Shown: positions 1 to 64,000 of the stretch, piece by piece
Numbering within the stretch: position 1 is the first letter of the stretch
Layout: every line of letters begins with the position of its first letter
Assembly (NCBI GenBank): GCA_903935095.1
Contig: CAIZQH010000021.1
Location: 1 to 64,000 of the forward strand
Direction: 5' to 3'
Length of the DNA: 64,000 nucleotides
Source: an uncultured Flavobacteriales bacterium
Lineage (GTDB): Bacteria; Bacteroidota; Bacteroidia; Flavobacteriales_D; Crocinitomicaceae
Made by a program: the position numbers and the translations under genes
Notes under the pieces: generated by a model
Databases searched by the model: none
Told to the model about the DNA's origin: nothing
Seen by the model: the letters and a program-made list of their open reading frames with translations, nothing else

Positions 1-400
1 AGCAACAGCTGCTGGAGCAACAGATTCTTATGTGAAAAGTTTGGAAACAGCTTCAGCTGGATTATCTAAATTAACAGATCAGTATGCAGCATCTGCACAA
101 GCAATTGCTGGTATTGCAGGTGAAGGACAAGGTAACTTTGGTTCTGAAATGCAAAAACTAGGTCAAAACCTAGGTGCTTTGAATAACGTGTACGAATTAC
201 AATTGAAATCTTCTCAAGACTACTTGGATACATTAGGTCAAATGAGTGATCTTCAAGTGAATATTAAAAATATCATGACGGATCTTGCTGCTTCAGCATC
301 GGATACGGCAGCTTACCGTGAAAACATGTCTTTGTTGTCTCAAAACTTAACTGATTTGAACAACGTTTATGGTAACATGTTGAAAGCTATGAGAGCTTAA
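1..400 (+). CDS. gldL: GldL, C-terminal part (cut by window start)
   Basis: This is the 3' end of a gene that enters from the left edge; the frame is open from base 2, so the GTG at 32 in the ORF track is not a real start. The visible ~130 residues are rich in Ala, Ser, Leu and Asn with a repeated helical pattern (LNNVY occurs twice). GldL is the cytoplasmic-membrane partner of GldM in the proton-driven motor of the type IX secretion system and gliding machinery, and its C-terminal part lies in the cytoplasm. The identification rests on position: it ends 53 bases before an unmistakable gldM, as in gldKLMN operons. The transmembrane helices that would confirm it lie outside the window. Confidence 0.85.
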   Translation, partial: ATAAGATDSYVKSLETASAGLSKLTDQYAASAQAIAGIAGEGQGNFGSEMQKLGQNLGALNNVYELQLKSSQDYLDTLGQMSDLQVNIKNIMTDLAASASDTAAYRENMSLLSQNLTDLNNVYGNMLKAMRA

Positions 401-453
401 TTTTAGTAGGTACTAATTTTATTTAATTACAAACAAACTAAAAGCTAGAAATT

Positions 454-2220
454 ATGGCAGGTGGTAAGGAAACCCCAAGACAGAAGATGATTGGTATGAT
501 GTACCTCGTTTTGACTGCTCTTCTTGCATTGAACGTTTCCAAACAAATTTTGGATGCATTCGTTGCAATTGAAGAGAACATTCAACGTGGTAGCATTACT
601 CAATTAGAGCGCGGTAACGCTGCTAAAAGTGCATTGATTGAAGAAATCAGTTCAACAGCAAAAGACGAATCTGGTAGAGCTAAAATCATAAAAATCAAGA
701 AATACTTAGGTATGATTGAGAAAATTGATAAAGAAGCTGGATTCTTAATCAAATACATCGACGACATCAAAATTGAAATAATGGAGAAGTCGAACGAAGA
801 TGTCAAAACAGTAAAGAACGAAGATGAAAAGGTGATTGTATGGAGAAAATACAATCCTAAATCCCCGCTATTACCAACTCGTTTAAACTTAATGGCTGTT
901 CAAGCAAAAGATCAATTTGATGTTCCAATGCATGAGATTGTAGGTTCCGAGATTACGAAATTGGACCCAACAAAACACGGTTTAAAATTATGGAAACAAT
1001 ATATTGATTTCCGTAAATTCATCGTGGAAACAACAGGTACATACCGTGAAGGAGAGAAAAACAATTGGAAAGTTAAGGTGAATAACATCAACGATAACAT
1101 TCCAAATTTGAAGTTGCAAGATAAGATTGCGGCGATGATCAATTCAAAATCAAATAAAGTCAATCCGGAAGATGAAGAAGTATTACTTGGACTTTATCAA
1201 GAATTGACCAAAATTGAATTTGCAGATCACCATGAGCAAAAAAACATCCATTGGATGGGGCGTACATTTGACCACGCTCCACTGGTTGGTGCTTTGGCTT
1301 CATTGTCTTCTATGCAAAATGAGATTTTGAGTGCACGTGCGAAAGCTGTTAATTTATTGAAAAGTAAAGTGACTGTAGGAGAATTCTCTTTCAACAAAAT
1401 TCAAGAATTAGTTTCTGGCCCTGGTGTGGCTACAGAAGGTGAAGACATTGAGTTGAAAGTGACCATGGCGGCTTACGATTCAGATAACAACCCAGAAGTT
1501 ACAGGGCCAGGTTCGGTTGTTGTAACAGACGGAATTGGTACAGTAAAAACAAGAGCGTCAGGTTCTGGAGAAATGAATTTAAGTGGTACGGTGATGATCC
1601 GCAACAAGTCAGGTGTTGAATACCGACGTCCTTGGTCTTGGAAAGTGGCAATCGCGAAACCTCAAGGTTCTATTTCATTACCTGAAATGAGTGTTCTTTA
1701 CAAAGGATGGAATAATAAAGTTGTTCCAGTTGTAGCTGGAATGGTAAGTTCAGATATTACTGTGAATGGTGGTACTAAAACAAAAGCTTCTTGGACAGAT
1801 TCAGATGGTAACAAATACAATGGATTCTATGTGAATATTACAGGTCCTTCAAAATTTGTAACGATTACGTTGACTGGTAAGGATAAAGATGGAAAATCGA
1901 AAGGCTTTGGTACATTTAAATACAAAGTTAAACCTTTTCCAAGCGCACAGTTACAAGGAACTACGATCTCAAAAACTACTGGTTTCAAAGCTGTAGTAAG
2001 TTTAGGCCCAGATAGTCCATTTACAGGTGTAGGTTTTACGGTTATGGGTGGAGAGGTTTCTATCGGAAATGAAACGATTCCTTTTTCAGGTGACCGTGTT
2101 CCATCTAGTGTGGTTGCGAAGATCAAAGCAGGTAAGAAAATTGCGATTGATGTGACCTATAAAAGAACAGGTACTGCAACTCCATCGATTGCTTCAGGAG
2201 TACTTAAGGTAGTTCCTTAA
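454..2220 (+). CDS. gldM: GldM, T9SS/gliding motor periplasmic subunit
   Basis: The 588-residue protein opens with MAGGKETPRQKMIGMMYLV, the signature GldM N-terminus, followed by one transmembrane helix (about residues 13-32) and a long periplasmic part. GldM is known to form a dimer whose helix joins GldL in the inner membrane while its periplasmic domains reach the GldK/GldN ring, carrying proton-motive energy to outer-membrane secretion. The first periplasmic third is helical and charged; the rest looks like consecutive beta domains. It is longer than the roughly 510-530 residues I recall for flavobacterial GldM, with the extra length in the helical D1-like region (about residues 40-290). 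It sits between gldL and gldN in one operon. Confidence 0.95.
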   Translation: MAGGKETPRQKMIGMMYLVLTALLALNVSKQILDAFVAIEENIQRGSITQLERGNAAKSALIEEISSTAKDESGRAKIIKIKKYLGMIEKIDKEAGFLIKYIDDIKIEIMEKSNEDVKTVKNEDEKVIVWRKYNPKSPLLPTRLNLMAVQAKDQFDVPMHEIVGSEITKLDPTKHGLKLWKQYIDFRKFIVETTGTYREGEKNNWKVKVNNINDNIPNLKLQDKIAAMINSKSNKVNPEDEEVLLGLYQELTKIEFADHHEQKNIHWMGRTFDHAPLVGALASLSSMQNEILSARAKAVNLLKSKVTVGEFSFNKIQELVSGPGVATEGEDIELKVTMAAYDSDNNPEVTGPGSVVVTDGIGTVKTRASGSGEMNLSGTVMIRNKSGVEYRRPWSWKVAIAKPQGSISLPEMSVLYKGWNNKVVPVVAGMVSSDITVNGGTKTKASWTDSDGNKYNGFYVNITGPSKFVTITLTGKDKDGKSKGFGTFKYKVKPFPSAQLQGTTISKTTGFKAVVSLGPDSPFTGVGFTVMGGEVSIGNETIPFSGDRVPSSVVAKIKAGKKIAIDVTYKRTGTATPSIASGVLKVVP

Positions 2221-2239
2221 TAGTGATAAATTAAAAGAA

Positions 2240-3502
2240 ATGCATATGAAAAATGTATTGTTGGTTGTCGGATGTATGCTTACTGTTGTTAGCTATAGCC
2301 AAGATCGTCCTCAAAGAGGACCCTATAATACATTACCCAATGGGGTAAAAGATGGGGTCGTAATTAAGGAAGAAGTTCCTGTTAGACAGGCAGTTCAGCC
2401 AGAATATGTTCGCGAAGCGGACTTAGTATGGTCGAAACGTGTGTTTTCTCGAATCGATTCTCGCGAAAAGATCAATCATGACATCTTTCTGCCATACGAC
2501 TATTTTGATGGTGATTTAGCCTCTGGCTCAACTTACCGTCCGTCTTCACCAAACGACATCGATGATCCAACTTGGAACAAAGATCAACGTCGTTGGTCCC
2601 TTTGGACAATCATGTTACGACACCTGATGTTGGGAGACTTAACCATGTACCGCGTTTCTAGTGAATTTTATCCAGATGTGGAAGATGGATTCAGTTTCAA
2701 ATATCCAATTGCCCATCAAGGTCAAAATGACTATTTTGAAGTGAAAAAATACCGTAATGAAATTAACGGTGTACTCACCTCTGGTGGTATCGGTCCGAAA
2801 CTTCGAATCTATCGGCCAGTTTCAGAAGATACCTTAGATATCGTTAAAACAGATCAGGCTTTAACCGTTTATTTAGATTCATTGCGTTCTGATCCTGATT
2901 ATGAAGATTTGTACGGAATTGAAATCACGAAATTACAAGAATGGTGGGACTTTGCCTCGGTAAATTCTCCAGTTCGTAAAGATGGAATTACCATGTATAT
3001 TCCTTCCAATAATATCGTGGCGTATAATATTAAAGAAGATTGGTTCTTTGATAAAGAACGTTCTCTGTTGGATCGTCGTATTATAGGTATTGCACCTGTT
3101 GCACGCTATACGTATGAAGAACCAGGTGAAGGTGAGCTACCTACACGTGGGGAGTTGTTAGTATACGATCAAACAGGAAAACCATTCTTGTTCAGTTCTA
3201 CAGGAAATACCTTTGAAGAATTCGAAGGACGTGTTGAAGAACGTGAAATGTTTTGGATTTATTTCGAAGAGTTACGAAACGTAATCATTAACTATTACGT
3301 GTACAACGACAAAAACGACGCACAGTGGATGTCGATGGATGATTTATTCTGGAAACGTAAGTTTAATTCAACAATTTACAAAGTGTCTGATAAATTTGAT
3401 CGTGAGATTCAAGATTACAAATATGGAGTAGATGCATTGTATGAAGCAGAAAGAATCAAAGAAGATATCCGTAAGTGGGAACATGACCTATGGAATTTCT
3501 AA
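2240..3502 (+). CDS. gldN: GldN, T9SS periplasmic ring component
   Basis: The 420-residue protein has a signal peptide (second Met at 2246, hydrophobic run ending near SYSQD), consistent with periplasmic location. GldN forms the periplasmic ring with lipoprotein GldK and contacts GldM in the type IX secretion system. Support comes from family-like stretches such as the DRRIIGIAPVARY region (about residues 278-290) and from its place 20 bases after gldM. It appears longer than typical GldN proteins (about 300-350 residues), mainly in the middle, which parallels the enlarged GldM. Translation could start at 2240 or 2246; the second ATG leaves a more ordinary signal peptide. A strong terminator follows. 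Confidence 0.92.
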   Translation: MHMKNVLLVVGCMLTVVSYSQDRPQRGPYNTLPNGVKDGVVIKEEVPVRQAVQPEYVREADLVWSKRVFSRIDSREKINHDIFLPYDYFDGDLASGSTYRPSSPNDIDDPTWNKDQRRWSLWTIMLRHLMLGDLTMYRVSSEFYPDVEDGFSFKYPIAHQGQNDYFEVKKYRNEINGVLTSGGIGPKLRIYRPVSEDTLDIVKTDQALTVYLDSLRSDPDYEDLYGIEITKLQEWWDFASVNSPVRKDGITMYIPSNNIVAYNIKEDWFFDKERSLLDRRIIGIAPVARYTYEEPGEGELPTRGELLVYDQTGKPFLFSSTGNTFEEFEGRVEEREMFWIYFEELRNVIINYYVYNDKNDAQWMSMDDLFWKRKFNSTIYKVSDKFDREIQDYKYGVDALYEAERIKEDIRKWEHDLWNF

Positions 3503-3518
3503 AATAATCGAATAACTT

Positions 3519-3548
3519 GAAAGCCCCGTTGTAAAACGGGGCTTTTTT
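3519..3548 (+). terminator. Rho-independent terminator after gldN
   Basis: A perfect 10-bp stem AAGCCCCGTT / AACGGGGCTT with a GTAA loop is followed by a T run. It closes the gld operon 19 bases after the gldN stop. The first bases of a predicted promoter for the next gene lie inside this hairpin. Confidence 0.93.
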
Positions 3549-3560
3549 ATTTTAATTTTG
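3529..3560 (+). promoter_or_regulatory. Promoter for the 3565 gene, overlapping the gldN terminator
   Basis: TTG at 3529-3531, 21 bases, then TAATTTTG at 3553-3560, a perfect match to the Bacteroidota -7 box TAnnTTTG. The box ends 4 bases before the GTG start at 3565, so the transcript would be leaderless or nearly so. The -33 TTG lies within the loop side of the upstream terminator hairpin. Confidence 0.6.
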
Positions 3561-3564
3561 TAAA

Positions 3565-4122
3565 GTGAAATGGATAGGGAATAGAATCAGTTTCGTTGAT
3601 CAACGAAATAAAACAACGATTGTCATCGATCCTGAGAAAAATGGATGGATCAATTCCATTATGGGGTCGTGGTTGGCGATGTGGTATGTTATTGGTGGAA
3701 CTGTTTTCTGGGCATTGAATGTCATGCCATTAAAAGAACAAGAAGTAATCATCTTATGGGTGTTTGTTGTCTTTTGGTGTTACTACGCCTTTCGCGTGAC
3801 AAAGTCCTTTCTGTGGATTCTTTTTGGACAAGAATTCATAAAAATTGATGACCGTGCTTTTCATTTGAAAAAAAGTATTCTTTCCTACGGGAAATCTCAT
3901 CCATATTACTTCGATAACATGAGGAACTTTAATTACGAAATTCCAATACAAGGGTCCATTCAGTCCATTTGGGAATCGTCACCTTGGATTAATGGCGGCG
4001 AACGGTTTTTCTTTGACTATTTTCAAAAGAAAATAACTTTTGGGAGAAAACTCAACGAAAAGGAGGCGAAATTACTTTCGCAATTACTGACAAAGAAAAT
4101 GCAAGAACGCGCAAAACTGTAA
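3565..4122 (+). CDS. Small two-helix membrane protein, unknown function
   Basis: I do not recognise a named family in this 185-residue protein. It has a basic N-terminus, two predicted membrane helices (about residues 30-50 and 58-80), then a soluble C-terminal half ending in a basic helix. The two-helix-plus-soluble layout resembles membrane-anchored PH-like proteins, but this is only a resemblance. It is preceded by its own promoter and ends one base before kbl, so the two genes are probably cotranscribed. The start is a GTG; the promoter box 4 bases upstream argues for leaderless initiation exactly here or for a slightly later start. Confidence 0.75.
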   Translation: MKWIGNRISFVDQRNKTTIVIDPEKNGWINSIMGSWLAMWYVIGGTVFWALNVMPLKEQEVIILWVFVVFWCYYAFRVTKSFLWILFGQEFIKIDDRAFHLKKSILSYGKSHPYYFDNMRNFNYEIPIQGSIQSIWESSPWINGGERFFFDYFQKKITFGRKLNEKEAKLLSQLLTKKMQERAKL

Positions 4123-4123
4123 T

Positions 4124-5314
4124 ATGTACGGATCAATCAAACAATTTTTATCTGAAGAATTAACATCCATTGAAGAAAATGGGTTAATGAAAAAGGAACG
4201 CATCATTACCAGTCCACAAGGAGCTAAAGTGAACATTTCGACTGGTGAAGAAGTGATTGTGATGTGTGCAAACAATTATTTGGGTTTATCCTCACATGCA
4301 GAAGTCGTTTCAGCAGCAAAAAAGGCCTTGGATACGCATGGATTTGGAATGTCATCCGTACGCTTTATTTGTGGAACGCAAGACATTCATAAGGAATTGG
4401 AAGCAAAAATTGCCCAATTTTACGGAACGGAAGATACCATTTTGTATGCTGCAGCGTTCGATGCAAACGGTGGTGTTTTTGAGCCGTTATTTACGGAACA
4501 AGATGCAATTATCTCTGATGAATTAAATCATGCCTCCATCATTGACGGTGTGCGATTAGCGAAAGCAGCTCGTTACCGCTACAAGCACTCAGACATGGAT
4601 GACTTGGAGCAGCAATTGATCAAGGCTCAAGACCATCGTTTTCGAGTGATTGTTACGGATGGCGTATTCTCCATGGATGGAGATATTGCCAAAATGGATC
4701 AAATTTGTGATTTAGCAGATAAATACGATGCTTTAGTCATGACCGATGAATGTCACTCAGCAGGATTCATCGGGAAAACAGGAAGAGGTGTTCCAGAACA
4801 TTGTGGCGTAATGGATAGAGTAGATATTATTACCGGAACACTCGGCAAAGCCTTGGGTGGAGCAATGGGTGGATATACTACGGGTAAAAAAGAAATCATC
4901 GACATGTTGCGTCAGCGATCACGTCCCTATTTGTTTTCAAATTCCTTGGCACCTGCAATTGTTGGAGCATCGATTAAGGTGTTTGAAATCCTGAGTTCTA
5001 CTACTGAATTAAGAGACCTTCTCGAAGCAAACACGCGTTATTTCAAAAAGCAAATCATTGAAGCAGGTTTTGACATCAAACCTGGTGACTCTCCTATCGT
5101 TCCGATCATGCTTTATGATGCAGCGCTTTCTCAAAAATTTGCCAATCAATTACTTGCGGAAGGGATTTATGCGATTGGATTCTTTTATCCTGTTGTGGCC
5201 AAAGGTCAAGCGCGTATTCGCACGCAGATTTCGGCCGCTCATACGACAGCAGATTTGGATAAAGCGATTGCTGCGTTTATTAAAGTTGGCAAGAATTTAG
5301 GTGTTATTCAATAG
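4124..5314 (+). CDS. kbl: Glycine C-acetyltransferase (2-amino-3-ketobutyrate CoA ligase)
   Basis: This 396-residue PLP enzyme interconverts 2-amino-3-ketobutyrate plus CoA with glycine plus acetyl-CoA, the second step of threonine breakdown through threonine dehydrogenase. It is an alpha-oxoamine synthase-fold protein: the PLP lysine is in GTLGKALGG (K242), the PLP-ring aspartate region is TDECHS (about D208), and NNYLGL near residue 51 is typical. Length matches bacterial Kbl (about 398). Related paralogs (KBL, BioF, SPT) share the fold; the MYGSIKQFLSEEL start and overall sequence favour Kbl. The gene begins directly after the preceding membrane-protein gene. No tdh is present in the window. 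Confidence 0.93.
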   Translation: MYGSIKQFLSEELTSIEENGLMKKERIITSPQGAKVNISTGEEVIVMCANNYLGLSSHAEVVSAAKKALDTHGFGMSSVRFICGTQDIHKELEAKIAQFYGTEDTILYAAAFDANGGVFEPLFTEQDAIISDELNHASIIDGVRLAKAARYRYKHSDMDDLEQQLIKAQDHRFRVIVTDGVFSMDGDIAKMDQICDLADKYDALVMTDECHSAGFIGKTGRGVPEHCGVMDRVDIITGTLGKALGGAMGGYTTGKKEIIDMLRQRSRPYLFSNSLAPAIVGASIKVFEILSSTTELRDLLEANTRYFKKQIIEAGFDIKPGDSPIVPIMLYDAALSQKFANQLLAEGIYAIGFFYPVVAKGQARIRTQISAAHTTADLDKAIAAFIKVGKNLGVIQ

Positions 5315-5333
5315 GATAAAAATCATTCTCTAA

Positions 5334-5666
5334 ATGAAATCAAAAAATAAATCCTTATTTTTTTTACTTGTATTTATCTGCCAATTATATATGATGAATG
5401 TGATTTCTATTTCATTTACCATAACCAAGGAATTGTCTAAAGTCGGCCAACAAACGTCCATAGAATATAGTTTTGCAGACGAACTTGATGCGGATGAAGG
5501 AGATTTCTCTTTATTAATAGAAGAAGAATTAGAAAAGGAATATTTTGGCGGCGGGGAGTTTATCATTCCTTTTTATGCGAAGGGTGCCAATTTCTATTAT
5601 CACAAGAATGACCATTCATCTTTCATGGATTTCAAAAACCATCAGCCTCCAGAAGTGATTAGTTAA
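5334..5666 (+). CDS. Small secreted or membrane-anchored protein, unknown
   Basis: The 110-residue frame has a hydrophobic N-terminal segment (about residues 7-30) that could be a signal peptide or anchor, then a very acidic stretch (DELDADEGDFSLLIEEELE) and a C-terminal part with aromatic residues and histidines. I do not recognise it. It fills the space between kbl and the SulP transporter on the same strand (20 bases after kbl, 38 before sulP), and removing it would leave an unusually long gap for this region, which supports it being real. A role linked to the SulP/carbonic anhydrase pair is possible from position only. Confidence 0.6.
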   Translation: MKSKNKSLFFLLVFICQLYMMNVISISFTITKELSKVGQQTSIEYSFADELDADEGDFSLLIEEELEKEYFGGGEFIIPFYAKGANFYYHKNDHSSFMDFKNHQPPEVIS

Positions 5667-5704
5667 GAACACTCGTTTTTTATCCTTAATTAATAACTAA
5701 TTGT

Positions 5705-7255
5705 ATGAATGCTTTAAATAAATTTATCGGGAAGGACCTTCTCGCTGGATTAGTCGTTTTTTTAGTGGCTTTGCCACTTTGTCTCGGAATAGGATTGGCT
5801 TCCACAAATGTGGAAAACATCCCTTCATTACCGAGTTTGTTCCCTGGTCTTTTAGCGGGAGTCGTTGGTGGGATTGTTGTTGGTTTAATCAGCGGTTCAC
5901 GTGTTGGTGTATCAGGACCAGCCGCTGGACTCATCACCATCATTATATCATCGATCACTCTTTTAGGGAGCTACGAAGCCTTCTTGGTTTCTGTCATTTT
6001 AGCTGGAATTATTCAACTCATTTTTGGTTTTTTCAAATTAGGGATCATCGCAAAGTACGTTCCTACTTCCGTAATTAAAGGAATGTTGGCGGCAATCGGG
6101 ATTACCTTAATCCTGAAAGAATTCCCTCATCTACTTGGGTATGACAAAGATTATTTCGGTGACGAATCTTTTTGGCAGTTAGATGGCCATAATACGTTTT
6201 CCGAATTAGCTTACTCTTTGAATGCCTTTCAGGAAGGATCAGTTATTATCGGCGCCCTTTCGATTTTAGCCATCATCCTTTTGGATAAACCTTTCTTCAA
6301 ACGAAATCGCTTGTTTAAATTAATTCCGAGCGCTTTAATAGTAGTTCTATTAGGCGTTGTTATTCAGTTGCTATTTAAAGGGTCATTTCTGGAGGTAAGT
6401 TCAAAACACTTGGTCCAACTTCCCATCTTATCGAGTATGGGAGAAATTTCAAAGGTTCTTTTCTTTCCGGATTTCAGTGCATTGGGGAATTGGCAAGTCT
6501 ATACAGTTGCCATTACCATTGCCCTCGTGGCAAGCTTAGAAACCTTGCTGAGTGTGGAAGCAACAGATAAGCTGGACCCTGAAAAATACACAACTCCAAC
6601 GAGTCGGGAGTTAACAGCTCAAGGAATTGGGAACATCTTTTCAGGTTTAATCGGAGGCCTACCCATTACACAGGTTGTTGTTAGAAGTTCGGCGAATATT
6701 GGCGCCGGAGTGAAAACGAAAATGGCCACAGTATTTCACGGGATTTTGTTAGTTTTTGCTATCCTACTGTTACCTGCGGTATTGAATCACATCCCTTTGG
6801 CTTCTTTAGCTGCTATTTTAATTATGATTGGATATAAGTTGACAAAAGCTGGCCTATTTAAGGAGATGTTTTATAAAGGAATGGATCAGTTTATTCCATT
6901 TGTTTTGACCATTGTTGGGGTCTTATTTACTGATTTGTTAAAGGGAATCGGTATCGGACTCATGGTTTCTATTTACTACATTTTACGAAGAAATTTTCAA
7001 AATCATTTCACTAAGTCAGAGGTGGATGGTGTCTTACGCATCAAATTATCAGAGGAAGTTACCTTTTTAAATAAGGTGGGGATTCATACAACCTTGGAAA
7101 ACGCAGCCCCTCACTCAAAAATTACCATTGATGCAAGCAATTGTAAAAGTATTGATCAGGACATACTCGAATTATTAGAAGAATTTAAAAAATATGGATC
7201 AGTTCACAAGGAAATTGAATTCCAACTGATTAACTTTCAACATTTAAAAAAATAA
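5705..7255 (+). CDS. SulP-family anion transporter, probable bicarbonate uptake
   Basis: The 516-residue protein has the SulP layout: about 12-14 membrane helices starting LAGLVVFLVALPLCLGIGLA, the conserved GSRVGVSGPAAG segment near residue 65, the conserved ATDKLDPEKYTTPTSREL motif and GGLPITQVVVRSSAN region, then a short STAS-like domain at the C-terminus (about residues 440-516). SulP proteins carry sulfate, bicarbonate or other anions into the cell. The next gene, 5 bases downstream, is a beta-carbonic anhydrase; this transporter-enzyme pair is the basis for preferring bicarbonate over sulfate. No sulfate assimilation genes are nearby. The substrate remains an inference. Confidence 0.9.
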   Translation: MNALNKFIGKDLLAGLVVFLVALPLCLGIGLASTNVENIPSLPSLFPGLLAGVVGGIVVGLISGSRVGVSGPAAGLITIIISSITLLGSYEAFLVSVILAGIIQLIFGFFKLGIIAKYVPTSVIKGMLAAIGITLILKEFPHLLGYDKDYFGDESFWQLDGHNTFSELAYSLNAFQEGSVIIGALSILAIILLDKPFFKRNRLFKLIPSALIVVLLGVVIQLLFKGSFLEVSSKHLVQLPILSSMGEISKVLFFPDFSALGNWQVYTVAITIALVASLETLLSVEATDKLDPEKYTTPTSRELTAQGIGNIFSGLIGGLPITQVVVRSSANIGAGVKTKMATVFHGILLVFAILLLPAVLNHIPLASLAAILIMIGYKLTKAGLFKEMFYKGMDQFIPFVLTIVGVLFTDLLKGIGIGLMVSIYYILRRNFQNHFTKSEVDGVLRIKLSEEVTFLNKVGIHTTLENAAPHSKITIDASNCKSIDQDILELLEEFKKYGSVHKEIEFQLINFQHLKK

Positions 7256-7260
7256 TCCTC

Positions 7261-7896
7261 ATGGAAACATTTTATAATCAATTACTTAGAAACAATAAAA
7301 ATTGGGTTGCAGGAAAACTGGCAAATGACCCGCAGTATTTTCATAAATTATCACTCGGACAAAGTCCACCAGTTTTATGGATAGGATGTGCAGATAGCCG
7401 TGTCCCAGCAAATGAAATAATTGGTGCAGAGCCAGGAGAAGTATTCGTGCATCGGAATATTGCCAACATGGTGGTGCACTCAGACATGAACATGTTGTCT
7501 GTGCTAGATTATGCGGTCAATGTATTAAAAGTAAAACACATCATCGTTTGTGGACATTACGGTTGTGGCGGCGTTCAAGCTGCCATGACCAATAAGCATA
7601 TTGGACTTATCGATAATTGGATTCGTCACATTAAAGACGTTTATCGTTTTCACCAAGATGAATTAAACGCCATCGAGAATGAGAAGAATCGATTTAACCG
7701 ATTTGTTGAGCTAAATGTTGTAGAACAAGTATTAGATTTAGCAAAGACATCCATCGTACAAACAGCTTGGGGAAGTGGCCAAAATGTACAGGTCCACGGA
7801 TGGGTATATGATATCCACGATGGATTGATAAAGGATCTAGGTGTTAATCTAGGCGACAATAAATCACTTTCTGATGTATATCAACTAGACATTTAA
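7261..7896 (+). CDS. can: Beta-class carbonic anhydrase
   Basis: This 211-residue cytoplasmic enzyme hydrates CO2 to bicarbonate reversibly. The zinc site is visible: C43 and the D45-R47 dyad in CADSR, and H99 plus C102 in GHYGCGG. NRFVELNVVEQVLDLAKT and VHGWVYDIHDGLIKDLGV are typical of the Can/CynT type, and the length fits. It starts 5 bases after the SulP gene, so the two are almost certainly one transcript, ended by a hairpin terminator just downstream. Together they would take up bicarbonate and equilibrate it with CO2 for carboxylases and pH balance. Confidence 0.96.
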   Translation: METFYNQLLRNNKNWVAGKLANDPQYFHKLSLGQSPPVLWIGCADSRVPANEIIGAEPGEVFVHRNIANMVVHSDMNMLSVLDYAVNVLKVKHIIVCGHYGCGGVQAAMTNKHIGLIDNWIRHIKDVYRFHQDELNAIENEKNRFNRFVELNVVEQVLDLAKTSIVQTAWGSGQNVQVHGWVYDIHDGLIKDLGVNLGDNKSLSDVYQLDI

Positions 7897-7903
7897 TGGA
7901 GGG

Positions 7904-7926
7904 AAGGGCAAAGAAATTTGCCCTTT
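7904..7926. terminator. Hairpin terminator between carbonic anhydrase and a convergent gene
   Basis: A perfect 9-bp stem AAGGGCAAA / TTTGCCCTT with a GAAA tetraloop. It lies between the stops of the converging genes (7896 and 7928); the short stretch after it is T-rich on the plus strand, so it may serve both directions. Confidence 0.8.
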
Positions 7927-7927
7927 G

Positions 7928-10081
7928 TTATTTTGACCTTTTTTTCAAAATTAAATGATCAATCTCAAAATAGACATTTTTTGAATTACCAACTAAAAAA
8001 CAATGGTATTCACAAGGAAACGGTTGTGTCTTGAAACTTAAGTTGACATGAATTGCTTTTTTTGATATTCCAGGAAAGGAACAGATACTCCTGTTATAAA
8101 ACCAAGTAATTGCTTTTGTTTTAGGGTGAATGAATTCAAGATAACAAACATTAGCAATGGGTTTGCTCCAATCTGGATAATAGTCATAAGATAAGTCGTA
8201 CCATTGATTTGGTTCTATCTGAGTAGAATCGAGTGTTAAGATGGTATTGTAATTTTCTATCAAGCCATGAAAACGTCCATTTTTAACCTTGCTACCCCAG
8301 CGCTTATTGTCCTCAAATTCATCTTTCGCAACGACTTTATATAAAAAGGGATCCTTCCAAATACTGTTTTGTTTTTCAAGGATTTGAAGTTCGACAAGAC
8401 CGTTTTTAAAATAAGCTTTGCTCTCATCATAGAGCAATTGTTCATCTTCAGCATAAAGTCCATTTTCAAGGGGATGAACAAGCAATAATGAATGGTCAAC
8501 TTTTAAGAGATTGGTTTCCTTCAAATTAAAAAACTGAAAATAACGCAAGGTTTGTTTTCGTGATGTTCTTCCCATCATGACCGCATTGATAGGAATTCCA
8601 GTATGTGCAGAAATTAAGAAAGTATGCTTTGATGTTTCATTCGTTGCCACCTTACCAAAAGTCTCTGATCCGACGTGAAACCATGGCATAGGAAGAATTG
8701 CTTGGTATTTTGCCATTCCCTTTTTGCTGAATTGAATGAGTTGTTTCTGTTCTTTATTCAAGTTTTTCAGTTGAAATAAGTTAGAACTAAATGAAGGTGG
8801 AATATAGAGCAAGTTCCATGCTTCAACGATTTGTAGACCGATTAAAATAGATATAAACGCAGCGGTAAAATATGAATTGCTTTTATTCTTCCTTGATAGG
8901 CGAAGATATAGTTGCGACAACAAAACGATACCGAAAATTCCAGCAACATAGTAAAATGGCCAGGAGAATCTTCCGAGTGCCCTGAATTGTTTAAGAAATG
9001 GAACGAATTCTAACCAGTTTGGATTTCCGTTAAATGGAAAACCAAAAGACAAGATTAACAGAATTCCTGCTCCTAAAAACGAAAAGAATAATGATCTGTG
9101 CACGGTATTTAACGAACGAAAGCGATTTCGAACATGAGGGATTACCATGATAAATCCTACTAAAAGCAGTAGTATGGTCAAATAGCCAAGGTATGTTTGT
9201 CCTTCCCAACCAACGTCGACGAAATTTATAAAGGATGACATCCAGCGGTGTAGTGAACCTGTTGGAGGCAGAAAGATGCTCTTCCAATGTGCTTGGTATT
9301 CAAAAAAACCATAAGGATTCACAGGTCTATCGCTTATGTGATCTGTCAACTTCAGAAAAACTTGCAGAAAGATAACAGGTGTTACAACCGGAACAAAGTC
9401 TGATAAACGTTTCTTCCAAGATACTTTTTGAAATTGTTGAAACAGCCAATCAAGTCCATAAAACAAGGTGATAATGAATCCTAAATAAGGGTGCATGAAA
9501 TACCAAAACAATTGGTTCGTTAAGGAAAGCGACAGCCATTTTAAATTGGTTGCATCTTCTTTGTAGCGTATTAAAATGTACCATGAAAGCGGAAAAAATA
9601 GTGAGTAGGCGAGGCTAAGGTGACTGAATAACCGGGGAAATTGCGGTTGAAGGAGAAAAAGGGAAAAGGCACCTAAAAGAGCAATCCACGTCTCTGTTTT
9701 AAATTTTTTAAGAATCAAATAAATAAAAAGGGGGGTGAGCCATAAACTCAAAACCAAAGTCAAGTGAATTAGTGCAATTCCGTATGGCTTTAAGAAAGGA
9801 AGTATTTGAACCAGCCAGGTAATTAAAGGGAATCCATCTGTAAATAAATAATGTTCCCCATGTGGATAATTCATTCCGGAGAAGTGAATCAGGGAATCAT
9901 CATAGTGAATGTGATAAAAAAAGCAAAAATAACTTTTCAAGCCATCTCCATCACCCGACAAAAGAATGTCATTTGGATGAAAAACTAAATCAGGAAGTTG
10001 CCAAATCAAAAAACAAGCAGTGATGAACAGAAGCAATGCTTTTGTTCGATTTCGATGAACATAAAAATACGCTTGTTTCAA
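7928..10081 (-). CDS. Large multi-pass membrane protein, GT-C/YfhO-like layout
   Basis: The 717-residue protein has roughly ten or more membrane helices through residue ~400 and then a soluble C-terminal domain of about 300 residues rich in aromatics. An early loop has acidic and His-containing residues (SGDGDG, NYPHGEHYLFTDG), in the position where GT-C glycosyltransferases carry their catalytic acidic residues. I therefore suggest a GT-C-like lipid-linked sugar transferase or YfhO-type protein, acting at the outer face of the inner membrane, but this is not proven. It lies 47 bases downstream of the sialate O-acetylesterase-like gene on the same strand, suggesting joint expression. Confidence 0.75.
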   Translation of the reverse strand: MKQAYFYVHRNRTKALLLFITACFLIWQLPDLVFHPNDILLSGDGDGLKSYFCFFYHIHYDDSLIHFSGMNYPHGEHYLFTDGFPLITWLVQILPFLKPYGIALIHLTLVLSLWLTPLFIYLILKKFKTETWIALLGAFSLFLLQPQFPRLFSHLSLAYSLFFPLSWYILIRYKEDATNLKWLSLSLTNQLFWYFMHPYLGFIITLFYGLDWLFQQFQKVSWKKRLSDFVPVVTPVIFLQVFLKLTDHISDRPVNPYGFFEYQAHWKSIFLPPTGSLHRWMSSFINFVDVGWEGQTYLGYLTILLLLVGFIMVIPHVRNRFRSLNTVHRSLFFSFLGAGILLILSFGFPFNGNPNWLEFVPFLKQFRALGRFSWPFYYVAGIFGIVLLSQLYLRLSRKNKSNSYFTAAFISILIGLQIVEAWNLLYIPPSFSSNLFQLKNLNKEQKQLIQFSKKGMAKYQAILPMPWFHVGSETFGKVATNETSKHTFLISAHTGIPINAVMMGRTSRKQTLRYFQFFNLKETNLLKVDHSLLLVHPLENGLYAEDEQLLYDESKAYFKNGLVELQILEKQNSIWKDPFLYKVVAKDEFEDNKRWGSKVKNGRFHGLIENYNTILTLDSTQIEPNQWYDLSYDYYPDWSKPIANVCYLEFIHPKTKAITWFYNRSICSFPGISKKAIHVNLSFKTQPFPCEYHCFLVGNSKNVYFEIDHLILKKRSK

Positions 10082-10128
10082 CTAGTTGAGTTTTGGTTAA
10101 AATAAATCAAAGGGTTTATTGCAGTGAA

Positions 10129-11544
10129 TTACTCATTCCATTGATCTGTTCTAAATGGAATCAGGGGTAATCCGGCACTGTTTTTAACGTTGCCAACTTG
10201 ATAGTTTTTAAAACAATATCGCAGTGCATGATAGCTTGCTCCATTTTCAAGTGGAATAATGATGGTGTTTTTCTCTTGCCCTATTTTGGCGTAAACAGGA
10301 TGGAATTCATGCAGGGTATCTCCAAGTTCAAATCCGATGATTGCTCCCTCATGCTGCAGTCCTTGGTACGCATGGTCGAAAAAGATTATGACCGAATCGT
10401 AGTAGATTTCGATATGATTAAAACTGGGTGATTGCGCTTGAATGGCATCATAGTGATACGTTTCTAATAGAGCTAATTCGCCTAATCGCTCCCCAATAGG
10501 TTGTTTTATAGATGGATGGATACAGGTCGATTCGGAATCAGGAACCAAATCATTCGTTGAAACGATTCCAGCATTTGCTAATGCATGGGTAGCAATGAAC
10601 TGTGCTTCGCGAATTTTAGCTGGTCCGGTGATGTCATCATAGGTATGCGGCGCAATTTCAACCACATAAATTGGTAATTCTGGATTTTCAAATGTGAAAC
10701 GCCAGAGATAAGCAAGGTCCTGAAGTTTTTGTGCATAAGTAGCTGATCGTCCAACATTTCCTTCACCTTGATACCAAACAAATCCTTTCACCTGATAATT
10801 TCGATAAGGACGAACCATTCCATGAAACATTACACATGGCCTAAGTTGACTTAATGAATCAGGGATATTCGCATTCATTGGATAGTCAGCATATTTCTGC
10901 ACCGTACTTGGATTTAACCAACCTTCTATGGTAGATCCACCATAACTACTGTTGATAATGCCGATGGGAACGTTTAACGTTTTTTGGATTTGCAAAGCAT
11001 AAAAATAACCTACCGCACTAAATGCAGCCATGTTTTTCTGATTGCTCAGCAACCATTTCCCTTTGCATGGGCTGTTTAGCGCATAGGAAGCTGTTTTTTC
11101 TACATTAAACATGCGTATTCCACTCTCTTCTTTTACTTTTTCTCGTTCTTCTTTTGCATTCGCAATAGGCTGATTCCTATATCCACTGAATGTCATGGCC
11201 ATATTGGACTGTCCAGCACAAAACCATACCTCCCCAACGAGAATGTTTTTAAGTATTAAGGCTTTACCGTCGCTAACACTGATATTGTGTTTTTCAAAGG
11301 AACCTTTTGGAGTGAAAATACTGATTTCAAATGTCCCGTCTGTTTTACAGTTTGTACTAAATGACGTAGTTGTCCAACTTGCTCGAACTGTCACATTCTT
11401 CTTCTGTGAACTTGTCCCCCATATTTTTATGACGCAATTTTGCTGAAGAACCATGTTGTCACTAAGTACTTCTGGGAGTACAATCGCAGCCCTTGTGAAT
11501 GACGTGAAACTTAGTAAAAAGAAAACGGTAATCAATATCTTCAT
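10129..11544 (-). CDS. Sialate O-acetylesterase-like SGNH esterase, secreted
   Basis: The 471-residue protein has a signal peptide and the family N-terminus (LPEVLSDNMVLQQ, then a small beta domain). SGNH blocks are visible: Ser113 in CAGQSNM, Gly in NSSYGGSTIEGW, Asn in YQGEGNVG, and a late D/H pair around residues 335-345 (ending IHPSIKQPIG). The family removes O-acetyl groups from sialic acids or other acetylated glycans in the periplasm or outside the cell. It is shorter than many two-domain sialate O-acetylesterases (about 600+ residues) and appears to have one catalytic domain. It diverges from the acyltransferase operon across 177 bases and is followed by the large membrane protein. 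Confidence 0.88.
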   Translation of the reverse strand: MKILITVFFLLSFTSFTRAAIVLPEVLSDNMVLQQNCVIKIWGTSSQKKNVTVRASWTTTSFSTNCKTDGTFEISIFTPKGSFEKHNISVSDGKALILKNILVGEVWFCAGQSNMAMTFSGYRNQPIANAKEEREKVKEESGIRMFNVEKTASYALNSPCKGKWLLSNQKNMAAFSAVGYFYALQIQKTLNVPIGIINSSYGGSTIEGWLNPSTVQKYADYPMNANIPDSLSQLRPCVMFHGMVRPYRNYQVKGFVWYQGEGNVGRSATYAQKLQDLAYLWRFTFENPELPIYVVEIAPHTYDDITGPAKIREAQFIATHALANAGIVSTNDLVPDSESTCIHPSIKQPIGERLGELALLETYHYDAIQAQSPSFNHIEIYYDSVIIFFDHAYQGLQHEGAIIGFELGDTLHEFHPVYAKIGQEKNTIIIPLENGASYHALRYCFKNYQVGNVKNSAGLPLIPFRTDQWNE

Positions 11545-11673
11545 GAGGAGCGATTTTCTTTACGAAATTAGTCAATTGCGCACTCTCGACATACAATTTT
11601 CCATCCAAAGTTGGTTTTACAAAGTGAAATCGACAAAAAGTATGGAAATCAGATGAAATCCTAAAACATTGTT

Positions 11674-11681
11674 TAAATTTG
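11674..11681 (+). promoter_or_regulatory. -7 box for the acyltransferase/esterase/Ntn-hydrolase operon
   Basis: TAAATTTG is a perfect TAnnTTTG match about 40 bases before the acyltransferase start in the 177-base divergent region. No clear -33 TTG is seen at the usual distance. On the other strand only a one-mismatch box (TAATTTCG, 11563-11570) precedes the esterase gene. Confidence 0.45.
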
Positions 11682-11721
11682 AGTTCCTTAAAAAAGACAT
11701 TCACTTTAATACCACTCATGC

Positions 11722-12885
11722 ATGCGTCGATTGTTTCAGTTTGAAATTTCTGAAAACCGAATTTTTGGTTTAGATGTATTGCGTTTTGTGGCTATTTTCA
11801 TGGTTTTGCTGGGGCACAGTTTGATTCTTGTCCCTCAAGAATATAAAAAATCAGTGAATCCTTTTTTATACGATGGAGTGGCAATATTTTTTGTGTTAAG
11901 TGGCTTTTTAATTGGAGGGATTCTCGTTAAAATTGTCAATAAACAATCTGCTAGTTGGGCGGGACTTTTGGATTTTTGGAAGCGCCGATGGATGAGAACA
12001 CTTCCCGTTTATTTGGTCGTGCTTCTTTTTCTTTTGGTTTATACCCTGATTTTTTTTCCGGTCAATTTCCCGAAGGAATGGTTTCGTTTTTTCATTTTTA
12101 CTCAGAATATATTTGGACATTATCGTCCGGGATTCTTTGCGGAGGCATGGAGTTTGAGCATTGAAGAATGGTTTTATTTATCTGTTCCCTTGTTTCTTTT
12201 TGTGGCCTTAATGGTTTTCAAATCTTCAACGAAATGGACGATTCTTCTCGTTTCTATCGGATTGCTGGCAGCGATTACCTACTACCGTTATTACTTGTAC
12301 CATTCTTACGGGATTTCGGAAAACCCGAATCTATATCAAATCAAATTGTTTAAGAAATTCTTAACCTATGGAATCGATTACCAAGTAATTCCGCGCTTGG
12401 ACTCTATCATGTTTGGTGTATTAGCAGCATTCATCGCACACTATTATCCCCTGGTTTGGAATGCAAAATGGAATATTTTATTGGTGTTTGTTGGTTTGTA
12501 TTTGTTGTACTATTCGAAATTTCATATGGGCAAAAGTTATGGTCCATTTGCAAATATTTGGTGCCCAACCTTGAAGTCCTTAGCCGTGTTTTTTATGTTG
12601 CCGTTTATGTCCAATCTCCGCAAGGGATTGGGAAAATGGACCATTTGGATTTCCTTCTTCAGTCTTATTTCTTATTCTATGTATCTCGTGAATTTAAACG
12701 TGGTGACGATAGCGATCATCAAGCAGACTATTCATGGAAACTACAGTGTCGGAAAATTCGTGGCAGGAGAGGGGTGGATCCTTGATTACCTGTTATTTTG
12801 GATTTTCACCATTTCCATCTCATTTGTTTTGTATCAGTGGATTGAAGTTCCATTTATGAAATTACGGGACAAAAAACGCGCTTGA
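11722..12885 (+). CDS. Acyltransferase family 3 (OafA/YrhL-type) membrane protein
   Basis: The 387-residue protein has about ten membrane helices and the acyltransferase-3 motifs: GLDVLRFVAIFMVLLGHS with the essential His near residue 33, a YDGVAIFFVLSGFLIGG segment, an Arg pair in KRRWMRTLPVYL, and EAWSLSIEEWFYL. Members move acetyl or other acyl groups across the inner membrane onto glycans, lipids or peptidoglycan. It lacks the C-terminal SGNH domain found in many OafA proteins, but the next gene, 4 bases downstream, encodes a separate SGNH protein, so the pair may be the split version of that fusion. The acceptor is unknown. Confidence 0.92.
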   Translation: MRRLFQFEISENRIFGLDVLRFVAIFMVLLGHSLILVPQEYKKSVNPFLYDGVAIFFVLSGFLIGGILVKIVNKQSASWAGLLDFWKRRWMRTLPVYLVVLLFLLVYTLIFFPVNFPKEWFRFFIFTQNIFGHYRPGFFAEAWSLSIEEWFYLSVPLFLFVALMVFKSSTKWTILLVSIGLLAAITYYRYYLYHSYGISENPNLYQIKLFKKFLTYGIDYQVIPRLDSIMFGVLAAFIAHYYPLVWNAKWNILLVFVGLYLLYYSKFHMGKSYGPFANIWCPTLKSLAVFFMLPFMSNLRKGLGKWTIWISFFSLISYSMYLVNLNVVTIAIIKQTIHGNYSVGKFVAGEGWILDYLLFWIFTISISFVLYQWIEVPFMKLRDKKRA

Positions 12886-12889
12886 TTCC

Positions 12890-13984
12890 ATGCGAAAAAT
12901 AGCGACATACGCATTCTTACTGGCATTTTTAGGAACCATCGTCTACGTCATTTTTCATTTTTCTCAGAAAGAGGCACAGACTTTTTTTCATGCCAATGAT
13001 AAGCGAATTCACTATGTTGGAAGGTTCGACTTTTCAGATGAGCAAGAACCAAAAGCTTGGGCACCTGGAGTCTATCTCGAATTTGTCGCGCAGGGTACAA
13101 GTTGCGAACTTGTGGTTGAAGATGAAGTTAAATTCGGAAACACGTACAATTACCTTGAAATCGTAGTAGACCATCGTATCACGAAACGCATTAAATTGAG
13201 TTCAAAAATAAATAGAATTCATTTATTTAAAGATGTGAAGGATGGAAGACACCATGTGTTAGTCTGTAAAAACACCGAAAGTGCGATCGGTTTTATCAAA
13301 ATTAAAGGGATTTATTCTCAAGATTTGTGCAAATGGAAGAAGCCGCGCAAGCGATTATTTGAATTTATTGGGGATTCTATTACCTGTGGAAACGGGGCTG
13401 ATCCATCGAGAATACCATTTGGCAAAGGTTCATGGTACGATTACCATAACGCATACTTAAGTTACGGAGCACGTTTGTCGCGGGTTAAGAATGCTGATTG
13501 GATGTTGAGTTCCGTTTCAGGTATCGGAATGAATAAAAGTTGTTGTGGTGTAAAGCATTCCATGCTGCATGTATATGAACGAATTAATTTTCAAAAGGGA
13601 AATAAAAAATGGGCATTTTCCAATAAACCCGACGTGGTTTTTATTACCTTAGGTCAGAACGATGGTGGAAGCGAAGTCAGGGCATTTGAAGAAAAGTACA
13701 GAATATTTCTACAAAAGTTAAGAAGGAATTATCCAAAAAGTTGGTTTGTGTGTTGCACGAGTCCGATGGCAGGAAAAGAACTGAAGCAAAAATTGAAAAA
13801 GAGTATCGAAAAGGTGATCAAAGCACATCGTCAAACCGGTGATTATCGAATTGCTTCCTTTCAATACAAAGGAATTTATAACGGTGGCTACGACAAACAT
13901 CCAACAGTGGAGCAACACCGATTAATGATGAATGAATTAAATCAGTTCATTTCGGATCGAAAAATATTGTCCAGGATCATGTAA
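12890..13984 (+). CDS. SGNH esterase, carbohydrate esterase 2-like
   Basis: The 364-residue protein has an N-terminal membrane anchor or signal peptide (about residues 5-24), a beta domain (about 35-145) and an SGNH hydrolase domain. The nucleophile is Ser163 in FIGDSITCG, a GQNDGG block follows near residue 255, and D335/H337 in YDKH complete the triad. This two-domain order is that of CE2 deacetylases, which remove or transfer acetyl groups on sugars. It is 4 bases after the acyltransferase-3 gene and 3 bases before the Ntn hydrolase gene. With the acyltransferase it may complete O-acyl transfer in the periplasm, or remove misplaced groups. Confidence 0.87.
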   Translation: MRKIATYAFLLAFLGTIVYVIFHFSQKEAQTFFHANDKRIHYVGRFDFSDEQEPKAWAPGVYLEFVAQGTSCELVVEDEVKFGNTYNYLEIVVDHRITKRIKLSSKINRIHLFKDVKDGRHHVLVCKNTESAIGFIKIKGIYSQDLCKWKKPRKRLFEFIGDSITCGNGADPSRIPFGKGSWYDYHNAYLSYGARLSRVKNADWMLSSVSGIGMNKSCCGVKHSMLHVYERINFQKGNKKWAFSNKPDVVFITLGQNDGGSEVRAFEEKYRIFLQKLRRNYPKSWFVCCTSPMAGKELKQKLKKSIEKVIKAHRQTGDYRIASFQYKGIYNGGYDKHPTVEQHRLMMNELNQFISDRKILSRIM

Positions 13985-13987
13985 CAT

Positions 13988-15265
13988 ATGTTTAAATTTA
14001 CTTTATTCACTCGTTTTATTGCCATACTTCTTCTGATCAATGGTGGACTTATTCATGCATGTAGTATGTACAAAGTCACCAAAGATGGAAAAACGTTCGT
14101 TGGTTGCAATGAAGATGCATGGCGCACAAGTCCGAGAATTTGGTTCGAAACAGCAGGAAAGAACGCAAAATATGGTGCTGCTTTTACGGGATCAAGGTTC
14201 GATGGCTCGAATGGGTATGCGCCACAGTCAGGAATGAACGAAGCAGGTCTATCGTTTTCTCGATTAGCGTCGTATACCCCTGCCCGAAAGACAAATGGAA
14301 AAAAACGGCCAATATTAAATCAAACCAATTTTTTAAAACACATTTTGCATTCTTGTCGTACCGTTGAAGAGGTTCAAAGATATGTGTCTCAATTCGACCG
14401 CTCAACCTTTCTGGAAGACGTATTGATTTACATTGACAAATCCGGAAAGTATTTAATTGTGGAACCATATTCTACACAGATTGGCTGGAAAAACACGTAT
14501 GTGTTATCCAATTTTTGCCCTTCGATTACTTCCAAAAAAGAGGCGCTTAAGCTAAATCGATACCGAAAAGGCATTGAACTACTGAATTCGAAACTCGATA
14601 CGACACTTGTTTTTCTACGATCCTTATCTGATTCTATGCATGTGTGTCGACCAAAAATCGGTGATGGAACCTTGCTAACGTCAATTTTGAATCTGAATGA
14701 TGGAAAGATACATCTTTACTTTTATCACGATTATGATCATAATATGACATTTGATCTGAAGGATGAATTGAAAAAAGGGGACCACCTACTTTCCATTGAT
14801 GACTTGTTTCCAAAAAACACAGAATTCGAAAAATTAGGAGCTTACAAAACGACCAAAAACACATTGTGGATCATGTTATCCATGATTTTCTTTTCCTGCA
14901 CCTTGTTTTGCTCTGCAATCTATTTTTGCATCAGTTTTTTATTTAAAAGAAACAAGTATAATTACTTAAAGCTCCTTCTTGCCATGAGCGGATTTTTAGT
15001 GAGTTATTATGTATATGTTTTATGTACTCACCAAAATATCTTTTATTTTCCGGCCCCATATGAAGATCGATTTAGTAAGGTTGTTAGTCTATCAGCTTAT
15101 GTCCCGAATATACTTGTACTTATAACCATTCCATTCATTTATTGGAATTTTCTTGTAATGAAAGCAAAATCATGGACGGTTATCACACGGAATCTATTCC
15201 TTCTAAACAATGTGATTTACGTCCTTCTTTTGTGCTTTTTCGCTTATTGGCGATTATTTTGGTAA
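13988..15265 (+). CDS. Ntn-hydrolase (linear amide C-N hydrolase-like) with four C-terminal membrane helices
   Basis: The 425-residue protein has a signal peptide ending at ...LIHA, followed at once by Cys25 (CSMYKV), as expected for an N-terminal-nucleophile hydrolase freed by signal-peptide cleavage. The following GKTFVGCNEDAW and GMNEAGLSFSRL segments match the choloylglycine hydrolase/acyltransferase-like Ntn fold that hydrolyses or transfers linear amides. After about residue 285 come four membrane helices to the end. The catalytic domain would thus face the periplasm on a membrane-bound tail, which is an unusual arrangement. It is the last gene of the tight acyltransferase-SGNH operon. 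Substrate unknown. IHAC is a poor lipobox, so lipidation is less likely. Confidence 0.8.
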   Translation: MFKFTLFTRFIAILLLINGGLIHACSMYKVTKDGKTFVGCNEDAWRTSPRIWFETAGKNAKYGAAFTGSRFDGSNGYAPQSGMNEAGLSFSRLASYTPARKTNGKKRPILNQTNFLKHILHSCRTVEEVQRYVSQFDRSTFLEDVLIYIDKSGKYLIVEPYSTQIGWKNTYVLSNFCPSITSKKEALKLNRYRKGIELLNSKLDTTLVFLRSLSDSMHVCRPKIGDGTLLTSILNLNDGKIHLYFYHDYDHNMTFDLKDELKKGDHLLSIDDLFPKNTEFEKLGAYKTTKNTLWIMLSMIFFSCTLFCSAIYFCISFLFKRNKYNYLKLLLAMSGFLVSYYVYVLCTHQNIFYFPAPYEDRFSKVVSLSAYVPNILVLITIPFIYWNFLVMKAKSWTVITRNLFLLNNVIYVLLLCFFAYWRLFW

Positions 15266-15409
15266 TGAGTGATTGGCCTTTTTGTACTTTAAAAATCAGG
15301 TCATAAATAGCAATTATTCTGTTAATCAAGAAGGACTATAAATAGTTCAATCATTTGTTTTTGGTATGCACACTTTTTGGTAATTTCACACTCTTTTAAA
15401 ACATTGTTT

Positions 15410-16027
15410 ATGTCGAAATATGCCGTTTTATCCTTACTGATTCTGTTCAGAATACCTGTTGTACTTTCGCAAAACTATTACATACTCTCTTCAAAAGATT
15501 CTGTTCCTTGTCAAAGCATCAATTATTTCAATACCAATGCCCAAGGTAAAATGGTGGAACTTGAATTTGTTAATATGCAAAATGAAACAATTAAATGGGA
15601 GAAAAATGAAATACCAGAAATTGACAAAATCAGTCAAGATGGGGTGCTTTATGTGAAAATGCCGCTAAAAATCGATAAACCAGAAGCTTATTACCGTTAT
15701 GGTAGAAGGGTAGTGAGCGGAAAGATGATTGTTGATGTTTTTGATGATGTTCAAACAAGTTATCGATTGAAAGAGAATTTTGACGGTTCTTACAATCAAC
15801 AAGGTGTGATGAAACAAACTACGGAAGGAATTTATATTCGTCATGTCAAACTTCCAACGGGTGAGGTCTATGAAGTTTCGGGGCTGAAGGCGCTTAAATC
15901 ATTAAAAGCAATCCAAGCCTATATGTTTGCTTGTGAAGCGTATAAAAAAGAATACGAGTCCAATCCTAAATATCAAACATGTACGTTTGAAGAGGCCGTG
16001 GCGGATTTCAACAAGATGTGTCCGTAA
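15410..16027 (+). CDS. Secreted protein of unknown function
   Basis: I place the start at the ATG at 15410, not at the TTG of the ORF track (15377), because it gives a normal signal peptide (MSKYAVLSLLILF..., cleavage near VLSQN). The mature part, about 185 residues, is mixed alpha/beta with many charged residues and two late cysteines (CEAYKKEYES... and CTFEEA). I do not recognise the family; there is no T9SS C-terminal domain and no lipobox. It stands alone between the Ntn-hydrolase operon and the convergent tRNA-Arg gene, 144 bases after the previous stop. Confidence 0.7.
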   Translation: MSKYAVLSLLILFRIPVVLSQNYYILSSKDSVPCQSINYFNTNAQGKMVELEFVNMQNETIKWEKNEIPEIDKISQDGVLYVKMPLKIDKPEAYYRYGRRVVSGKMIVDVFDDVQTSYRLKENFDGSYNQQGVMKQTTEGIYIRHVKLPTGEVYEVSGLKALKSLKAIQAYMFACEAYKKEYESNPKYQTCTFEEAVADFNKMCP

Positions 16028-16055
16028 CATAAAAAAAGGGAATATGTTTGCTTAG

Positions 16056-16127
16056 TAGCCCTGCCAGGAATCGAACCTGGATCGAGCGTTTAGGAAACGC
16101 TAATTCTATCCGTTGAACTACAGGGCT
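16056..16127 (-). tRNA. tRNA-Arg (anticodon CCU)
   Basis: Read on the minus strand: acceptor stem AGCCCTG pairs with CAGGGCT, discriminator A, D-arm GTTCAACGGATAGAAT, anticodon stem AGCGT/ACGCT with loop TTCCTAA giving CCU, and a standard T-arm GGTTCGATTCC. CCA is not encoded. It reads AGG codons. A TAACTTTG -7 box ends 6 bases upstream, so transcription may start at or next to the mature 5' end. The region just upstream holds a decayed copy of its 5' half. Confidence 0.95.
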
Positions 16128-16133
16128 ATATGG

Positions 16134-16141
16134 CAAAGTTA
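16134..16141 (-). promoter_or_regulatory. -7 box directly upstream of tRNA-Arg
   Basis: On the minus strand the sequence is TAACTTTG, a perfect TAnnTTTG match, ending 6 bases before the tRNA. No good -33 TTG is found at 17-23 bases, so the stronger promoter may be the duplicated copy further upstream. Confidence 0.5.
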
Positions 16142-16201
16142 CGCTTATTCTATCCTCCCGGAGTCTCGGGAGAACTACAGGTCTAGGTGACAAAGTTACG
16201 C
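16141..16201 (-). pseudogene. Decayed duplicate of tRNA-Arg promoter and 5' half, with hairpin insertion
   Basis: On the minus strand this reads GCGTAACTTTG (a second TAACTTTG box) then AGACCTGTAGTTC, matching the tRNA 5' end AGCCCTGTAGTTC, then GGATAGAATAAGCG, matching GGATAGAATTAGCG. Between the two matching blocks the live tRNA has AAC while the copy has TCCCGAGACTCCGGGA, an inverted repeat. Outside the insertion about five bases differ over ~45. The copy lacks the anticodon loop and 3' half and cannot be a tRNA. It lies between the tRNA and the glycosyltransferase gene. Confidence 0.8.
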
Positions 16202-16226
16202 TATTTCTCTGCTAAAACATCCCAAA
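16192..16226 (-). promoter_or_regulatory. Candidate full promoter (duplicated copy) for tRNA-Arg
   Basis: On the minus strand TTTG (16226-16223), 23 bases, then TAACTTTG (16199-16192). It lies inside the end of the glycosyltransferase gene. A transcript from here would run through the tRNA-half remnant and its hairpin before the tRNA. Confidence 0.4.
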
Positions 16227-17370
16227 CTTGATTCGCAGCAAGGTCCCAACTGAATTGCGAAGAACGGTCGATTGCTTTTTCAGATAAATTGGAATGCAAT
16301 GTTAAATCTTCAGCCAATCGGCTCATTTTTTCGGTGATGTCATTTACGGAAAACGGATCACAATAAATGGCAGCATCACCTGCGATTTCAGGTAAACAAC
16401 TTGTATTAGCGCTGATTATTGGCACTCCACAACGCATGGCTTCGACTAGTGGAATTCCAAATCCCTCAAAGTAAGGAACATAACTGAGTGCAAAGGCTGC
16501 TCCAGTTACACGACTTAATTCATTCTTGGATAAATGTCCAAGGAAATGTATGCGTTCTTTTGTTTCAGCTGACAAATTGAATTCTTCCTGTTTCCACATA
16601 GCATTACCAACAATGACTAAATCGATTTCTGAATTGGTCAAACTGAAGGTTGAAAATGCCTCTATTAAACGCTTCACATTCTTTCGTGGATGCAAGGCCC
16701 CAACAAATAGAAAATACGGTTTGTTTTTAGAAAATACGTTTCGCGTTGAACTAATTTCTTCAGAGCACAATACACGGAATTCATCACTGATTCCGTTATA
16801 AACGACGGAAATTTTAGTGCTCGATACACCATATTTATCAATGATGTCCTTTTTGGAAAAGTTGGAAACAGTTATAATACGAGTCGCTTTTCTAGCAAAT
16901 TTTGGAAAGAAAAAGCGGTAATATTTGTTTGCGAACCAAGGGAGGTCCTCCGGGTAATGTTCGAAGTTTAAATCGTGAATGGTGGCGATTTGTGGCACAT
17001 TGGAACCTAAGCAACAAAATCCATCTGGTGTCCAAAGCAAATCAATCTCATATTTTTTAAGTGCACGTTTTAAACTCCATTCAAACCAAAAAAAATAAAT
17101 GAATGGGTGTCTTGTAGGCGGAAATAATGCCACTGTTTTGACATTGGAAGGAAATTCAAATTTCGAATCTGCTTTTCTATCAAAGAATAATACAAACGAT
17201 TGTTCCGGATGATTTCTAGTGATTCGTTTCACGAGTTCATAGGTGTAGTTACCAAAACCTTCCATTTTGGAGCCGAGAATGTTTCGTGCGTTAATTCCTA
17301 TAATCAAAATGCTAAAATTGATGGATGTAATTCGTTTTTTTTTCTTGTCCAATGGTTGTTTCTGGACCAT
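16201..17370 (-). CDS. Glycosyltransferase, GT4 (GT-B fold)
   Basis: This ~389-residue cytoplasmic enzyme transfers a sugar from a nucleotide donor, probably to a growing glycan. The N-terminal acceptor domain begins at ILIIGINARN; the C-terminal donor domain has FVGALHPRKNVKRLIEAF and the E-x7-E region EGFGIPLVEAMRCG, followed by PEIAGDAA, all typical of GT4. The start is uncertain: the GTG at 17376 or ATG at 17370 make it overlap the preceding MBL gene by about 60 bases, and a later TTG codon is possible, since GT4 proteins usually begin just before the GINARN-like strand. It follows the MBL gene on the same strand. Confidence 0.88.
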   Translation of the reverse strand: MVQKQPLDKKKKRITSINFSILIIGINARNILGSKMEGFGNYTYELVKRITRNHPEQSFVLFFDRKADSKFEFPSNVKTVALFPPTRHPFIYFFWFEWSLKRALKKYEIDLLWTPDGFCCLGSNVPQIATIHDLNFEHYPEDLPWFANKYYRFFFPKFARKATRIITVSNFSKKDIIDKYGVSSTKISVVYNGISDEFRVLCSEEISSTRNVFSKNKPYFLFVGALHPRKNVKRLIEAFSTFSLTNSEIDLVIVGNAMWKQEEFNLSAETKERIHFLGHLSKNELSRVTGAAFALSYVPYFEGFGIPLVEAMRCGVPIISANTSCLPEIAGDAAIYCDPFSVNDITEKMSRLAEDLTLHSNLSEKAIDRSSQFSWDLAANQVWDVLAEK

Positions 17371-17959
17371 GTCCACAATAAACGATGGTTTCTTCAGGAT
17401 ATTGGAAAAGAATGTTAAAAATGGAGGATTTTAAGATTTCCAAATCTCCGCCAGGCAAATCCACACGCCCAAAACTCCCTTTAAATAGGACATCTCCATT
17501 GATGATAAATTGATCCGATTTGAAATAAAACACAACGTGTCCTGGCGCATGTCCGGGTGTATGCCTCACGTGAATTTTAAATGAACCAAGTTCCAATACT
17601 TGTTCATCTTTCAATAATTGAGTTGGAACAACTTCTAGCTGATATCCTTCAAATCCGTATACATGGGCGTAACTCGCAACAGAGTTCCAAGTTACATGAT
17701 CTAAGTGGTGTAAATATGCAGGCGTGTTATAACGCTTTTGGACAAACGCTGCTCCTAAAACATGATCGATGTGTGCGTGTGTGTATAGAACAGCAAGGAC
17801 CGACAATTCATTTTCTGCAATGAAATCTGACAACTCATTTTCTTCCTCTTTGGAATAACATCCAGGGTCAAAAATAAGTGCTTCGCCTTCATCGTTTGAA
17901 ACGACATAGGTGTTTTCCTGAAAGGCATTGAATTGAAAAACGCTGACTTGTACTCCCAT
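17312..17959 (-). CDS. Metallo-beta-lactamase-fold hydrolase (glyoxalase II-like)
   Basis: The 215-residue protein carries the MBL metal motif HAHIDH (H61, H63, D65, H66), further ligands in HTPGHAPGH and NGDVLF, and the family ending CGHGPETTIGQEK. Such single-domain proteins are hydroxyacylglutathione hydrolase-like thioesterases of uncertain substrate, cytoplasmic. The full natural ending is present, so it is intact. Its 3' end overlaps the longest reading of the glycosyltransferase gene. A perfect -7 box (TAAATTTG) ends 4 bases before its ATG, so its mRNA may be leaderless. Confidence 0.93.
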   Translation of the reverse strand: MGVQVSVFQFNAFQENTYVVSNDEGEALIFDPGCYSKEEENELSDFIAENELSVLAVLYTHAHIDHVLGAAFVQKRYNTPAYLHHLDHVTWNSVASYAHVYGFEGYQLEVVPTQLLKDEQVLELGSFKIHVRHTPGHAPGHVVFYFKSDQFIINGDVLFKGSFGRVDLPGGDLEILKSSIFNILFQYPEETIVYCGHGPETTIGQEKKTNYIHQF

Positions 17960-17963
17960 GTGA

Positions 17964-17996
17964 CAAATTTAGCGGAAAGAACGGGTACTAACGCAA
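17964..17996 (-). promoter_or_regulatory. Promoter of the MBL-fold gene, leaderless arrangement
   Basis: On the minus strand TTG (17996-17994), 22 bases, TAAATTTG (17971-17964), then 4 bases (TCAC) and the ATG at 17959. The -7 box is a perfect consensus match. Confidence 0.55.
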
Positions 17997-20900
17997 TAAA
18001 TTGATGTGTCCTGTGATTTCTTTTTTATTGTTAGCGAAATCTTTGTATTTCAGTTTCCAAACATAAGTACCATCCTGACAAGGTAAATTATTATAAGAAC
18101 CATCCCAATAATCGTCGATGTTAGTCATTTCAAAAACGATTTCTCCCCAACGATTAAATACGAGCATTTCAAACTCTCGGACATTATTTAGGATTGGTCT
18201 GAATTCATTGTTATATTCATCTCCATCGGGAGTGAAGGTATTCGGTATGTAAATAAAAGGATCAAAGTAAACACTGACTTGGCTTTGCGCTTGACAACCA
18301 TTTAAATCTGAGAAGTAAACATTGTATACTGCATTTTGATTAGGGGCAACGGTGGTGCTTGCACATGTAGAACAAGAGAACTCCTCTTGAGGTGTCCAAA
18401 GAATCGACCCAGGACTACTTGTTGTTGCATTAAACTGTATGGTTTCACCTACAAATGCATATACATCCAAACCAGCATTGATGTATGGAGGTGGGAAGAC
18501 ACTAACCATCACGTTTGCAGTATCCTGACAACCATTTGAATCGGTGCCAATGACCATGAAATTGGTATTTGTTTGTGTTTGAACGACTGCAAAAGCACCG
18601 TTATTTGCCACCGATACTGGTGTTGGAGACCATAAATAATAGGAGGCGCCACTTGCCCAAACTGCGGCTGGTGCTCCTGGACAAACAATCGTGTCGTTTC
18701 CAGCAAAAATTTGTGGTGTAATGATGTTTACCCAAATAGAGTCGCTTTCGGTTCCACAGCTATTTGTGACATCGCAATAGTAGTATTGTTCACTTGTCGG
18801 ACTTAACTCAACCGTTTGATTTGTTTGTCCAATGAGGTTGTTACTTGGATACCAAAAGTAACTAGTGCCTCCCGATATAAATGCAGTCCCTGATCCTCCA
18901 TAACAAATAGTGAGTGTGTCATCCAAAATAGGTTGAGGGGGAATGAAAAACACTTGAATGTTCACAGAGTCACTGGCTGTACAGCCGTTTGCTGATGTGA
19001 CTGTTGCTGTATAGGTAATGGTTGATGTTGGAGTCGCGGTAGGCGTAAATGTATTCGTATTACTTAAGAAATTTGAAGGTGTCCAAGTGATGACACCTGT
19101 TCCAGTGGCATTCAAGTCAACTGATCCCCCTAGACAGATCGTCGTGTCATTGCTCAAACTGACATTTGGAGCAGAAACGTTAAGTGTTATTTGAATCGTA
19201 TCTGAACCACAGGAATCGGCTATGATCACGCTAAAGATGGTTGTGGCGTTAATTGTAGCTATTGGGTTCGCAATGTTTGGATTGTTTAAGACATTAGCCG
19301 GACTCCAGTTATAAGATGTTCCGCCATAAGCGTCTAATTGATAAGAATCTCCTGGACAAATACTTGTTGTCGGTTGAACTGCGCCCGCAGTAAATGCTCC
19401 AATGTTTACAGTAACTGTAACAGAATCTGGCGCAAAACAGCCAGTCGAGTCATAAACAATTAATTGAACATCATAAGTTCCAGGGACTGTATATTGATGA
19501 ATAGGTTGAATTAAAGTAGAACTTGATCCATCTCCGAAGTCCCAGATATATGCATTGCCATTCACACTATTATTGAGAAAATAGACAGATTGAGGAATGC
19601 AAATAAGCGGAGCAGGTTGAGCTGCGATGGCTTGAATGGTATTTAATTCGAATTTAAAGGTCGCCATATTACAGTTGGAACTTTGATTTTGAGGCGACCA
19701 ACTTCCAGGAGTGCTCGTGAAACCAAAATTGTTGCCACCGCAAGCCCCACAAACGGCGTGGTAAATTCTTCCTGCATTGTCAAAGCGACTTGTTCCACCA
19801 TCCACATGGTTAGAGCTACTGGTCATCCCTCCCATGTAGGTCGCATATTTCAAAGCCGATGCATCATTATCCAACACCGCGATGTAAAAATTACTGCCAT
19901 TTGTACCTAATTGATAGCCGTCAAAAGTCGTTTGGAATCCATTCGTTGTCGAAAATGTTGCTTGAGCATAGGTTTGATTTAAAATACCGCCCCATCCGGC
20001 TAGGTAAATGTCGTAACAGTCAGAAACTAAAAAAGCAGTTGGAGAAAGTTCAACGTGACCTGTTCCCGCGCCAACCATGGTTGTCCAGGCTATTGTTTGA
20101 AGGTCCGGAGAATATTTCCGAACGAATTGACCTGAATTTGGATTGCCAAAACAACCAGCGCTAATTGGCCAAGAGGATTCAGTTTGACCATAAACATACG
20201 CATTATTGTTCATGTCGGTGCGAACGAAATACGTTTGATCGTATTCAGAAAAACCCATATACGAACCTGCTTGGAAGTTTCCTGAACCAGCATTCATTTT
20301 TAGCACATATCCATCAGACGCTCCGCCATTATAGGAAAGGTCATTTCCGGAAGAAATTGATAATGACGAGGAGGAAGTTCCGCCACCAACATAAACGGAA
20401 CCATTTGTTCCTACAGCAATTGAATTCCCTGTTTCATTTCCCGTACCACCAAAATAGGTACTCCATTGTAAAATCGAAAGTGCGGAGTTAAATTTGAAAA
20501 CAACAGCATCCTGACTTCCATTTAACATGGCTTGTGAAGCACCAACTACAGGGAAATTAATTGACGAAGTAGAACTTGAGATATACACATTTTGGTTATT
20601 ATCTAAAACGATTTCACCACGGAATTGATCTCCATAATTGTAATTCAGTGAACTAGTATTGAGACCATCTGTACCAGAACCCCCCATGTATGTGGAGGAT
20701 AAAAGTGCTGTACCATTGGGATTCAAACGAGCAATGTAAATATCAGAACCGTTAAACTCAAGTTCGTTTTGCAATTGATTAGGGCCACCATTAAAAGAAT
20801 TGTCATAAGCTCCCGTGGTAATTGGAAAGTTAGCAGATGAGGTGACGCCATAAATATATAATTCACCATTCGGCGCAGAAACGATTGAATGGGGCGTTTC

Positions 20901-21857
20901 GTTTCCCGAACCACCAAGCAAGGTCGAATACAACAACGCCGAACCGCTCGCATTAAACTTTGTGATCGCAACATCCATAGGAAACATTCCTGTACCACTT
21001 CCAAAACTAGAGTCGAATGCTCCGGTGGTAATGGGATAGCCTGAACCAAACACGATTCCACCACCAAATAGATTGCTATTTGGATCAGGAGTTGCCGTGA
21101 ATCCCCAGTTATCTGCGGTAGAACCCGAGAATGTGGAGAAGGTTAAACTTGGATCGATGTAAAGGCGTTCAGATGAATCGTATCCTTCCGGTAAAACAAA
21201 AGAAATGAGTTGATCCTGAAGTTGGAATAGCATATGAACTTCAGATTTCTTTCCGTTTTCCGAAATGTTCCAGGCTTTTGGTGCGGAATAGGTTATTGTA
21301 CCTAGTGAGTGAGTGAGTACAAGATTTCCTCGTGCATCGATTTGAATTTTATCTGCACCTTCAAAGTAAAAAGACAATTGACTTAAGTCAGCATGAGGCT
21401 GGACATCAAACGAGAAACGCAGTTGCTCCATTTCTCCATCGTAAATTAAATCAATGCCATCAAAATAGGAGGGCAGGACTAATTTCGAGACGCCATGGAT
21501 ACTTGATTTCCATTTAGACTGGTTACTGCCAATCATGAAGTTGAAATAGTGTGAACTTGAATCGCTTTCTTGTATTTCAACACTCTTACTGGCGTGAGGG
21601 AAAATGTGTTTTACTGCGTGATACTTTGTTGATTCATGCGTTGTTTCTTCTCCATCATGGTGATTATGACTCATCGCATCGGTTAGAAAGTAGGTCATTC
21701 CATGATTTTCTACGTACAATTTCCCGCCATTTAGATCTACACTGTATTGAATCCGTTCATCCCATTGACCTTTATTGGGAATCATCCAAACCTTTTGCGC
21801 CAAAAGGGCAAAAGAAGGCGTAAGGATGAGAATAAAGGTAAGTAGGCTTTTTATCAT
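17988..21857 (-). CDS. Large secreted T9SS cargo: SBBP/PKD protein with type B C-terminal domain
   Basis: The 1289-residue protein has a signal peptide (ends near LLAQKVW), an N-terminal beta domain starting NKGQWDERIQYSVDLNGG, then SBBP-type propeller repeats (YSTLLGGSGNETPHSI, STYFGGTGNETGNSI and others; about residues 240-700), a PKD domain with IWDFGDGSSS, several Ig-like/PKD-like repeats with CxG and S-W-x-P patterns (about 840-1200), and a gliding-associated type B C-terminal domain (IPNTFTPDGDEYNNEF, FNRWGEIVFE, DGTYVWKLKYKD). The type B domain directs export by the T9SS and surface retention or release. It is probably an adhesin or surface-layer protein; the ligand is unknown. Confidence 0.93.
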   Translation of the reverse strand: MIKSLLTFILILTPSFALLAQKVWMIPNKGQWDERIQYSVDLNGGKLYVENHGMTYFLTDAMSHNHHDGEETTHESTKYHAVKHIFPHASKSVEIQESDSSSHYFNFMIGSNQSKWKSSIHGVSKLVLPSYFDGIDLIYDGEMEQLRFSFDVQPHADLSQLSFYFEGADKIQIDARGNLVLTHSLGTITYSAPKAWNISENGKKSEVHMLFQLQDQLISFVLPEGYDSSERLYIDPSLTFSTFSGSTADNWGFTATPDPNSNLFGGGIVFGSGYPITTGAFDSSFGSGTGMFPMDVAITKFNASGSALLYSTLLGGSGNETPHSIVSAPNGELYIYGVTSSANFPITTGAYDNSFNGGPNQLQNELEFNGSDIYIARLNPNGTALLSSTYMGGSGTDGLNTSSLNYNYGDQFRGEIVLDNNQNVYISSSTSSINFPVVGASQAMLNGSQDAVVFKFNSALSILQWSTYFGGTGNETGNSIAVGTNGSVYVGGGTSSSSLSISSGNDLSYNGGASDGYVLKMNAGSGNFQAGSYMGFSEYDQTYFVRTDMNNNAYVYGQTESSWPISAGCFGNPNSGQFVRKYSPDLQTIAWTTMVGAGTGHVELSPTAFLVSDCYDIYLAGWGGILNQTYAQATFSTTNGFQTTFDGYQLGTNGSNFYIAVLDNDASALKYATYMGGMTSSSNHVDGGTSRFDNAGRIYHAVCGACGGNNFGFTSTPGSWSPQNQSSNCNMATFKFELNTIQAIAAQPAPLICIPQSVYFLNNSVNGNAYIWDFGDGSSSTLIQPIHQYTVPGTYDVQLIVYDSTGCFAPDSVTVTVNIGAFTAGAVQPTTSICPGDSYQLDAYGGTSYNWSPANVLNNPNIANPIATINATTIFSVIIADSCGSDTIQITLNVSAPNVSLSNDTTICLGGSVDLNATGTGVITWTPSNFLSNTNTFTPTATPTSTITYTATVTSANGCTASDSVNIQVFFIPPQPILDDTLTICYGGSGTAFISGGTSYFWYPSNNLIGQTNQTVELSPTSEQYYYCDVTNSCGTESDSIWVNIITPQIFAGNDTIVCPGAPAAVWASGASYYLWSPTPVSVANNGAFAVVQTQTNTNFMVIGTDSNGCQDTANVMVSVFPPPYINAGLDVYAFVGETIQFNATTSSPGSILWTPQEEFSCSTCASTTVAPNQNAVYNVYFSDLNGCQAQSQVSVYFDPFIYIPNTFTPDGDEYNNEFRPILNNVREFEMLVFNRWGEIVFEMTNIDDYWDGSYNNLPCQDGTYVWKLKYKDFANNKKEITGHINLLR

Positions 21858-21991
21858 TACTAGCTAAGATAATCTATTTGGGAATGTCTGCAAAACATAG
21901 ACAAACTTTAAGTACTAAGGTTGCCTCTTTTTTCATATTTAATTGTGTTTCCACTTGAAATTTTGTTTATTTGTATTGCTAAATTCAAACT

Positions 21992-24832
21992 ATGAAATCA
22001 TTTTTACTCTCCGTCGTCTTATTTGCGTTCACATGGACGCTCAATGCACAAGATTATTCACGCTTAAAAGTCTTTGTAAATGAATCCCAGCTATACAAAC
22101 TAGGAAATCTTGGAGTAGCAGTGGATCATGGAATTCGTAAGGAAGGAACATTCTTTATTTCTGATTTCTCACGATCTGAGCGAACTATAATGGATCAATA
22201 CGAATTTAATTATGAGGTGTTGATTGAGGATGTTGAGCAGTATTACATTGACCTTTTAAATAATCCTCAAAAGCAAGAGTCAATTCTGAAAAACACGATT
22301 TGCACGAATTCATCTAGTGGTGGAACGAATTATGCCAATCCAAATACACCGACAAATTTCAATTTGGGAACCATGGGTGGTTACCTGAAATACAGTGAAA
22401 TGTTGGCTGAGTTAGATGCGATGGTGCAACAGTATCCAAATTTGATCACTGCAAAAGCACCTATTTCTTCCTTTGTCACTCACGAGAATCGTCCAATTTA
22501 TCATGTGAAAATATCTGATAATCCAAATGTGGATGAAAATGAACCGAAGACTTTATACACGGCCATTCATCACGCCCGAGAACCAATGAGTTTGATGGAA
22601 ACCATTTTCTTCATGTGGTATGTTTTAGAAAACTACGGTACAAATGAGGAAATTACTTATTTGCTGAATGAAACCCAATTGTTTTTCGTTCCGTGTATCA
22701 ATCCTGATGGGTATGTTTACAACGAAACCACGAATTCAACAGGTGGTGGAATGTGGCGTAAAAACCGCCGAAATAATGGCGGTGGTGTTTATGGCGTTGA
22801 CTTAAATCGAAATTATGGTTACGGCTGGGGAACAACTGGGACAAGTACAAATACCAGTAATGACACTTATTGCGGAACAGCTCCATATTCAGAACCCGAA
22901 GTTCAGGCAATGCGTTGGCTGGTACAAAATCACAAATTTGTAACGGCATTTAATGCTCACACGTATGCACGAAGCATTTTGTTTCCAATTGGAACGACTA
23001 CCGCAGAATTTGCGGAGCACCATGATTATTTTCAAGCAGAAACAAATCATATGGTAGAATTCAATGGATACACGCCCATGAAAAGTTCGTTGCTATATCA
23101 GGCATCTGGTGATTCCGATGATTACATGTATAAAATGGATATCGGTGTTGGTGTGAAAGATACGATGTTCGTTCACACACCAGAAGTTGGAACGGCATTC
23201 TGGCAACCGTCATCTGAAATCATTGCAACATGTAAAGAAATGGTTTTTCCAAACTTAATTTTGGCGCATATTACTCGAAATTATGCGGTAGTGAAGGATA
23301 CAGATCCAAACAACATTTCAACTTTAAGTGGGAACTTTAATCATTCGGCTTACCGCTTAGGACGCATGTCTGGACCAGTTACTGTTTCCATTCAACCCTT
23401 ATTGAATGTAGTAAGTACTGGTTCTTCAGTGGTTTACAATTTGAATCAAATGCAAACCTTAACGGGAGCGATTTCTTACACATTGAATCCTTCGATTCAA
23501 TTTGGCGATCAAATTAAATACATTTTAAAAACAGACAATGGATTATGGGTAAAGCGAGACACCATTGTTAAAACATATGGTGCCTACAACCTGCAAGTTG
23601 CCGAGAATGCAACGTCAGTAACAAACTGGACAGGAAATTGGAGTACGACAACGAGTACGTTTGTTTCTTCTCCAAAATGTTTCACGGATACGCCAACTGG
23701 TAATTATGGTAATAATGCCAATACTACTTATTCTTACGTTCCAACGATTGACCTCACGAATGCGTATGCCGCTAAAATTACCTTTTACGCAAAGTGGAAC
23801 ATTGAAGCGGATTATGACTACTCTCAATTTCAGGTTTCGATTGATGGTGGATCTACGTGGATTGGTCAGTGCGGAAATTACACGAATGCAGGGACCAATG
23901 CAAATGGGAGTGTTCAGCCAAATAATCAACCCATTTATGATGGGATTATGACCAATTGGGTGTTGGAAGAAATTAACTTAAGCGATTACTTAGGACAAGT
24001 TATCAAAGTTCGCTTTCAATTGAAATCTGATGGTGGAACAAGGAAAGATGGTTTCTATTTTGATGATTTCTCTATCTACTATAATAACCTAGGTCCAGCA
24101 GTATCGCCAACCGCTCAATTTAGCACGTCAAATTCTGTTGTATGTTCGGGTGTGTTTACCTCTTTCAACGATACCTCTTTGGATAATCCAACGTCTTGGT
24201 CTTGGAACTTTGGCGATGGTGGAACGGATAATGTTCAAAATCCAACGCACATTTTCACTGCTGCAGGAACATATACCGTGCAATTAACGGTTACGAATGC
24301 AGCTGGAAGCAATACAACTTCTCAAGTGATTACCGTTAACCAAACGCCAAATTTGATTATCTCAACTTCGGACACTGATGGACTCGTTTGTCTTGAAGGT
24401 GGATTGATTACGTTATCATCTAATCAAACGGGAACTGTTTTCATTGGAACAGGAGTGAACGGAACGTCTTTCGACCCAATGGTTGCGGGAATTGGAGTGC
24501 AGATGATTACGGGTTCTTATACAGACGGAATTGGCTGTGTGGCGAATGAGACCTTGTCTATTGTTGTAGAGGACTGTGCTTCGATTTCAGAGTTGTCAAG
24601 TTATGGAGTTCAAGTATTCCCTAATCCAAATCAAGGCTCGTTTATCATCAAAGGACTTGAACTAGAAACGGCATTTTCGGTATATGATTTGAATGGTAAA
24701 ATCATCTTTGAGGGAACGGCTTCATCCACAATGGAGCAAATTGAATTACCGAAAATTACTTCGGGAATTTACTACCTTCAGTCCACTAAAAATGGACAGA
24801 TTGGCCAGTTAAAATTCGCTGTCCTTAATTAA
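21992..24832 (+). CDS. Secreted M14 zinc carboxypeptidase with PKD and T9SS type A domain
   Basis: The 946-residue protein has a signal peptide and a propeptide-like region, then an M14 peptidase domain: zinc ligands in HHAREP (H194, E197) and FNAHTYARS, substrate-binding NPDGY, WRKNRR and GVDLNRNYGYGWG, and the catalytic Glu in TPEVGTAFWQP. After it comes a beta domain (about 520-700), a PKD domain (SWNFGDGGTDN) and a type A sorting domain (FPNPNQGSFIIKG to the end GQLKFAVLN). It would cut amino acids from peptide C-termini outside the cell after T9SS export. Its stop overlaps the convergent lipoprotein gene by 4 bases. Confidence 0.95.
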   Translation: MKSFLLSVVLFAFTWTLNAQDYSRLKVFVNESQLYKLGNLGVAVDHGIRKEGTFFISDFSRSERTIMDQYEFNYEVLIEDVEQYYIDLLNNPQKQESILKNTICTNSSSGGTNYANPNTPTNFNLGTMGGYLKYSEMLAELDAMVQQYPNLITAKAPISSFVTHENRPIYHVKISDNPNVDENEPKTLYTAIHHAREPMSLMETIFFMWYVLENYGTNEEITYLLNETQLFFVPCINPDGYVYNETTNSTGGGMWRKNRRNNGGGVYGVDLNRNYGYGWGTTGTSTNTSNDTYCGTAPYSEPEVQAMRWLVQNHKFVTAFNAHTYARSILFPIGTTTAEFAEHHDYFQAETNHMVEFNGYTPMKSSLLYQASGDSDDYMYKMDIGVGVKDTMFVHTPEVGTAFWQPSSEIIATCKEMVFPNLILAHITRNYAVVKDTDPNNISTLSGNFNHSAYRLGRMSGPVTVSIQPLLNVVSTGSSVVYNLNQMQTLTGAISYTLNPSIQFGDQIKYILKTDNGLWVKRDTIVKTYGAYNLQVAENATSVTNWTGNWSTTTSTFVSSPKCFTDTPTGNYGNNANTTYSYVPTIDLTNAYAAKITFYAKWNIEADYDYSQFQVSIDGGSTWIGQCGNYTNAGTNANGSVQPNNQPIYDGIMTNWVLEEINLSDYLGQVIKVRFQLKSDGGTRKDGFYFDDFSIYYNNLGPAVSPTAQFSTSNSVVCSGVFTSFNDTSLDNPTSWSWNFGDGGTDNVQNPTHIFTAAGTYTVQLTVTNAAGSNTTSQVITVNQTPNLIISTSDTDGLVCLEGGLITLSSNQTGTVFIGTGVNGTSFDPMVAGIGVQMITGSYTDGIGCVANETLSIVVEDCASISELSSYGVQVFPNPNQGSFIIKGLELETAFSVYDLNGKIIFEGTASSTMEQIELPKITSGIYYLQSTKNGQIGQLKFAVLN

Positions 24833-25716
24833 GATTGAATAAACGCCGCAAGGCGGTCGATATACGCTTGATACCCCATCACAAATGGGGTTGTCTCGTG
24901 TTCTCCCCCGGGAACTAATACTGCTTCTTTTGCTCCTGGTTTGTGGTCATAAACAAGTTGACCGTGACTCGATATTGTTAAGAAGGAGTCTGACATTCCA
25001 TGAATCCAAAGCAATGGAACATTTACTTTTTTGATTTCTGTGGCATTATCGATTTTTAAATCTACGAGAAAAGATCCTGGCATGGATAAAAGTGCAGCGT
25101 CTTGAATCAAGATCTCGGCAGAGGCAAATGGCGCTTCCAAAATGATCTTATTTGGTTGAAGCGGATAATCCGTCGCGTGTCCAGCAACTTCGCAAACAGG
25201 AGCTGATCCTAAAGAGAAGCCGAACATCACAAAGCGGTCATTGCTTAATCCGCGGTTTTTTAACCATGAAATTGCCGAGGATGTTGAGGCGTACATATTT
25301 GCTTCTGTGGCCTTTCCCTCGCTTAAACCAAATCCAGGATAGTCAAACATGAATACGCCATATCTTCCGAGTCCACCAATGTTTGCATATAACTTCTCAC
25401 GACACCAATAAAAATCCATGTGGTCTTTATTTCCGTGACAGTACAAAATGACCGTGTCTTGACTGATTTGATTCGTATCTCCAACATAGATTCCTTGTGC
25501 TTGAACGGTTTCCCCATCAATTTCTACCGGGAAATGAACGCGGTGAATCAGACTATCCGGAACAGCAAATTGTCCGTTGAGCTCCAAAGAAACCTCACCG
25601 GTGTAGGCGTCTAATTGGTAACTTTCAAGTTTGGAACCATTGAACAAAAAGGAGTCCAGTCGTTTACGACAAGAAAGTAAACTTAGCGAGATAAAAAGTA
25701 GGGCGATGTATTTCAT
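24829..25716 (-). CDS. Alpha/beta-hydrolase lipoprotein
   Basis: The 295-residue protein has a lipoprotein signal with Cys16 in SLLSCRKR, so it is probably held in the outer or inner membrane. The alpha/beta-hydrolase elements are the oxyanion-side YCHGNKDHM, nucleophile Ser168 in GFSLGSAP, a DYPGFGLSEG strand-loop, Asp in HGMSDSFL and His in GGEHETTP. This is the layout of serine esterases/acyl-peptidase-like BAAT or Bem46-type proteins; substrate unknown. Its start overlaps the upstream lipoprotein gene by 4 bases, so the two form an operon. Confidence 0.87.
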   Translation of the reverse strand: MKYIALLFISLSLLSCRKRLDSFLFNGSKLESYQLDAYTGEVSLELNGQFAVPDSLIHRVHFPVEIDGETVQAQGIYVGDTNQISQDTVILYCHGNKDHMDFYWCREKLYANIGGLGRYGVFMFDYPGFGLSEGKATEANMYASTSSAISWLKNRGLSNDRFVMFGFSLGSAPVCEVAGHATDYPLQPNKIILEAPFASAEILIQDAALLSMPGSFLVDLKIDNATEIKKVNVPLLWIHGMSDSFLTISSHGQLVYDHKPGAKEAVLVPGGEHETTPFVMGYQAYIDRLAAFIQS

Positions 25717-26444
25717 TTTTTCAAGTGATAAGTGATGCCAAAATAAAGTCCGAGCGCACCACGATTATTCAGCAGGCTTGGGTAGTTCACGACGATGTTT
25801 TGATTGGATTGATTGGGAGCAAGCATTTTTAATTCTGCTTGGTAGCTCCATTTTGCACGAATCCATTGGTGTCCGAGTTGTACACTTGGAATCCAGAATT
25901 GTGCATTTGGACGTCCCTGAGATTCCGTTTTATACGGGTCGATCCAATTGCTTACTCCGATGTAGAAGAAATTATAATTATTACTTTCAATTTTCACGTC
26001 CCCAAAACGGGTTGCGTCCAAATATACAGGTTTCGAATGCTTGCCATATTTAAAATAATAATTGGCATCCACCTGCGGCCAGAAACGATTTGCACCGGTG
26101 TAAAAGTCCACCAAGATGTTCATACTTCCTTGAGCACTAACTCCCATTTTGTCATTTTTCCAAATGCTTTGTGAAACTCCAAGGTCTGTTTGTCCGATAC
26201 CAAAAAGCAGGGAAGTTGTATGCAGGTTTCCAAAAACGGTGGTTTTGTCCGTGAGTCCTCGTCCATAACCGATGGCGGTATAAGGAATGGGAATATTGCC
26301 AATTCCCGGGATTTTTGCTACTGGTCCACCGAAGTTTCCTGTGATAACTTGCTGTCCTTTTTTCAATGGTTCAACGAAGCGCGCCGGTGCACAACTAGCT
26401 AATCCGATAAGGATCAATAAAAAAATGGGCTTAATTCGATACAT
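25713..26444 (-). CDS. Predicted lipoprotein, beta-rich, unknown function
   Basis: The 243-residue protein has a lipobox with Cys18 (GLASCAP). The rest alternates hydrophobic and polar residues, with Gly and aromatic residues, as in small beta-barrels or beta-sandwiches (TAIGYGRGLTDKTTVFGNL, then repeated strands to the final YFGITYHLKK). I do not recognise a named family. It heads a two-gene operon with the alpha/beta-hydrolase lipoprotein (4-base overlap). Its promoter faces that of aroC; the -7 box ends 4 bases before the ATG. Confidence 0.78.
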   Translation of the reverse strand: MYRIKPIFLLILIGLASCAPARFVEPLKKGQQVITGNFGGPVAKIPGIGNIPIPYTAIGYGRGLTDKTTVFGNLHTTSLLFGIGQTDLGVSQSIWKNDKMGVSAQGSMNILVDFYTGANRFWPQVDANYYFKYGKHSKPVYLDATRFGDVKIESNNYNFFYIGVSNWIDPYKTESQGRPNAQFWIPSVQLGHQWIRAKWSYQAELKMLAPNQSNQNIVVNYPSLLNNRGALGLYFGITYHLKK

Positions 26445-26448
26445 GCCT

Positions 26449-26476
26449 CAAAGATAGAAACTTTGTACAAATCAAA
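26449..26476 (-). promoter_or_regulatory. Promoter of the lipoprotein operon, half of a symmetrical divergent promoter
   Basis: On the minus strand TTTG (26476-26473), 16 bases, TATCTTTG (26456-26449), then 4 bases and ATG at 26444. Both elements match the Bacteroidota consensus. The -33 side overlaps the region of the opposing aroC promoter. Confidence 0.6.
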
Positions 26477-26489
26477 TTCATTACCTTTG
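26462..26489 (+). promoter_or_regulatory. Promoter of aroC, half of a symmetrical divergent promoter
   Basis: TTTG (26462-26465), 16 bases, TACCTTTG (26482-26489), then TTGC and ATG at 26494. Spacing and distance to the start codon equal those of the opposite promoter, so both transcripts are predicted leaderless or nearly so. Confidence 0.6.
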
Positions 26490-26493
26490 TTGC

Positions 26494-27561
26494 ATGGCAG
26501 GATCAAGTTACGGCACTCTTTTTAAACTCACTACGTTTGGCGAATCTCACGGGACGGCGATCGGGGGAATTATTGAAGGGCTGCCTGCTCATGTTGAAAT
26601 CGATGTGAATTTGGTTCAACAAGAATTAGATCGAAGAAAGCCAGGACAATCCAGCCTAACCACTCCAAGAAAAGAATCTGATGAAGTGCAAATTTTATCT
26701 GGTATTTTCGAAGGAAAAACAACGGGGTCTCCCATTGGATTCATCATCCCCAATGCGAATGCTAAAAGCGAAGACTATGTGCACATGAAAGATGCTTTTC
26801 GTCCTTCGCATGCCGACTTTACTTACCAACAGAAATATGGACATCGCGATTACCGAGGTGGAGGGAGGAGCAGTGCGCGTGAAACAGCGTGTCGCGTCGT
26901 AGCAGGCGCGATGGCAAAACAAGTGTTATCGACGATAGGGATTGAATTCAGCACGTATGTTTCTCAAGTTGGAACAATCGCCTTCAACAATAAAGAATTT
27001 TTCGCTTTGACGGATATAGAAGCTACTCCTGTTCGATGTCCAGACCTAACAGTTGCTCAACAAATGATTGCGCGTATTGAAGAAATAAAGGGATTGGGTG
27101 ATTCGATTGGTGGAACGGTTCAATGTATCATCAACGGCGTTCCCGTTGGACTCGGCGAACCTGTATTTGATAAATTACATGCCGAATTAGGTAAGGTGAT
27201 GTTGTCGATCAATGCGGTGAAGGGCTTTGAAATTGGATCTGGATTTTCTTCCTTGGGAATGACGGGAAGTGAGCACAATGATGTGTTTTTACCAAACGGT
27301 CAAACGAAGACGAACTTTTCAGGTGGAATTCAGGGCGGGATTTCCAATGGAATGCCCATTGATTTCCGTGTGGCTTTTAAGCCAGTGGCGACCATCATGC
27401 AGGACCAGGATTCTGTTGATCAACACGGGAATGAAATCACCATTGAAGGAAAAGGACGTCACGATGCCTGTGTTTTACCGAGAGCGGTTCCCATTGTCGA
27501 AGCAATGGCGGCCATCGTACTTTTAGATTTTTATTTGCGTCATAAAGCAATTCACCTTTAA
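26494..27561 (+). CDS. aroC: Chorismate synthase
   Basis: This 355-residue flavoenzyme makes chorismate from 5-enolpyruvylshikimate 3-phosphate, the last shared step of aromatic amino acid synthesis; it needs reduced FMN. Family marks are [21 protein letters not shown] at the N-terminus, [14 protein letters not shown] near residue 50, [14 protein letters not shown], and the [10 protein letters not shown] loop near residue 128. Length matches bacterial AroC. It is followed 11 bases later by the DUF4293 gene. The promoter shares its intergenic region with the divergent lipoprotein operon. Confidence 0.97.
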
Positions 27562-27572
27562 TTATTAGCACT

Positions 27573-28052
27573 ATGTTACAACGTGTTCAAACGATCTATT
27601 TTATCATTGTCATGGCCATTCTGTCAAGTTTGTTATCCGGCATTGAAATCTTTGCCATGTCTGATGGTCAAATGAATTTTTCACAGTCTGTTTTAGGAGT
27701 GGAAAGTAGTGTGAAGGGTGGACACATCGAGTGGATAGGTCAATTCGAATATGCCTATTTGTTTGTGATTGCTTATGTGATGCTCGTTTTTCTAGCGATG
27801 ATGTCCTATAAATCACTCAATCGTCAATATACACTATCAAAAATTGTCTTGTTTATTTATGTCCTGTTTGTTTTGTCAATTCTAGCCGTTACATCCTTTG
27901 GAATCAATGGTTATTCTCCAAAAGAAATAACGGGAATTCATGTTGGCTTCGGTTTTTACCTCTTGACTTGCGGACTACCATTTTCCTATTTTGCCTTGAA
28001 AGGAGTTCAAAAAGATAAGGTGCTGTTGGATTCCTTGAATCGATTGAGGTAA
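27573..28052 (+). CDS. DUF4293-family four-helix membrane protein
   Basis: The 159-residue protein begins MLQRVQTIYFIIVMAILSSL, typical of the Bacteroidota DUF4293 family, and has four predicted membrane helices (about residues 5-25, 58-78, 85-107 and 120-145). The family has no established function. It is 11 bases after aroC and probably in the same transcript. The following ABC-F gene has its own -7 box. Confidence 0.85.
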   Translation: MLQRVQTIYFIIVMAILSSLLSGIEIFAMSDGQMNFSQSVLGVESSVKGGHIEWIGQFEYAYLFVIAYVMLVFLAMMSYKSLNRQYTLSKIVLFIYVLFVLSILAVTSFGINGYSPKEITGIHVGFGFYLLTCGLPFSYFALKGVQKDKVLLDSLNRLR

Positions 28053-28107
28053 AACGTTTGATCATTTAAGATATTTCTTGTCCTCTGACACACTATTTAA
28101 TTATCCG

Positions 28108-28115
28108 TATCTTTG
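28108..28115 (+). promoter_or_regulatory. -7 box upstream of the ABC-F gene
   Basis: TATCTTTG, a perfect TAnnTTTG match, 26 bases before the ATG at 28142. A TTG at 28078-28080 is 27 bases upstream, rather far, so the -33 element is uncertain. Confidence 0.5.
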
Positions 28116-28141
28116 CGCGCCCAACTTACGGGAATTAGACT

Positions 28142-30019
28142 ATGAATTTCCTATCCATTGAGAATTTAACCAAATCATACGGCGAGCGAATGATTTTCGC
28201 AGACCTTACTTTTGGCATCGACCAAGGTCAAAAAGTGGCTATTGTAGCAAAAAATGGTTCAGGAAAAACAACCATGATGCGTTGTATTATGGCGATGGAG
28301 CCTGTGGATTCGGGTAAAGTCACTTTCCGAAAGGATATTCGTGTGGCGTTCATGGAGCAGACGGAGAATATGCGTGAGGATCAAACGATTCTCGAATCGA
28401 TTTTTGATCACGATTTGCCTGAACTGAAATTAATCAAAGAATATAACATCGCCGTTGCGAAAAACGACGAAGCGAAATTAGAGGAATTATATCAGTCCAT
28501 TACGGAATTGAATGCATGGGACACGGAGGTGCGCGTGCAACAAATTTTGTCCGTATTGAAATTGGAGGATATGGATAAACGCATCAGCGAATTATCCGGT
28601 GGACAAAAAAAGCGTGTGGCATTGGCAAAAGTTCTGCTTTCTGACGCCGATTTCTTAATCCTCGATGAGCCAACGAATCACTTGGACCTCGACATGATCG
28701 AGTGGTTAGAAAACTATTTATCATCTTCCAAATCGACCATTTTAATGGTCACCCACGACCGTTATTTCTTAGAAGTGGTGTGTGATACGATTTTGGAATT
28801 AGCTGATCAAACGATTTATCGCTATAAAGGAAATTTCTCCTATTATTTAGAGAAAAAAGCGGAACGTCAAGAACAAACGCAATCGACGATTGAGAAGGCA
28901 AAAAACACCTTTCGAAAAGAACTAGATTGGATCCGACGTCAACCAAAGGCTCGTGGAGTGAAACAAAAAGCCCGCGTAGATGCCTTCCAAGATGTGAAAA
29001 AAGTAGCATCTCAACGATTAGACGAGGACGAACTGGAATTGCCAGTTAAAATGGAACGATTAGGTTCAAAAATCGTTGAATTCCATAAAGTAAGTAAGTC
29101 ATATCCGAATCGTGTCATTTTAAATGATTTCTCCTACAATGTTCAGCGTCAAGAAAGGCTTGGAATTGTGGGCAACAATGGATCTGGAAAAACGACATTC
29201 CTAAAAATGTTGGTTGGTCAAGAAGCCGTGGATAAAGGAAAAATTATTCTCGGGGAAACCGTTGTTTTCGGATACTATTCCCAAGATTTAATTAAGGTCA
29301 ATGACGATTTTAAAGTGATTGATGTCGTTCGGGAAGTGGCCGAATACATTCCATTGGAAAAAGGACGTCAAATGTCCGCAGCACAATTACTAGAACGTTT
29401 TTTATTTCCACGTGATATGCATTATCAATTCGTGCATAAATTAAGTGGAGGAGAAAAACGCCGCCTGAAATTATTGCGCGTTCTGATGAGTAATCCAAAT
29501 TTCTTGATTCTTGATGAGCCGACAAATGACTTGGATATTTTCGCGATGTCAGTATTGGAAGAATATTTACGTCAGTTCCAAGGATGCTTGATTGTCGTTT
29601 CACATGACCGTTACTTCATGGATAAAATGGTCGATCACCTGTTCGTTTTTGAAGGACAAGGTGAACTGAAAGACATTGTAGGGAATTACACTGTATTTCG
29701 TCAACAACAGTTAGACAAAAAACGTGGTGTTAAACAGAATATTACGAAGGATGAACCGGAAATCAAAGAAAAAACGATTTCTCCATCTGCGGTAGAATCT
29801 AAAAAACGAAAATTATCATTCAAGGAAAAAGAAGAATACGAAACCATCGAACGCCGTCTTCCGGAATTAGAGAAAACAAAGGATGAATTGACCTTGACTT
29901 TGTCGAGCGGGGAATTATCGAATGACGAACTGATAAAAAATGGAACGGCTTTAGGGAAAGTAGTCGAAGAAATCGATGCCTTAACCGAGCGCTGGATTGA
30001 ATTAGCCGAGTTTGTATAA
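28142..30019 (+). CDS. ABC-F ATPase (Uup-like)
   Basis: The 625-residue soluble protein has two ABC domains: Walker A GKNGSGKTT and GNNGSGKTT, signatures LSGGQKKRVALAK and LSGGEKRRLKLLR, Walker B LILDEPTNHLD and LILDEPTNDLD. There are no membrane helices. The linker between the domains (about residues 240-310) is charged, as in ABC-F proteins that reach the ribosome. The C-terminal ~90 residues form a coiled coil (KEKEEYETIERRLPELEKTK), the hallmark of the Uup subgroup. ABC-F proteins assist translating ribosomes or protect them; this one is probably a housekeeping translation factor, not a drug exporter. Confidence 0.92.
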   Translation: MNFLSIENLTKSYGERMIFADLTFGIDQGQKVAIVAKNGSGKTTMMRCIMAMEPVDSGKVTFRKDIRVAFMEQTENMREDQTILESIFDHDLPELKLIKEYNIAVAKNDEAKLEELYQSITELNAWDTEVRVQQILSVLKLEDMDKRISELSGGQKKRVALAKVLLSDADFLILDEPTNHLDLDMIEWLENYLSSSKSTILMVTHDRYFLEVVCDTILELADQTIYRYKGNFSYYLEKKAERQEQTQSTIEKAKNTFRKELDWIRRQPKARGVKQKARVDAFQDVKKVASQRLDEDELELPVKMERLGSKIVEFHKVSKSYPNRVILNDFSYNVQRQERLGIVGNNGSGKTTFLKMLVGQEAVDKGKIILGETVVFGYYSQDLIKVNDDFKVIDVVREVAEYIPLEKGRQMSAAQLLERFLFPRDMHYQFVHKLSGGEKRRLKLLRVLMSNPNFLILDEPTNDLDIFAMSVLEEYLRQFQGCLIVVSHDRYFMDKMVDHLFVFEGQGELKDIVGNYTVFRQQQLDKKRGVKQNITKDEPEIKEKTISPSAVESKKRKLSFKEKEEYETIERRLPELEKTKDELTLTLSSGELSNDELIKNGTALGKVVEEIDALTERWIELAEFV

Positions 30020-30087
30020 GCAACTTTTTATTTATAAAATCGTCCTATTTTCCGTTAGTCAGAAAAACACTCAACTTTAAAGATAAA

Positions 30088-32208
30088 TTGGTCCATATGA
30101 ATGTTCGATTTGTACACATGTTATTTTGTTTGTTTACAGGAGCTTTTTCTTGGTCTCAAACCTTAATTTTTGCTGAATTAACGGGTTCACCAAATATGAA
30201 TACCACAGGATGGAATTTAACCGGAGCAGCAGCAACAGGGGACACTGGCGGTGATCCAAATTTCGATCTAGATGAATTGATTCTCACCAATAATGTTGGC
30301 AATTCCAGTGGTGCTATTTTTTACAATCAGGCCATTGACTTAGGAACATGTTACCAATGGAATGTGGAATTTGATTTTCGTATGTTCGATGGGACAAGTG
30401 CCGACGGAATTGCGTTTTGTTTTCTTGATGTTCCACCAACAGGATTTGTTTCTGGAGGAGGTGTGGGAATTCCTTCCACAGCAAATGGTATAAAGGTGGT
30501 CTTTGACACATACAACAATTGCGGTGGAGCTAATCCCGAAATTCAAATTTACAGCGGACCTGGATACAATGAATGCATTGCTGGAATCACTACGCTCAAT
30601 AACGTAGGCGGAAATTTAAATTTTCTCCGCTCAAGCACGTATAACACCGCAGTTATCAGTTATAATTACGGGGTAGTAACTGTTTCAGTGAATGGAACGC
30701 AATATTTGTCAGGAACCTATAATTTGAACTTTGCGGGTTACATGGGTTGGACAGCGAGTACAGGTGGATCCAATGACCGTCATTCCATTCGAAATGCAAC
30801 TATCTATGCGGATATCGCAACATCAAATGCAGGTCCCGATGTAAATGTGTGTAATGGACAAGGGGCTCAAATAGGGAGTGCGGATAATCCGAATTACATT
30901 TATGCTTGGACAGCGGCACCAGGGATAACAGATACAACTCTTTCGAATCCAACAGTCAATTTGTTGAATTCAGGGAATACACCACTTACGCAATCATACA
31001 TAGTGATGACAAATTTGGCGACAAACCCCAATTCTTGTCCTTCATTTGATAGTGTGATCGTGACGATAAACCCCTTGTTTAACGACACATTACCGATGAG
31101 TATTTGCCAAGGATCTTCGTATACATTGGGGACTCAATCATTTTCTACTGCTGGGTATCATCCCGTTTTGTTTCAGAGTATATCTGGGTGCGATTCAACG
31201 GTGGTATTGAACTTAAGCTTGCTGCCCAATGTGACGAATAATCAAACGGTTCATATCTGTCAAGGAGGATCGTATACGTTTGATGGCAATATCCTTTCAA
31301 CGTCGGGAATCTATTCACAATTTTTGCAAACTTCTACAGGATGTGATTCAACAGTTAATCTTACATTAATCGTTGACCCAATTCTTACATCGAACATTCA
31401 AGCTGCCATTTGTCAAGGTGGTAATTACACCTTTGGCACTCAAAATTTGACTGCTTCAGGAAATTATAGTCGAACCATTCAAACTGTTGCTGGTTGTGAT
31501 TCCATTATCAATTTAACTTTAACCGTAAATCCAGTTTTGTCATCTAGTAGTTCGATGAATTTGTGTCAAGGACAAACAATTTTATTTTTCGGTCAAACAT
31601 TATCTGGATCAGGGTCCTATGTTCATACCTTGCAAACAGTTGCTGGTTGTGATTCTGTGGTCACCTTGAACTTAACGGTATACCCTATTCCTGCGGCTCC
31701 TATTTTGACTGGAAACAGCCCTATAGAATGCCCGGGTGATATTGTTTCATTGAATATTGAACCTGTATCAAATGCGCTTTATAATTGGTCTGGGCCTTTG
31801 AATTTCAGTTCTTCGAATATGGATGTGTTTTTCCCAGTACAGATCGAACAAATGGGGATTTATAGTGCGACAATTTCCATCAACGGATGTGTTTCAAGTC
31901 CGGCAAGTATTCCAGTATCCATCACGAATATTTATGGATATGACGATTTTGACTTTCCGAATGTGATTACGCCAAATGGCGATGGGAATAACGATGAATT
32001 AAACATCGAAACGAAGTTCAAAACCTGTCAAGAATATCAATTAAAGGTATTCAATCGATGGGGCGAGATCCTCTATTCAGGCAAGCGTTTCGACACACCA
32101 TTCAATGGTAAAGACATGAATGGAAGAGTGCTAGAGGATGGTGTTTATTTCTACTTACTTGAATTCGACCAACAGAAGAAAAGTGGATTTATTCACGTGG
32201 TTCGTTAG
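30088..32208 (+). CDS. Secreted lectin-like protein with Cys repeats and T9SS type B domain
   Basis: The 706-residue protein has a signal peptide (ends near SWSQT), a beta-sandwich region (about 25-245) resembling L-type lectin domains, with DGIAFCFLDVP and a late MGWTASTGG, then an Ig-like segment, four tandem ~51-residue repeats (about 328-532) each with CQGxxY and GCDS cysteines, another Ig-like domain and a type B C-terminal domain (NVITPNGDGNNDEL, VFNRWGEILYSG, LEDGVYFYLL). The last directs export by the T9SS to the cell surface. A sugar-binding adhesin is the most natural reading. Its stop overlaps the convergent ABC permease gene by 4 bases. Confidence 0.92.
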   Translation: MVHMNVRFVHMLFCLFTGAFSWSQTLIFAELTGSPNMNTTGWNLTGAAATGDTGGDPNFDLDELILTNNVGNSSGAIFYNQAIDLGTCYQWNVEFDFRMFDGTSADGIAFCFLDVPPTGFVSGGGVGIPSTANGIKVVFDTYNNCGGANPEIQIYSGPGYNECIAGITTLNNVGGNLNFLRSSTYNTAVISYNYGVVTVSVNGTQYLSGTYNLNFAGYMGWTASTGGSNDRHSIRNATIYADIATSNAGPDVNVCNGQGAQIGSADNPNYIYAWTAAPGITDTTLSNPTVNLLNSGNTPLTQSYIVMTNLATNPNSCPSFDSVIVTINPLFNDTLPMSICQGSSYTLGTQSFSTAGYHPVLFQSISGCDSTVVLNLSLLPNVTNNQTVHICQGGSYTFDGNILSTSGIYSQFLQTSTGCDSTVNLTLIVDPILTSNIQAAICQGGNYTFGTQNLTASGNYSRTIQTVAGCDSIINLTLTVNPVLSSSSSMNLCQGQTILFFGQTLSGSGSYVHTLQTVAGCDSVVTLNLTVYPIPAAPILTGNSPIECPGDIVSLNIEPVSNALYNWSGPLNFSSSNMDVFFPVQIEQMGIYSATISINGCVSSPASIPVSITNIYGYDDFDFPNVITPNGDGNNDELNIETKFKTCQEYQLKVFNRWGEILYSGKRFDTPFNGKDMNGRVLEDGVYFYLLEFDQQKKSGFIHVVR
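31069..31683 (+). repeat. Four tandem ~51-codon repeats (CQGG...GCDS)
   Basis: Four consecutive units within the lectin-like protein share the pattern CQGxxY(T/I)(F/L), an S-x-SGxY segment, QTxxGCDS and a final beta strand (NLTLTV-like). Each has two cysteines about 28 residues apart, suggesting one disulfide per unit. DNA identity between units is moderate, so they are diverged protein repeats, not a recent DNA expansion. Confidence 0.85.
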
Positions 32209-33395
32209 TTCAAGATCCTAGATTCCTTTCCAAATTGTTGGTAAGATATAAGAACAGATACGGTGGCCAGAATCAACATAATGCTTAAGCTGATGGCATA
32301 ATATCCAACGGATAATGTTCCGGAGATCAATTCTTTTGTAGAAAGTACAATGTTCACTACCGGAATAGCTGCTGTTATCGCGTTTAATTCAATTCCAGGA
32401 AAAAAACCAATCATGGCAGGAAGGACCATCACGAAATTCAATGGGGTAATGATGCTTTGCGCTTCCTTAAATGATTTTGCATACACAGCAATTGGAATCA
32501 TTACGCCAGCAAAGAAAACAACCAGTGGTAAAAGAAGGCTAAACATCGACAGAATAAACATTGGTGTCAAAATACCGTGAACGATATCCAAGATTTCTTT
32601 GTTGTGTACGATGTCAAGAAACTCAATGGAGACGAATAATCCCAAGAGTGCACAACTTGCGGCCAACATACCAGAGGTAACGATTACCATCATTTTTCCA
32701 ACTAAAATTTGCCACCTGGAAACAGGAGTAGTGAGTAGGGTCTCAATGGTGCCGCGTTCTTTTTCTCCCGTGAATAAATCAATGGCTGGATACATGCAGC
32801 CGATAAACCCAAACGCGATGAAGATGTAGGGTAGAATTCCACCAGCGAGTTGTCCGATCATTTTTTTGTCACTTGCACAATTCTGATAAACGGGAACCAA
32901 GGGATGAAGTTTTTCTGCATCCACACCTAATTCTTTTAATCGTACAGATTCCGCATTATCTGACATCACTTTCATATATGATTCTGCTCTTTCTTGCCGA
33001 CCCATTTCGGAGGCATCAAACAACCAGGTTAAAGGAATGGTGACTTTGTTTCGAAGCAATACATCTTCGTTCTTTGGGATAATAAGTCCGAGTTGAATTT
33101 CACCATTTTCGATTGCTCGTTTTAGTTTTGCAGTGTCTTCGAAGCTTCGTGTCGCCATTTCACCTAGTCCTTTGGGCATTTGATCCAACTGCTTCCAATA
33201 TTTACCAGAACGATCGCCCCAAACACCAAGAATGATTTTTTCTTCGCTCGCTTTTTTCTCAAAGGAGGAAGAAACGTTCACAAAAAGTGTCAACATGATC
33301 GGGAAAACGAGTAAGGGTATGAGTAACATCGTACGCATGGTGCGTTTGTCACGTAAGGTGTCGATGAGTTCTTTTTTGAATATGGTAAAAATCAT
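32205..33395 (-). CDS. ABC transporter permease, NatB/ABC-2 type
   Basis: The ~396-residue protein begins MIFTIFKKELIDTLRDKRTMR, typical of NatB-like Na+/drug efflux permeases; the ORF-track start at 33419 is a TTG in the end of the ATPase gene and is less likely. One helix near residues 25-45 is followed by a large extracytoplasmic loop (about 45-190) and five or more helices, with FTGEKERGTIETLLTTPVSRWQI, the coupling motif that meets the ATPase. It works with the ATP-binding protein 10 bases upstream. Substrate is unknown; sodium or a peptide/antibiotic is possible. Its stop overlaps the convergent lectin-like gene. Confidence 0.9.
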   Translation of the reverse strand: MIFTIFKKELIDTLRDKRTMRTMLLIPLLVFPIMLTLFVNVSSSFEKKASEEKIILGVWGDRSGKYWKQLDQMPKGLGEMATRSFEDTAKLKRAIENGEIQLGLIIPKNEDVLLRNKVTIPLTWLFDASEMGRQERAESYMKVMSDNAESVRLKELGVDAEKLHPLVPVYQNCASDKKMIGQLAGGILPYIFIAFGFIGCMYPAIDLFTGEKERGTIETLLTTPVSRWQILVGKMMVIVTSGMLAASCALLGLFVSIEFLDIVHNKEILDIVHGILTPMFILSMFSLLLPLVVFFAGVMIPIAVYAKSFKEAQSIITPLNFVMVLPAMIGFFPGIELNAITAAIPVVNIVLSTKELISGTLSVGYYAISLSIMLILATVSVLISYQQFGKESRILN

Positions 33396-33405
33396 GAGGA
33401 ATGAA

Positions 33406-34164
33406 TTAACGTTGAACAATACGGATGAATTCTTCCGTCAAATTAGTTGCTTCCATATGCTGACGAAAATCAGTCATACTTCCTTGGTACTTCAATGAGC
33501 CTTTGTGGATGATGGCCAAATCATCACATAACAAATCTACCTCACTCATAATATGACTAGAGAAAATAACGGTTTTACCTTGGTCTTTGCAATCGCGAAT
33601 CAGTTTGATGATGTTTTCCGCGGTGATAACATCAAGTCCACTTGTTGGTTCATCGAAAATCACCACTTCTGGATTATGAATCATGGTGCGGCAAATGGAA
33701 ACCTTTTGTTTCATTCCGGTACTTAGTTTACCAATGCGCTTTTGAAGAAAATCCTCCATATTTAACAGGTGAAAAAGGTATTTTTTCCGTTCATCGCGTT
33801 CCTTGTTTGGTACTTGATACAATGCGGCGAAGTAGTCGATGATTTCTATGGGAGTTAGTCGTGCATATAGTCCAGTAGAACCTGTTAAAAATCCAATTTT
33901 CTTTCGCGCTTCTTGTGGATATTTCACTGCGTCGATGCCCGCTATTTCAATCTCACCAGAGCTTGGCGTGAGGATAGTGGACAACATGCGTAAGGTCGTT
34001 GTTTTACCTGCTCCATTTGGACCTAGTAATGAATACACTTTACCAGCCTGACATTCGAATGAAACATCATTGACTGCTAAAGCTATTTTATCAGAAGTAT
34101 TTAATTCCTTTTGCTGTTGCCTGCTTAGTTCAAATTCTTTTCGCAGATGAGATACTTTAATCAT
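33406..34164 (-). CDS. ABC transporter ATP-binding protein, NatA-like
   Basis: The 252-residue ATPase has Walker A LLGPNGAGKTTTLRML, Q-loop region, signature LSTGMKQKVSICRTM and Walker B VVIFDEPTSGLD with the switch histidine in FSSHIM. It fits the NatA/CcmA exporter group and supplies energy to the following permease (10 bases apart). Like many Bacteroidota homologs it has a short charged insertion near the N-terminus (LSRQQQKELNTSDK). It lies 43 bases downstream of rlmN on the same strand, so read-through from dnaN-rlmN is possible. Confidence 0.93.
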   Translation of the reverse strand: MIKVSHLRKEFELSRQQQKELNTSDKIALAVNDVSFECQAGKVYSLLGPNGAGKTTTLRMLSTILTPSSGEIEIAGIDAVKYPQEARKKIGFLTGSTGLYARLTPIEIIDYFAALYQVPNKERDERKKYLFHLLNMEDFLQKRIGKLSTGMKQKVSICRTMIHNPEVVIFDEPTSGLDVITAENIIKLIRDCKDQGKTVIFSSHIMSEVDLLCDDLAIIHKGSLKYQGSMTDFRQHMEATNLTEEFIRIVQR

Positions 34165-34207
34165 GGCTTATGAGTTACGGTAAAAAGACGCCGAGCTACG
34201 GTAAAAG

Positions 34208-35281
34208 TTACTTCAGGATTCGCTCGTCTTTTAGAATGGCTTTGTTTTTATTCGCAAGTTGTCCGCAGGCAGCATCAATGTCTTTCCCGCGGCTGCGTCT
34301 CACATTAACGATGAGGTTTTTCGATGCTAAAAAGGCAGCGAAGGCATCCACTTTGTGAGCATCTGCTTGTTCGAATTCACCGTTTTCAATCGGATTATAT
34401 TCTATAATGTTGATTTTACATGGCACACATTTCGCAAAGTTTGCTAGTTCTCGCGCATCGTCAATTTCATCGTTAAAGTCTTTGAAGATGATGTATTCAA
34501 ACGTCACCCTTGAACCTGTTTTTTCATGGAAATACTCTAAGGCTTCTGATAATTCAGAAAGGTTGTTTGACTCGTTAATCTCCATGATTTTATCGCGTTT
34601 CTTGTCGTTCGCGGCATGAAGGGAAAGTGCCAAATTGAATTTGACATCGTCGTCGCCTAATTTGCGAATCATTTTGGCAATTCCAGCAGTGGATACGGTG
34701 ATTCGTTTTGGGGAGATCCCCAGTCCATCGTCACTACATAAACGATCAATAGATTGAAGCACATTTTTGTAATTTAACAAGGGTTCACCCATTCCCATGT
34801 AGACAATGTTGGTGAGGTTTTGACCATATCGTTCCTCCGCTTGATTTTTCAAATAGACAACCTGATCAACGATTTCTCCAGCGCTTAAATTGCGAAGCAA
34901 TTTTAATCTTCCTGTCGCACAAAAGGTGCACGACAAGCTACACCCAACTTGCGAGGAAATACAAGCGGTGGTTCGTGATTTTGTTGGAATGAGTACCCCT
35001 TCCACAACCTTTCCTTCCTCAATCGTAAAAGCGCATTTGATGGTTTTGTCCTTGCTAATTTGTTGATCTTGCAGTTGGATATGATCAATGTAATAGAATT
35101 GTTGCAACATCTCCCTGAGTTCTTTGCTCAAGTTGGACATTTCATCAAAGGAGAATGCATTTTTTTTCCATAGCCATTCATAGACTTGTTTGGCACGAAA
35201 CGATTTCTCATTTTTAGAAACAAATTCTTCCTGAAGTTCCTTCAAGGATAAATTCCGAATGTTGCTCAGTCCTTGAGGCAT
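34208..35281 (-). CDS. rlmN: 23S rRNA A2503 / tRNA A37 C2-methyltransferase
   Basis: The 357-residue radical-SAM enzyme methylates C2 of adenosine 2503 in 23S rRNA and, in many bacteria, A37 of some tRNAs. The [4Fe-4S] site is C114-x3-C118-x2-C121 in GCSLSCTFCATGR. YMGMGEPLLNY and the late catalytic Cys in RRSRGKDIDAACGQL are family marks that separate it from Cfr-like lookalikes in general form. It is 15 bases after dnaN on the same strand, probably one transcript. Confidence 0.96.
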   Translation of the reverse strand: MPQGLSNIRNLSLKELQEEFVSKNEKSFRAKQVYEWLWKKNAFSFDEMSNLSKELREMLQQFYYIDHIQLQDQQISKDKTIKCAFTIEEGKVVEGVLIPTKSRTTACISSQVGCSLSCTFCATGRLKLLRNLSAGEIVDQVVYLKNQAEERYGQNLTNIVYMGMGEPLLNYKNVLQSIDRLCSDDGLGISPKRITVSTAGIAKMIRKLGDDDVKFNLALSLHAANDKKRDKIMEINESNNLSELSEALEYFHEKTGSRVTFEYIIFKDFNDEIDDARELANFAKCVPCKINIIEYNPIENGEFEQADAHKVDAFAAFLASKNLIVNVRRSRGKDIDAACGQLANKNKAILKDERILK

Positions 35282-35296
35282 GTATGTGAAAAAGAA

Positions 35297-36415
35297 TTAA
35301 CGGTTGAGCATCACTGGCATCACGAGCATTAATATGTCTTCGTGTTCGTTAGCCGGAACAGATGGTGTTAAAATTCCTGCACGACTTGGTTCGCTCATGG
35401 AAAGTTTGATTTCATCTGAATCCAAATTATTCAACATTTCCATCAAAAAACGCGAGTTGAATCCAATTTCTAAATCATCACCATCGTAGTTACATGTGAG
35501 ACGTTCACTTGCTTCATTCGCAAAGTCGATGTCCTCTGCAAACAACGAAAGTTCCGAGCCAGCTAACTTCAGTTTAATTTGATGCGTCGTTTTATTCGAG
35601 AAAATGGAAACACGTTTGATCGATGAAAGCAGTTGTGCGCGATCAATCGTCAATACGTTTGGATTTTCTTTCGGTATAACCGCTTCGTAGTTTGGATATT
35701 TTCCATCGATCAAGCGACAAACCAAAATCAAATCGTTGAAAGTGAAGACTGCATTGGACTCATTGTATTCCAATAAAACTTCTTCATCCCCACGAAGATT
35801 TGACTTCAACATGTTTAATGGTTTCTTTGGCAGGATGAACGCCGAACTTCCACTCGCTTCTGCATCTGTTCTTCTGAAACGCACCAATTTGTGAGCGTCT
35901 GTTGCAACAAAGGTTATTTCACTGGCAGAGAACTGACAAAAAACACCGCTCATTACTGGACGAAGGTCGTCGTTTCCAGAAGCGAATATGGTTTTATTGA
36001 TGGCACGAGAGAGGATATCTCCCGATAATTTGATGGCGCTTTTACCCGCTAATTCAGGAATTTTAGGGAACTCATCCCCGTTGAATCCAACCATTCTCGA
36101 TTTCCCATTGTCGTATGCAATTTCAATTTGGTAATTCGTTGCATTTACTTTAAACGTACAAGGTTGATCTGGTAAGCTTTTTAAGACATCCAACAACAAT
36201 TTTGCTGGGATGGCAATTTTACCATCTTCTTCCGAATGAACGTCCAATTTTGTGACCATGGTCGTTTCTAAATCGGATGCAGACGCAGTTAGTTGTCCAT
36301 TGGTAATTTCAAAAAGGAAGTTGTCTAATATGGGCAATGTATTGCTCGTATTTAGAACTCCTGAAATACTTTGAAGGTGTTTTAATAGGCTTGTGCTTGA
36401 AGCAATGAAATTCAT
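35297..36415 (-). CDS. dnaN: DNA polymerase III beta subunit (sliding clamp)
   Basis: The ~372-residue clamp protein forms a ring dimer that tethers polymerase III to DNA. The start MNFIASSTSLLKHLQSISG is the usual Bacteroidota DnaN start, so I choose the ATG at 36415; the ORF track includes a TTG at 36424, and an ATG at 36421 is also possible. The three-domain repeat and the ending EDILMLVMPVMLNR (typical VMPMRL/VMPVRL-like clamp end) are present. It is not next to dnaA or the origin in this window. A good promoter lies just upstream, and rlmN follows. Confidence 0.96.
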   Translation of the reverse strand: MNFIASSTSLLKHLQSISGVLNTSNTLPILDNFLFEITNGQLTASASDLETTMVTKLDVHSEEDGKIAIPAKLLLDVLKSLPDQPCTFKVNATNYQIEIAYDNGKSRMVGFNGDEFPKIPELAGKSAIKLSGDILSRAINKTIFASGNDDLRPVMSGVFCQFSASEITFVATDAHKLVRFRRTDAEASGSSAFILPKKPLNMLKSNLRGDEEVLLEYNESNAVFTFNDLILVCRLIDGKYPNYEAVIPKENPNVLTIDRAQLLSSIKRVSIFSNKTTHQIKLKLAGSELSLFAEDIDFANEASERLTCNYDGDDLEIGFNSRFLMEMLNNLDSDEIKLSMSEPSRAGILTPSVPANEHEDILMLVMPVMLNR

Positions 36416-36432
36416 ACTCATCAATTTAGATA

Positions 36433-36465
36433 CAAATTTAATAAATCAAGCGAGAATATAAACAA
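36433..36465 (-). promoter_or_regulatory. Promoter of dnaN-rlmN
   Basis: On the minus strand TTG (36465-36463), 22 bases, TAAATTTG (36440-36433), a perfect -7 box. It ends 17 bases before the ATG at 36415, giving a very short leader. Confidence 0.6.
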
Positions 36466-36497
36466 TGCGCAAGGTGAAAACAATTACTTTCTTCGAT

Positions 36498-37016
36498 TTA
36501 TCGCTGTTTTCTTTGTTCGAATTCAGAAACGAAGGAATTCGGGTCATCTGGAGTAAGGACAATTGTCTTGCCGTTGGAGCGTTCAATGACCACAAATTGA
36601 TCACGTCTGGTCGCATACCAAATCATTGTTCCGTACCGACTGTTTCGAAACAAACCAAAATATCCGAATAGGCCACCAACACCAAAAACGCGCAGCGAAT
36701 TTTTAAGTTCGTTTTTATTTACTATTGAAACGGTATGTATATCCGCTGTTGCATAGAGCTTGTTTTGAAATGGACGGTAAATAACCAATTTCCTGTCTTC
36801 AAAAGCGTAACCTTTTGGACTAAAACCATAGGTTATTACAAGAATAATGATCAGTGAAAACGGCATGATATATACAGGGCCAGGGATCATCAAATCTGAA
36901 AATTTAAATTCATTGTTTGACAAAAAAGGAATAAATCCGGATAAAAGTAGTAGGATATTAACGCCAATTGTGAGTCCTTTCGTCAAAGTATCCATGGAAG
37001 CTTTGTGTTTTATCAT
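36498..37016 (-). CDS. Membrane protein with bacterial PH-like domain
   Basis: The 172-residue protein has two membrane helices (about residues 14-32 and 48-66) and a C-terminal domain of about 95 residues resembling the bPH group: KGYAFEDRKLVIYRPF, then strands and FGVGGLFGYFGLF, a segment seen in PH-domain membrane proteins of Bacteroidota. Such proteins are of unknown function. It overlaps the upstream 109-residue gene by 4 bases (ATGA), so both are translated from one message. Confidence 0.78.
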   Translation of the reverse strand: MIKHKASMDTLTKGLTIGVNILLLLSGFIPFLSNNEFKFSDLMIPGPVYIMPFSLIIILVITYGFSPKGYAFEDRKLVIYRPFQNKLYATADIHTVSIVNKNELKNSLRVFGVGGLFGYFGLFRNSRYGTMIWYATRRDQFVVIERSNGKTIVLTPDDPNSFVSEFEQRKQR

Positions 37017-37342
37017 TGTGCTTTAAATTTAGTTCTTAAATATACTTTTAATGCCTCTCTCATCAAAATGGCTTCGCTTAATTCGCGGTGAAAAGTAGGC
37101 TTTCTTGACATGGAAAGGAATAACGATTCCGGAATGTCAACAAGATAGATTAATTGCTGTAATTGAGTACTAGAAACGTGTGTGATGCACGATGTAATGG
37201 ATGAAATCAACTCACTTAAATCAATGGATGTTAACTCAAGTCCACAACGTTGAAAATCCTTTTGAAGTTGTTCCAAAGTCGCTACTCGGAAAGACTGTTC
37301 TCTCATGGCATGTTTCACTTGTTCTTGAAGTTCCTGCGCCAT
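37013..37342 (-). CDS. Small cytoplasmic helical protein, unknown
   Basis: This 109-residue protein has no signal peptide or membrane helix and is mainly helical, with a leucine-rich middle (STQLQQLIYLVDIPESLF) and basic C-terminus (REALKVYLRTKFKAQ). I do not recognise it with certainty; position and length suggest a conserved small Bacteroidota protein. It forms an operon with the PH-like membrane protein (4-base overlap), and diverges from the sugar transferase gene across about 40 bases. Confidence 0.72.
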   Translation of the reverse strand: MAQELQEQVKHAMREQSFRVATLEQLQKDFQRCGLELTSIDLSELISSITSCITHVSSTQLQQLIYLVDIPESLFLSMSRKPTFHRELSEAILMREALKVYLRTKFKAQ

Positions 37343-37358
37343 GATTCGAAATTTGATT

Positions 37359-37366
37359 TAGTTTTG
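37359..37366 (+). promoter_or_regulatory. -7 box of the sugar transferase gene
   Basis: TAGTTTTG is a perfect TAnnTTTG match 8 bases before an in-frame GTG (37375) and 20 bases before the preferred ATG (37387). No clear -33 TTG is present. Confidence 0.45.
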
Positions 37367-37386
37367 TACCAAATGTGAAGTTACGC

Positions 37387-37977
37387 ATGAAAAGAGTATT
37401 TGACATCATTTTTTCTGGATTTGTCCTGATGTGCTTTCTTCCGATTGGTGGAATCATTGCCTTGTGTATTGCACTTGAATCAAAAGGAGGAATTTTTTTT
37501 AAACAAGAACGAATTGGAAAAAATGGAGCCCCTTTCCAGTTGCTGAAATTTCGTTCCATGTTCATTAATTCCGAATCCATGGGTAAAATTACCGTTGGAA
37601 AAAAAGATGCTAGAATCACCGGAATGGGGTATTTCATCCGAAAGTATAAATTAGATGAGTTCCCACAATTCATCAATGTGTTGAAAGGCGAAATGAGCAT
37701 TGTTGGACCGCGTCCGGAAGTGAAAGAATACGTTGATTTATACACGGAATCACAGCGAAAAATCCTTCAAGTAAAACCAGGAATTACCGATTTGGCCTCA
37801 TTGGCATATTTTCACGAGAATGAACTCTTGGCAAAATCAGACAATCCGCAGCAAACATACATTCAAGAGGTGATGCCCGAAAAGATTAGGTTAAATGAAA
37901 GATATTTAGCCAATCCATCGCTAAGTCAGGACCTTGTCATTATCTGTAAAACATTTGCAAAAATCTTTCGCGCTTAA
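37387..37977 (+). CDS. Initiating sugar-phosphate transferase (bacterial sugar transferase family)
   Basis: The ~196-residue protein starts best at MKRVFDIIFSGFVL, the typical N-terminus of short PglC/WcaJ-type transferases; the GTG at 37375 would add four residues. After one membrane segment come FKQERIGKNGAPFQLLKFRSM, the catalytic region DEFPQFINVLKGEMSIVGPRPE and a final amphipathic part. These enzymes transfer a sugar-1-phosphate to undecaprenyl phosphate, the first step of polysaccharide or glycoprotein glycan synthesis. No other glycan gene is adjacent; the glycosyltransferases at 16.2, 47.2 and 48.1 kb are separate. Confidence 0.92.
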   Translation: MKRVFDIIFSGFVLMCFLPIGGIIALCIALESKGGIFFKQERIGKNGAPFQLLKFRSMFINSESMGKITVGKKDARITGMGYFIRKYKLDEFPQFINVLKGEMSIVGPRPEVKEYVDLYTESQRKILQVKPGITDLASLAYFHENELLAKSDNPQQTYIQEVMPEKIRLNERYLANPSLSQDLVIICKTFAKIFRA

Positions 37978-37997
37978 TTTCTCCAGAAAATCTTCGC

Positions 37998-38039
37998 TAC
38001 ATTTGTTATAATATCGTAATATTGCAATATAGCAATATT
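37998..38039 (+). promoter_or_regulatory. Ars operon promoter with ArsR-type palindromic operator
   Basis: TACATTTG at 37998-38005 is a perfect -7 box. Just downstream of the expected start site lies AATATTGC-AATATA-GCAATATT (38018-38039), a perfect 8-bp inverted repeat ending 7 bases before the arsR ATG. AT-rich palindromes of this kind are bound by ArsR/SmtB repressors, which leave on binding the metalloid. The position after the start site fits a roadblock type of repression. Confidence 0.7.
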
Positions 38040-38046
38040 GTAAGCG

Positions 38047-38370
38047 ATGGGAACAACGAAAAGCGAAGGTTTTAGTGAAGAAGTGAACGAATTAGCCTCA
38101 CTGTTTAAGGCGATGGGGCATCCCGCACGGATTGCCATTATTCAATTTTTGCGCACGCAGGAAAAATGCATTTGTACGGATTTAGTGAACGAACTTCCAC
38201 TTGCACAACCGACCATTTCGCAACATTTAAAGGAATTGAAAAATGCTGGAATTATACAAGGAAGCGTTTCAGGTACAAGTATATGTTACTGCTTGAATCT
38301 TGAGAAAACAAATGTTTTAGATGCCTTTCTGGCGTCCCTAAAATACGATCAGAATCCAACATGTTGTTAA
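38047..38370 (+). CDS. arsR: ArsR-family arsenic-responsive repressor
   Basis: This 107-residue winged-helix protein likely represses its own operon. The recognition helix is in LAQPTISQHLKELKNAGII. The metal-sensing region KCICTDL gives C41 and C43, equivalent to the classic ELCVCDL As(III) site; a further CC pair lies at the very C-terminus (NPTCC). The operator lies 7 bases upstream. The gene is followed by the DUF6428 gene, whose longest reading overlaps its stop. Confidence 0.93.
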   Translation: MGTTKSEGFSEEVNELASLFKAMGHPARIAIIQFLRTQEKCICTDLVNELPLAQPTISQHLKELKNAGIIQGSVSGTSICYCLNLEKTNVLDAFLASLKYDQNPTCC

Positions 38371-38381
38371 AAAAAGAAGCA

Positions 38382-38855
38382 ATGAAACTAAGTGAATTTA
38401 AAGCAAAATTGACAGGAATGACAACGGTGTCGTTTCAATTACCGGATGGATCAACTGTTCCTGCACATTATCACATCACGGAAGTTGGACACGTTCAAAA
38501 ACGATTTATTGATTGCGGTGGAACAACTAGATTAGAAGACCGCATTTGTTTTCAGTTATGGGAGGCGGAAGACTTTGATCATCGTCTTCAGGCCGAGAAA
38601 TTGATGAAAATCATTGAATTGTCCGAGCGAACGTTGAACTTACCCGATGAAGAGATTGAAGTTGAATATCAAGGTTCGACTATTGGTAAATACCAACTGG
38701 CATGGAATGGTACTTCTTTCGAATTACTTTCAACTACCACCGCTTGCTTAGCAGAAGACAAATGCGGTATTCCACCTTCAAAACAGAAGATTAGTTTGGT
38801 AGAATTGATTCCATCAACAAAATCAACATGTACACCTGGAGGAGGTTGTTGTTAA
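38382..38855 (+). CDS. DUF6428-like protein with Cys-rich tail in the ars operon
   Basis: The ~157-residue soluble protein is placed by position and general appearance with the DUF6428-type proteins common in Bacteroidota ars operons; function is not established. I choose the ATG at 38382 (MKLSEFKAKLTG) over 38361, which overlaps arsR. The core (about residues 1-125) has His and Cys residues (YHITEVGHVQKRFIDCGG). The tail has several cysteines (TACLAEDKCG, then CTPGGGCC), enough to bind As(III) or another thiophilic metal. A metallochaperone or sensor role is an inference. Confidence 0.8.
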   Translation: MKLSEFKAKLTGMTTVSFQLPDGSTVPAHYHITEVGHVQKRFIDCGGTTRLEDRICFQLWEAEDFDHRLQAEKLMKIIELSERTLNLPDEEIEVEYQGSTIGKYQLAWNGTSFELLSTTTACLAEDKCGIPPSKQKISLVELIPSTKSTCTPGGGCC

Positions 38856-38864
38856 ATCGAGCAT

Positions 38865-39479
38865 ATGAATTTAAAGTTGACTCAGTTTTCAGAAGAAATC
38901 ATCCTTCAATTTGATCAAATTCCAGCGGATCGAAAATTATTGCTCGACAAATTGACTTCCTATATTCAAGGAAATCAAAACATAGACAAGGAATCTTTTT
39001 TGATGTTCATCTGTACCCACAATTCGAGAAGAAGTCATTTCGGACAGATACTTTGTGCGTTGGCCGCTGACTTTTATCACGTCACAGGCATTCAAACATT
39101 TTCCGCGGGCACAGAAGTAACCGCATTTCATCCAAATGCGATTGCAGCACTTCGTTCCATAGGAATGGAGATTCAGGCAACTGACAATAGTTCAAATCCT
39201 CATTATATTGTTTCATGGAGTCCAACACATTCGTTGGATGCTTTTTCTAAACTCATCGACTATGAAGGGAATCCCAAAGAGCATTTCGCTGCAATTATGA
39301 CCTGCACGCATGCTGAGCAAAATTGTCCGTTTGTTGCAGGTGCAGATTTCCGAATCGGACTTCCATTTGATGATCCAAAAGCATTCGACGGCACAGTGCA
39401 AGAAACGGAAATGTACTTGGCTCGTGTTCATCAAATAGCCACAGAATTATTCTATGTTTTTTCACGTTTAATCCATTAA
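38865..39479 (+). CDS. Low-molecular-weight phosphatase-fold protein, arsenate reductase-like
   Basis: The 204-residue protein has the CX5R loop CTHNSRRS (C50 to R56) within FMFICTHNSRRSHFGQ, the P-loop of LMW tyrosine phosphatases and thioredoxin-type ArsC enzymes. In an ars operon the likely reaction is arsenate to arsenite reduction using later cysteines (MTCTHAEQNCPFVAG has two). An N-terminal ~40-residue extension precedes the fold. It is between the DUF6428 gene and the arsenite exporter. It could alternatively act as a phosphatase. Confidence 0.87.
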   Translation: MNLKLTQFSEEIILQFDQIPADRKLLLDKLTSYIQGNQNIDKESFLMFICTHNSRRSHFGQILCALAADFYHVTGIQTFSAGTEVTAFHPNAIAALRSIGMEIQATDNSSNPHYIVSWSPTHSLDAFSKLIDYEGNPKEHFAAIMTCTHAEQNCPFVAGADFRIGLPFDDPKAFDGTVQETEMYLARVHQIATELFYVFSRLIH

Positions 39480-39481
39480 TT

Positions 39482-40537
39482 ATGTCGACCCAATCGAATG
39501 TAAAACAACTTTCATTTTTAGATCGCTACCTCACTTTGTGGATTTTCCTTGCCATGCTTGTTGGGATTTTGATCGGAAACATCGTTCCCGATATGGATCA
39601 AAAATTGGATGCACTCTCTTATGGAACTACGAATATTCCACTAGCCATTGGACTCATCTTGATGATGTATCCACCTTTAACCAAGGTGCAGTTTTCTAAA
39701 ATACCCAGTATTCTTTCCAAACCAAAGTTATTATTGGTTTCCTTTTTTATTACGTGGATTGTTGGTCCATTCTTGATGTTTTTATTGTCCGTTTTATTCC
39801 TCAAAGCCTATCCGGAATACATGACTGGATTAATTGTGATTGGACTTGCACCATGTATCGCAATGGTCATTGTTTGGAACGAATTGGCGGATGGGAATCG
39901 TGAACTAGTCGCAGGATTGGTTGGAATCAATAGCTTGCTTCAAGTGTTTTTCTTTTCTTCCTATGCGTATTTTTATTTGGAAATCGTGTTGCCGTACTTC
40001 GGTGTCAAAGGACTGCATTTAAACATCTCAATGCTCGAAATTGCCCAAACTGTTGGCGTTTATTTGGGGATTCCCTTTGTCCTTGCGGTTCTCAGTAGAT
40101 CATTACTCATCAAACAAAAAGGGGAGGAGTGGTTTACGAAACATTTTATCCCTTTCGTCTCTCCAATTACCTTAATTTCTTTGTTGTTCACCATCATTGT
40201 GATGTTCAGTTTAAAAGGAAAAATGATGTTGTCTATTCCCATGGATGTTTTGACGATTGCTATTCCACTTGTCATTTACTTCGCCGTAATGTTTGTTCTT
40301 ATGTTTTTGACTGCACGATGGATGGGAGCAAGTTACGCGGATACTGCCGCACTTTCCTTTACAGCTTCTGGCAATAATTTCGAATTGGCGATTGCTGTTT
40401 CTATTGGCGTGTTTGGACTTCATTCCGGGGAAGCATTTGCGGGAGTTATTGGTCCACTTGTCGAGGTTCCTGCTTTGATTCTTTTGGTAAAATTAGCTCA
40501 GTTTTGGCGCAAGAAGGGGTTTACAAACCCTTCGTAA
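39482..40537 (+). CDS. arsB: ACR3-family arsenite efflux permease
   Basis: The 351-residue membrane protein has ten predicted helices and ACR3 motifs, including APCIAMVIVWNELADG with the transport Cys of the family (about residue 125), and SFTASGNNFELAIAVSIGVFG near residues 297-317. ACR3 proteins export arsenite using the proton gradient. It starts 3 bases after the reductase gene, completing an arsR-DUF6428-arsC-ACR3 operon. Its last 17 bases overlap the end of the convergent pseudouridine synthase gene. Confidence 0.95.
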   Translation: MSTQSNVKQLSFLDRYLTLWIFLAMLVGILIGNIVPDMDQKLDALSYGTTNIPLAIGLILMMYPPLTKVQFSKIPSILSKPKLLLVSFFITWIVGPFLMFLLSVLFLKAYPEYMTGLIVIGLAPCIAMVIVWNELADGNRELVAGLVGINSLLQVFFFSSYAYFYLEIVLPYFGVKGLHLNISMLEIAQTVGVYLGIPFVLAVLSRSLLIKQKGEEWFTKHFIPFVSPITLISLLFTIIVMFSLKGKMMLSIPMDVLTIAIPLVIYFAVMFVLMFLTARWMGASYADTAALSFTASGNNFELAIAVSIGVFGLHSGEAFAGVIGPLVEVPALILLVKLAQFWRKKGFTNPS

Positions 40538-41204
40538 TTTCTTGCCAAAGTCGGTCGGTCGGAACAGGTGCAACAACGGAAACTTCTTCCTTTGAAGTTG
40601 GATGAGTGAATTTCAAGAAACGCGCATGCAAACAGATAGATCCGTCAGGATTGGAACGTTTCGCTCCATATTTTACATCGCCTTTGATGATGCATCCAAT
40701 GGAACTTAACTGAACACGAATTTGATGATGGCGTCCTGTTTCCAGCGTGATTTCCAATAAATGGTAACGATCTCCGGATGCCAATTTACGGTAGGATAGA
40801 ATCGCTTCTTTTGAACCGGAAACACTGGCGTTTACTGGATAACTTTTATTTTGAGCTTCGTTCTTTTTTAAGTGGTGAACCAAGCGTCCATTGGGTTTTT
40901 CAGGAGCAGTTTCAACAATCGCCCAATAGATTTTATTGGTTTCCTTTTCGCGAAATTGCGCATTTAATCGTTCGAGCGCTTTGCTCGTTCGAGCGAAAAC
41001 CAAGGCGCCACTTGTAGGACGATCTAAGCGATGCACAACCCCGCAGAATACATTTCCTGGCTTTTGGTATTTTTCCTTTAAATACGCTTTGATTTCATCG
41101 GGCATTGTTTGATCACCCGTCTTATCCCCTTGAACAATCTCGGATGCCATTTTATTGATGACAATCACATGATTATCCTCATGAAGTATGCGTTCTGAAA
41201 TCAT
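40521..41204 (-). CDS. RluA-family pseudouridine synthase
   Basis: The 227-residue protein converts uridine to pseudouridine in rRNA or tRNA. The catalytic Asp is in HRLDRPTSGAL (about residue 62); GRHHQIRVQLSSIGC and ICLHARFLKFTHP are typical. It has no S4 RNA-binding domain and is short, as RluA/TruC-like forms. The exact target is not clear. It overlaps the start of the upstream ccsBA gene end by 4 bases (same strand), suggesting coupled translation, and overlaps the convergent ACR3 gene at its 3' end. Confidence 0.92.
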   Translation of the reverse strand: MISERILHEDNHVIVINKMASEIVQGDKTGDQTMPDEIKAYLKEKYQKPGNVFCGVVHRLDRPTSGALVFARTSKALERLNAQFREKETNKIYWAIVETAPEKPNGRLVHHLKKNEAQNKSYPVNASVSGSKEAILSYRKLASGDRYHLLEITLETGRHHQIRVQLSSIGCIIKGDVKYGAKRSNPDGSICLHARFLKFTHPTSKEEVSVVAPVPTDRLWQEITKGL

Positions 41205-44200
41205 TCGGATAAAAGATCTTTTTTAGACTTTCGTTCTAAGGATTTGTTTCGGAAAGAAGCAAATGCAGTGAATCCCACAAAGAATAAAATGGTCAAACTC
41301 AACCAAGTTGGAAACTTACCAAGTCCGTCTCCATTCGCGTAAGAATGGAGTCCGACCAACATGAAGTTAACACCGAAGAAGGTAAATAATATGGCTGAGT
41401 AACCCCAGAACGAAAGCGCATTGAATAAGAATTTCCCATTTAATTTCGGAATGAATCGCAAGTGAAGGATGACAGCGTAAACAAGCACGGAAACAAGCGC
41501 CCACGTTTCTTTGGGGTCCCAGCCCCAATAACGTCCCCAAGACTCATTTGCCCAAATTCCACCAAGAAATGTACCGATGGTCAACATGAAGAGACCGATG
41601 GTCATGGTCATCTCTGATACGTATGTTAATTCATTGATGTTAATGGTGACAATCTCTTTATTTTTCTCGTTACGCACGGTGTAAAGAATCAAGTTCAGCA
41701 ATCCTAAAATAGCTGCTAATCCAAGGAAACCATAGCTTCCTGTAATAATTGCCACGTGAATTTTTAACCAATATGATTTCAATACCGGCACGAGTGGAGT
41801 GATTTCAGGATCGAAAAGACTTAACTCAGTCACAAAAATCATCAAGGAAGCAAGAATCGCAGTTCCCGCTAGAATGACTATGTTTTTACGTGTGAAGCTA
41901 AATCCAGCAATCATGGTTACCCAGGCGATGAATACCACTGCTTCGTAACCGTTACTCCAAGGTGCATGGCCAGAAATCACCCAACGCATTCCGAGTCCTG
42001 CGGCAAGGTAGAGGAAGGTCACAACCATGAATCCAATGATGATGCGATTGATCCATTTTTGAACTTTCGAAAAACGCGATGCGGCCGATTTAAAAATTCC
42101 AACAAAGGAAATAATCAAGAGCAAGAATCCGAGTGATAGTAACAGTTGGTAGGAGTGTTTGAAGATCTCCATTTTGTTGTACGAAATTTCTATGCTCACG
42201 GCAGATTCAGTTGGTACGACATCCGAACTGACTTTTCGTTGATGTGCTTTTACTTTTTTAAGGACACTCTCAGCCTTGCTAAAATTATTTTTTTTCGCAC
42301 CTTCATCCAAAAGCGAAATGTAGCTTAATACCTGTAAAGATGTCGTTGTATCGACTTGAAAAGGAATGAACCATGTGTGATTCGCATCACCTTTTTTAGG
42401 CACTACGCGTAAATATTTCCACATGATGACGCCTTGAATCACTTCGAATTTCTCATTTAATTTAATGAGTTTTTTGTCGAATTCGTTGCGTTGTGATTCT
42501 AATCGTTGATGCGCAATTTTATATTCCTTTAACCACTTAAATTCTTGTGTTTGTTGATCAACAAGTTCCATGACACTTGCGTATTCACCTAATTTCAATG
42601 GAGCTCTTAAATTACTAGGAACCTGAACAATTTTTTGATTGATCCAATATTGAGGATACATTTGAATACTCATGATGGTTTGAACCGCGTTGTATTCTTT
42701 GTAGTGATTGGAACGATTGATTTTACGAAGCAATTGATCACACAACGTATGCATCGGAGAAATTCGTCCTTCGTAGTCCTGCACCAAAAGCGAAGCAAGT
42801 TTTTCCGAATGTTCTTCGGACATGACTCTAAATATTTTCGCGGCTGGATTGGATCCATGCGCATGATCTTGCGCGTATGAAACCGTTTGAAATGAAAGAA
42901 GTCCGATCATTAAACTTAAAGCGTTTATGCTTGCACGTTTTGCTTTCAACTTCTTCATTTTATCATTTAACTCTCGGAAGCGCCCAACTGGAGCAAACAA
43001 AGACATCAGCATACCTATACTCATCAGTAGATATCCTAGATAGGTAATGTTTGTCCCCCACCAATCGTGGTTCACACTTAATACTGTTCCTTCTTCATTT
43101 TCAGGTGTTGAAGGATTGTCTAGTTCGTAAGAAGATTGGAAGAATCGATATCCATCGTAATCCATAACATTGTTCATGAAAACCTTTCGGTCCATTTTAA
43201 CCTTTCTTTTTGAATCAATTAATGTTAATTCACTTGAGAAAGATGAAGGAGATTCACTTCCTGGGTACTTATCCAATTTAAAATCGTTGCAAAATACTTG
43301 AAAGTCAATTGGTTTACGAATGGATCCGTATTCAAGTTGGTACATGATATTATTCATGGCAAAACGAACCGGTGTTGGAATTGCACCAATTCCACCTTCA
43401 ATTTGAATAACCTTACTTGCTTTTCCATCGCTCACTCGAACGGTTAAATAATCTGAACCTACATTTTTCTTGCCAGATGGCATCAAAACTTTTTTCGCAT
43501 GATTCAACGCGCGTTTGAAGACAAATTGCTTGTCTCCGCAATGATATAACGTCGTTGTTTTGAATTCTACCCATGTGTTTAAAGGAACGTTCGTAAACAT
43601 CGAGTCCGGAACATTTGCTCCACTTTGACGCGCTTTTCTCATTTCTGACATCGGCAAATAAGTCAATGGAACGGCCGTTTTGATTTGTAAACTATCTCCT
43701 TTTTTACGCACCTGCATTCCTGGAGATTTTGGTTCAGGTCCAAAAGAAAGTGGAACCATTCCAACCATGAAAAAGTCATTTTCCGCGAGATAATTTGAGG
43801 TCATTCCATCTGTGATTAACTCCAATGAGGTTTCTTTAAACGCTTGACGAACGACCAATGAGTCAATCATCTTCGCTTGAAAGTTCACGTAACTGACTTC
43901 AATGTTTTTATTTTGAAAATCCGTTGAATAGGTGAAATCGTTGTTGGTTACCTCGGACAAGTAACATTTGTGCGCTTCCGTTTTTGTTTTTCCACTGGCC
44001 AAATCTTGCATGTGCACAAGTACATGCGGCACAGCCGTATAGATGAAATCAGAGGATGTTCCCTCCTTAATGACCATTTGTCCTTCGAAACTCACGTAAC
44101 GGGTGATGGCTGCACCAAAAATGATCACTAAAAAAGACAAGTGAAACAATAATGTTGCGATTTTTTCACGCCGAAACATCTTGTATTTAAAGATGTTAGA

Positions 44201-44389
44201 AATTAAATTCAGGGATAGGTAAACAAGAAGGATTTCAAACCAAGTTGCATTGTAAATGATGATTTTCGCACTTTGTATGCCATAAATAGATTCAATGAAT
44301 GTAGCGGCACCGATTCCAACTAGAAAAAGTAATAATCCAATGGTCATCAGTCGCATCGAAAAAAGGGAGGCAAGAAGTTTATCCAACAT
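41201..44389 (-). CDS. Fused cytochrome c maturation protein ResB-CcsA (CcsBA)
   Basis: The 1062-residue membrane protein joins a ResB-like N-terminal half (helices near the start, large extracytoplasmic region about residues 100-450, helix near 455-475) to a further loop region and a CcsA C-terminal half (about 780-1062). CcsA contains the haem-handling WGRYWGWDPKETWAL motif. System II proteins of this kind carry haem out and attach it to c-type cytochromes. The fusion is usual in Bacteroidota. It is followed by the RluA-type gene with a 4-base overlap. A -7 box lies 16 bases upstream of the start. Confidence 0.95.
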   Translation of the reverse strand: MLDKLLASLFSMRLMTIGLLLFLVGIGAATFIESIYGIQSAKIIIYNATWFEILLVYLSLNLISNIFKYKMFRREKIATLLFHLSFLVIIFGAAITRYVSFEGQMVIKEGTSSDFIYTAVPHVLVHMQDLASGKTKTEAHKCYLSEVTNNDFTYSTDFQNKNIEVSYVNFQAKMIDSLVVRQAFKETSLELITDGMTSNYLAENDFFMVGMVPLSFGPEPKSPGMQVRKKGDSLQIKTAVPLTYLPMSEMRKARQSGANVPDSMFTNVPLNTWVEFKTTTLYHCGDKQFVFKRALNHAKKVLMPSGKKNVGSDYLTVRVSDGKASKVIQIEGGIGAIPTPVRFAMNNIMYQLEYGSIRKPIDFQVFCNDFKLDKYPGSESPSSFSSELTLIDSKRKVKMDRKVFMNNVMDYDGYRFFQSSYELDNPSTPENEEGTVLSVNHDWWGTNITYLGYLLMSIGMLMSLFAPVGRFRELNDKMKKLKAKRASINALSLMIGLLSFQTVSYAQDHAHGSNPAAKIFRVMSEEHSEKLASLLVQDYEGRISPMHTLCDQLLRKINRSNHYKEYNAVQTIMSIQMYPQYWINQKIVQVPSNLRAPLKLGEYASVMELVDQQTQEFKWLKEYKIAHQRLESQRNEFDKKLIKLNEKFEVIQGVIMWKYLRVVPKKGDANHTWFIPFQVDTTTSLQVLSYISLLDEGAKKNNFSKAESVLKKVKAHQRKVSSDVVPTESAVSIEISYNKMEIFKHSYQLLLSLGFLLLIISFVGIFKSAASRFSKVQKWINRIIIGFMVVTFLYLAAGLGMRWVISGHAPWSNGYEAVVFIAWVTMIAGFSFTRKNIVILAGTAILASLMIFVTELSLFDPEITPLVPVLKSYWLKIHVAIITGSYGFLGLAAILGLLNLILYTVRNEKNKEIVTININELTYVSEMTMTIGLFMLTIGTFLGGIWANESWGRYWGWDPKETWALVSVLVYAVILHLRFIPKLNGKFLFNALSFWGYSAILFTFFGVNFMLVGLHSYANGDGLGKFPTWLSLTILFFVGFTAFASFRNKSLERKSKKDLLSE

Positions 44390-44405
44390 GTGCTAAAATT
44401 TACTG

Positions 44406-44413
44406 CAAAAATA
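44406..44413 (-). promoter_or_regulatory. -7 box of ccsBA
   Basis: On the minus strand TATTTTTG, a perfect TAnnTTTG match ending 16 bases before the ATG at 44389. It lies next to, and faces away from, a plus-strand box at 44421-44428. Confidence 0.45.
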
Positions 44414-44420
44414 CGATATG

Positions 44421-44428
44421 TACGTTTG
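44421..44428 (+). promoter_or_regulatory. -7 box of the secreted esterase gene
   Basis: TACGTTTG, a perfect TAnnTTTG match, 53 bases before the ATG at 44482 in the 92-base divergent region. No clear -33 element. Confidence 0.4.
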
Positions 44429-44481
44429 ATTCTTGATAGGAAAGAAGTATTCTTGTGAAATAATTTCTATAGTTGATTCAA

Positions 44482-45435
44482 ATGAAACATTTCATAGGTG
44501 TTCTTTCGCTCTTCCTTTCTGGTTTATGCTCGTTTTATGCGCAAACCAATAAGCGTTTATGGCTTATCCCGAACGATCAAATCACCTCACACGGAACATT
44601 GGAAAGTTTCAAGTTATCCTTTAGTGATTCCACTACACGTCAAGTGGTTGTTTGGTTGCCATCGAATTACAATCCTGAGGCGAAGTATGCGACCATTTAT
44701 ATGCACGATGGACAAATGTTATTCGATTCAAGGGTTACATGGAATCAGAAAGAATGGCGCGTAGATGAAACAGCGGATAGTTTAATTTCCAATGGAATTA
44801 CACGTTCATTTATAGTCGTCGGAATATACAACGACCCACCAAATCGATATGCCGAGTTTTTCCCACAGCAAGCGGCAAGCTATATGGATTCGGCTTTTCT
44901 ACAAAAACTCACTCAATCACTTTGGAATGGTGGATTAAGAGCAGATTTCTACTTGGATTGGATAAAGAAAGCACTGATTCCATTTGTTGAAGAAAATTAT
45001 CCAGTTAGTCACAACCGAGCGGATCGTTTCTTAATTGGATCCAGTATGGGTGGATTAATATCTCTTTACGCGTTAATGAGCATGCCAAAAACTTTTGGTG
45101 GGTCCGCTTGTTTGTCGCTCCATACCCCAATGATTAATTTTCAACTATTCGGTGAAGACGCCATGAAATCAATGGTGCTCCCATTTAATGAATACGTAAA
45201 AAGAACGATGCCTCCATCTAGAAAAGTGAAATTGTATATTGACCGTGGAACAGAAACCTTGGATGCCAATTATGGACCCTATCATCAGGTCTTGTATACG
45301 ACCTTGACTCAATGCGGCTATGAAATCGGTCCAAATTACCAAACCTTGATTTGGGATAAAACAGCTCATGATGAGGTTTCTTGGGCAAATCGATTGGCAT
45401 TCCCAATGAAATTCTTGTTGATAAAAGACGAGTAG
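44482..45435 (+). CDS. Secreted alpha/beta-hydrolase esterase (esterase D / trilactone hydrolase-like)
   Basis: I start at the ATG at 44482 (MKHFIGVLSLFLSG), which gives a clean signal peptide ending near YAQT; the ORF-track start is an upstream TTG. The ~317-residue protein has YMHDGQMLFD, the nucleophile Ser188 in GSSMGG, an Asp in YIDRGTETLD and a His in KTAHDEVSW near the C-terminus. This layout is shared by putative esterases of the D/IroE/Fes group that act on siderophore esters, carbohydrate esters or S-formylglutathione. A periplasmic ester hydrolase is certain in outline; the substrate is not. Confidence 0.88.
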   Translation: MKHFIGVLSLFLSGLCSFYAQTNKRLWLIPNDQITSHGTLESFKLSFSDSTTRQVVVWLPSNYNPEAKYATIYMHDGQMLFDSRVTWNQKEWRVDETADSLISNGITRSFIVVGIYNDPPNRYAEFFPQQAASYMDSAFLQKLTQSLWNGGLRADFYLDWIKKALIPFVEENYPVSHNRADRFLIGSSMGGLISLYALMSMPKTFGGSACLSLHTPMINFQLFGEDAMKSMVLPFNEYVKRTMPPSRKVKLYIDRGTETLDANYGPYHQVLYTTLTQCGYEIGPNYQTLIWDKTAHDEVSWANRLAFPMKFLLIKDE

Positions 45436-45462
45436 GAAAATCAGTGCATCCAAACATTTTTA

Positions 45463-45470
45463 TAAATTTG
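45463..45470 (+). promoter_or_regulatory. -7 box of the saccharopine dehydrogenase-like gene
   Basis: TAAATTTG, a perfect TAnnTTTG match, 34 bases before the ATG at 45505. No clear -33 element. Confidence 0.45.
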
Positions 45471-45504
45471 TCAAAGGTCCAGTGCGGATAAAGTAAAGAA
45501 AGGA

Positions 45505-46845
45505 ATGAAGACCATATTAATACTAGGAGCAGGAATGTCTGCTTCATCATTGATCAGATATTTGTTAGCTCATTCAGAAGCTGAAAATTGGCACGTGAAA
45601 ATTGTGGATCAGAACATTGATTTAGTGAAGAAGAAAATCGATGGACATCCGAATGCAGAAGCACTTTCGTTTAATGCCCTAGATTCCAAAGAACGTAAGC
45701 CAGCAATTGCTCATGCTGATTTGGTAATTTCCATGTTACCCGCGATTTATCACGTTGAAGTAGCCAAAGATTGCATAGAAGTGCGCACAGATTTAATCAC
45801 ACCGTCGTATATTTCTACTGAAATGCGTGCATTGAATCAAGAAGCAATAGAAGCGGGAATTGTCATAATGAATGAGATTGGTGTCGATCCAGGGATTGAC
45901 CACATGAGCGCGATGAAAGTGATTGATCACATCAAAGCGATTGGCGGAACATTGACTAGTTTCAGGTCTTTTTGTGGTGGATTATTGGCGCCTGAGTCTG
46001 ATAATAATCCATGGCATTATAAGTTTACGTGGAATCCACGCAATGTTATTGTGGCAGGACAGGGTCCGGCTGCTTTATACATGGATAATAATGAATACAA
46101 GTACATCCCATATTCGCAACTCTTCAAAAAGTTAGATCGATTTGAGATCCCTCCTTACGGTAAATTTGATGGATATGCGAATCGAAATTCATTGATTTAT
46201 GCATCCACCTATGGTATTGAAGGAATTCCCACGATTTATAGAGGGACCTTACGTCGTCCAAATTATTGTCAAGGGTGGGATGTGTTCATCCAACTAGGAA
46301 TGACCGATGATTCGTATGCCATGACTAATTCTGAAACGTTGACCCCTCGATCGTTTTTAAATGCCTTTTTACCGTACGAATTGCATACACCGGTGGAAGA
46401 TAAATTCAAAAAGGTACTTGGAGAAGAAAATGCATATTTGTTTGATCAATTCGAAAGCATGGGAATTTTCGATGATTCTTATACCTATGGAATAGAAAAT
46501 GCGAGTCCGGCCAAATTATTACAGCAATTACTTGAGCCAAAATGGAAGTTGGAGCCCGGGGACAAAGACATGTTGGTAATGTACCATGAATTCGAGTATC
46601 AAATCAATCATGAGCAGAAGAAAATCACCTCTTCCCTTGTGAGCTTAGGAGTAGATGAAGTGTATACCGCTATGTCAAATACCGTTGGACTACCCGTTGC
46701 GATTGCAGCAAAATTAATTTTGGCAGGTGAAATCCAAGAGAAAGGTGTTACCTTGCCGGTCAATAAGAAAGTCTACGAGCCAATTTTAAAAGAATTGGAG
46801 TCCTTCGGAATTATCTTTGAAGAAAAAGAACAAACGATTAAATAA
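45505..46845 (+). CDS. Saccharopine dehydrogenase-like enzyme (LYS9 type)
   Basis: The 446-residue protein has an N-terminal Rossmann fold (LILGAGMSASSLIRYLL) and the later MNEIGVDPGIDHMSAM segment characteristic of saccharopine reductase/dehydrogenase, followed by a long catalytic domain (GGLLAPESDNNPWHYKFTWNPRN). Enzymes of this type form or split saccharopine in lysine metabolism using NAD(P)H. No partner lysine gene is nearby, so it may serve lysine breakdown or another amino acid pathway. The DUF3467 gene follows 7 bases later. Confidence 0.9.
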   Translation: MKTILILGAGMSASSLIRYLLAHSEAENWHVKIVDQNIDLVKKKIDGHPNAEALSFNALDSKERKPAIAHADLVISMLPAIYHVEVAKDCIEVRTDLITPSYISTEMRALNQEAIEAGIVIMNEIGVDPGIDHMSAMKVIDHIKAIGGTLTSFRSFCGGLLAPESDNNPWHYKFTWNPRNVIVAGQGPAALYMDNNEYKYIPYSQLFKKLDRFEIPPYGKFDGYANRNSLIYASTYGIEGIPTIYRGTLRRPNYCQGWDVFIQLGMTDDSYAMTNSETLTPRSFLNAFLPYELHTPVEDKFKKVLGEENAYLFDQFESMGIFDDSYTYGIENASPAKLLQQLLEPKWKLEPGDKDMLVMYHEFEYQINHEQKKITSSLVSLGVDEVYTAMSNTVGLPVAIAAKLILAGEIQEKGVTLPVNKKVYEPILKELESFGIIFEEKEQTIK

Positions 46846-46852
46846 GAAAATA

Positions 46853-47158
46853 ATGGAAAACGAAGAAAACCACATGAACATTGAACTATCTGAAGAAATT
46901 GCTTTAGGTACCTATTCGAATTTAGCCATAATCACACATTCTCCAGCGGAGGTTGTTTGTGACTTCGTCCAAATAATGCCGGGAATGCCGAAAGGAAAAG
47001 TTCGTTCACGTGTATTGATGACGCCTCAAAATGCCAAACGATTCTTGCAAGCTTTGTCGGACAACATCCAAAAATACGAACAGAATTTTGGTGTTATTGA
47101 TGATCCACAAGCTGGATTTCCACCAATGAACTTTGGTACACCAAATACAATGGCATAA
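46853..47158 (+). CDS. DUF3467 protein
   Basis: The true start is probably the ATG at 46853 (MENEENHMNIELSEEIALG), since the ORF-track start lies in the end of the previous gene. The 101-residue soluble protein has the DUF3467 features: YSNLAIITHSPAEVVCDFV, then PGMPKGKVRSRVLMTP and AKRFLQALSDNIQKYE. The family is widespread in Bacteroidota with no proven function. It lies between the saccharopine dehydrogenase-like gene (7 bases) and the GT2 gene (9 bases) and is probably cotranscribed. Confidence 0.9.
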   Translation: MENEENHMNIELSEEIALGTYSNLAIITHSPAEVVCDFVQIMPGMPKGKVRSRVLMTPQNAKRFLQALSDNIQKYEQNFGVIDDPQAGFPPMNFGTPNTMA

Positions 47159-47167
47159 TTCAAGCAG

Positions 47168-48088
47168 ATGATCCTGTCGATTTGTATACCCATTTACAAT
47201 ACGGATATCCGTCCACTTGCGACAGAACTCCATCGACAAATTCAAGCATATTCATCGGAAGTCGAACTCCTTTTTTTGGACGACGCTTCCGATGTTTTTT
47301 TTAAAGAACTAAATAGAAGTGTAGGACGCTTCAGTGACTACCAAGAGTTACCATCGAATGTTGGAAGGTCCAAAATCAGAAATGCTTTTCTTCCATTCGT
47401 CAAAGGAACTTATTTGCTTTTTATAGATGGAGACTCAGAAATTACTTCATCCGACTTCATCAAAAGATACGTTAAGTGTTTAAAATCATCTGAGAAAGAG
47501 GTCGTCATTGGCGCAAGTATTTATGCTGATATAAAACCACCCAGAAAGCAGCTCCTTAGATGGAAGTATAGTCGAACCAGGGAGTGTAAGTCCTTTGAGG
47601 AGCGTGTGAAACATCCACAACTTGGATTTAAATCGAATAATTTTCTCATTTCAAAAACAGTTTTCGCGAAGAACCCATTCGATGAATCATTGACTACTTA
47701 TGGACATGAGGATACGCTTTTTGGGTATTATTTACGCAAAGCTAAGGTCAAGATTGAACAACTGGATAATTCAGTGCTGAATAGCAATTTGGATGAGAAT
47801 CAAGTATTTCTAGAAAAGACGAAAGAAGCCTTACAGAATTTAATGTCTATTGCTTTCCGATTGAATGACCCATCGTTTACTGCAGAACACCATCTATTAA
47901 GCTTGGCGATACGGATAGAAAAGAACGTTCTCTTAAGCAGTGTGATACTTGTCATGGACCGACTTCTACTAACTTCGCTGAAAGGCTTTCTATCCAAAGG
48001 TTATTTTACTTTGTGGATGTTTGATTTATACCGACTGATTTACTTAAATCGCTTTTTAACTCAGTACAGATTGAAGCAAGGAAATTAA
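47168..48088 (+). CDS. Glycosyltransferase family 2
   Basis: The 306-residue protein has a GT-A fold: SICIPIYNTDIRPLATEL at the start, LLFLDDASD with the nucleotide-binding acidic residues, a DGDSEI D-x-D-like motif near residue 97, and a later GHEDTLFGYYLRK where GT2 enzymes have their catalytic acidic residue. It transfers a sugar to an unknown acceptor. The C-terminal ~60 residues are hydrophobic/basic and may touch the membrane. It overlaps the convergent GT4-like gene by 33 bases. Confidence 0.88.
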   Translation: MILSICIPIYNTDIRPLATELHRQIQAYSSEVELLFLDDASDVFFKELNRSVGRFSDYQELPSNVGRSKIRNAFLPFVKGTYLLFIDGDSEITSSDFIKRYVKCLKSSEKEVVIGASIYADIKPPRKQLLRWKYSRTRECKSFEERVKHPQLGFKSNNFLISKTVFAKNPFDESLTTYGHEDTLFGYYLRKAKVKIEQLDNSVLNSNLDENQVFLEKTKEALQNLMSIAFRLNDPSFTAEHHLLSLAIRIEKNVLLSSVILVMDRLLLTSLKGFLSKGYFTLWMFDLYRLIYLNRFLTQYRLKQGN

Positions 48089-49180
48089 TTTTTTTTGTTC
48101 ATTTTCCCAGTTCTCCGTGTTTGCCGCAATAAAGCAAGCTTCTTTCTGCGCGGCCAATACATCTGGATGGTTTTTTAATTCATTGATAGAAAAAGCAATT
48201 GCTTCAGGACTCACTTCGGCAAGAATGCTCCCAATGTGATGTGTGTTAATCACACGTTCAATTTCCACGAGCTTACTTGCTAATATCGGTGTACCCGCAT
48301 GCATGTAATCAAAAACCTTATTGGGCAGTGAAAATTCGTAATTTTTACTGATTGGTTTATCAAGGGTAAGTCCTAGATCGGCATGAACCGTAAACTGCAT
48401 CATCTCCAAATAAGGACGACGCCCATAGATTTTCACCTTTTCATCTAGGCGATGTGTTTGAATCAAATCTTTGACGATTGGCATGACATCGCCATCACCA
48501 ACGAGCATGAGTGTCACACCTTCTAATTCTTTCATGGCGAGCACGGCTTCTTCAATCCCGCGATCAATATTCAATCCCGAACCTTGAATGATGACGAGAA
48601 AATCAATTGTGGGTATTCCTAATTCTTGTTTGCTCTGAAGTGCAGAAATGTGAAATTTAGATGGGATATTGCGCACGACAACAAGGTCTTTCCCGTACAA
48701 GTCTTTGTAGGTTTTTGCAATTGAATCATTTACAGTAACAATGTGCGATAAATAAGGGAAAATGGATTGTTCTATTTTGAGCCATATTCGCTGTACTTTT
48801 TTTCGATGTATCAATTCTGGAGCTTCCGTAAAAAGCTCGTGACTATCGTAAATGATTTTTGTCCTACACAATTTACTTGCTAAAAAATTTGGAAGAAGCG
48901 TATCCAAGTCATTTGCGAATAATAGGTGCTTGCGTTTGAATAGTAAGATGAAAAACAGCCTGATGTTCAGTTCCGAATAAAAGAGTGGTCCTTTTTCAAA
49001 AAACAATGAGAGTCTTTTGGTTCGATAAGCGCGATCTTTTAGGTCAGGGCTCAACTTTTTTCTTCGTCCAATTAACAAAACATCCATTCCCTGATCATGT
49101 AACACTGAGCAAGTACGATGTACACGGTTGTCGGTGACCAAATCGCTCGATACAGAAACAATCACTTTTTGTTTAATCAT
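48056..49180 (-). CDS. Glycosyltransferase, GT4-like
   Basis: I start at the ATG at 49180 (MIKQKVIVSVSSDLVTDNRV), not 49204, because a perfect -7 box lies between the two. The ~374-residue protein is GT-B like: N-terminal domain with SSDLVTDNRVHR, a middle YDSHELFTEAPELI, and a C-terminal donor domain with QGSGLNIDRGIEEAV, LVGDGDV and PNKVFDYMHAGTPILASKL. It probably adds a sugar to a surface glycan. It runs against the GT2 gene with overlapping 3' ends. The opposite side is the promoter of the tRNA-tuf operon. Confidence 0.88.
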   Translation of the reverse strand: MIKQKVIVSVSSDLVTDNRVHRTCSVLHDQGMDVLLIGRRKKLSPDLKDRAYRTKRLSLFFEKGPLFYSELNIRLFFILLFKRKHLLFANDLDTLLPNFLASKLCRTKIIYDSHELFTEAPELIHRKKVQRIWLKIEQSIFPYLSHIVTVNDSIAKTYKDLYGKDLVVVRNIPSKFHISALQSKQELGIPTIDFLVIIQGSGLNIDRGIEEAVLAMKELEGVTLMLVGDGDVMPIVKDLIQTHRLDEKVKIYGRRPYLEMMQFTVHADLGLTLDKPISKNYEFSLPNKVFDYMHAGTPILASKLVEIERVINTHHIGSILAEVSPEAIAFSINELKNHPDVLAAQKEACFIAANTENWENEQKKLISLLQSVLS

Positions 49181-49185
49181 GGAAA

Positions 49186-49193
49186 CAAAAGTA
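49186..49193 (-). promoter_or_regulatory. -7 box of the GT4-like gene, leaderless arrangement
   Basis: On the minus strand TACTTTTG, a perfect TAnnTTTG match, ends 5 bases before the ATG at 49180. It lies inside the longer ORF-track reading, which argues that the true start is 49180. No obvious -33 TTG. Confidence 0.5.
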
Positions 49194-49263
49194 ATGAAAT
49201 CCACGTAGGAAAGAATCTCGAAAATAATTGCGATAAAAAATTCAAATATTTTTAAAAAAATTC

Positions 49264-49293
49264 TTTGAGATAAGAAAAAGTTTCATACATTTG
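49264..49293 (+). promoter_or_regulatory. Strong promoter of the tRNA-tuf operon
   Basis: TTTG (49264-49267), 18 bases, TACATTTG (49286-49293), close to a full consensus Bacteroidota promoter. A 6-bp hairpin (CCCAAA/TTTGGG, 49298-49316) begins at the expected start of the transcript, about 60 bases before the first tRNA. Confidence 0.78.
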
Positions 49294-49357
49294 CAATCCC
49301 AAATTGGACTTTGGGGAAAGAAAAAGTTCTTTTATTTAAGAAAACCAATAAAAAATT

Positions 49358-49431
49358 GCCGATGTAGCTCAGTTGGCCAGAGCAGCTGATTTGTAATCAG
49401 CTGGTCGGGGGTTCGAATCCCTCCATCGGCT
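49358..49431 (+). tRNA. tRNA-Thr (anticodon UGU)
   Basis: Acceptor GCCGATG pairs with CATCGGC. Anticodon stem GCTGA/TCAGC with loop TTTGTAA reads TGT. The T-arm GGTTCGAATCC is standard and CCA is not encoded. First of four tRNAs before tuf. Confidence 0.96.
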
Positions 49432-49440
49432 CACATTGTT

Positions 49441-49523
49441 GGGGGGATACTCAAGCGGCCAACGAGGGCAGACTGTAAATCTGCTGGTGTACTCCTTCGC
49501 AGGTTCGAATCCTGCTCCCCCCA
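49441..49523 (+). tRNA. tRNA-Tyr (anticodon GUA)
   Basis: Acceptor GGGGGGA pairs with TCCCCCC. Anticodon arm CAGACTGTAAATCTG reads GTA. It has the long variable arm of tRNA-Tyr and a standard T-arm; discriminator A, no encoded CCA. Confidence 0.96.
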
Positions 49524-49538
49524 CAGGAAAAGCAAAAA

Positions 49539-49611
49539 GCGGGAGTAGCTCAGTTGGTAGAGCTTCAGCCTTCCAAGCTGAACGTCGCGAGTTCGAGTCT
49601 CGTCTCCCGCT
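49539..49611 (+). tRNA. tRNA-Gly (anticodon UCC)
   Basis: Acceptor GCGGGAG pairs with CTCCCGC. Anticodon loop CTTCCAA reads TCC between TTCAGC and GCTGAA. Standard T-arm, no encoded CCA. Confidence 0.96.
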
Positions 49612-49626
49612 CACTTTTCGCAGAGC

Positions 49627-49698
49627 GCCGGTGTAGCTCAGGGGTAGAGCGCTTCCTTGGTAAGGAAGAGGTCACGAGTTCAATTCTCGTCATTGGCT
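49627..49698 (+). tRNA. tRNA-Thr (anticodon GGU)
   Basis: Acceptor GCCGGTG pairs with CATTGGC using two G-U pairs. Anticodon stem CTTCC/GGAAG with loop TTGGTAA reads GGT. It lies 93 bases before tuf. Confidence 0.95.
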
Positions 49699-49791
49699 CA
49701 TGAAAAAATGAAGTTTAGTCCTTTCCATTTATTTGGTAAAGGATTTTATGATAAATAAATGTAAATTATTAACTAAGTAACAAATAAGAAA

Positions 49792-50979
49792 ATGGCTAAG
49801 GAAAATTTTGACCGTTCCAAACCACACGTGAACATTGGTACAATTGGACACGTTGACCACGGAAAGACTACGTTAACTGCAGCAATCTCTAGCGTTCTTG
49901 CTTCTAAGGGATTGGCTCAGGTTCGTGATTTCTCTTCAATTGATAACGCTCCGGAAGAAAAAGAGCGTGGTATCACTATTAACACTTCGCACATTGAGTA
50001 CGAAACAGAAAGCCGTCATTACGCGCACGTTGACTGTCCAGGTCACGCCGATTACGTAAAGAACATGGTAACTGGTGCTGCACAGATGGACGGAGCGATT
50101 CTAGTAGTTGCTGCGACTGATGGACCAATGCCACAAACGCGTGAGCACATCCTACTTGGTCGTCAAGTTGGTGTTCCTCGTTTGGTTGTCTTCATGAACA
50201 AAGTGGACATGGTAGACGATGCGGAGTTATTAGAATTAGTTGAGATGGAAATTCGTGAATTGCTTTCTTTCTACAAATACGATGGTGATAATGCACCGGT
50301 GATCCAAGGTTCTGCTTTAGGAGCATTAAACGGAGAAGCGAAATGGGTTGCTACTGTTGAAGAATTGATGAATGCAGTTGATACGTATATCGAACTTCCT
50401 CCACGTGAGGTTGACAAACCTTTCTTGATGCCAGTTGAGGATGTATTTACGATTACAGGTCGTGGTACAGTTGTAACTGGTCGTATTGAAACAGGTGTTA
50501 TCAATTCTGGAGAGCCAGTTGAGATCTTAGGAATGGGAGAATTAAAATTAACATCTACAGTTACAGGTGTTGAGATGTTCCGTAAGATGTTAGATCGTGG
50601 TGAAGCAGGTGATAATGCAGGTTTATTACTTCGCGGTATTGAGAAAACTCAAATCAAACGTGGAATGGTTATCTGTAAACCAGGTTCAACAACTCCACAC
50701 CATGAATTTAAAGCAGAAATCTACGTATTGAAGAAAGAAGAAGGTGGACGTCACACTCCTTTCCATAACAAATACCGTCCGCAATTCTATTTCCGTACAA
50801 CAGATGTCACAGGAGAAATCTTCTTAACAGATGGTCGTGAGATGGTTATGCCAGGTGACAACGTTTCAATCAATGTGAAATTGATCGTTCCAGTTGCAAT
50901 GGACAAAGGACTTCGTTTTGCAATCCGTGAGGGTGGTAGAACAGTAGGTGCTGGACAGGTTACTGAAATCGTAGCTTAA
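49792..50979 (+). CDS. tuf: Elongation factor Tu
   Basis: The 395-residue GTPase delivers aminoacyl-tRNA to the ribosome. Visible motifs: G1 GHVDHGKTT (about residues 19-27), G2 [13 protein letters not shown]3 DCPGHADY, G4 MNKVDM and G5 GSALGAL. The three-domain length is normal and the ending [11 protein letters not shown] is typical. It follows four tRNA genes in one transcription unit and is ended by a hairpin terminator. Only this tuf copy is in the window, and no fusA or rpsLG lies beside it. Confidence 0.98.
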
Positions 50980-51002
50980 CAAGAAACAACATAGTTTAAA
51001 GT

Positions 51003-51029
51003 AAGGGGAGTTTAACAACTCCCCTTTTT
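51003..51029 (+). terminator. Terminator after tuf
   Basis: Perfect 10-bp stem AAGGGGAGTT/AACTCCCCTT with a TAAC loop and a T run. It ends only 3 bases before tRNA-Trp, so downstream genes need read-through or another promoter. Confidence 0.88.
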
Positions 51030-51031
51030 AA

Positions 51032-51104
51032 ACGGGTGTAGCTCAGCTGGTAGAGTGGTGGTTTCCAAAACCATTGGTCGTGGGTTCGAATCCTACCGCC
51101 CGTG
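51032..51104 (+). tRNA. tRNA-Trp (anticodon CCA)
   Basis: Acceptor ACGGGTG pairs with CGCCCGT (one T-G pair), discriminator G as usual for Trp. Anticodon loop TTCCAAA reads CCA. It sits between the tuf terminator and secE. Confidence 0.95.
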
Positions 51105-51124
51105 CTCAATTAAAATTGAAATAA

Positions 51125-51346
51125 GTGTCAAAAATTAGATCATATTTTCAGGAAACTTACCAAGAAATGGTTCACAATGTAACGTGGCCATCATGGAAAG
51201 AACTACAAAATAACACCATTTTGGTAGTCGTTGCATCTGTTCTCATTGCACTTCTGATTTTCGCGATGGATTACGCCTTCGGTATTTCCGGAGAAGAAGG
51301 TTCCTTGTGGAAAGGATTACTTGGGTTTATTTACGGATCATTCTAA
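51125..51346 (+). CDS. secE: Preprotein translocase subunit SecE
   Basis: The 73-residue protein has the short single-helix SecE form: an amphipathic N-terminal part (YFQETYQEMVHNVTWPSWKEL, with the conserved VTWPSW) and one membrane helix (about residues 32-52). SecE braces SecY in the protein export channel. The start is a GTG 20 bases after tRNA-Trp. nusG follows 11 bases after the stop, the classic order. Confidence 0.96.
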   Translation: MSKIRSYFQETYQEMVHNVTWPSWKELQNNTILVVVASVLIALLIFAMDYAFGISGEEGSLWKGLLGFIYGSF

Positions 51347-51357
51347 CACATACAGTA

Positions 51358-51909
51358 ATGGCAGAAATTGTTAAGAAATGGTATGTAGTTCGTGCCGTAA
51401 GTGGTAAGGAAAAGAAAGTGAAGGAGTACCTCGAGTTAGAAATTTCTCGAATGAAACTGAACGACTATGTAAATCAAGTACTTATTCCGACTGAAAAAGT
51501 TTTCAAAATACAAAATGGAAAAAAAGTCACGAAAGAAAAAGCTTTTTTACCAGGTTATGTATTAATCGAAGCGGCGCTCGTAGGAGAAGTAAGTCACGTC
51601 ATTAAAAGTATTCCAAATGTCATTGGTTTTTTAGGCACTGTGAAAGGTGGAGAACCAGTTCCAATGCGTTTGTCTGAAGTAAATAGAATTTTAGGAAAAG
51701 TTGATGAATTAGCAACTTCACAAGAGGAAGTAAAAATCCCATTTGTTGTTGGCGAATCAGTCAAAGTAGTTGATGGGCCTTTCAATAACTTTACAGGTGT
51801 TGTAGATGAAATCAATGAAGAAAAGAAAAAATTAAAAGTAATGGTCAAAATATTTGGCCGAAAAAACCTTTTGGAGCTCAGCTATATGCAAGTTGAGAAA
51901 GAAGGGTAA
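51358..51909 (+). CDS. nusG: Transcription elongation/termination factor NusG
   Basis: I place the start at ATG 51358 (MAEIVKKWYVVRAVSGKEKKV) since the ORF-track start lies within secE. The ~183-residue protein has the N-terminal NGN domain (KWYVVRAVSGKE, FLPGYVLIEA) and a C-terminal KOW domain (PFVVGESVKVVDGPFNNFTG). NusG binds RNA polymerase and links it to the ribosome or Rho. It stands between secE and the L11 operon as usual. Confidence 0.97.
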   Translation: MAEIVKKWYVVRAVSGKEKKVKEYLELEISRMKLNDYVNQVLIPTEKVFKIQNGKKVTKEKAFLPGYVLIEAALVGEVSHVIKSIPNVIGFLGTVKGGEPVPMRLSEVNRILGKVDELATSQEEVKIPFVVGESVKVVDGPFNNFTGVVDEINEEKKKLKVMVKIFGRKNLLELSYMQVEKEG

Positions 51910-51925
51910 AATTTGTATTAACCGT

Positions 51926-51970
51926 AGGAGTGAGTCCGATGATTAAAGCTTCCCATCACCGATTCACGTT
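51926..51970 (+). promoter_or_regulatory. Structured leader upstream of rplK (candidate autoregulatory element)
   Basis: The 82-base nusG-rplK gap can fold into an imperfect hairpin: GTGAGTC (51930-51936) pairs with GATTCAC (51961-51967), then with a small internal asymmetry TGAT pairs with ATCA around the loop TAAAGCTTCCC. L1 is known in E. coli to repress rplK-rplA by binding the leader; whether this hairpin is an L1 site is only a hypothesis. Confidence 0.5.
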
Positions 51971-51991
51971 GACTACATAATTTTAATATAT

Positions 51992-52438
51992 ATGGCTAAA
52001 GAAGTAGCAGCATTGATCAAATTGCAGATCAAAGGAGGCACAGCCAACCCATCACCACCAATTGGACCTGCTTTGGGTGCGAAAGGTGTAAATATCATGG
52101 AGTTCTGTAAGCAGTTTAATGCTCGAACTCAAGATAAAATGGGAAAGGTCGTTCCGGTTGTTATCACCGTTTATGGTGATAAATCCTTTGATTTCGTTCT
52201 TAAAACACCACCCGCAGCGGTACAAATCATCGAGCACACAAAAATCAAAAAAGGTTCATCTGAGCCCAATCGTGTAAAAGTTGCTTCCATTTCTTGGGAT
52301 CAAATACGCATGATTGCGGAAGATAAATTACCAGATTTGAATTGTTTTACCGTTGATGCAGCAATGCGAATGGTTGCAGGAACAGCAAGAAGTATGGGGG
52401 TAACCGTTAAAGGTGGAGTCGCTCCTCAATCCAAATAA
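51992..52438 (+). CDS. rplK: Ribosomal protein L11
   Basis: The 148-residue protein has the L11 signatures [21 protein letters not shown] at the N-terminus and a C-terminal rRNA-binding domain ending near [14 protein letters not shown]11 binds the GTPase-associated region of 23S rRNA. It is the first gene of rplK-rplA-rplJ-rplL, with a possible structured leader upstream. Confidence 0.98.
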
Positions 52439-52447
52439 TTAAGTGTT

Positions 52448-53143
52448 ATGAAAAGAGTTTCTAAAAAAAGAAAAGAGATCTTGTCGAAATTTGATTTGAC
52501 GAAGATCTACACTCTATCTGAAGCATGTGATTTGGTGAAGGGAATTTCTACTACCAAATTCGATGCCTCTGTAGATATTTGTGTTCGTTTGGGGGTTGAT
52601 CCTCGTAAAGCGAATCAGATGGTACGTGGAACCGTTGCATTGCCTCATGGAACTGGTAAGGATATCAAGGTACTTGTACTTTGTACTCCGGACAAGGAAA
52701 AAGAAGCAATTGAAGCAGGTGCGGAATATGTTGGACTAGATGACTACATTGAAAAAATCAAAGGTGGTTGGACAGATATCGACGTAATTATTACGATGCC
52801 TTCAGTAATGGGTAAAGTAGGTGCACTTGGACGCGTTTTAGGCCCACGTGGTTTAATGCCAAATCCGAAAACAGGTACAGTAACCATGGAAATTGGTAAA
52901 GCTGTAGCTGAAGTGAAAGCTGGTAAAATTGACTTTAAAGTTGATAAATACGGTATCATTCACTCATCGGTAGGTAAAGTTAGTTTTGAAGGAGACAAAA
53001 TTCGCGAGAATGCGAGTGAGTTGATTTTAACACTGATGAAATTAAAACCATCTGCTGCAAAAGGTACTTATATTAAAAGTATCTACCTGAGCTCAACGAT
53101 GAGTCCAGGGATACAAATTGACGCGAAGTCTGTTACTGCTTAA
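52448..53143 (+). CDS. rplA: Ribosomal protein L1
   Basis: This 231-residue protein of the L1 stalk has the family parts [25 protein letters not shown], then [18 protein letters not shown] near residue 125, and a normal end. In other bacteria L1 also represses its own operon through the leader. It starts 9 bases after rplK. Confidence 0.98.
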
Positions 53144-53154
53144 TACTTAAGAAA

Positions 53155-53676
53155 ATGACAAGAGAAGAAAAAGCACAGTACATCAGCGAATTGGCAGCAG
53201 AATTAACTGCGAACAATGTGTTGTATCTAGCAGACACAGCAGAATTAACAGTAGAGACAATAAACGCTTTGCGTAGAAGATGTTTTCAATCTAACATCTC
53301 CTTGCGTGTAGTGAAAAATGCATTGCTTCAAAAAGCGATGGACAAAGTAGAGGGTAAAGATTTTGGTGCGTTGAGAGACGTATTGAAAGGATCAACTTCT
53401 GTGATGTTCAGCGAAGTGGCTAATGCTCCTGCAAAATTGATTGCAGATTTCCGTAAGAAATCTCCAAAACCAATTTTGAAAGGCGCATACATTGATGAAG
53501 CAGTTTTCATTGGTGATAACCAATTAACAGTTCTTGAATCACTGAAAAGTAAAGAAGAGTTGGTTGGACAAATCATTGGAATGTTGCAAAGTCCTGCTCA
53601 AAATGTATTGTCTGCTCTTAAAGGTTCTGGTGGTACAATCGCTGGAATCCTTAAAACGCTCGAGAAAAGAGCATAA
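53155..53676 (+). CDS. rplJ: Ribosomal protein L10
   Basis: The 173-residue protein forms the base of the L7/L12 stalk. It shows the helical N-terminal rRNA/L11-binding domain (VKNALLQKAMDKVEGKDF) and a C-terminal helix for L7/L12 dimers (GSGGTIAGILKTLEKRA). It lies 11 bases after rplA, so there is no room for the separate L10 leader known from some other bacteria. Confidence 0.97.
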   Translation: MTREEKAQYISELAAELTANNVLYLADTAELTVETINALRRRCFQSNISLRVVKNALLQKAMDKVEGKDFGALRDVLKGSTSVMFSEVANAPAKLIADFRKKSPKPILKGAYIDEAVFIGDNQLTVLESLKSKEELVGQIIGMLQSPAQNVLSALKGSGGTIAGILKTLEKRA

Positions 53677-53712
53677 ATTAATTAATAATAACCTTTTTTA
53701 AATTAAAATAAA

Positions 53713-54093
53713 ATGGCTGATTTAAAGCAAATTGCAGAAACGTTAGTAAACCTTACAGTAAAAGAAGTAAGCGAGTTAGCAACAATTTTAAAAGATGAGT
53801 ACGGAATCGAACCAGCTGCGGCTGCTCCAGTAATGATGGCCGGTGGTGGCGCTGCTGCTGCGGGTGAAGCTGCTGCTGAGAAAACAGAATTCGACGTAAT
53901 CTTGAAAGCTGGTGGACCAAACAAACTAGCAGTTGTTAAACTTGTTAAAGAATTAACAGGTAACGGTTTGAAAGAATCTAAAGATTTAGTTGACGCAGCT
54001 CCTTCAACATTGAAAGAAGCAGTATCTAAAGACGAAGCTGAAGGGCTCAAAAAATCTTTAGAAGAAGCTGGAGCTGAAGTTGAGGTTAAGTAA
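53713..54093 (+). CDS. rplL: Ribosomal protein L7/L12
   Basis: The 126-residue stalk protein has the N-terminal dimer domain, an Ala/Gly-rich hinge (about residues 37-57) and the C-terminal factor-binding domain [21 protein letters not shown] to the end. It recruits elongation factors to the ribosome. A hairpin with a T run follows, before rpoB. Confidence 0.98.
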
Positions 54094-54110
54094 TTAACCC
54101 CATAATATTA

Positions 54111-54155
54111 CAGGAAAGGCACCGCTATTTTAGCGGATGCCTTCTCCTGTTTTTT
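54111..54155 (+). terminator. Hairpin terminator or attenuator between rplL and rpoB
   Basis: A long stem CAGGA-AAGGCA-CCGCTA pairs with TAGCGG-TGCCTT-TCCTG, with two single-base bulges, followed by six T. In E. coli the same gap holds a partial terminator and RNase III site that lower rpoBC expression relative to ribosomal protein genes; the same role is inferred here. Confidence 0.82.
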
Positions 54156-54203
54156 CGCATGTTGATTTTGACAGAATAATCGAATAACTAAAAAACAAAA
54201 GCC

Positions 54204-57200
54204 TTGGCAACATCAAATAATTCAACCCGAATTAATTTTGCTTCAAGCAAAAATCAATTTGAATATCCAGATTTTCTGGAAATTCAGTTAAAATCCTTCC
54301 AGGAATTCTTTCAGTTGGAAACAACTCCGGAGAATCGTGATAGTGAAGGGTTATTTAAAGTTTTCGCTGAAAACTTTCCAATTACTGATACAAGAAACCA
54401 ATTTGTATTAGAGTTTTTGGACTACTTTGTTGATCCACCAAGATATTCTATTGAGGAATGTATTGAACGCGGGTTAACATACAGTGTTCCATTAAAAGCA
54501 AAATTGAAATTATATTGTACCGATCCTGAACATGAGGATTTTGAAACCATCGTTCAAGATGTATACTTAGGTACAATCCCTTATATGACTCCTAAAGGGT
54601 CTTTCGTTGTAAACGGAGCAGAACGAGTAATCGTTTCTCAATTACACCGATCTCCAGGTGTGTTCTTCGGTCAAAGCCGTCACGCAAATGGTACTAAATT
54701 GTACTCTGCTCGTATTATTCCTTTCAAAGGTTCTTGGATTGAATTTGCAACAGATATCAATAACATCATGTATGCTTACATCGATCGTAAGAAAAAATTG
54801 CCGGTTACGACATTGTTCCGCGCAATTGGTTACGAAACAGATCGTGACATCCTAGAAATATTTGGATTGGCTGATGAAGTGAAAGTCAACAAAGCTAATT
54901 TGAAAAAATTAGTGGGACGTCGTCTTGCTGCTCGTGTATTGAAAACATGGATTGAAGATTTCGTTGATGAAGATACGGGAGAAGTTGTATCCATTGAACG
55001 TAATGAGGTAATCCTTGATCGTGAATTAGTGATTGGTGAAGAACATTTAGATGCCATCATGGACTCTGGTGCTAAATCGATGATTTTACATAAAGAGGAC
55101 GGGAATTCAACGGATTACACCATCATCTACAATACATTACAAAAAGATACTTCCAACTCTGAAAAAGAAGCGGTTGAACACATTTACCGTCAATTACGGA
55201 ACGCAGATCCACCCGACTACGAAACAGCAAAAGGTGTTTTCGAGAAATTATTCTTCTCTGATGCTCGTTATGACTTAGGTGAAGTAGGTCGTTTCCGTTT
55301 AAATAAAAAATTAGGATTAGACGATTCAGAAGAATCTCGTGTTCTAACGAAAACAGACATCATCAATATCATTAAGTACTTGATCGAATTAATTAATTCG
55401 AAAGCGGATATCGATGATATTGACCACTTATCTAATCGTCGTGTACGTACAGTTGGTGAACAATTGTATGCACAATTTGGTGTTGGACTTGCAAGAATGG
55501 CAAGAACAATCCGTGAGCGTATGAATGTACGTGACAATGAGGTATTTACTCCAATTGACTTGATTAATGCGAAAACACTTTCGTCTGTAATCAATTCATT
55601 CTTTGGAACGAATCAGTTATCTCAGTTTATGGATCAAACCAATCCACTTTCTGAAGTAACACATAAACGCCGCTTGTCGGCACTAGGACCAGGCGGACTT
55701 TCTCGTGAAAGAGCAGGATTCGAGGTTCGTGACGTTCACTATACACACTACGGTCGTCTTTGTACGATTGAAACACCGGAAGGACCAAACATTGGTTTGA
55801 TTTCTTCTTTGTGTGTATTTGCCAAAGTAAACAAATTAGGTTTCATCGAAACGCCTTACCGTCGTGTTGAGAATGGTAAAGTTATCTTGAATGAAGAGCC
55901 GGTTTATTTAGCAGCAGAAGAAGAAGATTCAAAAATGATCGCACAAGCAAATGCTGTGATGGATGATAAAGGAAACTTCTTGTCTGATGTAGTAAAAGCA
56001 CGTTTCGAAGGTGACTTCCCAGTTGTAGCACCGAAAGATTTGAATTTGATGGACGTTGGTGCCAATCAAATTGCATCGATTGCCGCTTCATCCATTCCAT
56101 TCTTGGAGCATGATGATGCCAACCGTGCATTGATGGGATCAAACATGCAACGTCAAGCTGTTCCATTATTACGTCCAAATTCTCCAATTGTTGGAACAGG
56201 AATTGAGCGTTTAGTTGCACGTGATTCTCGCGTGTTAATTAATGCTGAAGGAACGGGAACAGTTGAATATGTGGATGCAAACGAAATCGTGATTCGTTAC
56301 GATTGGAACGAGGAAGATAAAATGGTGAGTTTCGATAGCGAGGTTACTCGTTATGGATTAACGAAATTCATGAAAACAAACCAAAGTACATGTATCAATT
56401 TGAAACCGATTGTTCAAAAAGGAGATCGCGTAGAAAGAGGACAAGTATTATGTGAAGGATACGCAACGCAAGCCGGAGAGTTGGCCTTAGGTCAAAACTT
56501 GAAAGTGGCTTTCATGCCTTGGAAAGGATATAATTTCGAGGATGCGATTGTGATTTCTGAAAAAGTGGTTCGTGATGACATCTTTACTTCCGTTCACATT
56601 GATGAGTTTTCTTTGGAAGTTCGCGACACAAAACGTGGGATGGAAGAATTAACTTCTGATATTCCAAATGTAAGTGAAGAAGCAACGAAAGATTTAGATG
56701 AAAACGGATTGATCCGCATCGGAGCAGAAATCAAAGAAGGAGATATCTTGATTGGTAAAATCACTCCTAAAGGTGAAACGGATCCTTCTCCAGAGGAGAA
56801 ATTGTTACGTGCCATCTTCGGAGATAAAGCAGGTGATGTGAAAGATGCTTCATTGAAAGCAGGTCCGTCTTTGCGTGGTGTTGTGATCGAGAAAAAATTA
56901 TTCTCCAGAGCAATTAAAGACCGCAAATCGAAATCTCAAGATAAACCGATCCTTGAAACAATCGACGCAGAGTACCAAAAGGATTTTGCAGATTTAAAGG
57001 AAAAACTTGCGGAAAAATTGATGGTCATTTTAGGAGAGCAAAAATCTTCTGGTGTCTTCAACAACTTCAAAGAAGAATTGATTAAGAAAGGAACGAAATT
57101 CACGAATAAGGCGTTAATGGCTTTGGATTATTCCATCGTTAATCCGCTAAACTGGTCTTCTGATGCTAAAACCAATCAATTGATTAGTCGTGTCATTCAC

Positions 57201-58013
57201 AACTTTAATATCAAAGCAAACGATTTACTCGGTAATTACAAACGACGTAAATTCCACATTTCAGTAGGGGATGAACTTCCAGCTGGAATCGTGAAATTGG
57301 CGAAAGTGTATGTTGCGAAGAAACGTAAATTGAAAGTAGGAGATAAAATGGCGGGTCGTCACGGAAATAAAGGAATTGTTGCGAACATCGTTCGTCAAGA
57401 AGACATGCCTTTCCTTGAGGACGGAACACCAGTCGATATCGTATTGAATCCATTAGGTGTACCATCTCGTATGAACCTTGGTCAAATTTATGAAACTGTT
57501 CTTGGATGGGCAGGTGAAAAATTAGGCATGAAGTTCGCTACGCCAATTTTTGATGGTGCAAAACCATCTGAAATTGATGAGTGGACAGCGAAAGCAGGTG
57601 TTCCTAAGTCAGGTAAAACGTATTTGTATGACGGTGGAACAGGAGAACGTTTCCATCAACCAGCAACGGTTGGGGTAATTTACATGTTGAAATTATCACA
57701 CATGGTAGATGACAAAATGCATGCACGTTCTATCGGACCATACTCATTAATTACGCAACAGCCATTAGGTGGTAAGGCCCAATTCGGAGGTCAGCGTTTT
57801 GGAGAGATGGAAGTTTGGGCATTAGAGGCATTTGGTGCAGCTAATATCCTTCAAGAAATCTTGACAGTGAAATCTGATGACGTTACAGGCCGTGCGAAAG
57901 CATACGAGGCAATCGTGAAAGGTGATAACATTCCTGAACCGGGAATTCCTGAATCTTTCAACGTATTGTTGCATGAGCTTCGCGGATTGTGTTTGAATGT
58001 ATCGATGGACTAA
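54204..58013 (+). CDS. rpoB: RNA polymerase beta subunit
   Basis: The 1269-residue subunit of RNA polymerase has the usual features: [17 protein letters not shown] at the start, the rifampicin region [19 protein letters not shown] and [14 protein letters not shown] (about residues 470-500), and the late GRHGNKGIV and [11 protein letters not shown] segments. The start is a TTG giving [12 protein letters not shown]; no ATG lies suitably close, and a later start would cut conserved sequence. It follows the rplL hairpin and precedes rpoC by 30 bases. Confidence 0.97.
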
Positions 58014-58043
58014 TTGATTAATAACGAAAACATTACATAAAAA

Positions 58044-61000
58044 ATGGCTTTCAAAAGAGAAATACCAAAAAAACAAAGTAGCTTCAATAAAATCACGATT
58101 TCATTGGCTTCTCCAGAAATTATCTTGGAGAACTCAAGTGGTGAAGTATTAAAACCTGAAACAATCAACTACCGTACGTACAAACCAGAACGTGACGGAT
58201 TGTTCTGTGAGCGGATTTTTGGTCCGGTTAAAGACTACGAATGTCACTGTGGTAAATACAAACGTATTCGTTATAAAGGAATCGTGTGTGACCGTTGTGG
58301 AGTAGAGGTTACGGAGAAAAAAGTACGTAGAGAGCGTATGGGACACATCTCTTTGGTGGTTCCAGTTGCGCATATTTGGTACTTCCGTTCTTTACCGAAT
58401 AAAATTGGATACCTATTAGGTTTACCAACGAAAAAGTTGGATCAAATTATCTATTACGAGCGTTATGCAGTAATTAACCCAGGTGCGGCTCTCACATTAG
58501 AAAATGTGGTATTGAAAAAATTCGACTTCCTAACAGAAGAAGAATATTTGGATATCCTTGATGCCTTACCGAAAGAAAATCAATATTTGGATGATTCCGA
58601 TCCGAACAAGTTTGTTGCGAAAATGGGTGCGGAAGCATTGTATGATTTATTGAAAGGCCTTAACCTGGAAGAATTATCATACACATTGCGTGACCAAGCG
58701 GAGAATGAAACTTCTGTTCAACGTAAAAATGAAGCGTTAAAACGTCTTCAGGTTGTTGAAGCAATGAAGGATTCTCAAACACGCATCGACAATCGTCCTG
58801 AATGGATGATTGTGAAAGTTGTACCGGTTATTCCACCTGAATTGCGTCCGTTAGTTCCACTTGATGGTGGTCGTTTCGCAACGTCAGATTTAAATGACTT
58901 GTACCGCCGTGTAATTATTCGTAATAATCGTTTGAAAAGATTGATCGAAATCAAAGCTCCTGAAGTAATCTTACGTAATGAAAAACGTATGTTGCAAGAG
59001 TCTGTTGATTCCTTGTTCGATAACTCAAGAAAATCAAGTGCGGTTAAAACGGAATCAAATCGTGCCTTGAAATCCCTTTCTGATTCATTGAAAGGTAAAC
59101 AAGGACGTTTCCGTCAAAACTTACTTGGAAAACGTGTGGATTATTCAGCACGTTCAGTCATTGTTGTTGGACCAGATTTGAAATTACACGAATGTGGATT
59201 GCCAAAAGATATGGCAGCAGAACTTTACAAACCGTTTATCATTCGTAAGATGATCGAACGTGGTATCGTGAAAACGGTTAAATCTGCAAAGAAAATCGTT
59301 GACCGCAAAGAGCCTGTTGTTTGGGATATCTTAGAAAATGTATTAAAAGGTCACCCAGTTCTATTGAACCGTGCCCCAACACTTCACCGTTTAGGTATTC
59401 AAGCATTCCAACCGAAATTAATTGAAGGAAAAGCGATTCGTCTTCACCCGTTGGTAACAACGGCCTTCAATGCCGATTTCGATGGTGACCAGATGGCGGT
59501 TCACTTACCTTTGGGTAATGCTGCAATTTTGGAAGCTCAAATGTTGATGTTAGCATCACATAACATCTTGAATCCAGCGAATGGAGCTCCTATTGCCGTT
59601 CCTTCTCAGGATATGGTCTTGGGTCTTTACTATATCACAAAAGGAAAACTTTCCGTGGAAGGTGATATCGTGAAAGGTCAAGATGGCATTTTCTACTCTC
59701 CGAAAGAGGTAATCATTGCTTACAATGAGAAAAAACTGGACTTGCATGCGCGAATCAAAGTGAAATCTTATGATTTAGGTAAAAGTGGTGAGCCGGAACT
59801 AATGCTGATTGAAACAACTTGTGGACGTGTGATGTTCAACGAGAATGTTCCAAGAGAAGTTGGATACATCAATGATGTATTGACTAAAAAAGCATTGCGT
59901 GATATTATCGGTGAGGTATTGAAAATATGTGGTACATCGCGTACTGCTCAATTCTTGGATGATATCAAAGGTCTTGGTTACGAAATGGCCTTCAGAGGTG
60001 GATTGTCGTTTAACTTAGACGATATCATTATCCCGAAAGAAAAAGAAGTTTTAGTTGGTAAAGCTGAAAATGAAGTGAAAGAAGTCATGATGAATTACAA
60101 CATGGGTCTTATCACCAATAATGAGCGTTACAACCAAATCATTGATATTTGGACACATACAAACTCACGTTTGACTGCTACATTAATGGATCAATTGAAA
60201 ACGGACCGTCAAGGATTCAACTCAATTTACATGATGTACGATTCAGGAGCACGTGGTTCGAAAGAACAGATTCGTCAGCTTTCTGGTATGCGTGGATTGA
60301 TGGCGAAACCACAGAAATCTGGTGCGTCCGTTCAAGAAATCATCGAGAATCCGATTTTATCCAACTTTAAAGAAGGATTATCCATTCTTGAGTACTTTAT
60401 CTCCACTCACGGTGCACGTAAAGGTTTGGCCGATACAGCACTTAAAACAGCCGATGCAGGTTACCTGACTCGTCGTTTGGTGGATGTTGCTCAAGATGTG
60501 GTGATCAATTCAAATGATTGTGGAACTCTTCGTGGAATTGTTGCTACAGCATTGAAGAAAAATGATGAAGTTGTTGAGCCATTGTACGATCGTATCCTTG
60601 GACGTACATCTGTTCATGATGTTTACTTACCAGATACGGATGAATTAATCATTGCTGCTGGAGATTTAATTTCTGAGGATATCGCTAACACGATTTCTAA
60701 AGCTGGAATTGAGGAAGTGGAAATCCGTTCAGTATTGACGTGTGAAATGCGTCGTGGTGTTTGTTCTAAATGTTATGGACGTAACCTTGCAAATCACCGC
60801 CTAGCTCAAAGAGGAGATGCTGTTGGTGTTGTAGCTGCTCAATCAATTGGTGAGCCAGGTACACAGTTGACGCTTCGTACATTCCACGTTGGGGGTACAG
60901 CATCGAATATCGCCGATATTTCTGACTTGAAAGCGAAAGCAAATGGTAAATTAGAAATCGATGAGTTAAGAACAATCGAACGTAAAAATGCGGATGGTAC

Positions 61001-62333
61001 CATTCAAATCATCGTTGTTGGACGTTCAGCAGAACTGAAAATTACGGACGAGAAAACAGGAATTACCGTCATGACGGCAAACGTTCCTTATGGTTCTGAA
61101 TTAATGGTTGCTGGTGAAACAAAAATCAAGAAAGGTGATGTCATTTGTAAATGGGATCCATACAATGCGGTAATCATTTCTGAGGTTTCAGGAAAGGTTG
61201 TTTTTGATGGCATCATTGAAAACATTACGTACCGCGAGGAAGTCGATGAGCAAACAGGATTTACTGAAAAAGTAATCATCGAATCTCGTGATAAAAAGAA
61301 AAGTCCAGCGGTTCATATTATTGATCCAAAAACGAAGGAAGTTTTAAGAGAATACTCTATTCCAGTTAACGCGCATATCTCTGTTACAGAGGGCGACAAA
61401 ATTGAAGCAGGTGTGATCATGGTTAAAATTCCTCGTTTGGCTGGTAAAACCGGAGATATCACCGGAGGTCTTCCACGTGTAACTGAGTTATTCGAGGCAA
61501 GAAATCCTTCAAATCCAGCAGTTGTCTCTGAAATCGACGGAACGGCAGCATTTGGAAATGTGAAACGTGGTAACCGTGAAATCATCATTACATCGAAATT
61601 GGGTGAGGTAAGAAAATACTTAGTTCCACTTTCTAAACACATTCTTGTACAACAAAATGATTTCGTTCGTGCTGGCCAACCATTATCTGATGGAGCAATC
61701 ACGCCAAACGATATCTTGAACATTGAAGGACCTACGAAAGTACAAGAGTACATCGTAAATGAAATTCAAGAGGTTTACCGTTTACAAGGGGTGAAAATTA
61801 ATGACAAACACTTTGAAGTCATTGTACGTCAAATGATGTTGAAAGCACAAATCATCGAATCTGGTGATACACGCTTCTTGGAAGGACAATCCATTCATAA
61901 AGCAGATATCATGGAAGCAAATGATGCTCTTTACGGAATGATGTTCGTGAAAGAATCTGGTGATTCAGCGGAATTGAAAAAAGGACAATTAGTTTCCGTT
62001 CGTCGTTTAAGAGATGAGAACTCGAAATTGAAACGTGAGGATAAAACATTAGTGGAAGCGAGAGAGGCTATGCCAGCAACGTCTACACCATTGTTACAAG
62101 GTATCACACGTGCGTCACTTCAAACGCAATCGTTTATTTCGGCTGCTTCCTTCCAGGAAACAACGAAAGTATTAAACGAAGCAGCAATTTCAGGTAAAGA
62201 AGACCATTTGTTAGGATTGAAAGAAAACGTTATCGTTGGACACTTAATCCCAGCTGGTACAGGTGTACGTGAATACCAATCAATGATTGTTGGTTCACAA
62301 GAAGCTTACGATGAAATGCTACAAGACGCTTAA
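58044..62333 (+). CDS. rpoC: RNA polymerase beta' subunit
   Basis: The 1429-residue subunit holds the first zinc site [20 protein letters not shown] (about residues 70-90), the catalytic Mg site [15 protein letters not shown] (about 476-490) and the second zinc site beginning near C900 ([13 protein letters not shown]). It forms the active centre of RNA polymerase with RpoB. Length is usual for Bacteroidota. It ends the superoperon and is followed by a terminator. Confidence 0.98.
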
Positions 62334-62355
62334 TCGAAAGAAAAAATAAAAGGAG

Positions 62356-62385
62356 AAGGATGATCGAAAGGTCATCCTTTTTTTT
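62356..62385. terminator. Terminator after rpoC, facing recG
   Basis: A 10-bp stem AAGGATGATC/GGTCATCCTT (one T-G pair) with a GAAA loop and a run of eight T. The recG stop codon on the other strand begins inside its T run. Confidence 0.9.
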
Positions 62386-64000
62386 ATGCGATTCGTCCCC
62401 AGTTTGGACGTGATTTCAATACTTGCTGCATGCGCTGATTCAAGCGCTGATTCTCTGGTAACAAAAGATCTGGATCCTTCTCTAGAATCTCTCTGGCCTT
62501 TTCTCGCGCCAAACTGACGATTTGACCATCCCTCGCTAAATCGGCCAATTTTAAATTCAATACTCCACTTTGTTGCGTACCCATTAAATCTCCTGGTCCA
62601 CGCAATTGTAAATCGACTTCGGAAATTTCAAAACCATCATTTGTCATCGCCATCGTATCCATTCGTTTCATGGATTCTTTGGATAATTTATCGCCGGTCA
62701 TCAAAATACAATAGGATTTTTCTGCTCCTCTTCCAACGCGTCCGCGCAATTGATGTAATTGTGAGAGTCCAAAACGCTCTGCACTCTCAATCACCATCAC
62801 TGAAGCATTCGGTACATTTACACCTACTTCAATCACCGTCGTTGCCACCATGATTTGCGTTTCCCCCTTGACAAATCGTTGCATCTCCGCATCCTTCTCC
62901 GCTGGCTTTAATTTTCCATGTACCATACTCACTTGGTACTGCGGAGAAGGAAAAGCATCGGTTATTAAGTCATAACCCTCTTGTAGGTTTTTGAAATCTA
63001 ATTTTTCTGATTCTTGAATTAGTGGATATACAATGTAAATCTGTCTTCCAAAGGAAATTTGTTCTTTGATGAACTGGAGCAATTTTGGACGATGGTTCTC
63101 TCTTCGATGAATCGTTTGAATGGGCTTTCTTCCTGGAGGAAGTTCATCAATAATGGAAACATCTAAGTCACCGTAAAAGGTCATGGCCAAAGTACGTGGA
63201 ATAGGTGTTGCTGTCATGATTAATACATGCGGTGGTACAGCGTTTTTTTTCCACATTTTAGATCGTTGGGCTACACCAAAGCGGTGTTGCTCGTCGATGA
63301 CAACGATTCCTAAATTGGCAAACTGAACAACGTCTTCCAACAAGGCATGTGTTCCAATTAACAGATGAATGGACCCATTTTGTAGTCCTTCGTGGATTTC
63401 TGCTCTTCTCGCTTTTTTCGTTGACCCCGTTAATAAAGCAATTTCGATGGGTAGACCATTGACTAATTCTCGAAGGGATTCGTAATGCTGAAAAGCGAGG
63501 ATTTCTGTTGGGGCCATCAGCGCTCCTTGAAAACCGTTATCGATTCCCATGAGTAAGGTTAATAAAGCAACGAGTGTTTTCCCACTTCCCACATCCCCCT
63601 GCAGGAGTCGATTCATATGTTCTCCATGCAGAAAGTCTTTGCGGATTTCTTTGAGTACTCTTTTTTGTGCATTCGTTAATTCAAAAGGAAGGTGTTTTGT
63701 GTAAAAAGTATGGAAGAGGTTTCCTAATTCTGAGAAAACAAATCCTTTCATTTTTTTTGAGCGAATTTCTTTTCGAAGCAGCAATTCTAGTTGTAAAAAG
63801 AATAACTCCTCAAATTTTAGTCGGTAGCGAGCTTGTTTAAATTCGACTTCATTTTTTGGCGCATGAATAGAAAAATAGGATTGTTCTTTGGAAATCAGGT
63901 GAAGTTCTTCGGTTAGGTAATTCGGCAGTACTTCTGGGATATGATTTCTGATTTGAGGAAGAAGTCCTTGAATAATTTTCCCGATTCCTTTCGCATTTAA
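62384..64000 (-). CDS. recG: ATP-dependent DNA helicase RecG, C-terminal part (cut by window end)
   Basis: The frame stays open from the stop at 62384 to the window edge, so the ORF-track start at 63784 is an internal TTG; upstream codons continue with ARYRLKFEELFFLQLELLLR, typical of RecG before its helicase core. Visible motifs are Walker A GDVGSGKT, MAPTEILA, DEQHRFG, TATPIPRTLA and the helicase C-terminal QLRGRVGRG. RecG remodels stalled replication forks and Holliday junctions. The wedge domain start is outside the window. Confidence 0.96.
   Translation of the reverse strand, partial: LNAKGIGKIIQGLLPQIRNHIPEVLPNYLTEELHLISKEQSYFSIHAPKNEVEFKQARYRLKFEELFFLQLELLLRKEIRSKKMKGFVFSELGNLFHTFYTKHLPFELTNAQKRVLKEIRKDFLHGEHMNRLLQGDVGSGKTLVALLTLLMGIDNGFQGALMAPTEILAFQHYESLRELVNGLPIEIALLTGSTKKARRAEIHEGLQNGSIHLLIGTHALLEDVVQFANLGIVVIDEQHRFGVAQRSKMWKKNAVPPHVLIMTATPIPRTLAMTFYGDLDVSIIDELPPGRKPIQTIHRRENHRPKLLQFIKEQISFGRQIYIVYPLIQESEKLDFKNLQEGYDLITDAFPSPQYQVSMVHGKLKPAEKDAEMQRFVKGETQIMVATTVIEVGVNVPNASVMVIESAERFGLSQLHQLRGRVGRGAEKSYCILMTGDKLSKESMKRMDTMAMTNDGFEISEVDLQLRGPGDLMGTQQSGVLNLKLADLARDGQIVSLAREKAREILEKDPDLLLPENQRLNQRMQQVLKSRPNWGRIA

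Follow-up and report, generated by a model that had tools for sequence, protein, structure and literature searches.

Upstream of its intact tRNA-Arg(CCT) gene, the window (the whole 64,000-nucleotide stretch from an uncultured Flavobacteriales bacterium that was analyzed here) carries a partial copy of that gene with a palindrome set into the D-loop. Such copies recur in several phyla and at various tRNA types, always at fixed places in the cloverleaf loops; palindromes of the same class are partly dispersed, and genes for small GIY-YIG nucleases occur in the same layout at other tRNA genes. With a probability of roughly 0.55, we read the unit in the window as a degenerate or non-autonomous form, lacking the nuclease, within a family of GIY-YIG elements residing in tRNA genes.

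A palindrome-bearing half-copy precedes the intact tRNA-Arg(CCT) gene

The end of the glycosyltransferase gene coincides with the edge of the copied unit, which is followed on the minus strand by the unit itself and then by tRNA-Arg(CCT) (Table 1). The unit spans 57 bases and consists of a promoter box, a short leader and the 5' half of tRNA-Arg(CCU) with the palindrome in its D-loop. As the earlier note, made from the letters of this DNA, had proposed, promoter and 5' half of the tRNA form a tandem direct repeat, in which 16213-16172 repeats 16156-16115 on the minus strand (42 nt, 81% identity, spacing 57), with an inverted repeat standing in place of AAC. The same note had the upstream copy stopping near the anticodon loop, and the copy does end just short of that loop, within the anticodon stem's 5' strand; the distance between TTTG and the box TAACTTTG, given there as 23 bases, is 24 nt. 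We take this box to be of the TAnnTTTG type, as in Bacteroidota promoters, and regard it as a putative promoter element.

Table 1. Features of the tRNA-Arg(CCT) locus, in positions of the window
Feature	Position	Strand	Evidence
Intact tRNA-Arg(CCT)	16055..16127	(-)	62.1 bits to RF00005
Second -7-like box TAACTTTG, immediately 5' of intact tRNA-Arg(CCT)	16134..16141	(-)	Sequence
GGATAGAATAAGCG, D-loop end, D-stem 3' strand and anticodon-stem start; end of copy	16142..16155	(-)	
Palindrome TCCCGAGACTCCGGGA in place of D-loop AAC	16156..16171	(-)	Same site in G372 and G015
AGACCTGTAGTTC, copy of tRNA-Arg(CCT) positions 1-13; one mismatch to intact gene	16172..16184	(-)	Sequence
-7-like box TAACTTTG, upstream copy	16191..16198	(-)	Sequence
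Upstream neighbour, group 1 / family 4 glycosyltransferase gene	16201..17376	(-)	Pfam

In TCCCGAGACTCCGGGA the stem pairs over 5-6 bp and an A.C mismatch adjoins the loop; flanking C/G and D-stem bases lengthen the hairpin to 9 predicted base pairs (-14.3 kcal/mol, z -2.2). The exact 16-mer occurs a single time in the genome, the closest other match having 2 mismatches, and an Rfam search of the window at the gathering threshold returned ordinary tRNAs only.

The unit at the same locus in related genomes

Among 60 related genomes searched, most lack a unit of the window type, and three of these (G036, G032 and G002) were seen to hold a single tRNA-Arg(CCT) gene without it. Two congeners carry the unit at the equivalent locus, where relatives have the same glycosyltransferase neighbour: G372 has one unit with the palindrome TCCCGAGACTTCGGGA, and G015 has three in tandem, two with TTCCGAAGAATCGGAA and the oldest with a truncated hairpin. 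Because these two other species carry the unit at the same locus, the structure in the window goes beyond chance. The earlier note had named a lack of the repeat in relatives as one mark of a mere relic, and a hairpin found nowhere else as speaking against a mobile palindrome; relatives do have the repeat, and palindromes of the same class (TCC...GGA) occupy this loop in further tRNA copies. Between G372 and G015, the palindrome differs at 6 of 16 positions (the whole loop and one base pair) with pairing retained, and the rest of the unit at 2 of 41. Neither the window locus nor its counterparts in G015 and G372 contain a nuclease gene.

In the empty-site genome G036, the 10-mer AATAAGCGTT lies both ahead of the box and within the tRNA, so that duplication could have used such short homology. 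These repeats flanking the unit argue against the nuclease-element reading and fit an alternative, rather unlikely in our estimate, in which, after tandem duplication at short homology, a REP-like mobile palindrome entered the dispensable copy and a nuclease played no part. Copy boundaries, which differ between lineages, point the same way, as varying boundaries would be expected from simple tandem duplication.

Half-copies with loop palindromes recur at other tRNA genes and in other phyla

Half-copies with D-loop palindromes were also found at genes for tRNA-fMet, another tRNA-Met, tRNA-Arg(UCU) and tRNA-His. Several species of the genus have tandem palindrome-bearing half-copies (1 to 5) 5' of tRNA-fMet, and the window genome possesses an fMet half-copy with a D-loop palindrome too (L202). 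A scan of named GTDB genomes for one palindrome form, in which the palindrome ends were fixed and which says nothing on whether inserts are palindromic, returned 29 contigs, nearly all adjoining tRNA-fMet and labelled as Flavobacteriales, Prolixibacteraceae (Tangfeifania diversioriginum, an isolate), Ignavibacteria, Chlorobiota or Neomarinimicrobiota. With the insert left fully free, a phylum scan at tRNA-fMet yielded TCC...GGA palindromes at the same site in 7 of 7 cases, one of them with a G.T wobble. An order-wide fMet scan with free insert gave 11 palindromic inserts out of 13, the others being one ordinary tRNA and one match away from any tRNA. For elongator-type D-loops with only TCC and GGA fixed, all 15 inserts, from 9 genomes, were palindromic, the matches adjoining tRNA-Met, tRNA-Arg(TCT) and tRNA-His; the reversed control gave 0 matches. 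The true matches of these D-loop scans adjoin intact tRNA genes. Because single inserts are short, shuffling any one of them gives a modest result (P from 0 to 0.6), and the case for palindromes rests on repetition across loci rather than on such tests.

In every fMet copy from Bacteroidota, Ignavibacteria and Neomarinimicrobiota, the palindrome stands in place of tRNA positions 12/13-18; further palindrome sites in tRNA copies are positions 38-47 and the T-loop. Mirror-image 3' copies with T-loop palindromes lie downstream of tRNA-Phe and tRNA-Asn genes. The scans cover samples of genomes, mostly metagenome assemblies, and an artefact is unlikely because independent assemblies and one isolate show the same structures.

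That the unit in the window is a single decayed duplication with an accidental hairpin and no wider meaning would accord with the uniqueness of its 16-mer in the genome, but is contradicted by the same structure at many tRNA genes in several phyla and can hardly be correct. The decayed duplication proposed earlier is partly right, but the unit is not a lone relic. The fMet arrays bear on a further alternative, namely that a hairpin-bearing half-tRNA is kept for its RNA, as a structured leader that shapes transcription or tRNA 5' processing. These arrays lie between one promoter-like site and the gene with three hairpins per unit, the predicted stems fold stably, and pairing is kept while hairpin sequence changes, including the one compensated pair between G372 and G015. 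Such a function is nonetheless improbable, given that copy number varies from 0 to 5 among close relatives, with most having none, and that the 3' copies are located past terminators.

Several variants of these arrangements were observed beside the main series. After a tRNA-Met(CAT) gene of the window genome (L060, G000:C21:422613 region), two tandem 3' copies comprise the T-arm end, the acceptor and the terminator, each preceded by CTATCCCGA...TCGGGAAGCC, in a 3'-type array without a nuclease gene. Tandem copies of terminator and T-arm with TCCCGARACTTCGGGA-type palindromes lie 3' of tRNA-His in G111 and G006 (L143 and L126). Nested palindromes, with TTCGCCGCGGCGAA inside a TCCGCC...GGA palindrome, are found in tRNA-Met half-copies at L226, L228, L229 and L231. 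A genome of another family (L096, G046:C56) shows a rearranged near-full copy 5' of tRNA-Arg(TCG) with the D-loop hairpin AGACTACGTCCGTCT, which is outside the TCC...GGA class. At L185 (G782), a complete second tRNA-fMet is intact except for a 24-nt D-loop hairpin and has GIY-YIG genes on both sides.

Palindromes of the TCC...GGA class are partly dispersed

One palindrome, TCCGCCGCGGCGGA, is present in about 20 copies in the window genome (reversed control, 0). These include D-loop sites in two half-copies before tRNA-Met and one before tRNA-fMet and T-loop sites in the 3' copies after tRNA-Phe and tRNA-Asn, and tandem-repeat DNA holds the remaining copies. A terminator hairpin of a relative has its loop replaced by TCCGCCGCGGCGGA (L128 versus L134), and G273 combines flanks of the G089 type with a different palindrome. 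The idea that a palindromic element sits in a tRNA remnant is also partly right: palindromes of this class occupy the D-loop in further tRNA copies and occur elsewhere in the genome. The window 16-mer itself is not dispersed, which counts against the nuclease-element reading.

The dispersal, extending to tandem repeats away from tRNAs and to a terminator loop, and the swapping of palindromes as blocks in G273 both favour the duplication followed by REP-like insertion introduced above. Against it, the same loop bases are replaced every time and not interrupted, and no half-copy with a native D-loop was seen upstream of the genes at the inspected loci, which were themselves picked for palindromes. 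Moreover, the RAYT-type genes of these genomes are accompanied by different palindromes, and G089 has no such gene. Mobilisation by RAYT/Y1 transposases thus found no support: palindromes at Y1 loci are of other kinds or lacking altogether, and one genome with a five-copy array has no Y1 gene. REP repeats of the GTAG and CGTC families are short dispersed palindromes, some of them in Bacteroidetes and Chlorobi (PMC3733652). The palindromes described here resemble them in being short and partly dispersed but were not seen to follow the GTAG/CGTC tag logic; they replace tRNA-copy loops, and it is other palindromes that flank the Y1/RAYT genes.

Separately, many ACCCGCNNNGCGGGT repeats, spaced 55 bp apart, surround a Y1 transposase gene at L207 (G707:C1:1350329 region). 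This locus is a candidate for a REP/RAYT system that has no relation to the tRNA palindromes. Long tandem repeats of the CACATTAGCA type with regularly spaced TCCCGAAGGGTCGGGA palindromes were observed away from tRNA genes in G002 and G366 (L138, L139 and L140). The TCCCGA...TCGGGA stems at L146 and L150 are ordinary bidirectional terminators and were set aside.

GIY-YIG nuclease genes occupy the same layout at other tRNA genes

In the window genome, tRNA-Phe and its 3' copy are separated by a gene for an 81-residue GIY-YIG protein (PF01541, E 1.5e-17), to which UPF0213 proteins are the closest relatives of solved structure. PF01541 scans and inspection revealed the same tRNA-Phe layout in further species, in tandem in G015. 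Comparable 3'-side arrangements exist at tRNA-Asn (in tandem in G758), tRNA-fMet, tRNA-Arg(TCT) and tRNA-Met; nuclease-bearing loci of this 3' type include L253, L255, L257 and L279.

Nuclease-bearing loci of the 5' type, in the orientation of the window unit, are represented by L261, L308 and L303. At L261 (tRNA-Ser, G758), the order is leader, 5' half, D-loop palindrome, nuclease gene, new leader and intact tRNA. At tRNA-Arg(TCT) in G349 (L308) and G188 (L303), two units stand in tandem, each made up of a 5' half that has a hairpin in its D-loop and a nuclease gene; the intact tRNA-Arg(TCT) follows the two units in G349, and in G188 the contig ends within the next copy.

Of 24 loci sampled from the tRNA-type sub-class of small GIY-YIG genes, 19 have a tRNA no more than about 420 bp away, compared to 0 of 16 in another small sub-class and 1 of 17 large GIY-YIG genes, rough figures in that the sub-classes were sorted by eye from sequences and loci of one array are not independent. 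Set against the nuclease-element reading are the lack of a nuclease at the window, G015 and G372 loci, the window genome's three GIY-YIG genes all lying on contigs other than the window's, and the many fMet 5' arrays, which have no nuclease in any species inspected.

Discussion

The GIY-YIG nuclease would, we infer, be the natural agent of insertion into tRNA genes. In its full form, the proposed element would split a tRNA gene within a cloverleaf loop. A GC-rich palindrome would lie where the two join, followed by the gene for a small stand-alone GIY-YIG nuclease. The far end of a 5'-type insert would supply a fresh promoter/leader and 5' half, and a 3'-type insert a 3' half and terminator, such that the intact tRNA gene would be rebuilt, one complete gene would survive, and the palindrome-capped copy would be the remainder of the displaced half. 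Units may then multiply in tandem. The nuclease presumably cuts tRNA genes and drives copying, the palindrome may mark the insertion junction or protect the copy, and the unit in the window would derive from a nuclease-bearing element. More tentatively, at somewhat less than even odds, these may be an undescribed family of minimal selfish elements that are housed in tRNA genes and span phyla, in which the nuclease breaks the loop, the palindrome caps the half and destroys the nuclease site in it, the insert rebuilds the tRNA, and nuclease-free derivatives, of which the window would hold one, spread or are maintained in tandem arrays.

The tyrT repeats of E. coli, with rtT RNA, stand in tandem next to a tRNA gene and each contain part of the tRNA. 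They differ from the window unit in having the 3' tRNA end only, and they are not known to carry a loop palindrome or a nuclease. An integrative island with a tyrosine integrase at a tRNA gene would be expected to show a direct repeat of the tRNA 3' end; in the window, promoter and 5' half are repeated, and the copies are 57 bp apart. We know of no link between mitochondrial hairpin repeats and half-tRNA copies rebuilt beside an intact gene. These mobile repeats of mitochondria (double-hairpin elements, RHE) are described as hairpins, short and rich in GC, which spread through organelle genomes (PMC2800124 and others); they are not bacterial.

A further parallel is offered by free-standing GIY-YIG homing endonucleases that lie next to tRNA genes, among them SegB of phage T6. 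SegB cuts within tRNA genes and, via short homology, causes a tRNA-segB unit to be amplified in tandem (PMC13096335). Its preferred motif is RAWTSGAAC, the other strand of which, GTTCSAWTY, corresponds to the T-loop. Shared with the loci described here are a GIY-YIG gene beside tRNA genes and tandem units of tRNA and nuclease; further likenesses are the short homology that tRNA and nuclease gene share at their ends and the T-loop cutting motif (PMC13096335). SegB belongs to a phage, whereas the loci here are chromosomal, and the description of SegB consulted here reports no cloverleaf-loop palindromes or half-tRNA copies (PMC13096335). A GIY-YIG nuclease gene is absent from the window locus and present in the same layout at other tRNA genes. 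Our literature search, with most subscription journals outside it, gave no account of the palindrome sequence, of partial tRNA repeats in Bacteroidetes or of chromosomal tRNA-linked GIY-YIG genes, and no published description of the combination of half-tRNA copy, loop palindrome and nuclease was found.

If the proposed reading is true, single-copy tRNA genes, which are among the least dispensable, would host a widespread parasite that is rendered harmless by constantly rebuilding the tRNA gene of its host. It would account for the otherwise puzzling half-tRNA arrays and palindromes that adjoin tRNA genes in numerous genomes of Bacteroidota and related groups, provide a chromosomal counterpart to phage SegB tRNA amplification, and offer a ready test system of defined nucleases and defined candidate targets.
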